From: Aestuariivivens marinum
Lineage (GTDB): Bacteria; Bacteroidota; Bacteroidia; Flavobacteriales; Flavobacteriaceae
DNA: 64,000 nucleotides
NCBI RefSeq assembly: GCF_022662175.1
Contig: NZ_JAKMCR010000005.1
Coordinates: forward strand, 62,001 to 126,000
Direction: 5' to 3'
The notes beneath the pieces are model-generated. The model saw nothing but the letters and a program-made list of their open reading frames with translations. It ran no database searches and was not told the origin of the DNA. Below are positions 1 through 64,000 of the stretch, one piece after another (the first letter of the stretch is position 1; each line of letters begins with the position of its first letter). The position numbers were made by a program, and so were the translations under genes.

Positions 1-1243
1 TCATTTGCATGGAAACTTCTGGTTTATTTGCCACACTAAAATTCACACGGGCATCTGTAACTACCGCTCCACTTAATTGAGGTGTATTGTCTCTGTTTCC
101 AACAAGAGCATATAGATCTACTAGTTCACTATTTTTTTCCGGTTTTCCAAAAACAAACTTCGCATAACGCTGCTCTACAGGCAATAAGGCTCTTACTTCT
201 GGCTTGTTTAAATACTCTAGTACAGTCACTTTGTCCTTAACTTCGAATCTTGCTATTATTGGGCCGCCTTGATAACCAGGTCCTCTAATTAAATCCAATA
301 ATGGATTAACGGTTGCAACCGCAGTAGAATCTGTTTCAGCTTCACCCAACAAATCATCGATAGCTGCATCTTGTGCGTCTTCCTCATCCTGAGGTTCAGC
401 TTCTGCAACTTCGGGTGTATCAACGGCAACCAAATCTTTTAAAGTCTCATTGGCTTGAGCTAAAAACCCAAAAAACTGTTCGCCTTTATAGGCATCCCAA
501 AATTCCAATTGAGCGGTACTCTGTAATAAACTTGTAGCGCGTTCTACATCCTTAACACCTGGTAATTCTACCAAAATACGCCCTGAAGTTCCTAAACGTT
601 GAATGTTTGGAGAAGTTACTCCAAACTCATCGATACGCTTACGTAATACTTCAAATGCAGAAACAATGGATTCGTCAATTTTAGTGCTGATAATCTTTTT
701 AACTTCGTCATCGGTCATATTGCCTTCTATCTCACCATCTAAAGCCTTTGTATAGAATATATCTGGTGATGCCAACTTGGTATCGCCTTTAATAGCATCA
801 AAAGCCACAAAGAAATCTTCTAAATAAGTATTTTGGCTATTCTTTTGAAGTTCTGTAGCGTCTTCCAAAGCTTTATTAAATACAGGATCTTTTGTATTAT
901 TTGCTAATCCTTTTAAGATATCTTTTACAGACACTTGAAGGATAACATTAATTCCTCCTTTTAAATCCAAGCCAAGATTCATGGCCTTTTGCTTCACTTC
1001 GTTATAAGTGAATTTTGCAATACCAATGTTAAACACGGTATCGGTAGCAATTGACTCTAAATAATTGGCTTCTTCCTGACTTCGCTTGGCACGGTAGTCC
1101 TCTTCAGTGTCTGCAATTTTACTAATTGCCAATTCCTGTGCTTCGTCTTCAATTTGGTTTGCCTTAAATGTAAACGACAATTGGTAAACACTTACCAATC
1201 CGAATAACAGTGCAAACAATTTAACTAATCCTTTATTTTGCAT
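1..1243 (-). CDS. secDF: SecDF protein translocase (3' end outside window)
   Basis: Only the N-terminal 414 residues are present, because the reading frame runs off the left window edge. SecDF uses the proton motive force to help preproteins cross the SecYEG channel. One membrane helix lies at residues 5-25. The SecD signature LGLDLKGG is at residues 90-97. The periplasmic P1 domain contains a VLRKRIDEFGV segment followed by ILVELPGV. An acidic, low-complexity insertion (EAEPQDEEDAQD) sits in the second half. In Bacteroidota SecD and SecF are normally one fused chain of about 1000 residues, so fusion is expected here, but the SecF half is not visible. The start is the ATG whose complement is at 1241-1243; no other start is plausible. 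Confidence 0.93.
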   Translation of the reverse strand, partial: MQNKGLVKLFALLFGLVSVYQLSFTFKANQIEDEAQELAISKIADTEEDYRAKRSQEEANYLESIATDTVFNIGIAKFTYNEVKQKAMNLGLDLKGGINVILQVSVKDILKGLANNTKDPVFNKALEDATELQKNSQNTYLEDFFVAFDAIKGDTKLASPDIFYTKALDGEIEGNMTDDEVKKIISTKIDESIVSAFEVLRKRIDEFGVTSPNIQRLGTSGRILVELPGVKDVERATSLLQSTAQLEFWDAYKGEQFFGFLAQANETLKDLVAVDTPEVAEAEPQDEEDAQDAAIDDLLGEAETDSTAVATVNPLLDLIRGPGYQGGPIIARFEVKDKVTVLEYLNKPEVRALLPVEQRYAKFVFGKPEKNSELVDLYALVGNRDNTPQLSGAVVTDARVNFSVANKPEVSMQM

Positions 1244-1393
1244 GTTTATATATTTTATAATCGCTATTTTAAAAAACGGACAAATATATTATTTACCGTT
1301 TATTCTGTAATATGTTTTTGTTTTTTTATTGATGAAAGTTGACTAAACCTTCAAGTCTCAGACTTTGGGTTTACTTAATCTAAGAATGTTATT

Positions 1394-2011
1394 TTAGCAG
1401 AAAGGTCCAGCTCTAACCTCTGGAGTAATGTGAAATGGTTCTTCTATCGACAAGACGATAGTATAATGTACTTTATAAGTAACTTTAATAGTGTTGGTTA
1501 TATTATCATCTAGATAATTATTGAAACGATAAACATCTAAGACATTTAATCTTTCACTTTTATGATTTATGGTTAGAACGGGTATAGCTCCAAAACCTGA
1601 CGATGACCCATTATTCTTTTGAATCTCATAAATATCTAGATTGCAACTAACCCTATTATCTTCTAAGGGAAATCTTGAACCTGTTTTTCCTTGACCATCA
1701 ATAGGGTAATTAAAGACTAAAGTATTATCTTCAGAAAGTGCATTTTTTATATGATTAACGTCAACATCACTATGATAAGTAATTCTTAACCTACTATTAG
1801 CTTCTTCTGTAACTCGAATATTCTCTGCGCCTAAATCCTGTAATCGGTCTTTAACAACACTGACGGTACTTTGTGTTTCGGAAAGCGTTATTTTACTACC
1901 TGTAAACTCTAATACAAGAACTTGGTTAGGTACAGTGTCCTGTTGTTGGTTAACAACAGCAACAAAGGAAAGTATAAAAAGTAATGTACCTATGTACCAT
2001 CTCATATTCAT
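1394..2011 (-). CDS. Small membrane-anchored protein with SecD P1-like segment
   Basis: A 205-residue protein with one N-terminal hydrophobic helix (residues 4-21) and no lipobox. The segment VVKDRLQDLGAENIRV, followed by a strand-forming RLRITYHSDVD, resembles the P1 head of SecD, where an RKRIDELGV-type helix precedes a VELPGV strand. It lacks the LDLKGG motif and the multi-helix core. It lies directly upstream of secDF on the same strand, 150 bases away, and downstream of mdh behind a terminator. It could assist or derive from SecD, or the resemblance may be only a common alpha-beta fold. The function is not known; the SecD resemblance is my inference from the sequence. Confidence 0.7.
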   Translation of the reverse strand: MNMRWYIGTLLFILSFVAVVNQQQDTVPNQVLVLEFTGSKITLSETQSTVSVVKDRLQDLGAENIRVTEEANSRLRITYHSDVDVNHIKNALSEDNTLVFNYPIDGQGKTGSRFPLEDNRVSCNLDIYEIQKNNGSSSGFGAIPVLTINHKSERLNVLDVYRFNNYLDDNITNTIKVTYKVHYTIVLSIEEPFHITPEVRAGPFC

Positions 2012-2021
2012 GCCCCAAATA

Positions 2022-2054
2022 TAAAAAAATAAAGACTGTATTGCTACAGTCTTT
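2022..2054 (-). terminator. Terminator after mdh
   Basis: A perfect 10-bp stem (AAAGACTGTA and its complement) with a 4-base loop TTGC. Read on the minus strand it is followed by a T-rich run. It lies 30 bases after the mdh stop codon. Confidence 0.8.
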
Positions 2055-2084
2055 ACATAAATTGCCTCAGTGGCTTAAATTATT

Positions 2085-3011
2085 CTATAACTCCAATAAA
2101 CCATTGGTTTTGGTAACACCTTCGGCACTGGATTTCAAATGATTTTTTTCAGCGTCGCTTAATGGCACGTCCACAATTTTTTCAATACCATCTTTACCCA
2201 AAATCACAGGAACTCCAATACAAATATCATTCAAACCATATTCGCCTTCTAAAAATGTTGAACAAGGAAACATTTTCTTTTGATCACATGCTATAGCTTG
2301 TACCAAGCCACTAACAGCAGCTCCTGGAGCATACCAAGCTGAGGTTCCCAATAGTTTGGTAAGTGTAGCACCTCCTACTTTAGTATCTTCTTTAACTTGA
2401 TTTAAACGCTCTTCGCTTAAAAATTCAGAGACCCTAACACTGTTCCTTGTCGCGTGACTGGTTAACGGTACCATTCCTGTGTCACTATGTCCACCTATTA
2501 CCATACCATCTATATCACTAATAGGCGCATTTAATGCCTCAGCTAATCTGTATTTAAAGCGTGCTGAATCTAAAGCGCCTCCCATACCAATAATTCTATT
2601 TTTGGGTAGGTTGGTAGATTTGTGCACCAAATAGGTCATGGTATCCATTGGGTTACTCACCACAATCATGATGGTATTTGGAGAATGCTCTATTAAATTA
2701 TTGGCAACCGTTTTAACAATACCAGCATTAATACCAATTAATTCCTCACGGGTCATCCCTGGCTTGCGGGGTATTCCAGAGGTAATCACACAAATGTTGC
2801 TATTAGCTGTTTTACTATAATCGTTTGTAACCCCTGTAATTTTAGTATCGAACCCATTTAGAGAAGCACATTGCATCAAATCCATAGCCTTACCTTCGGC
2901 ATAACCTTCTTTAATATCCAGCAACACTACTTCGGATGCAAAATTTTTAATCGCAATATATTCAGCACAACTGGCTCCAACGGCCCCTGCTCCAACTATG
3001 GTAACTTTCAT
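2085..3011 (-). CDS. mdh: Malate dehydrogenase
   Basis: A 308-residue cytoplasmic enzyme that interconverts malate and oxaloacetate with NAD(H) in the citric acid cycle. The Rossmann motif GAGAVGASCAEY is at residues 7-18. An acidic residue after the second strand (LLDIKEG) fits NAD preference. The catalytic region shows ALDSARFKYRLAE and the proton-acceptor histidine in IGGHSDTGMVPL. Length and motifs match the LDH-like MDH type found in Bacteroidota and many other bacteria. It is flanked by terminators on both sides, so it is probably transcribed alone. Confidence 0.96.
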   Translation of the reverse strand: MKVTIVGAGAVGASCAEYIAIKNFASEVVLLDIKEGYAEGKAMDLMQCASLNGFDTKITGVTNDYSKTANSNICVITSGIPRKPGMTREELIGINAGIVKTVANNLIEHSPNTIMIVVSNPMDTMTYLVHKSTNLPKNRIIGMGGALDSARFKYRLAEALNAPISDIDGMVIGGHSDTGMVPLTSHATRNSVRVSEFLSEERLNQVKEDTKVGGATLTKLLGTSAWYAPGAAVSGLVQAIACDQKKMFPCSTFLEGEYGLNDICIGVPVILGKDGIEKIVDVPLSDAEKNHLKSSAEGVTKTNGLLEL

Positions 3012-3150
3012 ATCTTTAATTTTAAATTATATATTAACAGTTTTTATTTTGGACAAATTTGAAAAATTATACTGGCCAAAAAAATGATTTTTGTTTGTTT
3101 TGGCCTGTATTTTTTTGCTTAACAAATGTATGAATAAAATATACTTAAAT

Positions 3151-3182
3151 AAAAAAGCACAAGGATTAATTCTTGTGCTTTT
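3151..3182 (-). terminator. Terminator after the DUF6588 gene
   Basis: An 11-bp stem AAAAGCACAAG / CTTGTGCTTTT (3153-3163 with 3172-3182) and an 8-base loop. A-runs on the plus strand become a U-run on minus-strand transcripts, just past the stop of the upstream minus-strand gene. Confidence 0.75.
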
Positions 3183-3205
3183 ACATTTCGAAAGGATTCA
3201 TTTTT

Positions 3206-4231
3206 TTATCTAAACCCAAAGTTTAGACCTAATGAAAAGGCGTTAAATTCAGATAGATGATATTCTGCATTAAATCTAAAAAAACCGAGCTTTAATTTTG
3301 CACCTATGGTACCCCTTACGCTGGACACTTCACTCGATACCGAAAAAGGGTCTGTATATGTATTGGCAATGAAAGGTCCTCCTGTAACTGTATATGTTCC
3401 TAAAATATCAGATTTTGATTCTCCTTTAATGTATCCCAAACCACCATAAAAATTAATTACGGGTAATTTTGTTGAAGCTACCAACTGTAATAACCAAGTA
3501 TTTGTGTTACTTTCAATACGCTGATTTTCACCGTCTATTTGAAATGTGTCTGTTAAGTTATAGGTTGCATCTAAATTAGTATAGGCGAGCAAACCAGATA
3601 TGGCTACAGGCAATATCTTGTCTGCAGGCAACCATTTAGTAAATTCAATTTGCAAACCCGCACCATACATACTTATATCAACTTCGTCGGTTTTTACCTT
3701 TGGCACAAATCGTGCTTTAAGCTCAAATCCCTTACTCAACCCTATGGCTCCTTGTATAAACGCTGTAGGTAATAAATTAGCTGTAGCATCTCCAATTCCA
3801 GAAGGCAATGTAATACGTTCAGTTAAAAGAGGATTATTATTATCAGATATGTCTATTTGAATATTTGGATCATTTTCACCAAGCGCAGTGGCAACCATTC
3901 TAGTTCTTTCACTTGGATTATCAACAAATTCGACTGAGAAATCTTCAGTTTCGTATAAATCTAAATCCATTAAAAAAATCTTATGTTCATTATTAGATAT
4001 AGAAGCATTTGCTACAATCGATATTTCAAATCCTCCTAAAGGTTTGACGTCAGCAGTGTTAAACCAGTTAGCATTCATACTATACATTAAACCATTGGTT
4101 CCTGGCATTAAATAATCATTAGCAAAACGTTCTGCATTCTCTACACCAGCAGCAAATAAGCCATCAATATCTTGGGCTTTTGAAATTGTAGTTACTATAC
4201 CAAGTAACATAAGTAGGATGAATCTTTTCAT
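3206..4231 (-). CDS. DUF6588 family secreted beta-rich protein
   Basis: A 341-residue protein. The frame extends 16 codons further upstream, but the ATG at 4231 begins a clear signal peptide (MKRFILLMLLGIV, cleavage after SKA), so that start is chosen. The mature part starts DIDGLFAAGVENAERFANDYLMPG, a pattern I associate with the DUF6588 family of Bacteroidota. The rest alternates polar and hydrophobic residues and ends in GLNFGFR, consistent with a beta-barrel or outer-membrane-associated protein. The role is unknown. It stands alone between a terminator and a divergent metalloprotease gene; 4232-4438 holds both promoters. Confidence 0.75.
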   Translation of the reverse strand: MKRFILLMLLGIVTTISKAQDIDGLFAAGVENAERFANDYLMPGTNGLMYSMNANWFNTADVKPLGGFEISIVANASISNNEHKIFLMDLDLYETEDFSVEFVDNPSERTRMVATALGENDPNIQIDISDNNNPLLTERITLPSGIGDATANLLPTAFIQGAIGLSKGFELKARFVPKVKTDEVDISMYGAGLQIEFTKWLPADKILPVAISGLLAYTNLDATYNLTDTFQIDGENQRIESNTNTWLLQLVASTKLPVINFYGGLGYIKGESKSDILGTYTVTGGPFIANTYTDPFSVSSEVSSVRGTIGAKLKLGFFRFNAEYHLSEFNAFSLGLNFGFR

Positions 4232-4438
4232 AACATAAATAAATTTGAGTGTTACAAAAATATAAAATATTTCACACAAAAAGTATTTTAATCGTATATA
4301 TTAATCGTTTAATCGATTATTTATTTAAATTTGGTGGAATATTAAACTAATACTTGTTTTAATATATAGTTAAAATAGACTTAATATTTGTGTAACTTTA
4401 TTTTAAATTTATTGGCAATACCTAGAAATAATAATAAA

Positions 4439-5221
4439 ATGCATAGCCCCATTTCTAAATTAAAACTATTATCCATTTTTTTTGTGTTCCTATTTGTTGG
4501 ATCATGTACAAAAGATGACCCTTCAGACCCTAACGACACAAACAACATTAATGTTTTTAACAATAGGCAAGGCACGGGGAGTTCAGCAAACGATATATTA
4601 TCTGATGACACATTTAAGAGTATGGTTATTGAACTTGTTTATGTAGAAGGCTATGAACCCACTCAAACAGCTATAAATAATTTTGTTTCGTTTCTAACAA
4701 ATCGCATTTATAAACCATCAGGTATTACAGTTTTAAAACGTGCTATTGCTAAGCTTGGACAGGAAACCTATTCTATTGAAGATATTGCCGAAATAGAAAG
4801 AGAAGAACGTGAGATCTATAACACAAATAGTAAAATTGCAATATGGGCCTATTTTACAGATGGTAAATCCGATAAAGACACTGCTGAAAATGTAGTTCTT
4901 GGTACGGCTTACTGGAATACTTCCTTTGTGATTTATGAAGAAACCATTAGAGACCTAAGCAACAGTTCATTGGAACCTAGCCGAAGTCTTTTAGAATCAA
5001 CTGTCATCAATCATGAATTTGGACATATTTTAGGATTGACCAATCTGGGAACGCCCATGCAAACCGAACATGAAGATACTGAACATGAACATCATTGTAA
5101 CGTAGAAAGTTGTCTTATGTATTGGGCTACCGAATCTAAAGTAAGTTTAGGTAATATGAATACCGTACCTCAACTTGATGCCCAATGTTTAGCAGATTTG
5201 CAAGCGAATGGTGGTAAATAA
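4439..5221 (+). CDS. Secreted zinc metalloprotease lipoprotein
   Basis: A 260-residue lipoprotein beginning MHSPISKLKLLSIFF with the lipobox FVGSC. The ATG 51 bases upstream in the same frame would add residues before the signal peptide and is rejected. The zinc motif HEFGHILGL is near residue 192: the HExxHxxG pattern of metzincin-like peptidases, with Glu as general base. The next acidic, His-rich stretch (HEDTEHEHHCN) may supply the third ligand, and a MYW segment further on may be a Met-turn. The protein is predicted to be anchored at the outer membrane or surface. Substrate unknown. It resembles proteins annotated as membrane metalloproteases in flavobacteria. Confidence 0.8.
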   Translation: MHSPISKLKLLSIFFVFLFVGSCTKDDPSDPNDTNNINVFNNRQGTGSSANDILSDDTFKSMVIELVYVEGYEPTQTAINNFVSFLTNRIYKPSGITVLKRAIAKLGQETYSIEDIAEIEREEREIYNTNSKIAIWAYFTDGKSDKDTAENVVLGTAYWNTSFVIYEETIRDLSNSSLEPSRSLLESTVINHEFGHILGLTNLGTPMQTEHEDTEHEHHCNVESCLMYWATESKVSLGNMNTVPQLDAQCLADLQANGGK

Positions 5222-5251
5222 TTAAAAAATCTTTTACTTATTTTTTTTATA

Positions 5252-5281
5252 AAAAAACCGTGACAAAATATCACGGTTTTT
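5252..5281. terminator. Bidirectional terminator between metalloprotease gene and gyrB
   Basis: Stem CCGTGA / TCACGG (5258-5263 with 5271-5276), loop CAAAATA, with an A-run before and a T-run after. It can end transcription from both convergent genes. Confidence 0.85.
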
Positions 5282-5303
5282 AAAAAATTTATTTTGTATT
5301 TAC

Positions 5304-7298
<1,995 letters not shown>

Positions 7299-7357
7299 TT
7301 AATTTAATTAATTATTTTTCCTGAACTTTGTTTTGAAAAACAGCCTTTCATCAATAT

Positions 7358-7382
7358 AAAAAAATGACGCAAAAGCATCATT
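7358..7382 (-). promoter_or_regulatory. Hairpin plus U-run in the gyrB leader
   Basis: On the minus strand, AATGATGC, loop TTTT, GCGTCATT (8 bp with one G-U pair) and then TTTTT. It sits just downstream of a TATATTTG promoter element and about 115 bases before the gyrB start. It could be a premature terminator, or a 5' stabilising hairpin. Confidence 0.4.
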
Positions 7383-7393
7383 CTCAACACTAA

Positions 7394-7401
7394 CAAATAT
7401 A
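7394..7401 (-). promoter_or_regulatory. Candidate gyrB promoter -7 element
   Basis: TATATTTG on the minus strand fits the Bacteroidota -7 consensus TAnnTTTG exactly. I see no well-spaced TTG for the -33 box, so confidence is moderate. Confidence 0.45.
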
Positions 7402-7748
7402 CGAAATATCAAAACCGCTAAAAAGCATTTCAGCGAGTTTATTCAATAATTATCAACAATTGTTAATTACTTAAAAGTTCTTTAAATCGCTTAAAAAGCA
7501 CCTTAAAATAGATTTTAGCTATTTTTTTAGACTTCAAAATATCTGTTTGGAAATAAAATGGCTTAAAACCTATTTTTTCCATCCCATTCATCTTATTTTT
7601 TAAATGTAAAACACTATTTAACAACTAAAACCTTTATCTTTTCATCAAAAAAAGCACAATACATCACAAAATTTAAAAACACTATAAATATTTATTCCCT
7701 TTTTTAACAATTTAATAATACAGCTTAGTATATATAAAAAAATAGTGC
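7402..7748. other. AT-rich divergent intergenic region, no gene seen
   Basis: Between the gyrB promoter and the promoter of the amidotransferase operon lie about 350 bases of AT-rich DNA without a convincing ORF. A perfect palindrome AACAATTGTT is at 7455-7464, and a single DnaA-box-like TTATCAACA is at 7450-7458. Neither is enough to call a site. Confidence 0.5.
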
Positions 7749-7775
7749 TTGGTACAGGAATTCTGTATATATTTG
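7749..7775 (+). promoter_or_regulatory. Promoter of the gatC-gatA-gatB/aspS operon
   Basis: TTG at 7749-7751 and TATATTTG at 7768-7775, a 16-base spacer. This matches the Bacteroidota sigma-A pattern (-33 TTG, -7 TAnnTTTG). A transcript would start near 7780 and include the leader peptide, the attenuator and the operon. Confidence 0.65.
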
Positions 7776-7792
7776 ATGCTGAAAAGCAATTT

Positions 7793-7840
7793 ATGATATT
7801 TAATAATAACAATAATAATTTCAATAATCCTAAGTATTAG
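7793..7840 (+). CDS. Asn-rich leader peptide of the amidotransferase operon
   Basis: A 15-codon ORF reading M-I-F-N6-F-N2-P-K-Y and stop. Eight of fifteen residues are Asn, all coded AAT or AAC (7802-7819 and 7823-7828). It lies about 13 bases after the predicted transcription start and just before alternative hairpins and a terminator. The downstream operon makes amidated aminoacyl-tRNA. This is the arrangement of a classic amino-acid-operon leader: ribosomes stall at Asn codons when Asn-tRNA is short, and this changes the downstream fold. AT-rich triplets can occur by chance, but the start, stop, pairing regions and gene context agree. Confidence 0.72.
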   Translation: MIFNNNNNNFNNPKY

Positions 7841-7898
7841 GATAGGAAGGTTATTGTTTAAAAATATGTAAAGCCTTCCAAGTTGGAAGGCTTTTTTT
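7827..7898 (+). promoter_or_regulatory. Transcription attenuator (alternative hairpins) for Asn control
   Basis: Three exclusive pairings are visible. 1:2 is ATCCTAA (7827-7833) with TTAGGAT (7837-7843), overlapping the leader stop. 2:3 is GGAAGGTT (7845-7852) with AAGCCTTCC (7871-7879), an antiterminator including one G-U pair. 3:4 is AAAGCCTTCC (7870-7879) with GGAAGGCTTT (7885-7894), followed by seven T. A ribosome waiting at the last Asn codon (7826-7828) would leave 7845-7850 free, so 2:3 forms and transcription continues. A ribosome at the stop codon (7838-7840) would cover 7845-7850, so the terminator forms. Confidence 0.72.
7870..7898 (+). terminator. Intrinsic terminator in the operon leader
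   Basis: A perfect 10-bp stem with loop AAGTT and a seven-T tail, 19 bases before the first structural gene. Its position before, not after, the genes points to attenuation rather than normal termination. Confidence 0.85.
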
Positions 7899-7917
7899 AT
7901 ACAAAACCATTTAAGAC

Positions 7918-8187
7918 ATGAGTAAAATAATGACAGTCGACATTCTGTCGAGTATTAAAGGAGCACAACCCAGTGAAGCTGTAAACAAGTTATTTGAGGT
8001 AATCAAGAATGCTAATCCAGCAAACACTAATACTTTTAAAAACAACCGTAATAATGGCGTGTCATTAAATGATTTAAGGGATGATGTAGTAATAGAAAGT
8101 TCTGAAATGGAAAAACAAATTATTTTAGAGAACTTCCCAAAACAAAAGAACGGTTATTTAGTTGTCTCTAAAGTCATTGAAGAATAG
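7918..8187 (+). CDS. gatC: Divergent GatC-like subunit of the tRNA amidotransferase
   Basis: An 89-residue protein ending two bases before gatA. GatC subunits are about 95 residues; they clasp GatA and carry a C-terminal pattern of LR-D-V followed by a helix and a G-Y-F-V-P-K-V-I-E tail. Here the matching parts are LNDLRDDVVIES and NGYLVVSKVIEE. The N-terminal half is reduced and does not show the usual LA-L-RL helix. The place of gatC in the order C-A-B and the tail pattern support the call. A second in-frame ATG at 7930 is possible. The assignment is inference from motif and context; a simple homology search might label it hypothetical. Confidence 0.65.
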   Translation: MSKIMTVDILSSIKGAQPSEAVNKLFEVIKNANPANTNTFKNNRNNGVSLNDLRDDVVIESSEMEKQIILENFPKQKNGYLVVSKVIEE

Positions 8188-8189
8188 AT

Positions 8190-9590
8190 ATGGATTCCCA
8201 AATACATAAAATACACCAGCAATTGGTAAGTAAGGACATATCCTGTACAGCATTGATACAGGAAAAACTCGATTTATTAAAACCCAATACCCACCATACA
8301 GTAAACAGTTTATTAGATACATTAGCCCTAGACCTAGCATCTAAAGTGGATGCAAAAATTGCCAACGGTGAGTCCATAGGCCTATTGGAAGGCATTCCCT
8401 TTGGTATTAAGGACGTTTACATGGTACAGGGCACCTATACTACTGCAAGCTCCAATTTATTAAAGCATTACAAATCGGCCTATACCGCTACAGCTATCCA
8501 AAAATTACTGGATGCTGGTGCTATTCCTATTGTAAAGGAAAACTGTGATAGTTTTGGTCATGGCTCCTCTAGTGAGAATACAATTTTTGGAGCTGTTAAA
8601 AATGCCATTGATCCCAATCTAGTAGGTGGAGGTTCCAGTGGTGGCTCGGCCGTAAATGTAGCTAAAGACTACACTGTATTTTCTATTGGTGGCGACACCG
8701 GAGGATCTGTACGTCAGCCAGCTGGTTACAATAAGGTTTATGGATTAAAACCTACCTACGGACGTATTTCCAGATATGGCTTAATGGCCTATGCCTCGTC
8801 TACCGATTGTGTTGGCCCTATTGCCAAATCACTTGAGGACATCCGCATTGTATTAAATGTGATGAGTGGTAAGGACATTAAAGATCAAACTACCTATGAC
8901 TCAAAACCCATTTTTGAATCCAATATTTCAAATATTGAAAACATTAAAACCATAGGGTATTTTAAAAACTTTATTGAAAGCAATGCTATTGATGGTCAAG
9001 TGAAAGCTGATTTTTTAACTGTTATCGAAAAAGTAAAGGCCAAAGGTATTCAAGTCAAAGTACTCGATTTTTTTGAATCGGAAACCTTGGTTTCAACATA
9101 CTATACTTTGGCCATGGCTGAAACGGCCTCTAACCTGTCACGGTTGGATGGCTCCAACTACGGCAATCGTATTGAATCCGAAAACCTTAAGGAAACTTAT
9201 GCAGTAACGCGTTCTGAAAATTTTTCAGAAGAAACCAAACGCAGAATTGTTGGTGGCAACCAAGTACTATCGCAAGGTTTTGCTGATGAGATTTATTTAA
9301 AGGCATTGGCGATTCGCGATCAAATTTCAGCAAATTTTGAAAATGATTTTAAAGAGGTTGATATTATTCTTTCTCCAGTAACTCCAAACACACCTCCTAA
9401 AATTGGGGATAGCTTAAAAGATCCGCTAGCCATGTACTTGTCCGATGCCTATACCGTAGGGTTTAGCTTAGGGCAACTGCCTACTTTAACCGTTCCGCAG
9501 GGTACGGTAACTGGCTTACAAATTACGGCTGCAAAAGATAGAGACGAACGCGTTTTACAATTTGCTAACTTTTTAAAAGACACGATATAA
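8190..9590 (+). CDS. gatA: Asp/Glu-tRNA amidotransferase subunit A
   Basis: A 466-residue amidase-signature subunit that releases ammonia from glutamine (or asparagine) and passes it to GatB for amidation of misacylated tRNA. The catalytic triad is visible: Lys74 in FGIKDVY, Ser149 in GGGSSGGSA and nucleophile Ser173 in GGDTGGSVRQPAGY. These align with Lys79, Ser154 and Ser178 of the well-studied staphylococcal enzyme. It starts 2 bases after the gatC-like gene, and its stop codon overlaps the start of gatB-aspS by one base, so translation is probably coupled. Cytoplasmic. Confidence 0.95.
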   Translation: MDSQIHKIHQQLVSKDISCTALIQEKLDLLKPNTHHTVNSLLDTLALDLASKVDAKIANGESIGLLEGIPFGIKDVYMVQGTYTTASSNLLKHYKSAYTATAIQKLLDAGAIPIVKENCDSFGHGSSSENTIFGAVKNAIDPNLVGGGSSGGSAVNVAKDYTVFSIGGDTGGSVRQPAGYNKVYGLKPTYGRISRYGLMAYASSTDCVGPIAKSLEDIRIVLNVMSGKDIKDQTTYDSKPIFESNISNIENIKTIGYFKNFIESNAIDGQVKADFLTVIEKVKAKGIQVKVLDFFESETLVSTYYTLAMAETASNLSRLDGSNYGNRIESENLKETYAVTRSENFSEETKRRIVGGNQVLSQGFADEIYLKALAIRDQISANFENDFKEVDIILSPVTPNTPPKIGDSLKDPLAMYLSDAYTVGFSLGQLPTLTVPQGTVTGLQITAAKDRDERVLQFANFLKDTI

Positions 9591-12500
9591 TGGAGCTAGG
9601 AAAATTAAATGATCTATTAAAAGCTCACGAAATAGAGTTAGTTATCGGTTTAGAAACCCATATTCGATTAAATACCAAAACCAAATTGTTCTGTTCTTGT
9701 CCTAATGAAGAAACAGAACAACCCAATACCCACATCTGTTCGGTCTGTACGGGGCAAATGGGTGTGCTTCCAGCCGTAAACAAGGAAGCGATTAAGAAGG
9801 CCATTTACTTTGGTAAAGCAGTGAAATCAACTTTTGAAAACGATGTGATTTCATGGGACAGAAAGCATTACGAATACCCCGACAACCCTAAGAATATTCA
9901 AATCACACAATTTCACAATCCCATAATTCCAGATGGACAGGTGTCTTGTTTTAGGAATGATGGTTCAGAATTTACGGTTAATTTAACCCAAGTGCATATT
10001 GAGGAGGATGCCGCCAAATTAATGCATGAAAAAAATGTGTCTTTGGTGGATTTTAACAAGGCAGGGGTTCCTTTAATTGAAATTGTTACCGAACCCTGTA
10101 TCCATCACATTGAAGACGCTTCAACATATGCACAGTACTTACAGCGTATTGTTCAGAACTTAAAAATTTCGGAAGCCAACTTAGAAAAAGGAGAATTTAA
10201 AAGTGATGTTTCAGTTTCCCTACGTAAAAAACGCAGTTATGTACTAAATCCACGTACCGAGATTAAAAACCTGAACTCCTTTAAGTTTATGACCGAAGCC
10301 TTAAAGGAAGAAGTTGAAAAACAACTGAACTATTACATAGAGCACAAGGCCTTTAGACCAGACCAAACTACCGTTCTTTTTGATGCCGATTTAAAACAAA
10401 CCAAGACCATGCGCAAAAAGGAGTACGAAGCCGATTATCGCTTTATCTCCGAACCAGATCTTCCATTTGTCAATATTAAGGATGCCGTTGAGTCGATTGA
10501 TGTCAATACCAGTTCCCTGCCCTATGCCGTAGAACGCATTTTAATAAAAGGCGGCGTGTTACCCCAAGATGCTAAGTTTTTTACAGGGGATTCCTTACGG
10601 TCTGAAACTTTTGTAGCTATTAACAATGTGATTAAGGAACCCTCTTTTGTTGCCAAAACCTTAACTAACAACATTAAGCCAGAAGACTATTCAAAAATTG
10701 AAAACGTTTCAGATTTCACAGCCATATTTTCATTGTTTAAGGATGAAAAAGTAACGCCCGTATTGGCCCAAAATGCGATAGCTTCCTTATTGGCCGATGC
10801 TACATTCGACTATCAATCCTATTTCGAGGCCAACACCATTTCCGAAGAAAAAATACAGGATGCCATTCAGCAGGTGATTACTGAAAATGAAGCTATTGCC
10901 AATGATATAAAAACTGGAAACCAAGGCAAATCCGGTATTTTGGTTGGAAAAGTTATCGCTATTATTGGGAAAGGAGCTTCAGGAAAATTTATTCGAGAAG
11001 GTATTTTAAAAGCCTGTGCTGCTGCAGATATTGTAGGCACGGAGACTGAATACCGAAGTGTGAGCACTCCTAAACAACAAACAACAAGCAACAAGCAACA
11101 AACCGTAAAAGTACAAGAAGAAGAAAAGCTACCTGAAATTCCCATTGTGATAAAGGATACCTACCGTACCCATAAGGCATCACAATTATCTGAAGGTTCC
11201 ATTTCCCAAAAAGTGACTTTAGCAGGTTGGGTATCGAGTGTACGTGACCACGGCGAGCTTATCTTTATCGACTTGCGCGATTCCAGTCATGAAATTTTCC
11301 AAGTGCGTTTAAGCAGGGAATCGTTCCCTAACCTTGATGAATTGGTAAAATTAAAGCCAGAATCTGTAATTACCGTAACCGGTGTTGTGGTACAGCGCGA
11401 TGCAGATGACTATAATCCTACGCTTAGAACGGGAACCATTGAACTGGAGACCTCGGAACTGGATATCCTAAACCTATCCAGAACCCTGCCCTTTGAAATA
11501 AAACGTGCCCATAAATCGAACGAAACAGTACGTTTTCAACATAAATATCTCGACCACAGAAACGATGATGTGCGTCGCGCTATAGTTAACCGACATAAGG
11601 TCATTAAACTGATGCGTGACATATTGGATAAACAGGAATTCTTGGAAGTAGAAACTCCTATCCTTACTGCAGGAACCGATGAAGGCGCTAGGGAATTTAT
11701 AGTACCTACTCGTAAAAAAGCAGGGTCTTTCTATACCTTACCACAAGCACCGCAACAGTTTAAACAAATTTTAATGGTTAGTGGTTATGAAAAATATTTC
11801 CAGATAGCTCGTTGTTTTAGGGACGAAGATTCCCGTGGTGATCGGCAACCAGAGTTTACACAGTTGGATATTGAAATGGCCTACGCCAGTATGCAGGATA
11901 TTATTGATTTAAACACCAATATGTTTAATGACATCGTAACCAAAATCTATGGAAATAAATGGATCTTACACCCATTTGAAGTCATTAGCTATAAGGACGC
12001 CATGGATAAATACGGTTGCGACCGGCCAGATTTACGTTTTGGATTACAACTTAAGGACATTACCGATATTGTTAAGGAAACAACATTTCAAGTGTTCAGT
12101 AAACCCATTGATGAAGGTGGTATTGTAAAATGCATTAAAGTTTCTGCGAAAGAACAAGGTAAAAAGCGCTTATCTAAAGGACAGATTGAGAAACTAACAG
12201 CCATTGCCCAAGACCATGGCTTGGGTGGACTGGCCTATATTATTGTAAACGAAAACGATTTGCAGTCGCCGATAATTAAATTTTTGGGTGAAGCTATTGC
12301 CGAAAACATCATCAAAACAACCAAAGCAGAGGTTGGTGACATTGTGTTCTTTTCGGCTGCCGATTACGAAACAGCCAATAAAGCCTTGGATGCCGTGAGA
12401 CAAGAGTTAGGGAAGATGTTAAAGCTAATCAATCCTAAAGAATTACGACCAGCCTGGGTGGTCGACTTCCCTATGTTTGAAAAAACCGAAGATGGTCACT

Positions 12501-12943
12501 GGACCTTTACCCACAACCCCTTCTCCATGCCCTCCGTTAAGGATATTGAGAAGCACATTAATGGTAAGGAAGCAGAAATAGGAAGTATTATTGCCCAACA
12601 ATACGATTTAATATTGAACGGCTATGAGATTGGGGGCGGCTCCATTAGGGCGCACAAACCAGAAATCTTGGAAGCCACTTATAGAAATATGGGATATAAT
12701 AAAGACGAGATGCTAAAGAGTGTAGGAACCATGTATAAAGCCTTCCATTATGGCGCACCACCACACGGTGGTATTGCATGGGGTGTAGACCGGTTAATGA
12801 TGATTTTAGAGAAAAAAGCGTCGATAAGGGAAGTCATGGCCTTCCCTAAAACAGGAACCAGCGAGGACTTATTATTTGGCTCACCCTCACCACTATCGGA
12901 TAAAAAGGTTGAGGAAATGAACGTAAAAGTAATTAGGAAATAA
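9590..12943 (+). CDS. gatB/aspS: GatB / aspartyl-tRNA synthetase fusion protein
   Basis: A 1117-residue fusion. Residues 1 to about 485 are GatB: IGLETHIRLNTKTK, four zinc-binding Cys (35, 37, 50, 53), then the helical and YqeY-like tail ending GKASGKFIREG-like. A Gln/Thr-rich linker (about 488-515) follows. From about 516 to the end is a bacterial-type AspRS: OB fold (GWVSSVRDHGELIFIDLRD), class II motif 2 (CFRDEDSRGDRQPEF), a GAD-type insertion, and motif 3 (GIAWGVDRLMMI). The chain would charge tRNA with Asp and help amidate Asp-tRNA(Asn). I see no stop or frameshift at the junction. NCBI annotates similar flavobacterial fusions, so the fusion itself is known. Confidence 0.95.
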   Translation: MELGKLNDLLKAHEIELVIGLETHIRLNTKTKLFCSCPNEETEQPNTHICSVCTGQMGVLPAVNKEAIKKAIYFGKAVKSTFENDVISWDRKHYEYPDNPKNIQITQFHNPIIPDGQVSCFRNDGSEFTVNLTQVHIEEDAAKLMHEKNVSLVDFNKAGVPLIEIVTEPCIHHIEDASTYAQYLQRIVQNLKISEANLEKGEFKSDVSVSLRKKRSYVLNPRTEIKNLNSFKFMTEALKEEVEKQLNYYIEHKAFRPDQTTVLFDADLKQTKTMRKKEYEADYRFISEPDLPFVNIKDAVESIDVNTSSLPYAVERILIKGGVLPQDAKFFTGDSLRSETFVAINNVIKEPSFVAKTLTNNIKPEDYSKIENVSDFTAIFSLFKDEKVTPVLAQNAIASLLADATFDYQSYFEANTISEEKIQDAIQQVITENEAIANDIKTGNQGKSGILVGKVIAIIGKGASGKFIREGILKACAAADIVGTETEYRSVSTPKQQTTSNKQQTVKVQEEEKLPEIPIVIKDTYRTHKASQLSEGSISQKVTLAGWVSSVRDHGELIFIDLRDSSHEIFQVRLSRESFPNLDELVKLKPESVITVTGVVVQRDADDYNPTLRTGTIELETSELDILNLSRTLPFEIKRAHKSNETVRFQHKYLDHRNDDVRRAIVNRHKVIKLMRDILDKQEFLEVETPILTAGTDEGAREFIVPTRKKAGSFYTLPQAPQQFKQILMVSGYEKYFQIARCFRDEDSRGDRQPEFTQLDIEMAYASMQDIIDLNTNMFNDIVTKIYGNKWILHPFEVISYKDAMDKYGCDRPDLRFGLQLKDITDIVKETTFQVFSKPIDEGGIVKCIKVSAKEQGKKRLSKGQIEKLTAIAQDHGLGGLAYIIVNENDLQSPIIKFLGEAIAENIIKTTKAEVGDIVFFSAADYETANKALDAVRQELGKMLKLINPKELRPAWVVDFPMFEKTEDGHWTFTHNPFSMPSVKDIEKHINGKEAEIGSIIAQQYDLILNGYEIGGGSIRAHKPEILEATYRNMGYNKDEMLKSVGTMYKAFHYGAPPHGGIAWGVDRLMMILEKKASIREVMAFPKTGTSEDLLFGSPSPLSDKKVEEMNVKVIRK

Positions 12944-13018
12944 ATGGAAAAGACCGCTTGGGGTTTTACTTACCAAGGTGCTGTAAAAGCAAAATACGAT
13001 AGGCTTTCCAAACTTTAA
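12944..13018 (+). CDS. Tiny ORF abutting gatB/aspS (doubtful)
   Basis: A 24-codon ORF starts at the base after the gatB/aspS stop codon: MEKTAWGFTYQGAVKAKYDR and four more residues. Such placement would allow translational coupling. No family recognised; it may be chance or the remains of a longer gene. Confidence 0.2.
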   Translation: MEKTAWGFTYQGAVKAKYDRLSKL

Positions 13019-13096
13019 CATTTTGAAGTAACTTTTACCAAAATGTTAACAGCTTTTCCATTAACTTTAACTTTTCAAACATTTAAAAATGGAATT

Positions 13097-13624
13097 ATGA
13101 AAAAATCGACATTTCTTTCAACACTTGCTTTTGCCTTTATCATGTTGTTATCCAACCATGTGAATGCTCAAAAATTCGCTGGTTTAGACAAAAGCCCAAT
13201 GGATGCAGCCCTATACAAAACCTCTAGAAGCGCACCAGCAATTGCCAAAGTTATTTACAGCAGGCCACAACTTAAAGGACGCTCTTTAGGTAGCTTGGCT
13301 CCTAATGGAAAAGTTTGGCGTACCGGAGCTAACGAAGCGGCTAACCTTACCGTTTATCAAGATGTTAAAATTGGAGGTAAGACTGTAAGTGCAGGTGAAT
13401 ACTCATTGTTTACCATTCCAGGAGAAAACGAATGGACAATCATTTTAAATAAAGACATTAATGTTTGGGGGGCTTACTCCTACAATGAAGCTAATGATGT
13501 TATAAGGGTTGATGTTCCTGTAACTACGGGTGATGAGCTTGAGGCGTTTTCAATTGCCTTTAGTGACGGCACCATGCATTTAGGTTGGGGAACCGTTAGG
13601 GTTAACGTGCCTTTTAGTATCTAA
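13097..13624 (+). CDS. DUF2911 family secreted protein
   Basis: A 175-residue protein with a signal peptide (MKKSTFLSTLAFAFIMLLS, cleavage near NAQ). The start at 13097 is chosen because the upstream ATG at 13043 would bury the signal. The mature domain carries the DUF2911 hallmarks: KVIYSRPQLKGR, VWRTGANEAANLT, AGEYSLFTIPG and WTIILNKD. The family is common in Bacteroidota and has no known function; the fold is probably a periplasmic beta-sandwich. A paralogue is encoded at 36421-36975. It is followed by a terminator at 13645, so it is monocistronic. Confidence 0.88.
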   Translation: MKKSTFLSTLAFAFIMLLSNHVNAQKFAGLDKSPMDAALYKTSRSAPAIAKVIYSRPQLKGRSLGSLAPNGKVWRTGANEAANLTVYQDVKIGGKTVSAGEYSLFTIPGENEWTIILNKDINVWGAYSYNEANDVIRVDVPVTTGDELEAFSIAFSDGTMHLGWGTVRVNVPFSI

Positions 13625-13644
13625 ATTTACCTGAGCAATCTTTA

Positions 13645-13677
13645 AAAATCCCAACAATTTCTTGTCGGGATTTTTTT
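13645..13677 (+). terminator. Terminator after the DUF2911 gene
   Basis: AATCCCAACAA and TTGTCGGGATT with loop TTTC (one internal mismatch), then seven T. Confidence 0.85.
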
Positions 13678-13714
13678 ATGGAAAACATTGATTATATTTA
13701 CATAATACAGCCAA

Positions 13715-13797
13715 CCATGTTTAACATATCCCGATGTAATGATGGGATAAACGCTACAAAAGCAGCTATATAATTAAGTTGCCTACAATTTAAACCA
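13715..13797 (+). repeat. Cassette boundary A (5' edge of array)
   Basis: Contains GTTT...ATCCC / GGGAT-AAAC (13720-13758), a hairpin with a 5-base bulge on one arm, and ends AGTTGCCTACAATTT (13782-13796). That end is related to the right ends of boundaries B and C. The left end is not clear. Confidence 0.4.
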
Positions 13798-13804
13798 AAA
13801 TTGA

Positions 13805-14590
13805 GTGAATATTAAAAAAGAATCAAAATCTACCTTATTCTTACTAATTATCATCGTAATTTCTTTGATAATAATGTTCTTCTTATCGATGGGAATGGAA
13901 CATTTAAACAACTCAAAAAATTATAGTTGGATATTTTACTTTTTAGGCTACGTTGTATCACTAATTCTGTTCAGCTGGTTACATAAAAAGTTTCCGAATA
14001 AGATACTTGAGTATTTGAATATCGGAATTTCTTTTCCTTTAGCATTAGCTTTGTTTTTATTCCAGTTTGCGATACCGACAATGGGATTGATATTACATAT
14101 TTTTCTATTTGGACTTTTTACCATTGCATTACCTTTATTACTAATCAGAACAAATGAATATTTTGATTATGTAAACTTAACAGAACAAACAAACCTCTTT
14201 ATAATATTGACTTTTGCGACTTGTGTTTCAGTAGCTTTTTACAAACAGATTTTAAATTTCATATATCAGTTCGGACCATTTAGAGTAAAAAACTCTGAAA
14301 AAATGAAAAAATTCAAATTGGACGAATTAACAGAATATGTGCTTAATAAAGAAAATATTCGATTTATAATTTATTCTTCTTTCTTCATTTATCTAATTGT
14401 TTTTTCTTTCCAATTTCTTCAAAATTCGAGTGTTTTTGAAATTGCAGAAAAAGATAGAGCTGTTTATCAATCGTTTCTTTGTTTCCTTGCATTTGACCGA
14501 TTATTATTAAATTCTAAAAGATTCATATTAATGCCATCGGAACTTTTGAAAAGAATGATTAATTCAATAACGCAAAATGAAAAGGAATAA
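13805..14590 (+). CDS. Cassette gene 1: multi-pass membrane protein
   Basis: A 261-residue protein from a GTG start just after boundary A. Hydrophobic segments are visible at about residues 10-30, 43-60, 75-95, 97-115, 128-150 and 193-212, so six or more membrane helices are likely. A charged loop (RVKNSEKMKKFKLDEL) lies in the middle and a polar tail at the end. I recognise no family. It is followed immediately by boundary B, as expected for a one-gene cassette. Codon choice is richer in TCG, GGA and CGA than in the neighbouring core genes, which suggests transfer, but I did not compute this. Confidence 0.6.
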   Translation: MNIKKESKSTLFLLIIIVISLIIMFFLSMGMEHLNNSKNYSWIFYFLGYVVSLILFSWLHKKFPNKILEYLNIGISFPLALALFLFQFAIPTMGLILHIFLFGLFTIALPLLLIRTNEYFDYVNLTEQTNLFIILTFATCVSVAFYKQILNFIYQFGPFRVKNSEKMKKFKLDELTEYVLNKENIRFIIYSSFFIYLIVFSFQFLQNSSVFEIAEKDRAVYQSFLCFLAFDRLLLNSKRFILMPSELLKRMINSITQNEKE

Positions 14591-14601
14591 AAAAACTGTA
14601 G

Positions 14602-14800
14602 ACAACACGGTGTATAAAACATAGCTAATAAGTGCTTAACCGAAAGGTGTGTATATTTAGAAAGTCCGCCAAATTTTTAAATTTGGCTGTTAAAATTGAT
14701 AAGTTAAAAACAAAATATAAAAATTCGGCTCTGTGCTAATCTGAAAAAATAGTGTCTTTTTGCACGCTACGTTTCATACACAAGTCCGTTAGAGCCAATA
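14602..14800 (+). repeat. Cassette boundary B (attC-like imperfect palindrome)
   Basis: Left box AACACGGTGTATA (14604-14616). TGTATAAAACATAGC (14611-14625) pairs with GCTACGTTTCATACA (14766-14780) at 13 of 15 positions. After a 6-base bulge, GTGC (14632-14635) pairs with GCAC (14762-14765). A central perfect hairpin GCCAAATTT-TT-AAATTTGGC is at 14668-14687. The right box CCGTTAGAGCCAATA runs into the next start codon. Confidence 0.6.
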
Positions 14801-14811
14801 TGAACCAACAT

Positions 14812-15711
14812 ATGAAAACAAAAATTATAATATTAATTTCAGCACTCAATTTTATTTGGTCTTGTAAGCCATCAATTGAAGAAAGTGTTGATTTAACTAC
14901 TCAAAATTGGATTCATGGTTCTGAAAACTGTGAAGATAATACTGATCCACCAATTCAGATAGTTAAGTACAATAGTGATACATGGATTTTACGTCAAAAC
15001 AAATGCACAAATTACGAAGCGCCTTTCATGTTTCTATTTTTTGGTAAGAACAAGGCTTTGTTAATGGATACTGGAGCAACAGAAGAATCTAATATTTTCC
15101 CTCTTTATGAAACTGTAAAAAAAATAATTAGCGATTGGTCTGAAAAGAATGGAGACGTCGAATTAATCGTTGCTCATACTCATAAACATGGAGACCACTA
15201 TGCTGGTGACGGACAATTTAAAGGAAAACCGAAAACTACTGTAATCGGACTTGAAGTTGAAGATGTCCAAGAATCCTTTAAGATAAAGAACTGGCCTGAA
15301 GAAATTGTAGATTATGATTTAGGAAATCGTATGATGAAAATAATACCAATACCTGGCCATGAGACTTCTTCAATTGCAGTTTATGATACTTCTACCAAAA
15401 TTCTCTTGACTGGAGACACCTTTTATCCTGGTAGACTATATGTGAAAGATTGGAGTGCTTTTAAAACGAGTATTGAACGACTTGTAAAATTTACTGATAA
15501 TAATGAAGTTTCAACTATTCTTGGCAACCATATTGAAATGACTCAAACACCTGGAATTGATTACCCAGTGAGAACAATTTATCAACCAAATGAAAGTGAA
15601 CTTCCTCTAAATGTAATTGAATTAAAAGAACTTTCAAACGCCCTAAAAAAATTAGGAGATATACCAACAAGGGAAGTTCATGACAAGTTTATAATTTACC
15701 CTGTTGATTAA
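14812..15711 (+). CDS. Cassette gene 2: metallo-beta-lactamase-fold lipoprotein
   Basis: A 299-residue lipoprotein starting MKTKIIILISALNF with lipobox IWSC. The longer frame from 14752 lies within boundary B and is rejected; ATG 14800 is possible. The metal site is intact: HTHKHGDH (the HxHxDH motif), then PIPGHETSS, LLTGDTFYPG and LGNHIEM supplying the other ligands. This is the general MBL hydrolase fold, which covers lactonases, thioesterases, sulfatases and beta-lactamases; the substrate cannot be told. Membrane-anchored and facing the periplasm or surface. Boundary C follows directly. Confidence 0.82.
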   Translation: MKTKIIILISALNFIWSCKPSIEESVDLTTQNWIHGSENCEDNTDPPIQIVKYNSDTWILRQNKCTNYEAPFMFLFFGKNKALLMDTGATEESNIFPLYETVKKIISDWSEKNGDVELIVAHTHKHGDHYAGDGQFKGKPKTTVIGLEVEDVQESFKIKNWPEEIVDYDLGNRMMKIIPIPGHETSSIAVYDTSTKILLTGDTFYPGRLYVKDWSAFKTSIERLVKFTDNNEVSTILGNHIEMTQTPGIDYPVRTIYQPNESELPLNVIELKELSNALKKLGDIPTREVHDKFIIYPVD

Positions 15712-15723
15712 AAATTACTGCAT

Positions 15724-15854
15724 CTAACACCGCGTATAGCTCATTGCAGCCGAATTCCTAATCGGAATTCATTGCAATTTGCTATCTTTCGGTTATGGCG
15801 GAAAATCATAGCGGATTTTCACGCAACGAAACCATAGCCAAACCGTTGCCAATA
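15724..15854 (+). repeat. Cassette boundary C (attC-like)
   Basis: Left box AACACCGCGTATA (15726-15738), two internal hairpins, GAATTCC/GGAATTC (15752-15770) and GAAAATC/GATTTTC (15801-15820), and right box CCGTTGCCAATA (15843-15854). Left and right boxes match boundary B closely, while the middle is different. Confidence 0.55.
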
Positions 15855-15873
15855 ATTATGACCAACTTAGCGA

Positions 15874-16587
15874 ATGAAAGAAATCTACGAACCTAAATTT
15901 GTTGAACAACTATTTGACAAAATGAGCAGTTCGTATTCGAAAATGAATTACATAACCTCATTTGGATTTAGTGAAAGATGGAGACGACAATGCGTTGAGG
16001 AAATCGGAATTGAAAAAGGAAAAACCGTTGTTGACTTAATGACAGGAATGGGAGAATGTTGGAAACATATCCTTAAAAAATCGGACAAAAACTCAATACT
16101 AATCGGACTTGACTTTTCAACTGAAATGGCTAATCGTGCGGAAAAGAATAAACTGAATTTTAAAGATTCAAAAATAGAAATCCTTAAAGAAAATGTCTTT
16201 GAGAATTCTATTGACAAACAAAGTGCAGACTTTGTTATTTCTGGTTTCGGATTAAAAACTTTTAATGAGCAACAACTTGGAGAGTTAGCAACTGAAATTA
16301 ACCGTATTTTAAAACCAAACGGAAAATTTTCATTGATTGATGTTTCTGTTCCGAAAAGTAAATTTTTAAAACCTTTTTATATGTTTTACCTAAAAAAAAT
16401 TATCCCTATTTTAGGAAAACTATTTTTAGGTAGTCCGGAAACTTATAAAATGTTAGGAGTTTATACAGAAGAGTTTGGGAACTCAAGAAATGTATATCAA
16501 ATTTTTAATCGACCTGAATTTAAAGTGGAATATGTGGAATATTTTTATGGTTGTGCAACTGGAATTAAAGGAATAAAAATAAAATAA
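15874..16587 (+). CDS. Cassette gene 3: UbiE-like SAM methyltransferase
   Basis: A 237-residue class I methyltransferase. The SAM site shows VVDLMTGMGECW (motif I, around residues 49-60), LIGLDFSTEMANRAE (motif II) and ADFVISGFGLKTF (the post-II region typical of UbiE/COQ5 enzymes). EINRILKPNGKFSLIDVS is the usual last Rossmann strand region. UbiE relatives methylate quinone precursors or other small molecules, but this accessory copy need not act on quinones. The gene is bounded by a perfect 10-base inverted repeat, GTTGCCAATA (15845-15854) and TATTGGCAAC (16589-16598). Confidence 0.82.
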   Translation: MKEIYEPKFVEQLFDKMSSSYSKMNYITSFGFSERWRRQCVEEIGIEKGKTVVDLMTGMGECWKHILKKSDKNSILIGLDFSTEMANRAEKNKLNFKDSKIEILKENVFENSIDKQSADFVISGFGLKTFNEQQLGELATEINRILKPNGKFSLIDVSVPKSKFLKPFYMFYLKKIIPILGKLFLGSPETYKMLGVYTEEFGNSRNVYQIFNRPEFKVEYVEYFYGCATGIKGIKIK

Positions 16588-16588
16588 C

Positions 16589-16598
16589 TATTGGCAAC
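16589..16598 (+). repeat. Right-hand end of the cassette array
   Basis: TATTGGCAAC, the exact reverse complement of GTTGCCAATA at 15845-15854, two bases after the methyltransferase stop codon. No full boundary follows; queE begins its 3' end 44 bases later. Confidence 0.5.
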
Positions 16599-16641
16599 AA
16601 AGAACTGAGTTAAAAAACGATAGTATCCAAAAAATAGTACT

Positions 16642-17271
16642 TTAAGGAATATTTAAATACTTATGGGTTTGTAAGGACACTTTCCACTTAGGGTGTTTCA
16701 TAACGTAATCCACAATTTCCGGAATCACCTTATCACGCTTACTCCATTCGGGTTGTAAATACAGGATACAGTTGTCATTAACCTTGGCCGCTTGTTCTTC
16801 AGCAAAGCGAAAATCATCCTTGTTATAAACAATAACCTTAAGTTCATTGGCTTTTTCATAAACTTCCTGGGTTGGTGGTTTTAGCTTTTTTGGCGATAAA
16901 CATATCCAATCCCAAGTCCCCGTCAATTTATAAGCGCCAGAAGTTTCTATATGGACCTGCAATCCTGCAGTTTTAAGCTGGGACGTTAAAGGTTCCATAT
17001 CCCACATTAAGGGTTCCCCTCCAGTAACAACAATAGTATCGCTATAGGTTTTCGCATTTTCAACAATCCTTACGGTTTCTGTTGGCGGATGCAAATCGGC
17101 ATTCCAGCTTTCTTTTACATCGCACCAATGACAGCCCACATCACAGCCTCCAACACGTATAAAGTATGCAGCCGTACCTTTATGGTAACCTTCCCCTTGA
17201 ATGGTGTAAAACGCCTCCATTAAAGGCAGCATTTTACCTTGATCTACCAATTGCTGTATTTCTTTTTCCAT
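16642..17271 (-). CDS. queE: 7-carboxy-7-deazaguanine synthase
   Basis: A 209-residue radical SAM enzyme that turns 6-carboxytetrahydropterin into 7-carboxy-7-deazaguanine, a step to queuosine in tRNA. The cluster motif CDVGCHWC (Cx3Cx2C) lies near residue 43, following GEGYHKGTAAYFIRVGG. VTGGEPLMWD is the SAM-binding GGE motif, and HIETSGAYKL is also typical. The length fits the family. Other queuosine genes are not in the window. The gene is convergent with the cassette array. Confidence 0.93.
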   Translation of the reverse strand: MEKEIQQLVDQGKMLPLMEAFYTIQGEGYHKGTAAYFIRVGGCDVGCHWCDVKESWNADLHPPTETVRIVENAKTYSDTIVVTGGEPLMWDMEPLTSQLKTAGLQVHIETSGAYKLTGTWDWICLSPKKLKPPTQEVYEKANELKVIVYNKDDFRFAEEQAAKVNDNCILYLQPEWSKRDKVIPEIVDYVMKHPKWKVSLQTHKYLNIP

Positions 17272-17375
17272 AAGGCTGCAAAGATAGCAGTTTGCGGTTT
17301 AATTGTTCATAGTTTTGCATATCTTGTTAACAGCATTTAACTCAGAATAGTTATTTTTATCAAAATTTAGTACTT

Positions 17376-18917
17376 ATGGACAAGAAGGAAGCCTTTTACA
17401 ATCACATTACAAGCGGTAATGCAACTAAAGGTGATTTTATTCCCATAGGAGCCGCCATGCTAGATAGCGAAACCATTACAGGTGCCCATGTAAAAATTCC
17501 TTTAAAAACCATGAATCGCCATGGCTTAATTGCCGGTGCAACAGGAACAGGAAAAACAAAATCGCTACAGGTTTTGGCAGAGAATTTAAGCGATAAGGGA
17601 ATTCCTGTCTTGCTAATGGATATTAAAGGGGACTTGAGTGGCTTAGCGCAACCCAGTCCGGGCCACCCTAAAATTGACGAACGTCATGAAAAAATAGGTT
17701 TACCTTTTGAAGCTAAAAGCTTTCCTGTTGAAATTTTAACCCTTTCGGAACAAGATGGTGTACGGTTAAGGGCTACCGTTAGTGAATTTGGCCCTGTATT
17801 GCTTTCAAGGATTCTGGATTTATCGGATACACAATCTGGTGTTGTTGCCGTGCTGTTTCAATATTGTGACGACAACAAATTGCCCGTATTGGATTTAAAG
17901 GATTTTAAAAAAATATTGCATTATGCCACCAACGAAGGCAAGGAAGAATTCACTAAGGCCTATGGTAGAATTTCCCCAGCTTCTACGGGTGCTATTCTAA
18001 GAAAAATTATAGAATTGGAGCAACAAGGTGCCGATTTGTTTTTTGGTGAAACGTCGTTTGAAGTTGACGACCTATTACGGATTGATGAAGACGGCAGAGG
18101 CTACATCAATATCATTAGGCTTACTGATATTCAGGACCGCCCCAAACTATTTTCAACCTTCATGTTAAGTTTATTGGCAGAAATCTATTCCACGTTCCCA
18201 GAACAAGGTGATAGTGACAGGCCGGAGCTTATTATGTTTATTGATGAAGCGCATTTAATATTCGATGAGGCCTCGAAACCTTTGTTAAATCAAATTGAAA
18301 GTATTGTAAAATTAATACGCAGTAAAGGCGTTGGACTTTATTTTGTGACCCAAAACCCAACCGATGTTCCCGAAGCTGTTTTGGGACAGTTGGGATTGAA
18401 AATTCAGCATGCACTTCGTGCCTTTACGGCCAATGATAGAAAAGCCATAAAGCTTACGGCACAAAACTATCCTGATTCTGAATACTACGATACCACCGAA
18501 GTACTAACCTCACTTGGTATTGGCGAGGCTTTAGTATCTGCCTTAAATGAAAAAGGGCGCCCCACACCCCTTGCAGCTACCATGATGCGTGCGCCTATGA
18601 GTAGAATGGATGTGTTGACCAAAACTGAGTTAAGTAGCTTGCTTTCTAAATCTAAACTGGCTAAAAAATATAATGAAACCATAGACCGGGAAAGTGCTTA
18701 CGAACTTTTAAATGCAAAAATAGAACATGCGGAAGCAGAACAGGCCAAAGAAAAAGCAAAACAAGAGCGTGAAGCCCTTAAAAAAGCAGAAACCAAAAAA
18801 CGCACATCAGCTACAAGACCTCGAAGTACTAAAATGAACCCAATAGTTAAAGTACTTACCAGTGCTACTTTTATAAGAAGCGTGTTTGGTATTTTAACCA
18901 AATTGATAAAAAATTAA
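17376..18917 (+). CDS. HerA-like / DUF853 family ATPase
   Basis: A 513-residue P-loop ATPase. Walker A GATGTGKT is at residues 54-61, and Walker B LIMFIDEAHLIF is near residue 285. The block VLFQYCDDNKLPVLDLKDF and the segment SKGVGLYFVTQNPTDVPE are typical of the DUF853 group (YjgR of E. coli). About residues 445-490 form a charged, Ala/Glu/Lys-rich probable coiled coil, ending in a basic, Pro/Arg-containing stretch and a short hydrophobic end. HerA-type proteins translocate DNA, but for this branch the function is not established. Cytoplasmic. Confidence 0.88.
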   Translation: MDKKEAFYNHITSGNATKGDFIPIGAAMLDSETITGAHVKIPLKTMNRHGLIAGATGTGKTKSLQVLAENLSDKGIPVLLMDIKGDLSGLAQPSPGHPKIDERHEKIGLPFEAKSFPVEILTLSEQDGVRLRATVSEFGPVLLSRILDLSDTQSGVVAVLFQYCDDNKLPVLDLKDFKKILHYATNEGKEEFTKAYGRISPASTGAILRKIIELEQQGADLFFGETSFEVDDLLRIDEDGRGYINIIRLTDIQDRPKLFSTFMLSLLAEIYSTFPEQGDSDRPELIMFIDEAHLIFDEASKPLLNQIESIVKLIRSKGVGLYFVTQNPTDVPEAVLGQLGLKIQHALRAFTANDRKAIKLTAQNYPDSEYYDTTEVLTSLGIGEALVSALNEKGRPTPLAATMMRAPMSRMDVLTKTELSSLLSKSKLAKKYNETIDRESAYELLNAKIEHAEAEQAKEKAKQEREALKKAETKKRTSATRPRSTKMNPIVKVLTSATFIRSVFGILTKLIKN

Positions 18918-18949
18918 TTATCATAAACCTGTTTATAACACTAAAATTA

Positions 18950-19513
18950 ATGAACAAACTATTTTTTTTAAGCCTTGCTGTTCTAGCTATTTGCCTTAGC
19001 AGTTGCAAACAAGAACAAAATCCATTTGAAATTGGCAAACAACATGTAGGCCTATTAAACGATTCCACACAAGTAAAAGATTTAAAAGTTATTTTTTCTA
19101 ACGACTCGATATCAAAATTTGAAAGCGGCAAAGCCTTTTCAGGAAACATCAATACCATTGATGTGCATGATAAAACTGGTAAAAAGCTTCTCGTACTTTC
19201 ACCAAGAAAACTTAGGGATTCTACCTCGGTGATTAGTAGTGTTCAAATTATGGATGCCCGTTATAAGACCAATAAGAACATATCTATTTTAAGCACCTTT
19301 AAGGATATTAATAACGCCTACAAAATAAGCCGAATCAATAACCTAATAAATTCTGTTGTAGTAGCTGTAAATGAAATTAACGCATCATTTACCATTGATA
19401 AAAAAGAACTTCCTGCAAACCTTCGTTTTGACAGGGACTTAACCATTGAAGCCATACATATTCCGGACGGGGCAAAAATTAAATACTTTTTTATTAACTG
19501 GAACAACAACTAA
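18950..19513 (+). CDS. Lipoprotein of unknown function
   Basis: A 187-residue protein with signal peptide MNKLFFLSLAVLAICLSSC (lipobox LSSC, Cys19). The mature part alternates beta strands and contains the segments IGKQHVGLLNDSTQVKDLK and DSISKFESG. I recognise no domain. It follows the HerA-like gene by 32 bases and precedes yitT by 6, so the three may be co-transcribed. Confidence 0.75.
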   Translation: MNKLFFLSLAVLAICLSSCKQEQNPFEIGKQHVGLLNDSTQVKDLKVIFSNDSISKFESGKAFSGNINTIDVHDKTGKKLLVLSPRKLRDSTSVISSVQIMDARYKTNKNISILSTFKDINNAYKISRINNLINSVVVAVNEINASFTIDKKELPANLRFDRDLTIEAIHIPDGAKIKYFFINWNNN

Positions 19514-19519
19514 AACCTA

Positions 19520-20494
19520 ATGAACCCTCTTCTTTCCAAATTACTAATAGACATTGCTAGAAAAAAACTAGAGCACAAACACCCTAACCAACCTGTTAGA
19601 AAAAGGGAAATTGTACCATTGGTAAGAAATCTACAGGTAGAATTATCGCATACCATAAAAAAATATATATTTATAGCAATTGGTGTCTTTTCTGCAGGCT
19701 TTGGCCTTAAAGGATTTTTACTACCAAACCGCTTTATAGATGGTGGAGCAACAGGTATTTCTTTATTACTAGAAAATATTACTACTCTTAATTTAGAAAC
19801 CTTACTTGTACTCATTAACCTGCCTTTTATATTCCTAGCCTCTAAAACCATCAACCTAAAATTTGCTGTTCGCAGTATCGTTGCTATCATTCTTTTGGCC
19901 TTGGTAGTTCATTATATTGATTATCCAACAGTTACAGAAGACAAACTACTTATAGCAGTTTTTGGAGGCTTTTTTTTGGGTCTAGGTATAGGTATGTCAA
20001 TGCGGGGTGGAAGCGTTATTGATGGCACTGAGGTTTTAGCCATTTACTTAAGTAGAAAGCTGTCCCTTACCGTTGGCGATGTGCTTTTGCTTATTAATAT
20101 CATTATTTTTTCCTTTGGCGCTTATATTTTGTCAATTGAAGTTGCATTGTATGCCATTCTTACCTATTTAGCTGCTGCAAAAACCGTGGATTTTGTAGTA
20201 GATGGTGTTGAAGAGTATGTTGGTATTACCATTATTTCTGAAAAACATGAACAACTTAGAATGATGGTTACCGAAAAATTGCAAAGGGCTTGTACTATTT
20301 ATTCAGGTAAAGGTGGTTTTGGAAAAAATGGAGCATCAAAAGAAAAAAACATAATATACACTGTTGTTACACGCCTTGAAATACCTAAACTAAAAACCGA
20401 AATCGACAAAATAGATAAACATGCTTTTTTAGTGATGGGTATTGTAAAAGATATTAAAGGGGGTATGATAAAGCGTAAACCTTTAAAAGATTAA
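19520..20494 (+). CDS. YitT family membrane protein
   Basis: A 324-residue protein with an N-terminal polar extension of about 42 residues, then five to six hydrophobic segments with the YitT repeats (GLKGFLLPNRFIDGGATGIS and LGIGMSMRGGSVIDGTEVLA) at about 55-80 and 155-180. The C-terminal DUF2179 cytoplasmic domain (VGITIISEKHEQLRMMVTE, then GKGGFGK) follows. The family is widespread; a transport role has been proposed but is not firmly known. The next gene starts one base after its stop codon. Confidence 0.88.
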   Translation: MNPLLSKLLIDIARKKLEHKHPNQPVRKREIVPLVRNLQVELSHTIKKYIFIAIGVFSAGFGLKGFLLPNRFIDGGATGISLLLENITTLNLETLLVLINLPFIFLASKTINLKFAVRSIVAIILLALVVHYIDYPTVTEDKLLIAVFGGFFLGLGIGMSMRGGSVIDGTEVLAIYLSRKLSLTVGDVLLLINIIIFSFGAYILSIEVALYAILTYLAAAKTVDFVVDGVEEYVGITIISEKHEQLRMMVTEKLQRACTIYSGKGGFGKNGASKEKNIIYTVVTRLEIPKLKTEIDKIDKHAFLVMGIVKDIKGGMIKRKPLKD

Positions 20495-20495
20495 A

Positions 20496-20861
20496 ATGAA
20501 AAGATATAAAATTCAAGATAGCCCCTTTATTGTGCCCACAAATGACGGCAAGACCATAAAGGAGCATTTCGGCCTGGCTAGTGACAGTAATACGCAAATA
20601 AGTATTGCACACATGACCGTTCCTGCTGGATGGAGCGAACCATTTCAAATTCCAGAATTTGACGAGTATACTTTTGTAATAAAGGGTAAAAAACAATTCA
20701 TAATAGAAAAAGATACAGTTGTATTAAAAGCTGGTCAATCTATTAAAATTGAAAAAAACACACGCGTTCAATATTCAAATCCTTTTGAAGAAGAATGTGA
20801 ATATCTTGCCATTTGTCTTCCAGCCTTTTCCATGGATTTGGTTAATAGGGAAGTTGAATAA
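20496..20861 (+). CDS. Cupin domain protein
   Basis: A 121-residue single cupin. Motif 1 is weak (IAHMTVPAGWSEPFQIPEFDEY, lacking the usual HxH pair), and motif 2 is seen in VVLKAGQSIKIEKNTRVQYSN. The loss of histidines makes metal binding uncertain; it may be a ligand-binding or structural cupin. It starts 1 base after yitT and is probably in the same operon. Confidence 0.8.
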   Translation: MKRYKIQDSPFIVPTNDGKTIKEHFGLASDSNTQISIAHMTVPAGWSEPFQIPEFDEYTFVIKGKKQFIIEKDTVVLKAGQSIKIEKNTRVQYSNPFEEECEYLAICLPAFSMDLVNREVE

Positions 20862-21000
20862 AATGCTGAGCTTAAATTAAGCATACAGTGAAATGAGGAT
20901 TTAGATGTTCCATGCCTATAATACTAAGATTAATTGAAGCATAACCATATAAGCATAATAGATATCAATACACGAAACGAACATTAACAAATTTAAACAT

Positions 21001-21828
21001 GTGAAAATAGTTTTAGCCAAACTCATCGGTTTTTTTATAAATATTATAGCTCATATTAGCCCAACATATGCTGTACAGATAGCCATTAAATTATTTTCTA
21101 CACCACTAAAGGGAAAACACCTTCCTGAAGGAAAAGATTTTTTAAATACAGCTTTTCAAGAAGAAGTGATTTATAAAGATTTCGCTATAATGACCTATAG
21201 ATGGCTTGGTAAAAAGGATACTATTCTATTGGTTCATGGCTGGGAAAGTAATGCCTTTAGATGGAAAGACCTAATTGAAAAACTGAAACAAAAAAGTTTT
21301 AACATTGTTGCTATCGATGCACCAGCACATGGCAAATCGGGTGGAAAGTACTTTAACACCTTAGACTATTCAGAATGTATACATCTCGTAGCAAAAAAGT
21401 TTAAGGTAAAAACTATTATTGGACATTCTGTTGGAGGTATGGCAACAATTTTTTTTCAACACAAATATCAATTCCCCCATTTGGAACGTATCGTATTACT
21501 TGGTGCACCATCTAATTTCAAGGATATATTTGAACGCTATGTAAACATGATGGGATACCATAATATTCTGGTAAAACACATTGATGAGTTCATTTTAAAA
21601 AAACATGGGCATTGTTCTGCTTATTTCGAAGCTTCAAAATTTTCAAAGGACATTACATCCAAAGGTTTAATTATTCATGATGACAAGGATAATATCATTC
21701 CATATAAAGATGCCTTAGACTACCAAGCCGGCTACACAAATGCAAAACTTATTACAACAAACAACCTAGACCATAGTTTAAAATCTGAAAATGTTGACAA
21801 TCATATTTTAGAGTTTATCTCCAATTAG
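21001..21828 (+). CDS. Alpha/beta hydrolase
   Basis: A 275-residue hydrolase from a GTG start. The catalytic elements are visible: oxyanion-hole region LLVHGWESNAFRW, nucleophile elbow IGHSVGGMA with the Ser, acid in IIHDDKDNIIPY, and base in NLDHSLKS. The N-terminal 20 residues are hydrophobic and could attach it to the membrane. The substrate is unknown; esterase or lipase-like activity is most likely. The rluF gene follows closely. Confidence 0.87.
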   Translation: MKIVLAKLIGFFINIIAHISPTYAVQIAIKLFSTPLKGKHLPEGKDFLNTAFQEEVIYKDFAIMTYRWLGKKDTILLVHGWESNAFRWKDLIEKLKQKSFNIVAIDAPAHGKSGGKYFNTLDYSECIHLVAKKFKVKTIIGHSVGGMATIFFQHKYQFPHLERIVLLGAPSNFKDIFERYVNMMGYHNILVKHIDEFILKKHGHCSAYFEASKFSKDITSKGLIIHDDKDNIIPYKDALDYQAGYTNAKLITTNNLDHSLKSENVDNHILEFISN

Positions 21829-21846
21829 TTATTGTATTTTTGTGGT

Positions 21847-22614
21847 ATGCAAAAAGAAATAAAACGTATTAATAAGTTTTTAAGTGAAATAGGCTATTGC
21901 TCCCGTCGTGAAGCCGATAAGCTTATTGAAGCTGGCCGCGTAACAGTAAATGGAAACATTCCTGAAAAAGGAACAAAATTAACATTAGAGGATATTGTTG
22001 CTGTTGATGGCATTGAAGTTGGAAACACTAAAAAAGAATTCGTGTATCTCGCATTTAACAAACCTGTTGGCATTGTATGCACTACAGATACAAGAGTGGA
22101 AAAAGATAATATTATTGATTTTATAAACTACCACAAGCGTATCTTTCCTATTGGTAGATTGGACAAACCCAGTGAAGGTTTAATTTTATTGACCGATGAC
22201 GGAGATATTGTAAATAAAATTCTTAGAGCCAGTAACAACCATGAAAAAGAATATATTGTTACGGTCGATAAACCCATATCCCAAACCTTCATTGAACATA
22301 TGTCCAGAGGTATTTACTTAAAGGATTTGGAGCAAACCACAAAACCTTGTAAGGTTAAAAAAATGGACAAATTCACCTTTAAAATAATACTTACACAGGG
22401 GTTAAACAGACAAATCCGTCGTATGTGTGAATACTTAAGTTATGAGGTACAAACCTTAAAACGAGTACGTATCATGAATATCAAATTAGATATACCCTTG
22501 GGAAAATATAGGGAGTTAACAAAAGAGGAATTTACCGAATTAAATAAACTATTGGCTAAATCGACCAAAACCAATAAAGCTAAACCTTCCATAAGAAATC
22601 ACCATGGCAAATAA
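21847..22614 (+). CDS. rluF: 23S rRNA pseudouridine synthase RluF type
   Basis: A 255-residue enzyme with an N-terminal S4 RNA-binding domain ([20 protein letters not shown]) and an RluB/E/F catalytic domain. The active-site block [18 protein letters not shown] carries the catalytic Asp and the EGL pattern of RluF, followed by [33 protein letters not shown] is the second family block. RluF modifies U2604 of 23S rRNA in E. coli. The start at ATG 21847 is chosen over 21832, because a TATTTTTG promoter-like element lies at 21835-21842. It overlaps the next gene by 11 bases. Confidence 0.9.
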
Positions 22615-23032
22615 TATCAATCCGTTTCATTTGGCCATTCCAGTTCACAACTTAGAAACCTGTCGAATTTTTTATCGGGAAACTCTTGGATGTGTTGAAG
22701 GCAGAAGCAGTGATTTATGGGTTGACTTTAATTTTTTTGGGCACCAATTGGTCATTCATCAAAAACCAAAAGATGACGATTCCAGTTTGCATACCAATCC
22801 TGTAGATGGAAAAGAAGTTCCTGTACCTCATTTTGGAGTTGTTCTATCTTGGAAAACCTTTCATGCTTTAGCTAAAGATTTAAAACAAAAAAACATTGAA
22901 TTTGTTATTGAACCTTATACAAGGTTTAAAGGTCTAGTAGGAGAACAAGCAACTATGTTTTTTTATGATCCTTCAGGAAATGCATTAGAATTTAAGGCAT
23001 TTAAGGACATCAATCAACTATTCGCCAAATAA
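22604..23032 (+). CDS. VOC (glyoxalase-like) family protein
   Basis: A 142-residue single-chain VOC protein made of two beta-alpha-beta-beta-beta modules. [19 protein letters not shown] opens the fold, GHQLVIHQK and [11 protein letters not shown] are central, and [16 protein letters not shown] closes it with the usual metal-ligand Glu. The family includes dioxygenases and resistance proteins; the substrate is unknown. Its start lies inside the end of rluF (coupled), and its 3' end overlaps the convergent gene by 15 bases. Confidence 0.85.
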
Positions 23033-23761
23033 TGCCTGTTCCCTTTTCTTTTTATTTGCTAAATAAAATGGCAAGTAAATAAGAAAAAAATAAGGGATCA
23101 ATATAATTTGAACCACTATGATATAATAAGGCCAATCACCAAAATAATCTAATAACGAAGCTGCTTGTGGCTTTTCAATCAAATAAAAATAATTTGATTT
23201 TAATGCATAATTAATAAGAATCATAACAAATACATATGCCTGTAAGGCAAAATACGATTTAAAGACACTAGACAATTTAGGTCGCATTTGAAAAACAAAA
23301 ATGGCATAAAAAATAACAATTAAAACGCCTAAATGCACTGCCCAAAATCTAAAATAATCAAAGGATGGAAATCCTATTGCTATATCTGGTGTTATAACAC
23401 CTTGTAAGGTTCCTCCAATAACCCAAAATAACAAAATTTCGAACATCCAATATTTTCTGTAATAAGTAAAAAATGGAATGAAAAAGGCCATTAAACTACA
23501 TAAATACAAAGGTAAATCGGTAACAATACTGTAATCCCCAAACAAGAAGTAGTATAAATGAAATACAAAAACCGTTAAACTTATAGAGCAAGCCAAATAA
23601 TGAATGTATTTAATTTGCTGGGATTCGTTCAACTTATGTTTTGCATACCGAATAAAAAAAACAGTAAAAAGGGCAACCAAAACCACTGGAATAATATGCT
23701 GCAAACTACCAATGGTAACCCTGGCCTGTAATTCTATAAAGATAAATAGGTTAAAATGCAT
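23018..23761 (-). CDS. TIGR02206 family integral membrane protein
   Basis: A 247-residue protein with about seven hydrophobic helices. The pattern [20 protein letters not shown] at the start, [16 protein letters not shown] in the middle and [17 protein letters not shown] match the TIGR02206 (YwaF-like) family. The function is unknown. It ends inside the VOC gene on the opposite strand. The next gene upstream on the minus strand is folD. Confidence 0.8.
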
Positions 23762-23788
23762 ATTGCAATTTAATCTATTTTGGATTAA

Positions 23789-24664
23789 TTACAAACGTCT
23801 TGTACGTGCCAACAACGTATTTTTAAGCAACATAGCAATTGTCATGGGACCTACACCTCCAGGTACAGGTGTGATATAACTGGCTTTATTACTAACACTT
23901 TCAAAATGTACATCTCCTGCAAGCCTAAACCCATTTTTCTTAGAAGCATCTGGCACTCTAGTGATACCAACATCTATAATCACAACACCTTCTTTAACCA
24001 TATCTCCTGTCAAAAACTCTGAAATACCTATAGCAGCAACTATAATATCAGCTTTACTAGTGATTTCAGATAAATTTTTTGTTCGACTGTGAACTAGGGT
24101 GACAGTAGCATCTCCAGCACTTCGCTTTTGACTCATTAATATACTCATTGGACGACCTACAATATGGCTTCTTCCCATTACAACTACATTTTTACCAGAA
24201 GTCTCAATACCATAACGTTCAATAAGCTCTAAAATACCAAAAGGAGTTGCTGGCAAAAAACAAGGTAAATCTAATGCCATTCTACCTACATTTACGGGAT
24301 GAAAACCATCGACATCTTTTTCAGGGTCAATAGTCATCAATACTTTTTGTTCGTCAATATGCTTGGGCAAAGGCAACTGTACTATAAAACCATCAATATC
24401 ATCATTAGTATTTAGCTCATGTATTTTGCTAAGCAATACCTCTTCTGAAGTTTCTTCAGGCAAATCGATTAAAGTAGATTGAAAACCAACACGTTCACAA
24501 GCTTTTACCTTGGCACCCACATAAGTCATACTAGCACCATCGGTTCCTACGAGCACTGCAGCTAAGTGAGGTGCTTTTTCCCCTTTTGATTTGATTAAAC
24601 TAACTTCCTTAGCTATTTCATCTTTAATGTCGTTACTAATTTTTTTACCGTCTAGAATGATCAT
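23789..24664 (-). CDS. folD: Methylenetetrahydrofolate dehydrogenase / cyclohydrolase
   Basis: A 291-residue bifunctional enzyme that links 5,10-methylene-, methenyl- and 10-formyl-tetrahydrofolate. Family blocks are clear: [12 protein letters not shown], the catalytic Lys in [38 protein letters not shown], the NAD(P) loop [14 protein letters not shown] and the C-terminal [15 protein letters not shown]. Cytoplasmic. It ends close to the TIGR02206 gene and may be co-transcribed with it. Confidence 0.96.
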
Positions 24665-24722
24665 TTAATATTGGTTATTAGTGAATTTAATTACAAATGG
24701 CAGCTAATCATTAGCTTAAAAC

Positions 24723-26051
24723 CTAGCGCATATTCTGCATCATTTGCATCATTTTTTTACCGCCTCCACCTTGCATCATCTTCATCATTTTGCTCATTTG
24801 GTTGAATTGCTTTAATAACTGGTTAACTTCTTGAACCGAAGTTCCAGATCCCTTCCCAATACGTTTCTTTCTACTAGCGTTTAAAATTGATGGATTGGCA
24901 CGCTCTTTTGGAGTCATGGAGTAAATAATTGCCTCAATACCTTTAAAAGCATCATCATCTATATCGATATCCTTCATCATTTTTCCTGCACCGGGTATCA
25001 TGCCAATAAGGTCCTTCATGTTACCCATCTTCTTAATTTGCTGAATCTGCTTTAAGAAATCGTCAAAGCCAAACTGATTTTTAGCAATTTTCTTTTGAAG
25101 CTTTCTTGCTTCTTGCTCATCGAACTGTTCTTGGGCCCGTTCTACCAACGAAACAACATCTCCCATTCCCAAAATACGGTCTGCCATACGTGACGGATGG
25201 AACACATCAATAGCTTCCATTTTTTCACCTGTACCAATAAACTTAATTGGTTTATTAACCACAGACTTTATGGATATTGCCGCTCCACCTCTAGTATCAC
25301 CATCTAATTTGGTTAAGATAACCCCATTAAAATTCAATATATCATTGAATGCTTTGGCCGTATTAACCGCATCCTGACCAGTCATTGAATCTACTACAAA
25401 AAGGGTTTCTTGTGGTTGAATGGCTTTGTGGATATTCGATATTTCATTCATCATCACCTCATCTACCGCCAAACGACCAGCAGTATCTATAATGACTACA
25501 TTAAATCCATTTGCTTTTGCATGGGCAATACCTGCTTTTGCTATAGCCACAGGATCATTATTGCCTTTATCACTATAAACTTCTACATTAATTTGATCAC
25601 CTACTACATGTAATTGATCAATCGCTGCTGGACGATAAACATCACAAGCCACCAATAAAGGTTTCTTTGTTTTTTTATTTTTAAGATAATTGGCTAGCTT
25701 ACCAGAAAAAGTCGTTTTACCAGATCCTTGCAAACCTGACATTAGAATAACACTTGGAACTCCTGAAAGATTAAGCCCTTCAGCATAACCACCCATGAGT
25801 TCGGTTAATTCGTCCTTGACAATTTTCACCATTAATTGTCCAGGCTGAAGCGTTGTCAACACATTTTGACCAAGTGCTTTCTCTTTAACCTTATTGGTGA
25901 ACTCTTTAGCTATTTTAAAGTTAACATCGGCATCTAACAAGGCACGCCTTACTTCCTTTAAAGTTTCCGCTACATTAACTTCCGTAATACTTCCATGGCC
26001 TTTAAGAACGTGTAGGGCTTTATCTAGTTTATCACTTAAATTATTAAACAT
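24723..26051 (-). CDS. ffh: Signal recognition particle protein
   Basis: A 442-residue GTPase that, with 4.5S RNA, targets nascent membrane proteins to FtsY and SecYEG. The N domain spans residues 1-85. The G domain has GLQGSGKTTFSGKLA (G1), DTAGRLAVDE (G3), TKLDGDTRGGAA (G4) and GTGEKMEAIDVF. The Met-rich M domain ends in MMKMMQGGGGKKMMQMMQN, which binds the RNA and signal peptide. The length matches the family. Confidence 0.97.
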   Translation of the reverse strand: MFNNLSDKLDKALHVLKGHGSITEVNVAETLKEVRRALLDADVNFKIAKEFTNKVKEKALGQNVLTTLQPGQLMVKIVKDELTELMGGYAEGLNLSGVPSVILMSGLQGSGKTTFSGKLANYLKNKKTKKPLLVACDVYRPAAIDQLHVVGDQINVEVYSDKGNNDPVAIAKAGIAHAKANGFNVVIIDTAGRLAVDEVMMNEISNIHKAIQPQETLFVVDSMTGQDAVNTAKAFNDILNFNGVILTKLDGDTRGGAAISIKSVVNKPIKFIGTGEKMEAIDVFHPSRMADRILGMGDVVSLVERAQEQFDEQEARKLQKKIAKNQFGFDDFLKQIQQIKKMGNMKDLIGMIPGAGKMMKDIDIDDDAFKGIEAIIYSMTPKERANPSILNASRKKRIGKGSGTSVQEVNQLLKQFNQMSKMMKMMQGGGGKKMMQMMQNMR

Positions 26052-26120
26052 AATGTTACTTAAATTTTAAGAAGTGCAAAGTTAATAATTTGTAACCTAT
26101 TATTGAAACGCTATTGTATA

Positions 26121-26157
26121 AATAAAAAAGGCTGTCAATTTTACAATTTGACAGCCT
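26121..26157 (-). terminator. Terminator after the repeat lipoprotein gene
   Basis: GGCTGTCAA and TTGACAGCC with a loop of about 9 bases; the A-run on the plus strand gives a U-run for minus-strand transcripts. It separates the lipoprotein gene from ffh. Confidence 0.8.
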
Positions 26158-26243
26158 CAAAAAGGATTACTTAGCTAACTAACCTATAAAATCGATATGA
26201 CAAGTTTTCCTTTTTTTAACCAAAACATAATTCTCTTTTTCAA

Positions 26244-28010
26244 TTATATTTTCTTTTCTAGAACTAGAATACGTTCTATATTTCCATTAGAGTCCAGATC
26301 TTTTAATTCTATCCTAGTTTCCTTAATCTCTACAATTTTCCATCTGTGGTTTAAGACACTAAACGGTTCATTATCTCCAAAATATAAACCAAGTCTTAAT
26401 CCTTCTTTTCTATAGGACAACCAAGAGCCTGCAAAAGTACCATTATTAGGGTCAGTAACTTTTACTCTACCAGTCTCAAAAAAACTTAGTGTGTACATAA
26501 AAAACGCATCGTCTTTTTCCAATTCACCTTCAGCAATAAAGTACCTAGTTACTTCCCAATCGCTACTAATCAATACGTCATCAACATAATTAAGATCGTC
26601 GTCTGTATTTGGACAATGTCTTTCCAACACCATTTTATTATCTAAATTACCAAGACTTTCCAGTTTAATTAAACCAGGCTCCAGAAAGGTTATTAACCAC
26701 TCCAGCTGTAAGTTTGGCCTGCCTTCCAATTGAATTTGAAGTACGAATCCAGCATTAAAAGCTAATACATCATAAGTCCCTTGAACAAACTCACCATTCA
26801 CACGTATTTTAACCACATTATCTGGGAAGAATTTTAAAGGCGTACCTATATAATCCTTTTCATTATCCACCCCATCAACACTTAAACGTGTTACTCTCCA
26901 TAAACATTCCTGCAAGTAATTTAGTATACGCTCTTTGGTAACATCGAAAGCAATTTCGCAATTCTTCTTTAAAATGATCCTATTGCCTCCAACTTGGTAC
27001 AATTTAATCCTTCCGTATTCTAAGTCATAAACAATCCATTCTAAGGTAAAGTCTACTAAGGTGTCGAACTCCAATTTAATTAATGCACCGTGGTCTCCAA
27101 TTCGGGTTGTCCAAGTTCCTGTTAATACATCTCCATTTCTAGCACGTACTTTTACGACATTATCTTCCTTGAAAACAACCACGTACTCACGATATTTGTC
27201 ATCTAAATTCTCTTCATTTCTATCAAAATCATGAACTACCCATGGGCAAGTCATTAATAAATTATCCAAACGTTCTTTAGTGAAATCGTCGTCACCGTAA
27301 TCGTTATCATCGTCCTCATCACACGTATCCTTAGCATCTTCAATTGCTGTTTCCAATTCAAAATTGTTATTAACGATTATTTCTGAACCGTCGGCCAATA
27401 TCATAGTAACTGGAAAATTTAAACTAGCTAAAACTTCTTTATCTATTACACGTTTAATAAAACGATGCAATTGAAAATCATTTTCAACCGTAACAACATC
27501 TATAACCTGAAAGTTAGCATTGTATAAAGAAAATGAAATTGGGTATTTGAAATCAATACACTCAATATCATCATCATCTTCATTTTCACCATTACATTTA
27601 GCCACTAGCTCTTCTAGGTGGGTTTTATTTTCAATAACAATCTCCTCATGATCTTCGGTAATGATGGTTATTGGAAATATAATTTCCAATCGATCATCGT
27701 CGTCTTCAAATTTGTCAAAAATGGCTTCAATGGTTTTGAAGTCTTCTTCAGAATCAACAATAATTTCCAAATTGTTCACTACCACGGTTACAGGAAGTTC
27801 TACAGACAAACAACTGGCTCTATCAATAATATTGTCTTTAGAACCATCCCGTTTTGAGGTGGCACTAACCATAGCAGTTAAATTTGAATTGGCGACTAAG
27901 GCCTCTGCTTCATTGGGGGGTGTAATGTCTACGATTTCATCCTGACAAGATGTAAATAGTAAGAGGGCAAAAAAAGGTAGTAGGATTAAGGTTTTTAATT
28001 TCGCTTTCAT
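26244..28010 (-). CDS. Large repeat-built lipoprotein, divergent from an ECF sigma operon
   Basis: A 588-residue lipoprotein (MKAKLKTLILLPFFALLLF, lipobox FTSC); the upstream ATG at 28034 is rejected. The N-terminal half has four related modules starting LPVTVVVNNLEIIV, FPITIITEDHEEIVI, YPISFSLYNANFQVI and FPVTMILADGSEIIV, with acidic linkers (NGENEDDDD, CDEDDDNDYGDDD). The C-terminal half has three lipocalin-like repeats, each running from a K/R-rich helix through a W (CPWVVHDF, CLWRVTRL, SDWEVTRY) to IKL or IEL and a final hydrophobic strand. No enzyme motif is seen. It is divergent from an ECF sigma / anti-sigma / TonB-receptor operon, so it could be a target of that system. Confidence 0.72.
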   Translation of the reverse strand: MKAKLKTLILLPFFALLLFTSCQDEIVDITPPNEAEALVANSNLTAMVSATSKRDGSKDNIIDRASCLSVELPVTVVVNNLEIIVDSEEDFKTIEAIFDKFEDDDDRLEIIFPITIITEDHEEIVIENKTHLEELVAKCNGENEDDDDIECIDFKYPISFSLYNANFQVIDVVTVENDFQLHRFIKRVIDKEVLASLNFPVTMILADGSEIIVNNNFELETAIEDAKDTCDEDDDNDYGDDDFTKERLDNLLMTCPWVVHDFDRNEENLDDKYREYVVVFKEDNVVKVRARNGDVLTGTWTTRIGDHGALIKLEFDTLVDFTLEWIVYDLEYGRIKLYQVGGNRIILKKNCEIAFDVTKERILNYLQECLWRVTRLSVDGVDNEKDYIGTPLKFFPDNVVKIRVNGEFVQGTYDVLAFNAGFVLQIQLEGRPNLQLEWLITFLEPGLIKLESLGNLDNKMVLERHCPNTDDDLNYVDDVLISSDWEVTRYFIAEGELEKDDAFFMYTLSFFETGRVKVTDPNNGTFAGSWLSYRKEGLRLGLYFGDNEPFSVLNHRWKIVEIKETRIELKDLDSNGNIERILVLEKKI

Positions 28011-28158
28011 GATTTTTAATTTAGGGTTCAACATAGCGTTTTGATGATAAAACAGGATAACTATAAAAACTCCTACCCTCTACCCCTAAAAAAATTTAAA
28101 AATTGTAAAAGCTAAATTCCAAAAAGCATTATTTTAGAGGCACCAACTACCAAACCCA

Positions 28159-28674
28159 ATGACAAAACAGCTACATGACAATATTTGTAAGGAACATCTT
28201 TTTTCTTCCATATTTAATAAATATTCTAAAGACCTACATGATTTTCTATATTACAAGTTTGGTGACCGATTAAATCCAAAGGACAAAGTACAGGAAGCTT
28301 TTGTGAAGCTTTGGCAAAACTGTGCAAAAGTAAGGCCAGATAAAGCCAAAAGTTTTGTTTTTACAACGGCCAACAATTTAATGCTCAATGAAGTAGCACA
28401 TCAAAAAGTAGTTTTAAAACATCAACAGACCAAACCTAAAATGTATACCAATGAAAACCCTGAGTTTTTAATGCAGGAACAAGAATACAATGACAAACTG
28501 CAACGTGCGCTATCTAATTTAACCGAACCTCAACGGGTGGCTTTTTTAATGAACCGAGTAGAAGGCAAACGTTTTAAGGAAATAGCAGAACTATTGGATA
28601 TTTCTACCAAAGCAGTTGAGAAACGAATTTATGGCGCATTGGATAAATTAAGAAAGGAGATTAAGGAGTTGTAG
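28159..28674 (+). CDS. ECF RNA polymerase sigma factor
   Basis: A 171-residue sigma-70 family protein. Region 2 is FNKYSKDLHDFLYYKFGD followed by KVQEAFVKLWQN. Region 4 is RALSNLTEPQRVAFLMNRVE and FKEIAELLDISTKAVEKRI, a helix-turn-helix. It is followed by a FecR-type anti-sigma and a TonB-dependent receptor, the three-gene set of cell-surface signalling. It probably directs transcription of its own operon and perhaps the divergent lipoprotein gene. Confidence 0.9.
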   Translation: MTKQLHDNICKEHLFSSIFNKYSKDLHDFLYYKFGDRLNPKDKVQEAFVKLWQNCAKVRPDKAKSFVFTTANNLMLNEVAHQKVVLKHQQTKPKMYTNENPEFLMQEQEYNDKLQRALSNLTEPQRVAFLMNRVEGKRFKEIAELLDISTKAVEKRIYGALDKLRKEIKEL

Positions 28675-28801
28675 TTTTTGACTTTAATTTTACCTTAATA
28701 AACCAAACCTAAATATTGAAACTTGAAACATAGAGCCTGATTTTTTTTCAAAACAGGGTAGGAGAAAATAAAAACTAATTGTTATATAGTTGAATACAGA
28801 A

Positions 28802-29704
28802 ATGATGGACAGAGAAAAACTCATATTAAAATGGTTAAATAACGACCTAAACGATCAAGAACTTCAAGCCTTTAAAACCCTTGAAGATTATGACGATTTA
28901 GAAAGGTTAAACAACAACCTACAAAGCTTTAAGGCTGATGATTATGATTCTAGTAGCGAGTTAGAAAAGGTATTATCTTCCATTAAAACTAAAAAAACAC
29001 AGATAACGAGGCATTGGATAAAACCTTTTATGCGTGTAGCTGCAATTCTTGCCATTTGTTTAAGTGTCTATTATTATAGTACTATGGTAGACACAACATA
29101 TATTACCGATGTTGCCCAAAAAACGATTATACAACTACCAGATGCGTCAAGTGTGTCGCTTAATGCAAAATCAACATTGGTATTTAATAAAAAAGATTGG
29201 AAAAAAGAGCGTGATGTAACACTGGAGGGTGAGGCTTTTTTTAAAGTATCTAAAGGATCTACATTTAATGTAATTACAGAGTCTGGAACCGTAACCGTAT
29301 ATGGTACAGAATTTAATGTAAAGCAACGCGACAATTATTTCGAGGTTATTTGCTACGAAGGTTTAGTTGGGGTTACCCATAATGATCATGAAACTAAATT
29401 AAAACCTGGAGACAGCTTTTTAATTATAGATGGGAAACTAATTGCTAAAGAAAAAGAAAACCGCTCAACACCTTCGTGGCTAAATAACGAAAGTCAATTT
29501 AAAAGTATACCTTTTAAAGCTGTCGTTTCTGAATTCGAAAGGCAATATGGTGTCAATTTTACACTCATGGGAATAGATAGCACACAGTTGTTTACCGGTA
29601 GCTTTTCGCACGATAACATAGATATTGCTTTACAGTCAATTACCTTACCTTTACACTTAACGTACAGTAAAGAAAATAATACTATTATTTTAAAACGTGA
29701 GTAA
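28802..29704 (+). CDS. FecR-type anti-sigma factor
   Basis: A 300-residue inner-membrane protein. A cytoplasmic N-terminus (about 1-75) binds the sigma factor. One membrane helix (FMRVAAILAICLSVYYY, about 77-93) follows. The periplasmic FecR domain carries TIQLPDASSVSLNAKSTL, the family block GEAFFKVSK, TVYGTEFNVK and the C-terminal DUF4974 part. The frame begins with a TTG at 28790, but the ATG pair at 28802/28805 is preferred. Its last 8 bases overlap the TonB-receptor gene, so translation is likely coupled. Confidence 0.88.
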   Translation: MMDREKLILKWLNNDLNDQELQAFKTLEDYDDLERLNNNLQSFKADDYDSSSELEKVLSSIKTKKTQITRHWIKPFMRVAAILAICLSVYYYSTMVDTTYITDVAQKTIIQLPDASSVSLNAKSTLVFNKKDWKKERDVTLEGEAFFKVSKGSTFNVITESGTVTVYGTEFNVKQRDNYFEVICYEGLVGVTHNDHETKLKPGDSFLIIDGKLIAKEKENRSTPSWLNNESQFKSIPFKAVVSEFERQYGVNFTLMGIDSTQLFTGSFSHDNIDIALQSITLPLHLTYSKENNTIILKRE

Positions 29705-32057
29705 AAAAGGTTTACTTAATGTTATTATTGTCTTATTTTTTTTGAACACTTTTTGTATTACTGCTCAAAACGTTCAAAAAGAAAAGCTTAGCCTTGCTTC
29801 CGTTTTGAAGGCATTGGAAATCCTTTACAACGTAAGTTTTTCTTATGCTGATGAAACCATAGAAGATATTACATTAGAACTACCTGAAAATATTATAACC
29901 CTTACCGATGCCATAAATTTTATAAGCATTGAAACCGATTTGAATTTCAAATTGCTAGACAATCGTTTTATTGTAATTACTAAGAAAAAGACCCTTAGCA
30001 GTCATGATTTTAGTACTCAACAACTAGAAGAGGTCGTTGTTGTAAATTACCTAACTTCTGGTTTAACCAAACTAAATGATGGTAGTATCACCTTAAAACC
30101 TGAATCTTTTGGTATGCTTCCTGGATTGATAGAACCCGATGTGCTACAGAGCATTCAGGCACTCCCTGGAGTTTTGAGTGTGGATGAAACCGTATCGAAC
30201 ATCAATGTAAGGGGTGGTACCCACGACCAAAACCTAATACTCTGGGACGGCATAAAAATGTATCAATCGGGACATTTCTTTGGTTTGATTTCAGCTTTTA
30301 ATCCCTATACTACTAAATCTGTTAAGGTTTCCAAAAATGGCACACCAGCAAAATATGGCGATGGGATTTCAAGTATTATCGATATGCATTTATCCAATAC
30401 TATCGACAATACTTTTAATGCTGGATTAGGCTTTAACTTAATTAATGCAGATGGCTTTGCTAAAATACCGTTATCGCACAATACCGAACTACAGCTATCC
30501 ACCCGAAGGTCGATAACCGATATGATTAACACGGCAACATTCGAACAATATTCCAAACGTATATTTCAGGATTCAGATTTTAATAAGGCTAAGGAAAATG
30601 ATGATTTTATATCACAAAATGAATCGTTTTATTTCTATGATATCACAGCTAAGTTCCTTTACGATATTACTAAAAATGATAAAGTAAGATTTCATTTTTT
30701 CAATGTGTTCAATGATTTAAACTACGACGAGCAATTAACCACAAATGACCGTAATGAAGTCTTGAATAGCCAACTCACACAACGCAACTCAGCCATTGGA
30801 CTAACTTACACAAGAGACTGGAACGACGATTTATCAACAAGCATCCAAATATATGTTTCCAATTATGATTTAGATGCCACTAATTTTGATCTTATTAACA
30901 ACCAACGGTTAATACAGGAAAATGAAGTTTATGATGGTTCAATAAAATTGGATTTAAATTACAGGCATAATCAAAATTTTAAATATAATACTGGCTATCA
31001 ATTCACAGAAGTTGGCATAAGTAATTTGGAAGACGTCAATAACCCCGATTTTAAAAGTTATATAAAAGAAGTTAATAGAACCCATTCCTTATATGGTGAA
31101 GGAGCATTTTTATCCAATAATGCCAAAACCAATTTAAAATTGGGAACAAGGTTAAATTACTTAGACAAATTTAACACTCTTTTAATAGAGCCCCGCTTAA
31201 GTTTCAGTCAACGGTTTTTAGATTATTTTAGACTTGAAATTTTGGGTGAACTAAAAAGTCAGACCACTTCCCAAATCATCGATTTGCAAAACGATTTTTT
31301 AGGTATAGAAAAAAGGCGTTGGGTATTGTCCAATAATAATACTGAGGTTACTAGCATTAATGGAGTAAACCTCTTTCCTGTTCCCATTATAAAAAGCAAA
31401 CAAGCCTCTGTAGGATTACATTATAATAAAAATAAACTATTAATTAGTACTGAAGCTTATATTAAAAAAGTAGATGGTATAACGAGTAGAAGTCAAGGTT
31501 TTCAAAATCAATATCAGTTTGTTTACGATACCGGTAGCTATAAAATTAAGGGCTTAGACCTATTAATTAACAAACAATTTAATACTATTTTTAGTACGTG
31601 GTTAAGTTACACCTATAGTAAAAACAACTACCTGTTTTCAACTTTAAATGATGGCGAAGCCTTCCCTAACAATGCTGATATTAGGCATGCTTTGACCTTT
31701 GGAGGTGTTTATACCTATAACGACCTTAAACTAGCTTTAGGAATTAATTGGCATACAGGCAAACCAATAACAAACCCAATAGATGTGACCGATAGTTCAA
31801 CCTCGAGGGAAATTAATTACGAAGCACCTAACAACAGTAACTTAAACGATTATTTACGGACCGATTTTTCTGTTTCCTATGCATTTGAAATTTCAGAAAA
31901 TACCAAAGCTAATATTGGTGCTTCAATATGGAACGTTCTCAATAAAAGAAATGTTATAAACGCTTATTATGCTCTAAATGACGATAACACTTACAGGATG
32001 GTTGAAAATCAATCGCTGGGCATTACACCTAATATTAGTTTTCGTGTTAATTTTTAA
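29697..32057 (+). CDS. TonB-dependent receptor with N-terminal signalling (STN) domain
   Basis: A 786-residue outer-membrane receptor from a GTG start. A signal peptide is followed by an STN domain (KLSLASVLKALEILYNVSFS to FKLLDNRFIVITKK, about 25-100), which in FecA-type receptors contacts the anti-sigma factor. The plug domain contains QALPGVLSVDETVSNINVRG and SGHFFGLISAFNP. The rest is a beta-barrel ending ISFRVNF with terminal Phe. The STN domain plus upstream sigma and anti-sigma genes indicate signal-transducing uptake. No SusD partner follows, so siderophore, metal or other small-ligand uptake fits better than glycan uptake; the ligand is not known. Confidence 0.9.
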   Translation: MSKKGLLNVIIVLFFLNTFCITAQNVQKEKLSLASVLKALEILYNVSFSYADETIEDITLELPENIITLTDAINFISIETDLNFKLLDNRFIVITKKKTLSSHDFSTQQLEEVVVVNYLTSGLTKLNDGSITLKPESFGMLPGLIEPDVLQSIQALPGVLSVDETVSNINVRGGTHDQNLILWDGIKMYQSGHFFGLISAFNPYTTKSVKVSKNGTPAKYGDGISSIIDMHLSNTIDNTFNAGLGFNLINADGFAKIPLSHNTELQLSTRRSITDMINTATFEQYSKRIFQDSDFNKAKENDDFISQNESFYFYDITAKFLYDITKNDKVRFHFFNVFNDLNYDEQLTTNDRNEVLNSQLTQRNSAIGLTYTRDWNDDLSTSIQIYVSNYDLDATNFDLINNQRLIQENEVYDGSIKLDLNYRHNQNFKYNTGYQFTEVGISNLEDVNNPDFKSYIKEVNRTHSLYGEGAFLSNNAKTNLKLGTRLNYLDKFNTLLIEPRLSFSQRFLDYFRLEILGELKSQTTSQIIDLQNDFLGIEKRRWVLSNNNTEVTSINGVNLFPVPIIKSKQASVGLHYNKNKLLISTEAYIKKVDGITSRSQGFQNQYQFVYDTGSYKIKGLDLLINKQFNTIFSTWLSYTYSKNNYLFSTLNDGEAFPNNADIRHALTFGGVYTYNDLKLALGINWHTGKPITNPIDVTDSSTSREINYEAPNNSNLNDYLRTDFSVSYAFEISENTKANIGASIWNVLNKRNVINAYYALNDDNTYRMVENQSLGITPNISFRVNF

Positions 32058-32160
32058 ATTTAAATGACAACATCCTATTTATTAAAACACTCTAAATTTA
32101 TACAAGCTTGACTTTTCTTAATAATTTAAATAAATTGTTGACTTATAAAAAACATTGATT

Positions 32161-32799
32161 ATGAAAAACAAACTCCCTTTTGCGTTAATAATTATTGTGT
32201 TGACTTTTATAACAACCGGCTGTCGTAATAAAGCAAAAGAAGCTGAAACTAAAAAAGCTGAAACAGTTAATTTAGCAAAAGATTCTTCAAATAAATTTAT
32301 TATGTCCATAGACGAATCTACTATTATCTGGTCTGGCTATAAACCTACAGGCTCACATACAGGTACTATAAATTTAAGTCATGGTGAATTGACCATAAAC
32401 GATGGTAAAATTGAAAGTGGAACCTTTAATGTTGATATGGCCTCGCTCAAAGATTCTGAAGCTAATGCCCGATTGGAAAAACATTTAAAAAGTGTCGATT
32501 TTTTTGATGTTCAAAAATATCCCTTTGCTTCTTTTAAAATAACCGGTTTTGAAAACGTTAATGATAAAACACTACTCTCTGGAAATTTAACCCTAAAGGA
32601 CACAACTAACAATGTAACTTTTCCTGTGTCGGTATTTCATACAAACGATTCGGTTAAAGTAGAAAGTGAAACATTTACTATAGATCGCTCTAAGTGGAAT
32701 GTAAGATACGGTTCAAGATCTTTTTTTGATAATTTAGGCGAAAAGTATATCAACGATGATATAGAATTAACGATTGTTGTTAAAGGGAAAAAAGAATAA
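32161..32799 (+). CDS. YceI family lipoprotein
   Basis: A 212-residue lipoprotein (MKNKLPFALIIIVLTFITTGC, Cys21 in the box TTGC). The start ATG 32161 is preferred over the TTG at 32155. A Lys/Ala/Glu-rich spacer is followed by the YceI lipocalin-like barrel: STIIWSGYKPTGSHTGTINL, FNVDMASLKD, VQKYPFASFKI and DRSKWNVRYGSRSFF. YceI proteins bind isoprenoid-type lipids in solved structures. The protein would sit on a periplasmic membrane face. Monocistronic. Confidence 0.88.
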   Translation: MKNKLPFALIIIVLTFITTGCRNKAKEAETKKAETVNLAKDSSNKFIMSIDESTIIWSGYKPTGSHTGTINLSHGELTINDGKIESGTFNVDMASLKDSEANARLEKHLKSVDFFDVQKYPFASFKITGFENVNDKTLLSGNLTLKDTTNNVTFPVSVFHTNDSVKVESETFTIDRSKWNVRYGSRSFFDNLGEKYINDDIELTIVVKGKKE

Positions 32800-32884
32800 A
32801 ACTTGTATTAAATTAGTAATAACCAAAGACAAAACCTATACTAACTAGTTTGAACTTGTTATAGTCTATATTTCATCTTTTACG

Positions 32885-33583
32885 TTACAGTTTTATCTTC
32901 AATAACAAATTAGGGTCTGGACAATTAGATTTAAAAAAGTTTAAATCCTTGATATTACATACTCCCGGATAATCTCCAACCCAACCCTGAAGGTTCTTTA
33001 TGATTTGAAAATGCAAATGTGGCGGATAATCACCATTTATATCTTTACTTCCCAAAGTGCCTATTTGATCTGCTGCCTTAAATATTTGCCCTACTTTTAG
33101 ATGTTTTATAGAAGACAAACTTAAATGACCGTACAAAGTATAGAATTCAAATTCGAAAAGGGTATGTTTCAAAATAATGGTTGGTCCATAATCGCCATAA
33201 TTGCTATTATTACAAAAACTGTGCACTGTTCCTTTCAATGGAGTATAAACAGCTGTATTCGCAGGACACCAAAAATCGATTCCTAGATGGATATTACGTT
33301 CTGAGTTATCTAGATTTAATGTTTTAAAATGTGCGCTACGTTTATAAATAGTTCGTTTTTCCAAATAACCACCATAAGCGGCAAAAGCCTTATGCTTTTT
33401 TATAAAAGTCTCTATATAATTTCCTAATTTTTCAGAAGAGGAAAAATCAAATGAACTGAATTGGGTATTATTTTCCGATAAATCTAATGGGATATATTTT
33501 GAATAGGGTTTAGAAGGATCTAAAACATGGAGTGGTATTGTATTAATGTTATAAAGGCATTTTAAAAAACGACTTGGGTCCAT
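32885..33583 (-). CDS. M23 family (LytM-type) peptidase
   Basis: A 232-residue protein with an M23 metallopeptidase domain in the C-terminal two thirds. Zinc ligands are visible as HLGIDFWCPANT (His and Asp) and HLHFQII (HxH). There is no clear signal peptide, membrane helix or LysM domain, which is unusual for a cell-wall hydrolase, so the location is uncertain. M23 enzymes cut peptide cross-links of peptidoglycan or Gly-Gly bonds. The gene lies downstream of the adhesin-like gene on the same strand, separated by 28 bases. Confidence 0.85.
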   Translation of the reverse strand: MDPSRFLKCLYNINTIPLHVLDPSKPYSKYIPLDLSENNTQFSSFDFSSSEKLGNYIETFIKKHKAFAAYGGYLEKRTIYKRSAHFKTLNLDNSERNIHLGIDFWCPANTAVYTPLKGTVHSFCNNSNYGDYGPTIILKHTLFEFEFYTLYGHLSLSSIKHLKVGQIFKAADQIGTLGSKDINGDYPPHLHFQIIKNLQGWVGDYPGVCNIKDLNFFKSNCPDPNLLLKIKL

Positions 33584-33611
33584 AAAGCATATTTTCCCAA
33601 AACTAAGAAAT

Positions 33612-35129
33612 CTATCGCATAGTTACGTTACTGTACTTAGCATTAACAAGAATACTTTTGTCCGAGCTTAAATCTCCCGTTGAAAAAGAAGAGGTATTAT
33701 CCTTTGCCATTTTACTGGGATGAGTAAACCGGGTACGATTTCCTTTAAATTGAAGGTTATGGGCTGCTTTAGGTAGTACAATAACCGCCTCTGTATTATG
33801 TAAGTTGACATTTAAATTGGTAAAGGCATCATCTATCTTTAAAATTCTTAAATCTCCAATACTTTCATTTATTATAGCATTTCCAAGCAAATTATCAATT
33901 TTAATATTGGAGGAATTTGCCGTAAGCACCAACTGCCCAACCTGTTCCAGATTAGCTTTCTCTACATAATTTAGGGTAAGTTCCCCCACATTCCATTGGA
34001 CAACATGAACAGGTGAATGTGTAGCATTAATGGAAGTAGAACTTCCATTAATGCTTTGTGCTACAAACTTAGTATAGGCTAAATCAGCTTTTAAATTATT
34101 AGTACTCGCTGCCAACTTTAATTCACCATGCTTTACATTAAGCTTTAGTTTAGCACCTTTTGGCATTTTTATCTTTATAGTTTTCTTTACCTTAGAGTGA
34201 GCTTCGCGGTTAACCAAACGCTCCACGATTACACGTCTTTTATCAGCTAGTTTTTCACGCTTTTCACTTAACTTTTCGCGTTCCATCTTATACTTTTCAC
34301 GAGCTCTTTCACGCTCTTCACTCATTTTATCTTTACGTTCTGCCATGGCTTCCATACGTTCGGCTCGTCGTTCCATATGGGCTGCAAAACGCTCTCCCCA
34401 AGCTTCCATTTGTTTTCCATATCGCTCCTCAAATTTTTTACTCCAATCCGCCATTTGTTTAGCATATTTTTCCTCCCATTCCTTTCCAAATTTTTCACCC
34501 CAGGTTTCCATCTCTTTTGCAAATTTCTTCCCAAATTTAGACTCAAATTCCTTAGTATATTCTTCTAAATACTTGTCTCCATCTTTTTTATAGGCATTGT
34601 AATCGAATTTAATACTTTTAACGCCTTCTGGAAGCTCTGGCAATTCTGGAAACTCCGGTATTTCTGGTATTTCTGGTGCCAAAGGCATTTGAGGTATTTC
34701 ATGAAACACAAAGTCAAAATCCAGCTCTGGCAAATCTGCCAATTCAAACTTCAACTCTTCCAGAACAACATCTAAACCATCTATATCTCTAAGATCCAAG
34801 TTATGCACCCAAGCTACCGGTGCATGCCCCCTTGTGTTTACAGTTATCAGAGATGTAGAAGCATCAACATCTACCTCCCAATTTTTTAAAGCTTCTTCTA
34901 ATTCTTCCTTGCTTAAGCCATCACCTTCTATATAAGCTTCTATTTCAACGGTATTTTTATTCCAGGTATCAAATTCGATATTACAATAGCTCGTATTTAA
35001 ATCGATGGTAACATCTTTATCTACTTTTACAGATTGCGATATCTTAGTTAGTTTTTCTTGTGCTGTTAGTGTTGCGAAAACAAAACAACTTAGTATAAAT
35101 AATTTTAATTTTATAATTGACTGTTTCAT
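33612..35129 (-). CDS. Secreted protein with Pro-rich and long charged helical region (DUF4097-like ends)
   Basis: A 505-residue protein with a signal peptide (MKQSIIKLKLFILSCFVFAT, cleavage near TAQ). Residues 25-130 and 320-505 are beta-rich, with repeats such as IKIKMPKGAKLKLNVKHGEL and NSSNIKIDNLLGNAIINES, like DUF4097 putative adhesin strands. Between them lies a Pro-rich spacer (PEIPEIPEFPELPELPEG) and about 130 residues of highly charged helix with regularly spaced W, F and Y (KFGKEWEEKYAKQMADWSK). It forms an operon with a sigma factor and putative anti-sigma upstream (stop-to-start gaps below 20 bases). DUF4097-type proteins often occur with sigma/anti-sigma sets; function unknown. 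Confidence 0.72.
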   Translation of the reverse strand: MKQSIIKLKLFILSCFVFATLTAQEKLTKISQSVKVDKDVTIDLNTSYCNIEFDTWNKNTVEIEAYIEGDGLSKEELEEALKNWEVDVDASTSLITVNTRGHAPVAWVHNLDLRDIDGLDVVLEELKFELADLPELDFDFVFHEIPQMPLAPEIPEIPEFPELPELPEGVKSIKFDYNAYKKDGDKYLEEYTKEFESKFGKKFAKEMETWGEKFGKEWEEKYAKQMADWSKKFEERYGKQMEAWGERFAAHMERRAERMEAMAERKDKMSEERERAREKYKMEREKLSEKREKLADKRRVIVERLVNREAHSKVKKTIKIKMPKGAKLKLNVKHGELKLAASTNNLKADLAYTKFVAQSINGSSTSINATHSPVHVVQWNVGELTLNYVEKANLEQVGQLVLTANSSNIKIDNLLGNAIINESIGDLRILKIDDAFTNLNVNLHNTEAVIVLPKAAHNLQFKGNRTRFTHPSKMAKDNTSSFSTGDLSSDKSILVNAKYSNVTMR

Positions 35130-35144
35130 TGTTTGATTGATGTT

Positions 35145-35708
35145 TTAAGCTGTTTGTGATTGTAATTCAGCTTGTGTTAATTCCTTTAATTGTTCTTTTA
35201 ATCGATACAATAGGTTTAAACGAAGTTTTAAATTATCTATTAAGGCATTAATGGTTAGCTCGGTGGGACCTGCTTTAGTCAACTCTAAAGACAAACGCTC
35301 ATACTCCTTATTGAGTTCGTCGAGTTGGGTAATGTAACCATCGAAAACCTCTTTGGTTTCTGGGGTGTATTTAATTTTTGAAAGTTCTAAATTGATACTA
35401 GCCAAATAGTAATCCTCTACCTTCTTTAACCCTGGCGACACATCACCAAGTGTCTTGGTTTTAGCAACCATAGTCTCTGTTCCATTGGATTCATCATTAA
35501 TATTTAGATAATTAAATGCACCATAGCTTAAACCTAAAAGCACTACAACACTAGCTGCAATATTGTACCATCTAAACGATTGACGCTTAGCTTGCGGCAA
35601 TGCTTCATCTAATTTTTTAAGAAACCGTTCCTGATGGTTTTCTGGCATTTTTTCGATCGAAAACTTTTCATTCTTAAATAATTCTCTAATATCCTGTGCC
35701 ATTTTCAT
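35145..35708 (-). CDS. Putative anti-sigma factor (one membrane helix)
   Basis: A 187-residue protein with a soluble N-terminus (about 1-45), one helix (YNIAASVVVLLGLSYGAF, about 48-65) and a C-terminal helical region rich in Leu and Glu. Its start overlaps the end of the ECF sigma gene by 23 bases, as is common for sigma/anti-sigma pairs. No zinc ZAS motif is seen. The overlap and topology support an anti-sigma role; the protein is not a FecR. The start could be the ATG at 35708 or 35702. Confidence 0.7.
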   Translation of the reverse strand: MKMAQDIRELFKNEKFSIEKMPENHQERFLKKLDEALPQAKRQSFRWYNIAASVVVLLGLSYGAFNYLNINDESNGTETMVAKTKTLGDVSPGLKKVEDYYLASINLELSKIKYTPETKEVFDGYITQLDELNKEYERLSLELTKAGPTELTINALIDNLKLRLNLLYRLKEQLKELTQAELQSQTA

Positions 35709-36237
35709 TTAGTGTTAACAATTCTTTTAATTTAGATTTTCCTCTAGATAATTGAGTTCGCGATGACACCTCAGAAATATTTAGTATTTCTGAAATCTCT
35801 TGATGATCGTACCCTTCAATTAAATATAGCATAACAACATACCTATATTTATCTGGCAACTTACCAATTGCCACTTTTACTTCATCTAGTGTAATTGCAT
35901 CGTCTACTAACCATTTGTCATCATCAACAGTATCGACAACCTTTAAGTGCACTTCTTCCAGTTCAACTAAACGTTGTTTTTTGGATTTCAGGAAATCAAT
36001 ACTCTTATTAACGACAATACGTTTTAACCAAGCTCCAAAAGTAACCTCTGCTTTATACTGGTTCAGTTTTGTAAAAGCCTTAATAAAAGCTTCTTGAACA
36101 ACATCTTCAGCATCATTTGTATTTTTCAAAAAACGCATGGCAACAATATACATACCATCGCAGTACTGGTTGTATAACTGCAGTTGTGCCTTACGATTGT
36201 TTTGTTTACATTTTTCAATAATGTCAACTTGAAACAT
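35686..36237 (-). CDS. ECF RNA polymerase sigma factor
   Basis: A 183-residue sigma-70 family member. Region 2: YNQYCDGMYIVAMRFLKN, then DAEDVVQEAFIKAFTKLNQY. Region 4: IGKLPDKYRYVVMLYLIEG and DHQEISEILNISEVSSRTQL. It heads an operon with the putative anti-sigma protein and the DUF4097-like protein. This set is separate from the FecR/TonB set at 28-32 kb, so two independent ECF systems lie within 10 kb. Confidence 0.92.
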   Translation of the reverse strand: MFQVDIIEKCKQNNRKAQLQLYNQYCDGMYIVAMRFLKNTNDAEDVVQEAFIKAFTKLNQYKAEVTFGAWLKRIVVNKSIDFLKSKKQRLVELEEVHLKVVDTVDDDKWLVDDAITLDEVKVAIGKLPDKYRYVVMLYLIEGYDHQEISEILNISEVSSRTQLSRGKSKLKELLTLNENGTGY

Positions 36238-36420
36238 ACTTTGGTCTACATTTTGGTTTAAGCTAGTTCATATTAAAGGACGATAAAAAAATAAATATGT
36301 TGCAAATACACCATATTTTTTTTTATTTATAAGTGTAACAAATCTAAATAAATATGCGTTAGCATTTTATAGATTGCACCTAATTAAAGTATCTTTACAT
36401 CCCAAAAATTGCTATATATT

Positions 36421-36975
36421 ATGAATACTTTTTTAAAACAGTTAATGGCAATACTACTTATTGTTGCCCTTGGAGTTTTTGTTTATTCTTATCTCAATGA
36501 TGGCTTTCAAAAGCCAAAGAGTCCAAAAAAAACAGTGAGCTTTAAAGTTGATGATTTAAAACTTGAAGTATTTTATAACAGACCTTCAAAACGTGGTCGA
36601 GAAATTTTTGGGGCCCTTGTTCCTTACAATGAAGTTTGGCGTACTGGGGCCAATGAAGCTACCACTTTTGAGACTAATAAAGCCTTAAAAATTGTTAACG
36701 ATTCACTTGAGGCTGGTAAATATACCTTGTGGACTATCCCTAACGATACAGCATGGCAGGTTATTTTTAATGCCAAACAATATGAATGGGGCGTAGACCA
36801 TACCACACTAAAACCCCTTAGAGAACCGAATTTTGATGTAGTTAAGGTTTTGGTTCCAGTGAAAAAAATAGATCATGTGGTTGAACAATTTACAATAGCT
36901 TTTGATAATTCAACTGACAATCTTTTTTTAACCATGGCTTGGGATAATGTAAAAATCGAAGTCCCGCTAAAATAA
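36421..36975 (+). CDS. DUF2911 family membrane-anchored protein
   Basis: A 184-residue paralogue of the DUF2911 protein at 13097. An N-terminal hydrophobic segment (FLKQLMAILLIVALGVFVYSY) acts as membrane anchor or uncleaved signal. The domain carries LEVFYNRPSKRGREIFG, VWRTGANEATTFE, AGKYTLWTIPN and WQVIFNAKQYEWG. The ATG at 36421 is used; the upstream one at 36409 is an alternative. The function of the family is unknown. Confidence 0.87.
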   Translation: MNTFLKQLMAILLIVALGVFVYSYLNDGFQKPKSPKKTVSFKVDDLKLEVFYNRPSKRGREIFGALVPYNEVWRTGANEATTFETNKALKIVNDSLEAGKYTLWTIPNDTAWQVIFNAKQYEWGVDHTTLKPLREPNFDVVKVLVPVKKIDHVVEQFTIAFDNSTDNLFLTMAWDNVKIEVPLK

Positions 36976-37140
36976 GTTGGCTATTTGCAGTAGTAGTCTT
37001 TAGAAAAACCATTTTATAAATCACTTGTTCATTATAATAGTTCACTTAAAGTTACAATAGTCAAAAGACTACTAAACATTTGTGCTTTTTTGTACATATA
37101 AAACTAAAAATTGTAAATTAGTGAATCAATCGTTTAGTAA

Positions 37141-38211
37141 GTGACTAAGAAAAAACCAAAGACTTTAAAAGAAAACAAAGGTATTCCTGAAACAGGAATA
37201 ACCAATACAGCTTCTATTGTCTCCTTTAAAAATAAACGTAAATACATTTTAGACACAGATACTTTAGTCAATGGTATTTTAAATAAAAACATATCTTCTT
37301 TAAGCAGGGGCATCACTCTTATTGAAAGTAAAAATCCGAATCATTCAGAGCAAGCTAGACTAATTATAAAAACATGTTTACCTCATGCAAACAAATCCAT
37401 TAGGATTGGAATTACTGGAGTGCCGGGTGTAGGTAAAAGTACTTTTATTGAGGCTTTAGGAAAACACCTAACATCCCAGGGCAAAAGAGTTGCTGTTTTG
37501 GCAGTAGACCCCTCTAGTGCCATATCCAAAGGTAGTATATTAGGCGATAAAACCCGAATGGAAACCTTGGTGAAAGACAAAAATGCTTATGTACGACCAT
37601 CAGCCTCTGGTGATACCTTAGGTGGTGTAGCCAGAAAAACAAGAGAATCTATTATACTTTGTGAAGCAGCTGGCTTTAACGTCATAATTATTGAAACCGT
37701 TGGTGTTGGACAAAGTGAAACAGTCGTACACAGTATGGTTGATTTTTTTCTATTGTTAAAACTTGCAGGTGCGGGTGACGAATTACAAGGTTTAAAACGC
37801 GGTATTATTGAAATGGCTGATGCCATTGCCATTAATAAATCGGATGGTGATAACTTAAAACGTGCAAAACTAGCTCAGGTTGAATTTAATAGAGCGCTTC
37901 ATTTATATCCTGAAAAAACTTCAGGTTGGCAACCTAAGGTAACGACTTGTAGTGCTTTACAAAATGAAGGCATTGATACGATTTGGAAACTTATTCTAGA
38001 ATATAAACAAATCACAACAAATAATAACTTCTTCGATAAAAAACGATACCAACAAAATAAGTTTTGGCTGATCCAGACCATTGAATCCGAGTTAAAGTAT
38101 AATTTCTTTAATTCAGATAAAATAAAAAAAGAGCTCGAAAAACAATTAGTTCTAGTCGAACAGAATAAAACCACTCCTTTTGCTGCTGCAGATTATTTAT
38201 TATCTCTTTAG
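37141..38211 (+). CDS. meaB: Methylmalonyl-CoA mutase accessory GTPase
   Basis: A 356-residue G3E-type GTPase (MeaB/ArgK family) that protects and loads methylmalonyl-CoA mutase with adenosylcobalamin. The P-loop GVPGVGKST is near residue 94. AVLAVDPSSAISKGSILGDK and ETLVKDKNAYVRPSASGDTLGG are signature blocks, and GVGQSETVVHSMVDFF is switch-like. INKSDGDNLKRAK is the NKxD base-recognition motif. The start is GTG. The mutase genes are not in the window. The 3' end overlaps the convergent epimerase gene by 12 bases. Confidence 0.93.
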   Translation: MTKKKPKTLKENKGIPETGITNTASIVSFKNKRKYILDTDTLVNGILNKNISSLSRGITLIESKNPNHSEQARLIIKTCLPHANKSIRIGITGVPGVGKSTFIEALGKHLTSQGKRVAVLAVDPSSAISKGSILGDKTRMETLVKDKNAYVRPSASGDTLGGVARKTRESIILCEAAGFNVIIIETVGVGQSETVVHSMVDFFLLLKLAGAGDELQGLKRGIIEMADAIAINKSDGDNLKRAKLAQVEFNRALHLYPEKTSGWQPKVTTCSALQNEGIDTIWKLILEYKQITTNNNFFDKKRYQQNKFWLIQTIESELKYNFFNSDKIKKELEKQLVLVEQNKTTPFAAADYLLSL

Positions 38212-39147
38212 AACGCTTGATTTATACCATTCAATCTGATGTTTTACAGCCTCCATCAATGTTGTTTTCGGGTTATAATCCAATAATTTTCTAGCTTTTT
38301 CTATAACAGCCTTAGTACGAAATTGATCACCCGGGCGCTTTGGTATCACATTTAGGTGAATAGGTTTACCCAAAATACTCTTTACTGCTTCAATGCCTTG
38401 CTTAGTGGTATATTCTTTATCTGTTCCCAAATTAATGATTTCCCCATCCATAACAGATGTTTTATCTATAACACCAACTATACCTTCAACAATATCACCC
38501 ACATAGGTAAAGCTCCTTAAATGTTTATCACTGCCTTCAAATAAAGGAAAGGAAGTGCCTTTTATTCCCGAGTCAATTAACTTGGTAAACATTTTTTCAG
38601 GGCGTTCCCGAGGGCCTATTACCGAATATAACCTCAGCGAACAGGTTCTTAGCTTTTTTTCTCTACTTTGCTGAAGCACTAATTGCTCAGCTGCTAATTT
38701 TGTTACTCCATAAAAAGATGCAGGTTTAGGTATTGCATCTTCATCAAATGTGGCTTCCAGACCATAAACAGAGGAAGTTCCTATATTAACCAGTAGCTTT
38801 AAATTTGGCAAACCAAGAGCATAGTCTATTAAATGTTTTGTCGCCAGCACATTATTCTGCAAATAATCCTGAAATGTAGAATGAGTAGAAATTCCAGGTT
38901 GGGCTGCAAAGTGAAAAATATAATCAATCTCTTTGGGTAAAGTTTCAACTAAATCTTCATCATTTAAATTTTTATTGATGACCGAAATACCAACTGAATT
39001 TAAGCTCCTTTCATTCAATTTCTTTAAACCCACATCATAATGAGACGAAAAATTATCTACTCCAACAACCTCATGTCCCAAAGCTTTTAAAGCTTCAGCT
39101 GTATGTGATCCTATAAAACCTGCTGCCCCAGTAACTAAAATATTCAT
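38200..39147 (-). CDS. NAD-dependent sugar-nucleotide epimerase/dehydratase
   Basis: A 315-residue extended SDR enzyme. The Rossmann motif TGAAGFIGSH is at residues 6-15, the catalytic pair YGVTK is near 150, and SSVYG precedes it. RLYSVIGPRERPEKMF is typical for the UDP-glucuronate or UDP-glucose 4-epimerase group. The substrate is not certain. It probably supplies a sugar for envelope polysaccharide. Its start overlaps the PAP2 gene stop by 4 bases, so the two are translationally coupled. Confidence 0.85.
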   Translation of the reverse strand: MNILVTGAAGFIGSHTAEALKALGHEVVGVDNFSSHYDVGLKKLNERSLNSVGISVINKNLNDEDLVETLPKEIDYIFHFAAQPGISTHSTFQDYLQNNVLATKHLIDYALGLPNLKLLVNIGTSSVYGLEATFDEDAIPKPASFYGVTKLAAEQLVLQQSREKKLRTCSLRLYSVIGPRERPEKMFTKLIDSGIKGTSFPLFEGSDKHLRSFTYVGDIVEGIVGVIDKTSVMDGEIINLGTDKEYTTKQGIEAVKSILGKPIHLNVIPKRPGDQFRTKAVIEKARKLLDYNPKTTLMEAVKHQIEWYKSSVLKR

Positions 39148-39731
39148 ACTGGTTCTGGTTTATAAAGTTGAAAGCGTTTCAACAAATATTTTGCCAATTT
39201 ATGGAACAGGTATCCAGATATAGCTCCAAATATTAACCCACAGACAATATCCAACGGATAATGTACGCCTACATAAATTCTACTATAAGCAACAATAAAA
39301 CTAATACCCACTAGCACATATATAATCCATTTATAAAATGGCTTTAGTAATAACCCACCAAATACAGCTACCGCCATAGAATTAGAGGCATGCCCAGAGA
39401 AAAAACCATATAAACCGCAACGCACCGCTATAAACCTCATATGTTCCATCACGCCTTCTGTTCTACAGGGACGAGTACGTTCAAAAACACGCTTAAACAA
39501 ATTAGTAGATTGGTCTGTAAAGGTTATCATTAAGGCAAGTACAAATACTAAAAAAACCACAGACTTAAACCCAAATTTTTTATATAAAAAATAAAAAAGT
39601 ATTAGCCCTAATACAGGCCCAAAAAACAACTTGTTTGTTATGGTCAGCCATAAAACATCCCATGGTTCCGATCCTAAAGTATTTAAATATAAAAAGAGTT
39701 CGTTATCGTATTGCAGAATTTTGTCCAACAT
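39144..39731 (-). CDS. PAP2 family phosphatase
   Basis: A 195-residue membrane phosphatase with five to six helices. The three PAP2 motifs are KRVFERTRP, FFSGHASNSM and SRIYVGVHYPLDIVCG, giving catalytic His residues and phosphate-binding Arg. Family members remove phosphate from undecaprenyl pyrophosphate or phosphatidic acid. Coupling with a sugar-nucleotide enzyme suggests a role in undecaprenyl-phosphate recycling, but this is inference. Confidence 0.88.
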   Translation of the reverse strand: MLDKILQYDNELFLYLNTLGSEPWDVLWLTITNKLFFGPVLGLILFYFLYKKFGFKSVVFLVFVLALMITFTDQSTNLFKRVFERTRPCRTEGVMEHMRFIAVRCGLYGFFSGHASNSMAVAVFGGLLLKPFYKWIIYVLVGISFIVAYSRIYVGVHYPLDIVCGLIFGAISGYLFHKLAKYLLKRFQLYKPEPV

Positions 39732-39741
39732 TTTTGATAGA

Positions 39742-39969
39742 TTATTCTTCGTATTTCGCTATTTCTCGGTCATAAAATTGAGTCGCCAACCGGATAGCAT
39801 TTTCTGTTTCTATTTCTAGCTCCTTTTGGTCTTCGGCATCAAAATCCTCGAACCATTCCACATCATCATCTTCAAGATTAATTATGAACCTTGGAAACTC
39901 TGTATGAATCACATAAATAGCATTGGGATATTCTGAATTATCACCTAATATGAATTTTGGTAAGATCAT
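39742..39969 (-). CDS. Small acidic conserved-looking protein
   Basis: A 75-residue protein with segments NAIYVIHTEFPRFIINL and EDDDVEWFEDFDAEDQKELE. It is strongly acidic with no membrane helix. It sits between MATE and PAP2 on the same strand with gaps of about 10 bases, so it is expressed with them. I recognise no family; its tight operon placement and composition suggest a true gene. Confidence 0.75.
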   Translation of the reverse strand: MILPKFILGDNSEYPNAIYVIHTEFPRFIINLEDDDVEWFEDFDAEDQKELEIETENAIRLATQFYDREIAKYEE

Positions 39970-39982
39970 AATCTATTCTTAT

Positions 39983-41362
39983 TTAGTTGTTTGACAAAAT
40001 TAACTTTTTAGTCAAATAATTAAACCTAATATACAATAAAATAGCTGCCGTAGTTAAGCCTGCAAGTAAGCCCAACCATATACCAAAACTACCATAAGTC
40101 TCTTCTTTTCCAAAAAACCAACTTACTGGAAACCCTACCAACCAATACGATATAAAAGTGATTATAGTTGGTATTTTTACATCTTGCAGTCCCCGTAAAG
40201 CACCTAAAACAATAACTTGGATACTATCACTTATTTGAAAAATTGAAGCAGCAATTAATAATTTTGAGGCTATAGCGATTACTTCTGTATTATCATTTAG
40301 ATTCTTAATATCATCAAAATCGACATAAAGTTTTGGTAATTGATTATGGAATGCAAAGAAAATAATAGCGAAGCACACAGCAAATAAGGTTCCCATTAAG
40401 AAAAGGGAAAATGCAATTCGTCTTAATTCATAAAATGCTTGTAGTCCTTTTTGGTTACCAACACGAATCATGGATGCTACACTTAGTCCCATAGCCACCA
40501 TGAAAGTCATCGATGATAGATTTAATGCAATTTGGTTTGCTGCTTGAGGATTCTTTCCCAATAAACCACTTAGCCAAATAGCAGCAGTAAAAATAGCTAC
40601 CTCAAAAAACATTTGCATAGAGCTAGGGGCTCCAAGGTTAATTATTTTTTGCAGCATCCTTTTACTTAAAACAAAAAACTTAATATTGGTAACAAATGCT
40701 TTGGATTTATCCTTTCCTTTTAACAAGTACCAAAGGTGCCCCACCATAATAAACCTTGAAGCCAAAGTACCATAAGCCGCTCCAACAATACCCAATGCAG
40801 GAAAACCTAACTTTCCGAATATTAAAATATAATTTAACAAAACATTCACCACATTGGCTAAAATAGTGGCATACATGGGATATTTGGTCATTGACAAACC
40901 ATCTCCAAACTGTTTAAACGCCTGAAAAACAACTAATGGTATAAGTGAAAATGCCACTAAATCTAAATATGGCATTGCCAATATAACCACTTCATCAGGC
41001 TGTTTCATTAAATACATCAATGGTTTTGCAAAAAACACCAATAAAAAAAGTAACACACCCAAAACAGTACACAAAAATAAGCCATGTTTAAAGGCTGATT
41101 TTCCTTTTACAAAATCCTGGGCTGAATCTGCTTCGGCTATTAAAGGCGTGATGGCAGTACTAAAACCAATCCCTAAAGACATAGCAATAAACATAAAACT
41201 ATTGCCCAAAGACACAGCTGCCAATTCTGCTGTACCTAATTGCCCTACCATAATGTTGTCAATAAAACTAACAAAAGTATGTCCCAACATACCTAACATA
41301 ACTGGGGCTGCCAATTGCCAATTGTATTTAAATTCTTTGGTATAGTTTTTTATCAGCATCAT
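39983..41362 (-). CDS. MATE family efflux transporter
   Basis: A 459-residue protein with about twelve membrane helices in two related halves. PVMLGMLGHTFVSFIDNIMVGQLGTAELAAVSLGN opens the first half in the usual MATE pattern (residues about 16-50, described here in pieces: LGHTFVSFIDNIMVG and LGTAELAAVSLGN). The second half starts near LINLGAPSSMQMFFEVAIF. MATE proteins export drugs or metabolites with Na+ or H+. It has no linked regulator. It is the first gene of the run MATE, acidic protein, PAP2, epimerase. Confidence 0.9.
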   Translation of the reverse strand: MMLIKNYTKEFKYNWQLAAPVMLGMLGHTFVSFIDNIMVGQLGTAELAAVSLGNSFMFIAMSLGIGFSTAITPLIAEADSAQDFVKGKSAFKHGLFLCTVLGVLLFLLVFFAKPLMYLMKQPDEVVILAMPYLDLVAFSLIPLVVFQAFKQFGDGLSMTKYPMYATILANVVNVLLNYILIFGKLGFPALGIVGAAYGTLASRFIMVGHLWYLLKGKDKSKAFVTNIKFFVLSKRMLQKIINLGAPSSMQMFFEVAIFTAAIWLSGLLGKNPQAANQIALNLSSMTFMVAMGLSVASMIRVGNQKGLQAFYELRRIAFSLFLMGTLFAVCFAIIFFAFHNQLPKLYVDFDDIKNLNDNTEVIAIASKLLIAASIFQISDSIQVIVLGALRGLQDVKIPTIITFISYWLVGFPVSWFFGKEETYGSFGIWLGLLAGLTTAAILLYIRFNYLTKKLILSNN

Positions 41363-41480
41363 GCAAAAATAAACTTTAGCATTGTGAATATTATCGTTTA
41401 GCCAAAAGATTTGACCAAATCTTGGTGAAAATTGTTAATAAATTACAGCAACACTCTTAATATCAAATGGTTATTTTTTG

Positions 41481-41488
41481 TAAGTTTG
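41481..41488 (+). promoter_or_regulatory. Promoter -7 element of a possible small RNA
   Basis: TAAGTTTG, a perfect match to TAnnTTTG, in an intergenic region and on the strand that carries the terminator 120 bases further on. Confidence 0.45.
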
Positions 41489-41492
41489 GAAT

Positions 41493-41632
41493 GCTATTAT
41501 CCAAAATCCATTTAATCGAACAATTTTTAGAAAATATATATAGAAACATTTGGCTTTTATTTTATTAGGGATTAAAAATATTTTGGCTTACTCGTTTCGA
41601 TATTCAAGAGGGGAAATTTTTCCCCTTTTTTA
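41493..41632 (+). ncRNA. Candidate small RNA (promoter to terminator)
   Basis: From the TAAGTTTG box to the hairpin at 41609-41632 lie about 140 bases with no convincing ORF, though a 25-codon frame from 41491 exists. The next gene starts at 41711 with its own TACCTTTG element (41681-41688), so the terminated transcript would be separate from it. Confidence 0.35.
41609..41632 (+). terminator. Intergenic terminator
   Basis: AGGGGAAA / TTTCCCCT with a short loop, then a T-run. It follows no annotated gene on this strand. Confidence 0.6.
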
Positions 41633-41680
41633 TTATATTTAATTAACATTTATTTTAAACAATACAAATGCTTCTTTAGC

Positions 41681-41688
41681 TACCTTTG
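41681..41688 (+). promoter_or_regulatory. Promoter -7 element of the PD40 gene
   Basis: TACCTTTG fits TAnnTTTG, 22 bases before the start codon at 41711. Confidence 0.5.
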
Positions 41689-41710
41689 ACTGTATACCAA
41701 ATTAAAGTCT

Positions 41711-42640
41711 ATGAAGTTCTTCCATACATTTTTCTTAATTATAATATCCTCTATTGGTTTTTCTCAACAACACGTTGTCGAACCTTTTTTACCAAATATT
41801 GTTAAACAATTTCCTAATGTTAGGGATGTAACCATATCTCCTAATGGTGATGAGATTATGCTTACTGCACAAAGTGTTAATGGTAACCTCTCAGCCATTA
41901 TTCATTTAAAAAAAGAAAGTAATAGTTGGGGGAACCCTCAAATAGCCTCTTTTTCTGGTAAGTATTTCGATTTAGAGCCTTGTTTTTCACCTGATGGCCT
42001 AAAACTTTATTTTGTGTCTACCCGATCATTGACTTCTGACTCCAACAAACCTAAGGATTTTGACATTTGGTATGTTGAACGTCAATCTTTAAATGCTAAT
42101 TGGTCTGAACCAAAAAATATGGGAAGCCCTATAAATACCGAACACGGTGAATTTTACCCATCTATTGCCCTAAACGGAAACTTTTATTTTACTAGAGACG
42201 ACACAAACATAAAAAGAAAGGATGACATCTATTTTAGTAAATATAATAATGGCCAATATGCTGAACCCAAAGCATTATCGGCTAGTATTAACTCTGAAGG
42301 TTACGAGTATAATGCCTTTATAGCTCCAGATGAATCCTATTTAATTTTTGGTAGTTACAATAGAACAGATAGTTATGGCAGTGGTGATCTTTATATTAGT
42401 TACAAAACAAAAACCCTTTGGAGTAAAGCTGAAAATATGGGTGATATTATCAATTCTAGTAAAATGGATTATTGCCCATTTGTTGACACCAAAACCAATA
42501 CTTTATATTTTACAAGTAAACGCGATAACACCAAAATCCTATTAGATGACCCTTTAAACATAGAGGAGTTAATTGCTGAATTGAACAGATACAATAATGG
42601 CTCAAGCAGACTGTATAGAATATCCTTCGAAAAGTTATAA
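41711..42640 (+). CDS. Secreted PD40 beta-propeller protein
   Basis: A 309-residue protein with a signal peptide (MKFFHTFFLIIISSIGFSQ). PD40/TolB-type blades are visible: VTISPNGDEIMLTAQ, PCFSPDGLKLYFVSTRS, YPSIALNGNFYFTRDD, FIAPDESYLIFGSYN and CPFVDTKTNTLYFTSKRD. Such propellers bind proteins or sugars; no enzyme site is seen. It lies in the periplasm or on the surface. Monocistronic, convergent with the esterase gene. Confidence 0.85.
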   Translation: MKFFHTFFLIIISSIGFSQQHVVEPFLPNIVKQFPNVRDVTISPNGDEIMLTAQSVNGNLSAIIHLKKESNSWGNPQIASFSGKYFDLEPCFSPDGLKLYFVSTRSLTSDSNKPKDFDIWYVERQSLNANWSEPKNMGSPINTEHGEFYPSIALNGNFYFTRDDTNIKRKDDIYFSKYNNGQYAEPKALSASINSEGYEYNAFIAPDESYLIFGSYNRTDSYGSGDLYISYKTKTLWSKAENMGDIINSSKMDYCPFVDTKTNTLYFTSKRDNTKILLDDPLNIEELIAELNRYNNGSSRLYRISFEKL

Positions 42641-42651
42641 ATTATAATATA

Positions 42652-44103
42652 TTATTCAACATGCTTAGCATCATTCCAGTCATCTGTTCTAAATGAAGAT
42701 GCAGGCAAGAGATTAGTATCAAATAAACTTCCTTTAACCCAATTGCGCCAAGCATATCGTACTGCAACAGGAGTTTTTACATGACCACTTGTTACAAATA
42801 CACGGTTACCGTTTATAATCTTTGCATCGGCTGGATAGAAAACTTTATCCTCACCAGCTATCTCAAATCCAGTTAAATTGGTAAATGTATAAAGTCCCTT
42901 TTCGGCATTTTGAAATTGTAACATTAATCCACCCTCATGAGCAATCATGGAATTGTATATTGGTCCCGAAAAATCAATAGTTTTATAACCATAGGATTTA
43001 TGTAATGCAATAAATAATAGTCTATTGGCCACCTCTTTCTTTTTCGCCGGATGAATACAATTGGCCTCACCGATATCCATTGTAATTGCTATTCCAGAAT
43101 TTGGTATAAGATCAACACATTTGAGTTGGGTTTCACGTATATAAGCTGAGTTATTAGAAACCTCAAAGGCATTATTGTCGCCATATAAAAAAGGGGCAAT
43201 TTGCACATAATAGAATGGAAAGTCTCCAATATTCCAACGGGATCGCCAATCTTTAACCATAGCTGGAAAACGCTCTTTGTATTCAGAAGGTTTATCTCGA
43301 TTGCTCTCACCTTGGTACCATAAGGTGCCTTTTATTGTATATGGAATTAATGGATTTATCATAGCATTGAATAAGGCTGTAGGAATATGATTGGTTTGTT
43401 TATTAATATCCACACTATCTAGATCAACAGTTTGGTAAGTATTCATATATTCCTTACTTATCCAAGCTTCTACTTTACTACCTCCCCATGAGGTATGAAT
43501 AAGACCCACAGGAACATCTAAAATTTTCTGCAATTGCTCACCAAAAAAATAGGCAACGGCACTAAACTCCATCACATTAATAGAACTCGCTTCTTCCCAT
43601 CCATCGTAACTATCAATATTGTTCAAAGGTAGTTTTGCACCCTTTCGATGTACAGTAAACAACCTTAAATTAGGGTTATTTGCATTAGCTACTGCATGTA
43701 ATGCACCAAATGTAGGTTGGCCGTTATAGCCAGAAAGTGGCTGTTGCATATTAGATTGACCTGAGCACAACCAAACTTCACCAAATAATATATTCTTTAA
43801 AAGAATATTGGATGTTCTACTAAAAATTTTAATTATTTGTGCCTCTTTGCTATTGGTAGTCATTACTTTAACCTTCCAATTCCCTTCCTTATCGGCTAAA
43901 ATATTTATACTCTCATGCAACCAAGATGCTTCAATGGAAATATCCTCAAAAGGATCTGCCCAGCCCCACAGAGTAACATCAGTATCACGTTGTAATACCA
44001 TATTTGAAGATACAATAGCTGGAAGCTTAATTTCGGCTTGTAAAAATTGAACCCACAGGAATCCTACGAGCATCAATAGTTGAAGACACTTTTTTGTGTT
44101 CAT
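42652..44103 (-). CDS. Sialate O-acetylesterase (SGNH type)
   Basis: A 483-residue secreted esterase with a signal peptide (residues 1-23). The nucleophile block GEVWLCSGQSNM has Ser117. GLIHTSWGGSKVEAWIS, LWYQGESNRDKPSEY and DIGEANCIHPAKK (Asp and His of the triad) complete the SGNH fold. The family removes acetyl groups from sialic acid or from plant polysaccharides. There is no polysaccharide-utilisation locus nearby; the gene is alone. Confidence 0.9.
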   Translation of the reverse strand: MNTKKCLQLLMLVGFLWVQFLQAEIKLPAIVSSNMVLQRDTDVTLWGWADPFEDISIEASWLHESINILADKEGNWKVKVMTTNSKEAQIIKIFSRTSNILLKNILFGEVWLCSGQSNMQQPLSGYNGQPTFGALHAVANANNPNLRLFTVHRKGAKLPLNNIDSYDGWEEASSINVMEFSAVAYFFGEQLQKILDVPVGLIHTSWGGSKVEAWISKEYMNTYQTVDLDSVDINKQTNHIPTALFNAMINPLIPYTIKGTLWYQGESNRDKPSEYKERFPAMVKDWRSRWNIGDFPFYYVQIAPFLYGDNNAFEVSNNSAYIRETQLKCVDLIPNSGIAITMDIGEANCIHPAKKKEVANRLLFIALHKSYGYKTIDFSGPIYNSMIAHEGGLMLQFQNAEKGLYTFTNLTGFEIAGEDKVFYPADAKIINGNRVFVTSGHVKTPVAVRYAWRNWVKGSLFDTNLLPASSFRTDDWNDAKHVE

Positions 44104-44260
44104 GTATTTAATATTTATAGAATTATACTTTTAAAAAATCATTGATTATTAACCTAACAAAGCTTTGTCTTAAATATAAAAAGAAAATAAATGTAATTCA
44201 CAAAGGCCTCTAAATACAAATACTAATATGATTGATAGCAATCTTTTTAAAATTTAATTG

Positions 44261-45202
44261 CTATAAATCAATAGCCTGTTTTTTAGCTTCTTCAAACTCT
44301 TTTACAATATCCTTAACAATTGTAGTCACGGGCTTAATATCGTGGATTAATCCAGAAATCTGCCCTATTTCCAACTCCCCTTCTTCTAAATCACCTTCAA
44401 ACATGCCCTTTTTTGCACGTGCTCGTCCAAGAAGTTCCTTAAGTTGCTCTATTGTTGGTCCTGTTTTGTATAGTTCTTGAACTTGATTGTAAAATTTATT
44501 CTTGATTAGCCGTACTGGAGCTAATTCTTTCAAGGTCAATTGGGTATCTCCCTCTTTAGCATTAACAATAGCCTGTTTAAATAATTGATGTGCAGAACTT
44601 TCTTCACTTGCAGCAAACCTGCTCCCTATCTGTACACCATCTGCTCCCAAAACCATGGTAGCCAACATAGCTCTTCCCGTAGCTATACCTCCTGCAGCTA
44701 TTAATGGTATATTTATTTGTTCCTTAACCATAAGGATTAAGGTCAATGTAGTGGTCTCTTCCCTGCCATTATGTCCTCCAGCCTCAAAGCCCTCAGCAAC
44801 TATAGCATCGACACCTGCTTCTTGTGCCTTCAAGGCAAACTTCACACTACTTACTACATGCACTACAGTAATACCCTTGTCTTTCAACCAAGAAGTCCAT
44901 GTTTTTGGATTTCCAGCCGAAGTAAAGACAACCTTCACCCCTTCATCTACAATAATTTCCATAATTTCTTGAATATTGGGATATAACATGGGTACATTAA
45001 CACCAAATGGTTTATTGGTTGCCTTTTTACACTTTTGGATGTGTTCCCTAAGCACATCAGGGTACATGGATCCTGCTCCTATCATTCCCAAAACCCCAGC
45101 ATTACTAGCAGCCGATGCCAAACGCCAACCACTATTCCACACCATGCCCGCTTGTACGATAGGATATTTAATATGGAATAGTTGTGTTATTCTATTGGTC
45201 AT
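44261..45202 (-). CDS. Nitronate monooxygenase-like flavoprotein
   Basis: A 313-residue TIM-barrel FMN enzyme. KYPIVQAGMVWNSGWRLASA, EGFEAGGHNGREE, PLIAAGGIATGRAML and GADGVQIGSRF are the NMO/2-nitropropane dioxygenase blocks. The same fold includes FabK enoyl-ACP reductases, which this group resembles in length, so either activity is possible. Cytoplasmic. It stands alone between the esterase and mnmA. Confidence 0.83.
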   Translation of the reverse strand: MTNRITQLFHIKYPIVQAGMVWNSGWRLASAASNAGVLGMIGAGSMYPDVLREHIQKCKKATNKPFGVNVPMLYPNIQEIMEIIVDEGVKVVFTSAGNPKTWTSWLKDKGITVVHVVSSVKFALKAQEAGVDAIVAEGFEAGGHNGREETTTLTLILMVKEQINIPLIAAGGIATGRAMLATMVLGADGVQIGSRFAASEESSAHQLFKQAIVNAKEGDTQLTLKELAPVRLIKNKFYNQVQELYKTGPTIEQLKELLGRARAKKGMFEGDLEEGELEIGQISGLIHDIKPVTTIVKDIVKEFEEAKKQAIDL

Positions 45203-45326
45203 AAAGAAATGTTTCTAAAATGGAAAATTATGAATTATATCCCTAAAGTGAAAGTTAAGATGAAATTTAAGAAATGATATTTCCCATTCGTCACACTGCT
45301 TCCATTTCGAAATGAGACTAAAAAGC

Positions 45327-46517
45327 TTAAGCGATAATCCCTGAACCCACAAGTTCATCATCGAGATACCAAGCTACAAACTGACCTTCTGTAATAGCAG
45401 ATTGGTAATTTTCGAACTCCACATATAAACCACTTTGAACTTTATACAAAATTGCCTTTTCCAAAGCTTGCCGGTATCGGATTCTTGCCAAAACTAACAT
45501 ACTTTCGCCTTCCTTTAACATTAAGTCTTCCCGAATCCAATGTAATTCATCATTAGTCACAAACAAAGCCTTTTTTAACAATCCCGGGTGTTCTTTACCT
45601 TGCCCTGTGTAGATGACGTTTTCCTCTACATCTGTATCAATTACGAACAAAGGTTCTGGAGTACCTCCTACTGCCAATCCTTTTCGTTGTCCTTTGGTGA
45701 AATAATGAGCCCCTTGATGTTTACCCACTACTTTACCATCTAAAAGTTTGTAATCAATCTTACGCGATAAGTATCTTAATTTCTCTTCAAGGGTATTAAA
45801 CATTGGTTGAGCCTCTTGAAATATATTCTGTTCTTTAGAAACCTCAACAATGACACCTTCTTTAGGCTTTAATTGTTGTTGCAAAAAATCAGGTAGCTTG
45901 ACTTTCCCTATAAAACACAAACCTTGGGAATCTTTCTTTTCAGCTGTCACCAAACCCAACCTCATGGCGATTTCACGCACTTGTGGTTTGGTTAACTCCC
46001 CTATTGGGAATAGGGATTTTGCCAATTGGGCTTGGGATAATTGACACAAAAAATACGATTGGTCTTTATTCCCATCAACTCCAGCCAAAAGACGATAAAT
46101 GGTTTGTCCGTTTTTTTCAACACTGCCCTTTCTACAATAATGACCTGTAGCAACATAATCGGCTCCAAGTTCTAACGCAATGTTCATAAAGACATCAAAC
46201 TTTATCTCTCTATTACAAAGTACATCGGGGTTTGGTGTTCGACCTCTTTCATACTCATTAAACATATAGTCTACAATACGTTCCTTGTATTGTTGGCTTA
46301 AGTCGACCGTTTGAAATGGAATTCCCAATTTTTCAGCAACCATCATAGCATCGTTACTATCATCCAGCCATGGACATTCATTGGAAATAGTCACAGAATC
46401 ATCATGCCAGTTCTTCATAAACAAACCAATCACCTCAAAGCCTTGCTGTTTTAACAAATAAGCAGCAACACTTGAATCTACTCCTCCTGAAAGTCCAATT
46501 ACTACACGTTTCATCAA
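45327..46517 (-). CDS. mnmA: tRNA 2-thiouridylase
   Basis: A 396-residue enzyme that places sulfur on U34 of tRNA Lys, Glu and Gln. The PP-loop SGGVDSS is at residues 10-16. The catalytic cysteines are in [15 protein letters not shown] and [23 protein letters not shown] and [10 protein letters not shown]-like ([12 protein letters not shown]) are tRNA and ATP contact blocks, and the C-terminal barrel contains [19 protein letters not shown]. The length is slightly above the 360-residue norm because of an insertion near residue 55. Confidence 0.96.
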
Positions 46518-46658
46518 AAAAAAATTGGTTACAAAGATACGATATAAAAGAGAATACCCCTTATTAATTTAAGACTTTGAGTAACGTACAAATAATATTT
46601 TGTTTATTTTTTTTAAAATTTTATTAAACAATATTTTGTTTTTTGTTTAATTATTATG

Positions 46659-46666
46659 TACTTTTG
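46659..46666 (+). promoter_or_regulatory. Promoter -7 element of the FAS1 gene, overlapping a palindrome
   Basis: TACTTTTG fits TAnnTTTG, with TTG at 46636-46638 about 20 bases upstream. The inverted repeat TTTTGTT-A-AACAAAA (46662-46676) overlaps it, and two copies of AATATTTTGTTT lie upstream (around 46589 and 46630). Confidence 0.55.
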
Positions 46667-46686
46667 TTAAACAAAATAAAAACAAA

Positions 46687-48984
46687 ATGAAAATGAAAAC
46701 ATTAACAGCAATTAAAAAGTTAGTTTTAGTAACTATGGTATTAACTTTCGCATCTTCTTGTCTAAGCGATGATGATCCTATTGTAGTTGAACAGCCAGAA
46801 ACTATTGCCGAAATAGCAGTAGTTACTCCACAATTAAGCAGTTTAGTAGCGGCCTTAAATCGTGCAGATCTTGTAGAAACTTTAGACGGTAGTGGTCAAT
46901 TTACTGTATTTGCACCTACCAACGCAGCATTCGCTTCGTTTTTAGCTGCTAACGGATTTGCATCATTGGAAGAAGTTCCTGCAGATGCATTAGAGCAGAT
47001 TCTATTAAATCATGTCATTTCTACAGAACTTAAATCCACAGATCTGTCAACAGGATATGAAAAAACTTTAGCTACCGAAGCAAGCTCAAATGCCAACTTG
47101 AGTTTATACATAAACACATCATCGGGAGTTCAGTTAAATGGTAACGCTTCTGTTACAAATGCTGATATTGATGCAACAAATGGGGTTATTCACATTGTTG
47201 ATGCTGTAATTGGATTGCCAACTATAGTTGACTTTGCTTTGGCAGATGATACCTTTTCAACTTTGGTTTCTGCTCTAACCAGAAGTGACTTAACTTTTGA
47301 TTACGTAACAACATTATCTACCCCAAACGGAACAAGCCCTGCTCCGTTTACAGTCTTTGCTCCTACTAACGACGCTTTTGCTAGCTTATTGAACGAGCTT
47401 GAGTTATCATCTCTTAGTGAAATTGATGAACCTACACTTAAAGCCGCTCTAGATTCGCATGCTATAGCTGGAGCTAATGTGATATCATCAGATTTAATAG
47501 ATAATATGACTGTAACGACATTAGGTGGAGATATTACCGCTAATGTCTCGGGTGGACCAACACTAACCGATTCAAACGGAAGAATGAGCAACATAGTAGT
47601 TACCGATGTACAAGCTGCCAATGGTGTTATTCATGTAATCGACAAAGTTGTATTGCCCAAACTACCAGATAATATTGTAAGCAAAGCATTAAGTACTCCA
47701 GACCTAAGTAATTTAGTTGCTGCTCTACAGGCTGCAGACGGAGACCTTGTAAATATCTTATCAGGGAGTGGTCCGTTTACAGTTTTAGCACCTACCAATG
47801 CCGCTTTTGACACCTTTTTGACTAATAATGGTTTTACTGCTTTAGGGGATGTACCAACTGATGTTCTAGCACAAATCTTGCTTAATCATGTAATTTCAGG
47901 AAAATTCATGTCCAGTGATTTGACAGCTTTTGGAAATGGGTATATTTCAACTGAAGCTATTGGAACAGCTAACAATAAAATGAGTATGTTTTTTAACGCA
48001 TCCAATGGTGTTACGTTTAATGGTATTTCATCTGTAACAAGTGCAGATATTGAAGTTACGAATGGAGTAATTCATATAGTAGACCATGTTATTGGTTTGC
48101 CCACTGTTGTTGACCATGCCACTGCTAATCCTGGCTTTAGTAGTCTTGTAGCTGCTCTAGGTGCTGCTGATGGGGACTTAGTTAACGTGCTAAGCGGAAC
48201 CGGACCATTTACCGTTCTTGCTCCAGATGATACTGCTTTCACAACATTTTTAAACGGTACGCCTTTGGCGAATGTTCCAACTGATGCCCTAGCCAATATT
48301 CTGTTAAACCATGTTTTAAGTGGCGTTACCACATCATCTGATTTGACCTCAGCTGGCGCGGGCTATACCAATACCAGTGCATCTGGTCCAGACATGAGCA
48401 ATTTGAGTCTGTATTTTAACGCGTCAAGTAACGTTATGTTCAATGGCGTTTCAACAGTTACCCAAGCCGATGTTATTGCAAGTAATGGAATAATACATGC
48501 TATTGATGCTGTGATTGATATTCCAACTGTAGTTACATTTGCATTAGCAGATCCTAATTTTTCAACTTTATTAAGTGCATTAACGGAATTAACTCCTGCT
48601 ACCGATTTTGCTTCTATACTTTCTAGGACTGAAGGCATGAATGGAGACGGAATCAATCCTAATTTTACGGTTTTTGCTCCTACAAATGCTGCTTTTGATA
48701 TGTTATCGAGCATTCCCGAAGAAGCCACGCTTACTAATATACTACTACATCATGTAGTAGCCGAGGCTAATGTAAGATCTGGTGATTTAACACCAAATGG
48801 CGATACAACCGCTACAAGTTTGGAAGGCGACAATATTACAATTACCTTACCGGGATCTGGAACTAATACTGCAGATATAACAGATGGTGCTGGAAATACA
48901 GATATTGGTGTTATTGCAGTAGATGTTCAGGCTGGAAATGGCGTTATACATGTAGTAAATAAAGTTTTACTACCCAGCAATTAA
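46687..48984 (+). CDS. Five-domain fasciclin (FAS1) lipoprotein
   Basis: A 765-residue lipoprotein (MKMKTLTAIKKLVLVTMVL, lipobox SSC, Cys25). Five FAS1 domains follow, at about 40-180, 180-330, 330-475, 475-615 and 615-765. Each has FTVFAPTNAAF or FTVLAP-type H1 motifs and NGVIHIVD or NGVIHVVN-type H2 motifs. Domains 1, 3 and 4 resemble each other (LNHVIS, TSGYEK or NGYIS regions); 2 and 5 form a second subtype (FALADDTFSTLVSAL and FALADPNFSTLLSAL). The order is A-B-A-A-B. FAS1 proteins mediate adhesion. It is probably a surface protein; substrate unknown. Confidence 0.93.
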   Translation: MKMKTLTAIKKLVLVTMVLTFASSCLSDDDPIVVEQPETIAEIAVVTPQLSSLVAALNRADLVETLDGSGQFTVFAPTNAAFASFLAANGFASLEEVPADALEQILLNHVISTELKSTDLSTGYEKTLATEASSNANLSLYINTSSGVQLNGNASVTNADIDATNGVIHIVDAVIGLPTIVDFALADDTFSTLVSALTRSDLTFDYVTTLSTPNGTSPAPFTVFAPTNDAFASLLNELELSSLSEIDEPTLKAALDSHAIAGANVISSDLIDNMTVTTLGGDITANVSGGPTLTDSNGRMSNIVVTDVQAANGVIHVIDKVVLPKLPDNIVSKALSTPDLSNLVAALQAADGDLVNILSGSGPFTVLAPTNAAFDTFLTNNGFTALGDVPTDVLAQILLNHVISGKFMSSDLTAFGNGYISTEAIGTANNKMSMFFNASNGVTFNGISSVTSADIEVTNGVIHIVDHVIGLPTVVDHATANPGFSSLVAALGAADGDLVNVLSGTGPFTVLAPDDTAFTTFLNGTPLANVPTDALANILLNHVLSGVTTSSDLTSAGAGYTNTSASGPDMSNLSLYFNASSNVMFNGVSTVTQADVIASNGIIHAIDAVIDIPTVVTFALADPNFSTLLSALTELTPATDFASILSRTEGMNGDGINPNFTVFAPTNAAFDMLSSIPEEATLTNILLHHVVAEANVRSGDLTPNGDTTATSLEGDNITITLPGSGTNTADITDGAGNTDIGVIAVDVQAGNGVIHVVNKVLLPSN

Positions 48985-48993
48985 ATAAATATA

Positions 48994-49198
48994 AACAGCG
49001 AAAAATGGTGTACTAAAGCAACTTTATTTGATAGGTATAATTTAAAAATGTTTCCGCTGTTGATGTTAAATTGTACAAAAAACTAGCAATTAAAGTTGCA
49101 GCACACCAAAAGAAACTTATTTGTGAATACATTTTTTGAATTGGTTTTTGGTTTGATTTTAGACAATTAATAGTCGTTCTCTCATAAAAATTGTCTAA
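48994..49198 (+). ncRNA. Strongly structured non-coding stretch after the FAS1 gene
   Basis: Pairings seen: an outer arm GGTGTACT...GCAACTTTA (49007-49026) with TAAAGTTGCAGCACACC (49091-49107); an inner arm GTATAATTTAA (49035-49045) with TTAAATTGTAC (49066-49076, one G-U); AACAGCG (48994-49000) with CGCTGTT (49055-49061), which would cross the outer arm as a pseudoknot; and TTAGACAATT (49159-49168) with AATTGTCTAA (49189-49198). A terminator follows at 49208. It may be a 3' UTR structure, a separate RNA, or a decayed palindromic element. Confidence 0.4.
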
Positions 49199-49207
49199 GA
49201 AAAGAGG

Positions 49208-49233
49208 CTCTCCATTATTGGGGAGCTTTTTTA
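49208..49233 (+). terminator. Terminator after the FAS1 gene and structured region
   Basis: GCTCTCC / GGGGAGC (one G-U), loop ATTATT, followed by six T. It overlaps the 3' end of the opposite-strand gene. Confidence 0.65.
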
Positions 49234-49943
49234 TATTTACCATCTACTTTAATATACTTTGGCTTATAGGTATAGTCTTTTTCTTCTATTAACTTATTTC
49301 CTTCGTAGTACTTCCAAATCCCAGTTTTCTTTCCATTTTTATAGTGTCCCTCGGTGACGAGCTCTCCTTTAAAATTGTAATATTTGGCTGGTCCATGAAG
49401 TTCACCATTAGCATATACAAACATTTTTAAAACTACCCCACTTTCTGAATACCATATCGTTTCACCATCCAATTTGCCTTTGATGTAATACTGTTGTTCT
49501 GCTACTTGTCCATTTTCATAATAGGTTAAACGCTCACCTTCCAAATCACCATTATCATTATAATGTTCTATATTTAAAAGATTGCCGATTTTATTGTGGT
49601 AATACTTCCAAGTCCCAACATAGGTTTTACCCTTCATGGTGCCTTCACTGATAACTTTACCTTGAGGGTTAAAAAATTTTACTTGCGCTGTATCTCCTGT
49701 TTTACTGAAGGTTCTTGTTGCCGATAGAACCTGTTTACCATTATCATTTTTATAAAACCGAAATTCCCCTACCTCTTTACCATGAAAAAATTCGCCTTCG
49801 TATCGTAATACCTTAGTTCCTTTATAATGCTTTCTCCAAATACCATGATGCTTGCCATTTTCATCAAATTGATTGATGTCTTGGGCAGACATAAAAAAGC
49901 CATTCAGTATGGTTAAGACGTAAATGATATTATAAAACTTCAT
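49215..49943 (-). CDS. YwqK/MORN-type repeat secreted protein
   Basis: A 242-residue protein with a signal peptide (MKFYNIIYVLTILNGFFMSA). The rest is about ten repeats of the pattern G-x-W/K-x-Y-Y-x-N-G, such as GKHHGIWRKHYKG, VGTWKYYHNKIGN-like (YVGTWKYYHN), EGERLTYYENGQV and TGIWKYYEGNKLI. Databases often label this pattern a YwqK-like antitoxin. No toxin gene is adjacent, so here it is better read as a secreted MORN-like beta-repeat protein of unknown role. Confidence 0.82.
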   Translation of the reverse strand: MKFYNIIYVLTILNGFFMSAQDINQFDENGKHHGIWRKHYKGTKVLRYEGEFFHGKEVGEFRFYKNDNGKQVLSATRTFSKTGDTAQVKFFNPQGKVISEGTMKGKTYVGTWKYYHNKIGNLLNIEHYNDNGDLEGERLTYYENGQVAEQQYYIKGKLDGETIWYSESGVVLKMFVYANGELHGPAKYYNFKGELVTEGHYKNGKKTGIWKYYEGNKLIEEKDYTYKPKYIKVDGKYKKAPQ

Positions 49944-49993
49944 ATCGATTGTTTTTTTGAAAAACGCTAAAAATTATTACAAATTGTATTGTC

Positions 49994-50044
49994 AAAAAAA
50001 GCTGCCAATATTAATGATCAATAAATCATCACAATTGACAGCTT
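49994..50044 (-). terminator. Terminator after yidC
   Basis: AAGCTGTCAAT and ATTGGCAGCTT (minus strand, one mismatch) around a 22-base loop, followed by a seven-T run. Confidence 0.65.
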
Positions 50045-50130
50045 CTACTTTTAACCCTTCTGTCTTTCAATTTTTATTATAAAATTGAAATCCACTCTCC
50101 CTTTTCAAGGAAAATATGATCTGTTAACTA

Positions 50131-52026
50131 TTATTTCTTTTTTCTTTGTTGGGCCTGTTTTTGTTGCTCAGCCTGTTCCATCATTTCCTTCATCTTTCTT
50201 TGGAAACGATTTTCTTTTTTAGGTTTCTTTTTATTCTCCTGTATTCTGGCATGTATCTTATCCTCATCAATTATATAATTTTTAATCACCAACATAATAC
50301 CAATGGTAATTAGGTTGGATATAAAGTAATATAAACTCAAACCTGATGCATAATTATTAAAGAAGACCAACATCATTAAAGGTGAGAAGTAAATCATGTA
50401 CTTCATCATTTTGCCCATATCGGGCATCCCTTCTTGACTGGGTTGTGCCGCCACTTGCTGCCCTGTGGTCATACGCATATAAAAGAATATAGCTAATGAC
50501 GCCAATATGGGGAACAAACTCACGTGGTCACCGTAAAATGGAATATTAAAAGGCAATTCTACAATGGTATCGTAAGACGACAAGTCTTCAGCCCAAAGGA
50601 AACTTTTTTGCCTTAAATCGAACGCCGATGGGAAAAACTGGAATAAGGCATAAAACACAGGCAATTGCATTAACGCGGGCAAACATCCAGCCATGGGGCT
50701 AGCTCCTGCCTTGCTGTATAAGGCCATGGTTTCCTGTTGCCTTTTCATGGGGTTGTCTTTATACTTATTGGAAATCTCTGTAATCTCTGGTTTTAAGACC
50801 TTCATCTTGGCTTGGGACACATACGATTTATAAGTTACAGGTGACATCGCTATCCTTACTAAGATGGTCATCACGATAATGGCTATGCCATAAGGCAAGA
50901 AACTACCCAAGAAACCAAACAATGGCATGAAAACGTAACGGTTTATCCATCCAAAAATACCCCATCCAAAGGGTATCAATTCATCAAGGTTTCTATCATA
51001 GGCCGTAACTACTTTGTAATCGTTAGGACCATAAAACAAGTCCATTGTATTGTTGAACTCACCACCTTGTAATTCCAATGGCAAGCTAGTCGAAAAGTTT
51101 TTAGTGTAAACCGTATCTATAGCTTCGTCTTGCACTAAATTTTCAGCTTTAACCACAGCCTTTTTAAACGGTGATTTCGTTAATAATACCGATGAGAAAA
51201 AATGTTGTTTGTAACCAATCCACGTAACATCTTCAATGGTTTCTTCTGAATCCCGCATACCAGTATAATCATCCTTACCATTTTCGTATTCGTAATGAAT
51301 ATCGGTATATCTGTTTTCATACGAAATACTTTTGGCATGACGGTACCCTTTAAGATTCCAATCTAATTTAATGTCCTGAGAACTATTAACAATATCATTC
51401 AGACCTTGTGACCGAACGGTAAAACCAATCATATAATCGTTTGGCTTAATCTCATAACGGTATTCTAAGAATTTTGTCTCTGAAACTTTTAGTTTCATGG
51501 AAACGATAGTATTCTCTCCATTTTTAGTCACAGTTGGTATAAATGGCAGATCTTTAGTGTTTAGTATTCTGCTATCGGTCGTTCCAAAATTTATATTAAA
51601 TCCAGCATTCTTATCTTTAATAAGATATATGGGTTGGTCTTTAAAATCGACAAAGGCTTTTAATTTCACTTCTGAGAGATAGCCTCCCTTGTGACTGAAT
51701 TTCAACTCCAGCACTTCATTTTCTACAACAGTCTCTCCTTCTATTGCCTTTAATGCAGAATAGGCAAAAGCCCCTAGCTTATTTTGCAGCTTAACCACTT
51801 GTAAAGAATCAGAACTTTCCGCTAATTCCATATCCTCTACAACAGCTGTATTGTTTTGTTGCTTTTCTTCTACCTTTTTTTGTGCTTCAACTTGTTCTTG
51901 CTTGGCTTTTTCCTGAGCTTCAAGCTCTTCTGGCGTAGGTTGGTTTTGCCAAAACATATATATTAAAATTCCAAAAATGAGTATAAACCCAATTATAGAA
52001 TTAATATCTAATTTTCTTTCTTCCAT
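50131..52026 (-). CDS. yidC: Membrane protein insertase YidC
   Basis: A 631-residue insertase that helps proteins enter the inner membrane alone or with SecYEG. The N-terminal helix (SIIGFILIFGILIYMFW) is followed by a charged spacer and a large periplasmic domain (about 100-350). The conserved five-helix core contains LVRIAMSPVTYKSYVSQAKM, the coiled-coil loop KYKDNPMKRQQETMALY and GCLPALMQLPVFYALF. The Lys/Gln-rich tail (RKMKEMMEQAEQQKQAQQRK) probably binds ribosomes. It lies downstream of pyrG, with a terminator in between. Confidence 0.97.
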   Translation of the reverse strand: MEERKLDINSIIGFILIFGILIYMFWQNQPTPEELEAQEKAKQEQVEAQKKVEEKQQNNTAVVEDMELAESSDSLQVVKLQNKLGAFAYSALKAIEGETVVENEVLELKFSHKGGYLSEVKLKAFVDFKDQPIYLIKDKNAGFNINFGTTDSRILNTKDLPFIPTVTKNGENTIVSMKLKVSETKFLEYRYEIKPNDYMIGFTVRSQGLNDIVNSSQDIKLDWNLKGYRHAKSISYENRYTDIHYEYENGKDDYTGMRDSEETIEDVTWIGYKQHFFSSVLLTKSPFKKAVVKAENLVQDEAIDTVYTKNFSTSLPLELQGGEFNNTMDLFYGPNDYKVVTAYDRNLDELIPFGWGIFGWINRYVFMPLFGFLGSFLPYGIAIIVMTILVRIAMSPVTYKSYVSQAKMKVLKPEITEISNKYKDNPMKRQQETMALYSKAGASPMAGCLPALMQLPVFYALFQFFPSAFDLRQKSFLWAEDLSSYDTIVELPFNIPFYGDHVSLFPILASLAIFFYMRMTTGQQVAAQPSQEGMPDMGKMMKYMIYFSPLMMLVFFNNYASGLSLYYFISNLITIGIMLVIKNYIIDEDKIHARIQENKKKPKKENRFQRKMKEMMEQAEQQKQAQQRKKK

Positions 52027-52043
52027 ATTCTTTTAAATCAATT

Positions 52044-52070
52044 AAAAAAGATTCCTGCATCTGCAGGAAT
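52044..52070 (-). terminator. Terminator after pyrG
   Basis: A perfect 9-bp stem ATTCCTGCA / TGCAGGAAT with a two-base loop and a U-run on the minus strand. Confidence 0.85.
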
Positions 52071-52101
52071 TATTTGCAATAATCAATAAGTTATCCAAAA
52101 T

Positions 52102-53775
<1,674 letters not shown>

Positions 53776-53846
53776 TTAAAACAGTTATAACCGAATAAGT
53801 TTTTAGTTATTTAAAGGTGGTTATTAACAAGTCAAGAAAGTTTTTG

Positions 53847-54080
53847 CTAACTTGTTTTTGAATACTGCCTTTGAATAGTTCTTACCAAATCTTCCAATCC
53901 GTTTAACTTTAGCTCATAAACCTGTTTAAGCATATTGCCTAATTTACCCTCGGGAAAACCCTTGTTATGGTACCATACTATATAATACTCAGGTAAATCT
54001 ATTAAATAACGGTCTTTATACTTGCCATAAGGCATCTTGGCATGAGCCAATTTTATAAGAAAATCTTTGTTGGGCGACAC
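53847..54080 (-). CDS. DUF3820 family small protein
   Basis: A 77-residue protein with the block AHAKMPYGKYKDRYLIDLPE and YYIVWYHNKGFPEGKLG, typical of DUF3820. Its function is unknown. The gene is 22 bases downstream of the LysM gene on the same strand and is probably in the same transcript. Confidence 0.85.
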   Translation of the reverse strand: MSPNKDFLIKLAHAKMPYGKYKDRYLIDLPEYYIVWYHNKGFPEGKLGNMLKQVYELKLNGLEDLVRTIQRQYSKTS

Positions 54081-54102
54081 TGCAATAATAATTAGATAAA
54101 AC

Positions 54103-56037
54103 CTATGGTCTTACCTCTACAATAGTTAAATCTTGATGTTTTAGCAAATACACCGCTTCGTTATAATAGCCTCCAATCAATTTTTTTTTGTAAGCAAATT
54201 TATTTTCCAAATATTCCGTTAGCGGTACTTTGTTTACTGATGCATATAAATCTTCCGAAGATACTAATCGTAATACCACGTCCATAGTTAAATCAAAACC
54301 TTTAACCGCTCCATTACTTGGTGCTACAAAATATTTCTTTTCATAATCCTTGACAAACAGACTATAATCATTTTCGTTATATACCCTAGCTCCACTTGCA
54401 TAATGGAATTGAAGTTTGGAAAGATAGTAGTTTGAAATTTCATCGCCCTCAAATGCCCTATTATAATTTGTAGTGTTTAACCTAATGGACACTTCCTCAA
54501 TCTCCTCTTTTTTGTTTTCCTTTTGAATTAAGGATGCCAAAATACTTATGACATTAGAAACAAAACCCTCATTTTGAGTTTCTAAAAACACAATGTTGTT
54601 TCCTGGCTTCAAAACATTTTCTATATCTTCTTTTATAACATAAAAACTGTCCTTACCATCCTTATCTTTACGAGAATACACCAATTTAGCTTGATTAAAC
54701 TCACGCTTTAATTCATTGGTTATATCCTGATTTTTAGAATCTGAAATGACTATAATGTTACTTTTTAAGGTATCGGACTTTACAAAACTTATAATCTTAT
54801 CCTTAAGCAATTCTTCTGGCGTACGTATTTGAAACACATTATCCAATAATCTTAATTTATCACCTGAACCAGTCGGTGATATTATAGGCGTATTATACTT
54901 ACCTAATTCGGTAGCAGCACGATTAAAATTATTAGAAATTAATGGCCCTATAACGGCGTCTACAGATTCAAAATTATTTTCATTAATAATTCTGGATACC
55001 TCACTTATTTCATTTTTTGTATCGTAAACGTCCACCTTAAGTGAAATACCCAATTGCTTTAATGAATCTACAGCCATTAATACCCCTGAATGGAAATCCA
55101 ATGAAGCCTTTAAATAGGGATCATTCTTGATACTGTTTTTAGTACCTATAATAGAATCATAATCCACACGGTTTAACCTAAAGGGCAACATAATGGCGAT
55201 ATGCTTTTGAGAGAAATCTGAAATACTATCTATTAAATTAATACGATTACTTTCTTCTCCTAGTATGGAATAAGTTTCAGAAAAAGGAATTTTCAGAAGC
55301 ATACCAACCTTTAATCCACTCTCACTTAAACCCGGATTTAACATTTCCAATTCTTCTTGTGTTACCCCAAGTTTCACTTTTAATCGATAAAAGCCTTCTT
55401 TAGGCAATACTTCATAATAGCTATACCTATCATCAATCTTCTTTTTTTCTTCATCTTCAATATTAGGTACATTAATTTCTTGACCAGCTTGCAAAACCTC
55501 ACCCATATCAGGATTCAAAGCCTCTAATTCCTTTATCGTTATACCATATTTGTAGGCAATACGCCATTTGCCTTCTTTTGGAAGTACTTTGTAAATGTTG
55601 GTCGGGTTTACTTCTTCTACAGTTTCCGTAATCTTAAAAACAGGTATTTGCAACTTATCTCCTTTACGCAAGGGGTCGGCATACAAAAAGGTATTATACT
55701 TTTTGATCTCATCAACGGTTACTTCATATTGCCTAGCCAAACTGTATAGGGTTTCTTTTTTCTTGACCCTATGGTTTTTAAATCCTTCCAATTCCTTTGT
55801 AATGGTTATTTTAGGTTTATTGGCTTTAGAAATAGGAATAATTAATATAGTATTAGGTTTAAGTTTAGTCTTAGAATCTGGATTTAAACTATAAATATCA
55901 AAAGGAGTGACATAATACAATTTTGCTATGTCTTCAACTGTTTCGCCTTTTTTTACTTTATGTGTACTAAAGTTTTGAGCTTTAACAGAAACTGTAAACA
56001 ATAAAGCTAAAGCTAAAACTGAAATTAATTTATTCAT
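54103..56037 (-). CDS. LysM protein with periplasmic-binding-like domain
   Basis: A 644-residue secreted protein with a signal peptide (MNKLISVLALALLFTVSVKA). Four LysM-type modules lie at about 25-70, 90-133, 148-192 and 205-252; the first two are clear (VKKGETVEDIAKLYYVTPFD, VKKKETLYSLARQYEVTVDE). The second half (about 275-640) resembles type 1 periplasmic-binding/LpoA-like proteins: IAIMLPFRLNRVDYDS, AVIGPLISNNFNRAATELG and TPIISPTGSGDKL. It may bind cell wall and a ligand, or assist a peptidoglycan synthase as LpoA does; this is inference. Confidence 0.85.
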   Translation of the reverse strand: MNKLISVLALALLFTVSVKAQNFSTHKVKKGETVEDIAKLYYVTPFDIYSLNPDSKTKLKPNTILIIPISKANKPKITITKELEGFKNHRVKKKETLYSLARQYEVTVDEIKKYNTFLYADPLRKGDKLQIPVFKITETVEEVNPTNIYKVLPKEGKWRIAYKYGITIKELEALNPDMGEVLQAGQEINVPNIEDEEKKKIDDRYSYYEVLPKEGFYRLKVKLGVTQEELEMLNPGLSESGLKVGMLLKIPFSETYSILGEESNRINLIDSISDFSQKHIAIMLPFRLNRVDYDSIIGTKNSIKNDPYLKASLDFHSGVLMAVDSLKQLGISLKVDVYDTKNEISEVSRIINENNFESVDAVIGPLISNNFNRAATELGKYNTPIISPTGSGDKLRLLDNVFQIRTPEELLKDKIISFVKSDTLKSNIIVISDSKNQDITNELKREFNQAKLVYSRKDKDGKDSFYVIKEDIENVLKPGNNIVFLETQNEGFVSNVISILASLIQKENKKEEIEEVSIRLNTTNYNRAFEGDEISNYYLSKLQFHYASGARVYNENDYSLFVKDYEKKYFVAPSNGAVKGFDLTMDVVLRLVSSEDLYASVNKVPLTEYLENKFAYKKKLIGGYYNEAVYLLKHQDLTIVEVRP

Positions 56038-56271
56038 ATATTGTTTTTTTATAAACCGATGTCAAATAGTTTATATACGATTATTTTAGATAATAAGGAT
56101 GTATTGCTAAACACATACTTTTCATTTATGCATATAATATGCCAAAAGAACAAAAAGACAAATTATTGGCTTTAAAACTACAGTTTTTATAATTGCAGTA
56201 AAACCAACAAAGCTCTAAAAATAGCTAATAAATCTAAACTTAAATAGAAAAATAATTAAAAAGACATGCTT

Positions 56272-57807
56272 TTACTCCCATTCTATGGTTGCAGGGGGTT
56301 TAGAACTAATATCGTAGACTACCCGATTAACACCTTTAACTTTATTTATGATATCGTTAGAAGTCTTTTGCAGAAACTCATACGGTAAGTTAACCCAGTC
56401 GGCTGTCATACCATCGGTACTTTCAACAGCTCTTAGTGCCACACACTTTTCGTAGGTACGCTCATCACCCATAACACCAACACTATTGACCGGCAATAAC
56501 ATGGCTCCAGCCTGCCAAACTTTATCGTAAAGCCCCCATGCTTTCAATCCGTTTATAAAGATAGCATCAACTTCCTGCAAAATACGCACTTTTTCTGCAG
56601 TAATATCTCCTAATATCCTAATCCCCAAACCAGGCCCTGGAAATGGATGACGTCCTAAGAGTTCGGGATCTATCCCTAATGTAGTACCCACACGCCTTAC
56701 CTCATCCTTAAACAAAGCCTTTAGTGGTTCAACAATTTTTAGTTTCATAAAATCAGGTAATCCGCCAACATTATGATGACTTTTTATGGTAGCCGAAGGC
56801 CCTCCTGTTGCTGAAACACTTTCTATTACATCAGGGTAAATAGTCCCCTGTGCCAACCAAGTCACATCTTCTATTTTATGGGCCTCATCATCAAAAACTT
56901 CTATAAAGGCATTACCAATGGCTTTACGTTTTTTCTCCGGATCTTGAATACCCTTTAAAGCTGCCAAGAACCTATCTGATGCATCTACTCCTTTTACGTT
57001 AAGCCCCATACCTTCATATTGGTTCAATACATTTTGAAACTCATTTTTACGAAGCAACCCGTTATTAACAAAAATACAATACAAGTTTTTACCAATGGCT
57101 CTATTAAGTAAGACAGCTGCTACCGTTGAATCCACTCCACCAGAAAGCCCTAAAACAACTTTATCATCTCCTACTTTTTCCTGTAAGGATTCGACGGTTT
57201 CCTCCACAAAAGATTGTGGCGTCCAGTCTTGATGTACACCAGCTATACTTACTAAAAAGTTTTCCAGTAATTGTTTGCCATCGGTAGAATGATATACTTC
57301 TGGATGAAACTGAATAGCATAAGTTTCTTCACCATTAATACGGTAAGCGGCATTTACCACATCGTGTGTACTTGCTATAAGCACCGCATTGGTTGGTAAT
57401 TCTTTAATGGTATCACTATGACTCATCCATACCTGACTACCTGTATGGATATGTGCCAAAAACGGCTCGTTACTCTTTATGAAAGATAAATTTGCACGTC
57501 CATATTCACGAGTATTGGAAGGTGCTACTTCACCTCCTGAAAAATGCGCTAAATATTGTGCACCATAACATACAGCCAACAATGGTTTTTTACCACGTAT
57601 GTTTGTTAAATTTGGATGTAGAGCCTCTTCTCCCCTTACAGAATAAGGGCTACCTGAAAGAATAACAGCCTTGTATTCATCAACATTATTTGGAATTTTG
57701 TTAAATGGAATAATTTCGGAGTAGATGTTGAGTTCCCTAACTCGACGCCCAATAAGTTGGGTATATTGTGATCCGAAGTCTAAAATTAATACCTTATCGT
57801 GTTGCAT
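56272..57807 (-). CDS. guaA: GMP synthase (glutamine-hydrolysing)
   Basis: A 511-residue enzyme that converts XMP to GMP. The amidotransferase domain has [19 protein letters not shown], the nucleophile Cys in [14 protein letters not shown] and HPEVYHS. The ATP-pyrophosphatase domain has [16 protein letters not shown], and the dimerisation domain ends [21 protein letters not shown] 57807 gives [12 protein letters not shown]; an in-frame ATG two codons upstream (57813) is equally possible. It is 53 bases downstream of the PLP decarboxylase gene. Confidence 0.97.
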
Positions 57808-57866
57808 GCGCAAAAGTAATAATTGATTTTAGATTGACGAATTACGATTACGATTTTTTTATTTTT

Positions 57867-59237
57867 TTAAACCATAGACTCCAAAATATCCTCAATATCG
57901 GTTTCGGTGGTATCGGGGTTGATAAAACAAAAACGCGATACTGTTTCATAAGTATCTGCTATTTTCCATTTTGTAGGCGTAACCAAAGCAAATCCTTTTT
58001 TATGGTTTTCATAGGTCCAATGCCTGTAATCATCTGGCGTCCATCCTATTCTTCTATATAATACACAGGACAAACTAGGTTCCCTCACTAATTCTACATG
58101 GGGTTTTTCATTTATCATCTCACCTGCTATTTGAGCTAGCTGCAAGCCACGTTCAACTGCTTCTTTATATTTATTGGTACCGTGTGTTGCCAACGAAAAC
58201 CAAAGTGGCAAGCCTCTTACCCTTCTTGTAAGTTGTATTTGGTAATCGGCCGGATTAAAACCCTGTGCTCCTTCATCCTTAAATATTTCTAGGTAAGAAC
58301 CTTCTTGAGAATGTGCTTGTTTGGCCAATTCTGGTTTTTTATATATAACAGCTCCACAATCATAAGGTGAGAACATCCATTTATGTGGATCGACTGTAAT
58401 GCTATCTGCTTTTTCTATACCCTTAAACAAATGCCTGACAGAATCAGCTACTAGCGCTCCTCCACCATACGCAGCATCGACATGAAACCATAATTTTTCT
58501 TTTTCACAGATAGCAGAGATACCTTCCAAATCATCTATAATTCCTGCATTTGTTGTCCCTCCAGTTGCTACTACAGCGAACAATCTTTTTCTTTGATGGT
58601 AATTTAAACTACCTATAGTTTTACTAAGGTCATCACCGGTTAACCTCTCTTCGGATTCAACTAATAATATATCTACATCTGCAACTTTTGCCATAGCTTT
58701 AATAGAAGAATGCGCTCCAACAGAAGTAATTATTAAGCCTTTTTCTCTTTTATACGTTTCATCTTCCCGCCAATATTCCCTTGCAGTAACAATAGCTGAT
58801 AGATTAGCTGCTGTTCCGCCACTGGTAAATACGCCAAAGGCTCCTTTTGGTAAACCGGTTAAAGAAACAATCCATTTCATCGCTTCATTTTCACAAAAAA
58901 TACCACCAGCACCTTCCATCCAGTAAGCTCCATGAATACTGGAGGCCGAAGTAACCAAATCGAACATAATAGCAGCCCTTGTTGGTGATGCGGGTACAAA
59001 TGCCAGATGCCTTGGGTGATCTATAGGAACCGTAGCTTTCATTAAATACTTCTTCCAAAGATTGAATGCATATTCTCCTCCCACACCTTCTTCTGTAATA
59101 GTTTCACCTACCAAAGCCTTAAGCTCTTCTTCCCTTTTGGGCTTTCCTATTTTAGGATTTGTAGATGAAATTCTATCAATAGCATATTTCATCACATCCA
59201 ATGTCATTTCTATAAGCTCAATATCAATTTTATGCAT
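57867..59237 (-). CDS. PLP-dependent group II decarboxylase
   Basis: A 456-residue fold-type I PLP enzyme of the glutamate/aromatic amino acid decarboxylase group. The ring-stacking and Asp region is WFHVDAAYGGGAL, the PLP lysine is in ITVDPHKWMFSPYDCG, and FTSGGTAANLSAIV contacts phosphate. The substrate is unknown; aspartate, glutamate, cysteine-type or aromatic substrates are all found in the group. It starts 2 bases after the bshC stop codon, so it is co-translated with it. Confidence 0.88.
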   Translation of the reverse strand: MHKIDIELIEMTLDVMKYAIDRISSTNPKIGKPKREEELKALVGETITEEGVGGEYAFNLWKKYLMKATVPIDHPRHLAFVPASPTRAAIMFDLVTSASSIHGAYWMEGAGGIFCENEAMKWIVSLTGLPKGAFGVFTSGGTAANLSAIVTAREYWREDETYKREKGLIITSVGAHSSIKAMAKVADVDILLVESEERLTGDDLSKTIGSLNYHQRKRLFAVVATGGTTNAGIIDDLEGISAICEKEKLWFHVDAAYGGGALVADSVRHLFKGIEKADSITVDPHKWMFSPYDCGAVIYKKPELAKQAHSQEGSYLEIFKDEGAQGFNPADYQIQLTRRVRGLPLWFSLATHGTNKYKEAVERGLQLAQIAGEMINEKPHVELVREPSLSCVLYRRIGWTPDDYRHWTYENHKKGFALVTPTKWKIADTYETVSRFCFINPDTTETDIEDILESMV

Positions 59238-59239
59238 TA

Positions 59240-60841
59240 CTAAAAGTTTAAAATAAGGAACTCCATTTTTAGAGGTTGTAATTGCCCTATTAGTTTTAGT
59301 ATAAGGGTATCGCCATATTCTAAATAAAACTCCGAGAAATTAGCATTACGCTCTTGCAAGCCTTGGTTAGGGAACAATTGGTTTTGTAACTCTGTAATTC
59401 GTAAAACTTCATCTGAAAGTTTTCTTTTTTGAGCCTTCAACAATCGTTTTTCCAATTTACTTAAGCCTTTCAACTGTTTCACTTCTTGTGCCTTAACGGC
59501 TCCCACAAACGATTTTTCAGTTTGATTAGCCATTTTATACAGTTCTTCAAATTGCTGCTTTAAATGTTCTTTTTGAACAGAAAAGTCAATATCGATATTT
59601 GATATTTCCCTTACTTTTTTATTGATTAAGGTATCTCTTTTTAAAAAGATATCTTTATTTGAAATTCCTAGATTCTTAAGTTTTTTAAATTGATTTTCAG
59701 ACTGGATCAACACTGAATTACGCAATAAAAGCATAGGGAATGTAACAGATAATCTATTGAAATAATCTCTCAATTGCAACCAATAGGCCAACTCACCTCC
59801 ACCACCTATGTAACACAAATTAGGTAAAATGACTTCTTGATACAAGGGTCGCATAATGACATTAGGTGAAAATCGCTCGGGATGTATAGAAATTTCCTTT
59901 AATATATCCGTTTTGCTAAACGATATTTTTGTGTTCAATACTTTGTAAATCCCTTCTTCCAAAACAATACGTTCCCGTAAATTACCCCTTAAATAGAATA
60001 GATTGATCTCTCTGGGATTTACTTGTATATTATAATTTTCAGGCAATTCACTTACACTCTTATTGGTCTTCGACACAGCTTTAAATGAACTTTGGTTAAG
60101 CAGTTCATCTTCAATAAAAGGAACAAATAACTGCTTTAATTCTTTCTGGGCTGCATCTATAATTACCAACCCATAATCCTTGAACAATTCATTGATTAAG
60201 TATCTTGTGGCGTCGGTTAAATTATTGTTTTTTAAATAAGTACATTCAAACAACTTTTTAATATAACTTGCATTTTTACTACCTCCTATTTCTTTAGAAA
60301 ATAAATTATAAACAGTCTCCAATCCTTCAGTTGATAAACCTCCGACAGCTCCTTTTGCCTCTCTGTTCCATTGGATTTTTTTTCCTTTAAAATTGAAAAA
60401 ATTAATCTCATCAAAATCATGATCTTCGGTGGCCATCCAATATATTGGCACAAAATTGTAATTGGGATACTTATGCTTTAATGTCTTGGTGAGATTTATA
60501 ACTGAAATAATTTTGTAGAGAAAATATAGTGGTCCAGTAAATATATTTAATTGATGTCCTGTGGTCACCGTGAATGTGTTCTCTTTACTAAGGGAATCAA
60601 TATTCATCAAGGTTAGCGCCGAGCTTTCAGTTGCTTTATATTGCTTCTTTAGACACTCTACTAAAACAAATCTTGACTGCGCATTAACAGACAGGCTTTT
60701 CTCTTCTATTTGTGCTTTGAAATTTTCTATTTTAGGATAACGATTATAAAACGGCGACAAGGTTTGTTTTTCATCTAAATAATCACAAATAAACGACGAA
60801 AAAAAGCCCGTGTCCTGATACCTAATATAATCCTGATCCAT
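59240..60841 (-). CDS. bshC: Bacillithiol synthase (cysteine-adding enzyme)
   Basis: A 533-residue protein with the BshC pattern: IRYQDTGFFSSFICDYL at the start, VTTGHQLNIFTGPLYFLYKI, YWMATEDHDFDEINFF and LCYIGGGGELAYWLQL. BshC adds cysteine to glucosaminyl-malate in the last step of bacillithiol synthesis, a low-molecular-weight thiol. bshA and bshB are not in the window. It heads the minus-strand run bshC, PLP decarboxylase, guaA. Confidence 0.9.
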   Translation of the reverse strand: MDQDYIRYQDTGFFSSFICDYLDEKQTLSPFYNRYPKIENFKAQIEEKSLSVNAQSRFVLVECLKKQYKATESSALTLMNIDSLSKENTFTVTTGHQLNIFTGPLYFLYKIISVINLTKTLKHKYPNYNFVPIYWMATEDHDFDEINFFNFKGKKIQWNREAKGAVGGLSTEGLETVYNLFSKEIGGSKNASYIKKLFECTYLKNNNLTDATRYLINELFKDYGLVIIDAAQKELKQLFVPFIEDELLNQSSFKAVSKTNKSVSELPENYNIQVNPREINLFYLRGNLRERIVLEEGIYKVLNTKISFSKTDILKEISIHPERFSPNVIMRPLYQEVILPNLCYIGGGGELAYWLQLRDYFNRLSVTFPMLLLRNSVLIQSENQFKKLKNLGISNKDIFLKRDTLINKKVREISNIDIDFSVQKEHLKQQFEELYKMANQTEKSFVGAVKAQEVKQLKGLSKLEKRLLKAQKRKLSDEVLRITELQNQLFPNQGLQERNANFSEFYLEYGDTLILKLIGQLQPLKMEFLILNF

Positions 60842-60991
60842 ACTCTAATTAAATTTATGTAAATATACAGCTATTCAATCTCGAATTCTAAAAATTTAGT
60901 TAGCAGTCCAGTTATAAAATCGTTAAAAAGTTTAAAAATCAACTAAAATTTTGTAAATTAAAAGCGCTATAAATCTAAATTACCGCTAGTT

Positions 60992-62254
60992 ATGAAAACG
61001 AAAATCTTTTTTAAAGCAATCTCCCTTTGTTTAGCTATTATATCATTATCTACCTTAGGCTATGCTCAAATTGATCAAAATTATAAAGAAATTGAAGGGA
61101 AAATTATAGACGAGGACACAAAATCACCACTAATATTTGCCGATTTAACTGTTAGCAATTCTAATATTAGTACAGTAACTAACAGTGACGGTGAATTTTT
61201 ATTAAAAATTCCACTTACCCACTTAAAAGAAACCTTAACCATTTCATATTTGGGTTATCAAGATAAAATTCTAAGTATTGAAAATTTAAAAAACAATTCT
61301 AAAATTACATTAACACAAGCTTATACCGAACTAAACGCCATAAACATTACTTCTTTGAAAATGAGTGCCAAACAACTGGTACTGGAAACCCTTAAAAAGA
61401 AGCATTCGGCTTACACCAACAATAGTACCTTAATGACAGCATTCTATAGAGAAACTATAAAGAAAAGACGGAGAAATGCTTCTTTATCTGAAGCTGTTGT
61501 AAAAATACACAAACAACCCTATAGTAGTTTCAGAAACGACCATATCGAACTTATTAAGGCACGCAAAAGCACCAATTATTCAAGATTAGACACTATTGCC
61601 TTAAAATTACAAGGAGGCCCTTTTGGTAATCTTTATACTGATATTATAAAATATCCCGAGTATATTTTTACAGATAAAGGGATAGCGGATTATGATTTTA
61701 GCTTTGGTGAAGCTACACAAATAAACAACAACTTAGTCTATGTGGTTAACTTTAAACAAAAGGAACACCTCAATGAACCATTATATTATGGAAAACTTTT
61801 TATAGACTCTAAAACGTTAGCGCTTACCAGTGCCGTATATAGTTTGAATGTTGAGAACAAAGAATTGTCCAGTCAAATGTACATTCGTAAAAAACCTAGA
61901 AAAGTTGACGTGTATCCAACTGAAGCTTCTTACAGGGTAAACTACCGTACCAGTAATGGTAAATGGCATTATGCCTATAGCAATATTGCATTAACGTTTA
62001 AGGTGAATTGGAAAGGTAAACTGTTTAATAGTATTTATACCTTAAGTAGTGAAATGGCTATTACTGATTGGGAATTAAAAGAGTCTAAAATTGCAAATGT
62101 TAAAAGTCAGTTGCTGCGGCCTACAACCATTTTAACCGATATGGCTTCTGGGTTTTCAGATCCAATGTTTTGGGGCGAATACAACATTATTGAGCCTGAA
62201 AAATCAATAGAATCGGCCATTAAAAAAATACAAAAACAGTTGAAACGGACTTAA
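60992..62254 (+). CDS. Secreted protein with CarboxypepD_reg-like domain
   Basis: A 420-residue protein with a signal peptide (ISLCLAIISLSTLGYAQ). Residues about 32-115 match the carboxypeptidase D regulatory-like (CNA-type) fold: IEGKIIDEDTKSPLIFADL, NSDGEFLLKIPL and ISYLGYQDKI. This domain usually opens TonB receptors and surface proteins. The rest (about 120-420) is beta-rich with no barrel-sized length; I do not recognise it. It overlaps the rimO stop by 4 bases on the opposite strand. Confidence 0.83.
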   Translation: MKTKIFFKAISLCLAIISLSTLGYAQIDQNYKEIEGKIIDEDTKSPLIFADLTVSNSNISTVTNSDGEFLLKIPLTHLKETLTISYLGYQDKILSIENLKNNSKITLTQAYTELNAINITSLKMSAKQLVLETLKKKHSAYTNNSTLMTAFYRETIKKRRRNASLSEAVVKIHKQPYSSFRNDHIELIKARKSTNYSRLDTIALKLQGGPFGNLYTDIIKYPEYIFTDKGIADYDFSFGEATQINNNLVYVVNFKQKEHLNEPLYYGKLFIDSKTLALTSAVYSLNVENKELSSQMYIRKKPRKVDVYPTEASYRVNYRTSNGKWHYAYSNIALTFKVNWKGKLFNSIYTLSSEMAITDWELKESKIANVKSQLLRPTTILTDMASGFSDPMFWGEYNIIEPEKSIESAIKKIQKQLKRT

Positions 62255-63552
62255 ACGATCTCTGCATATAGGTCGAAATCTCCTGCATTTGTGATGCTAA
62301 CATCATAAAACTCACCTGTCTTTAAGTAGGTTTTTGATGCATCTATGAGCACCTCATTATCGACATCGGGTGAGTCAAATTCTGTACGTCCCACAAAATA
62401 ACCACCTTCCATTCTATCAATAATCACTTTAAAAGTCTTACCTATTTTTTCTTGGTTCAATTCCCAAGAGATTTGTGATTGAATTTCCATGATTTCATTG
62501 GCTCGTTCTTGCTTAACCTCCTCGGGCACATCATCCTTTAAAGTAAAGGCATGCGTATTTTCTTCATGAGAATAGGTAAAACAGCCCAGGCGTTCAAAAC
62601 GCATATCCCTTACCCATTGCTTTAATATTTGAAAATCTTCTTCGGTCTCTCCTGGATAGCCTACTATTAAGGTGGTTCTTACAGCCATGTCTGGCACCAT
62701 TTCTCTAAACTGCCGTAGCAACTTTATCGTTTTTTCCTTAGTCGTGCCACGACGCATACTTTTTAATATATTATCTGAAATATGCTGCAAGGGAATATCT
62801 AAATAGCTACAAATTTTAGGCTCACGATTCATAATTTCCAAAACATCCATAGGAAATCCTGTTGGAAAGGCATAATGCAAACGAATCCACTCAATTCCTT
62901 CAACATTTACCAAAGCTTCAAGAAGCTCGGCTAAATTTCTTTTCTTGTATAAATCCAACCCATAATAGGTTAAATCCTGTGCAATAAGAATAAGTTCCTT
63001 AACGCCTTTAGTTGCTAATTTTTCAGCTTCAATAATAATTTCTTCTATAGGTGTACTTCTATGTTTACCACGCATTAATGGAATGGCGCAAAACGAACAA
63101 GGTCTATCACAGCCTTCCGCTATTTTTAAATAGGCATAATTTTTAGGTGTTGTGGTTAAACGTTCACCAATAAGTTCATGCCTATAATCTGCCCCTAAAA
63201 CCTTTAACAAACCTGGTAATTCTGTAGTTCCAAAATATTGGTCGACATTAGGTATTTCTTTTTGCAAATCTGGCTTATAACGCTCCGATAGACACCCGGT
63301 CACAAAAACTTTATCGATTTCACCTTCTTCTTTCTTTTGAACATATTCAAGTATTGTATTAACACTTTCCTCTTTGGCATTATTAATAAAGCCGCAAGTG
63401 TTAATAACAATTATGTTCCCTTCTTGTTCATGCACAACATCTTTACCGCTAGCTTTTAGTTGCCCCATAAGCACTTCGCTGTCGTAAACATTTTTACTAC
63501 AACCCAGTGTCACCACATTAATCCTGTTCTTTTTAAGTGATTTTGTCCTCAT
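62251..63552 (-). CDS. rimO: Ribosomal protein S12 methylthiotransferase
   Basis: A 433-residue radical SAM enzyme that methylthiolates Asp88 of ribosomal protein S12. The N-terminal domain binds a second cluster through VTLGCSKNVYDSE, VINTCGFINNAKEE and VTGCLSERY. The radical SAM motif is CDRPCSFC, followed by AIPLMRGKHRS. A C-terminal TRAM domain ends the chain (about 365-433). The length is typical. Confidence 0.96.
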   Translation of the reverse strand: MRTKSLKKNRINVVTLGCSKNVYDSEVLMGQLKASGKDVVHEQEGNIIVINTCGFINNAKEESVNTILEYVQKKEEGEIDKVFVTGCLSERYKPDLQKEIPNVDQYFGTTELPGLLKVLGADYRHELIGERLTTTPKNYAYLKIAEGCDRPCSFCAIPLMRGKHRSTPIEEIIIEAEKLATKGVKELILIAQDLTYYGLDLYKKRNLAELLEALVNVEGIEWIRLHYAFPTGFPMDVLEIMNREPKICSYLDIPLQHISDNILKSMRRGTTKEKTIKLLRQFREMVPDMAVRTTLIVGYPGETEEDFQILKQWVRDMRFERLGCFTYSHEENTHAFTLKDDVPEEVKQERANEIMEIQSQISWELNQEKIGKTFKVIIDRMEGGYFVGRTEFDSPDVDNEVLIDASKTYLKTGEFYDVSITNAGDFDLYAEIV

Positions 63553-63619
63553 GCCCTTATTTTAAGGCTGCAAAGATACACAAAGGATATGGACTTTAAA
63601 TAAATTAGTGTTCTACTAG

Positions 63620-64000
63620 CTAATTCCTTTCTTTAAAAGGTACTATAATACCTTTTTCCAAATAGTTTTTTAAACCATTAAGCAATATGGCCCAACAAAA
63701 CGAAGCAATCTTAAAATGATTATTGATTTCTTTCCAACCGATATGGCTAAACTCAACATGAGTTTTTCCGTCTATTTCTTCCAAATTAAAACCAAAAGTA
63801 GTTGGTAACCAGTCTGTATCACACTTGGTCATCTTAAAATGAATAGACTTATCTGTTTCTAACTTTGAGATTTTGCAATACCAATCATATTGATCGGTAA
63901 AGTTTAGATTATAAGTTTCTCCTAATTTCGCTATACCTGAACTTTTGAGCGTCCACCAATTATCAAGATGTTTCGGTTGTGAAACAGCATGAAAGACTTG
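63620..64000 (-). CDS. AHSA1/SRPBCC-type protein (5' end outside window)
   Basis: The frame is open to the right window edge, so only the C-terminal 126 residues are seen. VFHAVSQPKHLDNWWT is the characteristic AHSA1 entry (usually W-A-x-T-x-P-x-x-L-x-x-W-W), and TKCDTDWLPTTFGFNLEEID plus HVEFSHIGWKE form the central strands. The final helix is IASFCWAILLNGLKNYLEKG. The family binds hydrophobic ligands or acts as co-chaperone; function unknown. Confidence 0.8.
   Translation of the reverse strand, partial: QVFHAVSQPKHLDNWWTLKSSGIAKLGETYNLNFTDQYDWYCKISKLETDKSIHFKMTKCDTDWLPTTFGFNLEEIDGKTHVEFSHIGWKEINNHFKIASFCWAILLNGLKNYLEKGIIVPFKERN

Follow-up and report, generated by a model that had tools for sequence, protein, structure and literature searches.

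A conserved leader and terminator, very probably a ribosome-mediated attenuator sensing Asn-tRNA(Asn), upstream of a GatCAB/AspRS operon in Flavobacteriaceae

Attenuators of the trp, his, leu and ilv type consist of a leader open reading frame (ORF) containing codons for the regulated amino acid, followed by an antiterminator and a terminator that share a strand; in trp-type attenuators, a 1:2 hairpin enforces termination in untranslated RNA. The Bacteroid-trp RNA motif is a trp attenuator, and T-boxes, which have no leader peptide, bind tRNA directly. In the covered part of a paper that adds hisS of Firmicutes, leader-peptide systems are said to have been shown, to the knowledge of its authors and with ermC set aside, only in Proteobacteria and Actinobacteria (PMC2965389). 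T-boxes, according to the text covered of another study, were not found upstream of the amidotransferase genes considered, nor in seven Bacteroidetes/Chlorobi genomes (PMC2494555), and small ORFs reminiscent of leader peptides are reported, in the portion of the source covered, for Bacteroides thetaiotaomicron (PMC7366714). The titles and abstracts listed in searches of the open literature, mostly without subscription papers, describe neither an Asn-specific leader nor control of the flavobacterial GatCAB/AspRS operon, by a T-box or otherwise, and no attenuator or leader peptide from flavobacteria or other Bacteroidota among them matches the element described here.

We analyzed a 64,000-nucleotide stretch of the Aestuariivivens marinum genome (hereafter, the window), in which an initial annotation had proposed an attenuator with a 15-codon leader, eight Asn codons and a seven-T terminator 19 bases upstream of a gatC-like/gatA/gatB-aspS operon. 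The features are collected in Table 1. Direct reading of the sequence bears out the leader: the ATG at 7793 is followed by ATA, TTT, AAT, AAT, AAC, AAT, AAT, AAT, TTC, AAT, AAT, CCT, AAG, TAT and the TAG stop. The terminator holds as well, with T residues at 7892-7898 and the gatC start at 7918, that is, 19 bases beyond the terminator end at 7898. The genes of the operon are identified by domain matches, GatC weakly.

Table 1. Features of the leader region and the operon (positions in the window)
Feature	Position	Strand	Basis
Predicted Bacteroidota-type -7 promoter element TATATTTG (TAnnTTTG)	7768..7775	+	motif conserved upstream of leaders
Leader peptide ORF MIFNNNNNNFNNPKY*, 15 codons, 8 Asn, TAG stop 7838-7840	7793..7840	+	sequence and conservation
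Arm 1 (AACAATAAT..TTTC), within the Asn codons	7808..7822	+	pairing and consensus structure
Inner hairpin ATCCTAA/TTAGGAT (7827-7833/7837-7843), around the leader ORF end and stop	7827..7843	+	consensus structure
Arm 2: GGAAGG 7845-7850 (antiterminator strand) and TTATTGTT 7851-7858 (arm 1 partner)	7845..7858	+	pairing
Intrinsic terminator, stem 7870-7881/7883-7894, T run 7892-7898	7870..7898	+	terminator search, folding
Arm 3 GCCTTCC, common to antiterminator (2:3) and terminator (3:4)	7873..7879	+	invariance, pairing
GatC-like subunit, 89 aa	7918..8187	+	Pfam PF02686, 23.3 bits vs cut-off 23
gatA, amidase subunit, 466 aa	8190..9590	+	TIGR00132, E 1.6e-127, 426 bits; Pfam Amidase
gatB-aspS fusion, 1117 aa: GatB catalytic, GatB/YqeY and bacterial AspRS domains	9590..12943	+	profile matches

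To assess conservation, we searched 397 Flavobacteriaceae genomes for the GatB portion of the fusion; it was present in 59 of them, representing 40 of 237 genera. The gatC gene and its upstream sequence could be read in 57 loci, including the window; in two genomes (G170 and G140), the stretch ends before gatC. The leader is present in 35 of the 57 readable operons and absent from 22. An RNA model built from the 35 leaders and run with strict search filters, which lose weak matches, produced 37 strong matches (at least 92.8 bits) in the 397 genomes, each located directly before gatC, and the next match scored 55.9 bits. The two leaders beyond the original 35 (loci L139 and L140) come from G170, where the leader lies on another contig, and from G124, where it lies at a contig end, so that GatB went undetected and this genome is counted among the 338 fusion-negative ones; gatC follows in both. 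Altogether, there are 37 leadered and 22 leaderless readable operons (37/59), with G140 unreadable. At E <= 0.01, some match to the model was present in 157 of the 397 genomes, most of these being weak among the matches listed. Two weak matches were inspected, namely, a plain terminator (L141) and an Ile/Val leader before ilvD (L142). The latter region (about 2740-3220 of L142, genome G250) contains two tandem Ile/Val-rich mini-ORFs, each followed by a terminator-like hairpin, upstream of an ilvD-like ORF (3225-4904, named by eye). Judging from their sequence, these mini-ORFs are probably attenuators of branched-chain amino-acid genes; the region matches nothing in Rfam at gathering score.

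A pattern scan of a second collection, with one genome per species, returned 79 stretches, 78 of which have gatC downstream, the remaining one (L230) being cut off 70 bases past the Phe codon. Because the scan pattern was built on the Phe-Asn-Asn-Pro core, together with the stop hairpin and arm 2, the core and arm 2 are fixed by design, and only gatC, the promoter and the Asn codons upstream of the core count as findings from this collection. The 78 parsed leaders contain 7 to 10 Asn codons each. The 79 stretches come from genera including Algibacter, Polaribacter, Flavivirga, Tamlana, Confluentibacter, Seonamhaeicola, Hyunsoonleella, Aestuariivivens, Mariniflexile and Tenacibaculum; the two collections overlap in species, and the counts are not additive. 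A phylum-wide sample of 395 genomes added two Flavobacteriaceae operons with 75-76% identity, both leaderless. Among the other matches listed for this sample, GatB identity is at most 41%, and most of the open frames have the length usual for GatB. A distant GatB match with 38% identity (G492:C9:72516-73469) falls within an open frame whose 1199 aa exceed the length of GatB alone, and is perhaps another fusion.

The leader ORF evolves like a coding sequence. In the 37 leaders, Asn is retained in 289 of the 296 core codon cells (eight core positions in each leader), and the departures from the commonest codon comprise 33 synonymous and 7 non-synonymous ones; these figures count cells, not events, given that the leader sequences are related. 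Every leader contains 7 to 10 Asn codons, and TAG is the stop in all 37. The two Asn codons of the Phe-Asn-Asn (FNN) motif encode Asn in 37 of 37 leaders, the sole changes being AAT to AAC in two cells, and of the six bases of these two codons, only the last is paired in the consensus structure. For the Asn codons upstream of FNN, there are 31 synonymous and 7 non-synonymous changes. The codon after Pro, which is Lys in the window, is Asn in 26 of the 37 leaders. The distances to the antiterminator strand are narrowly constrained as well, with 18-20 nt from the last FNN Asn codon to GGAAGG and 6-8 nt from the stop to GGAAGG in all 37 leaders. The conservation of the Asn codons, of these spacings and of the terminator across all 37 leaders is what a check proposed in the initial annotation called for. 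An origin of the Asn codons from an AAT microsatellite was considered and rejected, in view of the mixtures of AAC and AAT and the conserved reading frame. Thus, the leader contains a short ORF that appears to be translated and is enriched in codons for the amino acid predicted to be regulated. The conservation of the element rules out a chance origin and, at the level of sequence, confirms leader and terminator as a real, conserved attenuator element.

The promoter also appears to be conserved. TAnnTTTG is the Bacteroidota promoter consensus, and in all 35 leadered loci this motif starts 18-31 nt ahead of the leader ORF, so transcription in the window is predicted to start a few bases downstream of TATATTTG. 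In the second collection, a match to TAnn(T/C)TTG within the expected 50-nt stretch was present in 79 of 79 stretches, a raw count that comes with no chance expectation. The predicted promoter in the window is spanned by an imperfect inverted repeat of 21 nt (7721-7741/7761-7781, 71%). A promoter and a terminator could also belong to an unrelated small RNA, expressed constitutively or under a regulatory factor, with the leader ORF left untranslated. Either scenario would yield a short RNA of some 110 nt, and 31 of 35 loci lack a Shine-Dalgarno-like match ahead of the leader, although all 35 also lack one ahead of gatC. Against such an RNA stand the codon-like substitutions, the conserved stop with its conserved distance to arm 2, and the fact that all 37 strong matches to the RNA model are linked to gatC, which together make it exceedingly unlikely.

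The RNA structure accommodates the alternative pairings on which an attenuator depends. The terminator stem is a 12-base inverted repeat without mismatches, after which T residues extend to 7898; arm 4 (GGAAGGC) lies at 7885-7891, and the 3:4 helix is this terminator. The 2:3 helix is formed by GGAAGG (7845-7850) and CCTTCC, and the 1:2 helix by AACAATAA (7808-7815) and TTATTGTT (7851-7858), together with TTTC (7819-7822) and GGAA, enclosing the inner hairpin. Folding of 7793-7898 gave a z-score of -5.44, with none of 200 shuffled sequences as stable. Five terminator-like sites, including that of the leader, were detected on both strands of 7300-8400, compared with 0.4 expected from shuffled sequences. 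In each of the 35 leadered loci, a predicted intrinsic terminator precedes the first structural gene, with its end 17-58 nt ahead of gatC.

In the 35 aligned leaders, the 2:3 helix can pair in 280 of 280 cells, compared with 26.8-74.6% when the strands are slid against each other; double changes occur in none of its eight pairs, and the near-invariance of the helix makes shuffling uninformative. Across the 29 pairs of the consensus structure, two show compensatory double changes, the clearest case being the loop-proximal terminator pair, which is G-C in 17 sequences and A-U in 12, with no pair at this position in the other 6. The arms vary so little that covariation is thin. As regards the covarying arms anticipated in the initial annotation, the 2:3 pairing is fully conserved and the covariation is slight. 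Arm 3 is identical in 35 of 35 aligned leaders, as would be expected of a strand that has to pair with two alternative partners, arm 2 and arm 4. An ACCTTCC variant of arm 3 occurs in 2 of 84 distinct leaders, one of which is L140, together with a matching change in arm 4.

We modelled the switch for the 84 distinct leaders on RNA cut off where arm 3 ends. The mean probability of the 2:3 helix was 0.991 when a ribosome occupied the last FNN Asn codon, and 0.995 and 0.988 for two earlier Asn codons; with a ribosome at the stop codon, it was 0.005, and that of the terminator was 0.999. When the edge of the ribosome footprint was moved from +9 to +16, the probability of 2:3 at the last FNN Asn remained at or above 0.99. 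At the stop codon, this probability depended on the footprint (0.63 with the first free base at +9 from the A site, 0.01 at +13), and for a stall at the codon after Pro, it was 1.0 with a short footprint, 0.98 at +13 and 0.47 at +16. With footprint variation from +9 to +16 included in the modelling, stall and release are well separated at the usual footprints. The geometry proposed for the window, whereby a ribosome stalled at the last Asn codon frees GGAAGG and one at the stop codon covers it, is thus reproduced by the model, with an antiterminator that shares a strand with the terminator, would be covered at the stop and would be freed by a stall.

The third pairing fares less well. In the model without a ribosome, the mean probability of 2:3 was 0.883, exceeding 0.5 in 79 of the 84 leaders; the 1:2 hairpin is conserved and part of the minimum free energy structure of the full leader, yet 2:3 is favoured at equilibrium. 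All three helices of the proposed mutually exclusive set are present; what does not stand is the ability of 1:2 to outcompete 2:3 at equilibrium without a ribosome. A role of 1:2 as a strong protector that keeps the operon off by default is therefore unsupported at equilibrium, and untranslated RNA would be read through unless kinetics favour 1:2. The hairpin appears weaker in the model than originally implied, its role is doubtful, and in practice the switch may operate mainly with two pairings rather than three.

These properties bear on what is sensed. The switch might respond to the general state of translation, that is, to slowed or absent ribosomes, with the Asn codons incidental to an AT-rich arm. 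Arm 1 lies inside the Asn codons, so that pairing alone constrains some of them, and in the model 2:3 is favoured without a ribosome too. The FNN Asn codons, however, are mostly unpaired and nevertheless invariant at the amino acid level in the 37 leaders, the upstream Asn codons vary mostly synonymously, and the regulated genes would make the same aminoacyl-tRNA that the codons would sense. Control by the general state of translation is, in our assessment, very unlikely. We instead hold it to be very probable, from the sequence comparison and the modelling taken together, that the element is a ribosome-mediated attenuator that senses Asn-tRNA(Asn) and controls an operon for tRNA-dependent Asn synthesis.

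The operon itself is consistent with this function. The GatC-like protein scores below the cut-offs of both NCBIfam gatC models, and GatA is under the TIGR00132 equivalog cut-off of 481 bits. In all but one of the 59 genomes, the open frame of the fusion measures 1115-1130 aa; the exception, near a contig end, measures 809 aa. This GatB fused to a second AspRS shows a patchy spread over the 40 genera. The window genome also encodes a separate AspRS of 584 aa and an AsnRS. The fused AspRS contains the motif RDHG in 59 of 59 copies (the 57 readable loci, G586 and G540), and the separate AspRS, compared in the window genome, reads RDKG; the His in RDHG may mark a non-discriminating AspRS that accepts tRNA(Asn), although term searches of two papers did not turn up this role of the residue. 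ARAGORN was run on 10 of the 30 fetched loci, and the tRNA(Asn) genes read by eye in nine loci have T1, A72 and G73 in nine of nine. Bacterial GatCAB requires U1-A72 in tRNA(Asn), according to the covered text of PMC4206432, and the T1 and A72 of these genes meet this requirement. Thus, GatA, GatB, GatC and AspRS genes occur together with U1-A72 tRNA(Asn), the predicted equipment for tRNA-dependent Asn biosynthesis.

The remainder of the genomic complement points in the same direction. Bacteroidetes are named, in the part of PMC4206432 covered, among the groups with AsnRS, GlnRS and GatCAB and no Asn synthetase. Among the 59 operon genomes, AsnRS is over the cut-off in 54 and GlnRS is present in 58, the sole miss being a genome that is 76% complete; AsnA was sought in all 59 and found in none. 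An AsnB-type protein over the cut-off is encoded in 23 of the 59 operon genomes as opposed to 307 of the 338 others (330 of 397 in all), a depletion with a Fisher p of about 1e-17 when genomes are treated as independent of kinship. That AsnB is so much rarer in operon genomes suggests how these bacteria make asparagine. The window genome encodes two AsnB-type proteins over the cut-off (open frames of 605 and 614 aa), and hence Asn need not come only from the operon, and dependence is not strict there. Judging from gene content, the operon genes probably make asparagine on tRNA in many marine flavobacteria.

Both Asp-tRNA(Asn) and Glu-tRNA(Gln) are substrates that GatCAB enzymes can amidate, and this dual capacity, along with the AsnRS in those 54 operon genomes, leaves room for an attenuator that is real and an enzyme that mainly produces Gln-tRNA(Gln) or is a relic. 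Such an outcome is very unlikely indeed, given that GlnRS is missing only from the 76% complete genome, that the fusion partner is AspRS rather than GluRS, that AsnB is rarer in the operon genomes, and that the window leader has Asn codons and no Gln codon. The proposal in the initial annotation that the physiological product is Asn-tRNA(Asn) rather than Gln-tRNA(Gln) fits the near-universal GlnRS and the AsnB depletion, and tRNA-dependent Asn synthesis under Asn-tRNA feedback is the simplest joint reading of these sequence data.

The mechanism that we envisage is as follows. RNA polymerase would start just upstream of 7793, and a ribosome would enter the leader ORF. When Asn-tRNA(Asn) is plentiful, the ribosome would reach the TAG and cover GGAAGG of arm 2, arms 3 and 4 would form the terminator, and the operon would be off. 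When it is scarce, the ribosome would stall on an Asn codon, and the free arm 2 would capture arm 3, permitting readthrough into gatC-gatA-gatB/aspS. The AspRS fused to GatB is predicted to charge tRNA(Asn) with Asp, and amidation would restore Asn-tRNA(Asn) and supply Asn. In this computational picture, the sequence, its conservation, the pairing potential and the gene content are observed directly, and the transcript ends, the stalling, the switching, the AspRS specificity and the enzymatic product are inferred; most likely, the operon is switched on when charged asparagine tRNA is short.

Operons lacking the leader appear to have a different upstream element. An alignment of 24 leaderless upstream regions (L039, L040, L043, L046, L050, L057, L058, L064, L066, L067, L070, L072, L076, L079, L080, L082, L084, L087, L091-L094, L143 and L144) revealed a shared block, about AAA.CTTT.GTAATTT, located some 50-60 nt before gatC and in some cases carrying a partial inverted AAACTTT/AAAGTTT. 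Judging from its sequence, this block may combine a promoter and an operator. Of 23 genomes searched (22 leaderless ones and that of the window), 10 contain the exact pattern AAAACTTTNGTAATTTNGC, once in each and always beginning 51-60 nt before gatC. The idea that the block stems from a common strong promoter is unsupported, since the exact pattern occurs at most once per genome in these 23.

On a tree of GatA and GatB-AspRS (59 rows, quick method), the leader state changed at least seven times by well-supported branches and ten times on the best tree. The presence of the leader is not explained by AsnB, for which no association was detected (12 of 35 leadered versus 10 of 22 leaderless, p 0.42). 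AsnRS scored under the cut-off in four near-complete genomes, G237 (L082), G228 (L091), G180 (L093) and G383 (L094), all leaderless; with AsnRS unfound, GatCAB should be their only route to Asn-tRNA. AsnRS is absent in 4 of 22 leaderless as opposed to 0 of 34 leadered genomes (p 0.02) when G271, a 76% complete genome with a leader and with AsnRS not over the cut-off, is dropped. With G271 counted, p is 0.07, and three of the four genomes are close kin, so that the association of leader absence with AsnRS absence is only a hint.

Taken as a whole, these observations tilt us, at somewhat better than even chances, toward a broader scenario in which part of the Flavobacteriaceae makes Asn mainly on tRNA, by a dedicated GatCA and GatB-AspRS that replaced asparagine synthetase, under the first Asn-specific ribosome-mediated attenuator, with the sensed Asn-tRNA being the direct product of the regulated enzyme, and in which related lineages, including the four near-complete genomes without AsnRS, repeatedly lost the switch or swapped it for another operon-specific upstream element. 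If correct, this would bring asparagine and an operon for tRNA amidation within the reach of leader-peptide attenuation, define a clear class of regulatory RNAs in flavobacteria, and identify Asn-tRNA, and hence Asn, as the physiological product of a fused GatB-AspRS most of whose hosts already have AsnRS and GlnRS.

Comparison with described RNA elements sets the leader apart from those that are closest. No Rfam family matched at gathering score in 7300-8400 or in four leader loci, one of them that of the window, and the T-box covariance model (Rfam release 15, E up to 10) was absent among the 16 matches in 7300-8400. The best sub-threshold match on the leader, Phe_leader (31 bits versus 55), was rejected, as it looks like a generic terminator match. 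The Bacteroid-trp RNA motif (RF01692) is listed, in the covered part of PMC2864571, as a structured RNA candidate for Bacteroidetes. The Asn T-box of Clostridium acetobutylicum (2012), cited and briefly discussed in PMC4206432, represents, by its title, RNA control of tRNA-dependent amidation with redundant routes to Asn and Asn-tRNA. As a T-box, it differs from the present element in binding tRNA directly and having no leader peptide. The dual Asn-tRNA pathways of Bdellovibrio, Deinococcus and Thermus, as presented in the covered text of the same paper, likewise combine AsnRS, GlnRS and GatCAB, with tRNA-dependent Asn formation where AsnA/AsnB are missing. In Bdellovibrio, gatCAB and aspS are separate genes, with no leader mentioned in the passages covered, whereas the flavobacterial GatB has a second, bacterial-type AspRS as its fusion partner. 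On the best reading, then, the flavobacterial leader is a known kind of switch whose Asn specificity and target appear in no paper or Rfam family searched. It resembles the trp, his, leu and ilv attenuators in its leader codons, in the alternatives that share a strand and in its position shortly before the first gene, and it differs from them in its Asn codons, in its association with a tRNA amidotransferase/synthetase operon and in its occurrence in Bacteroidota.
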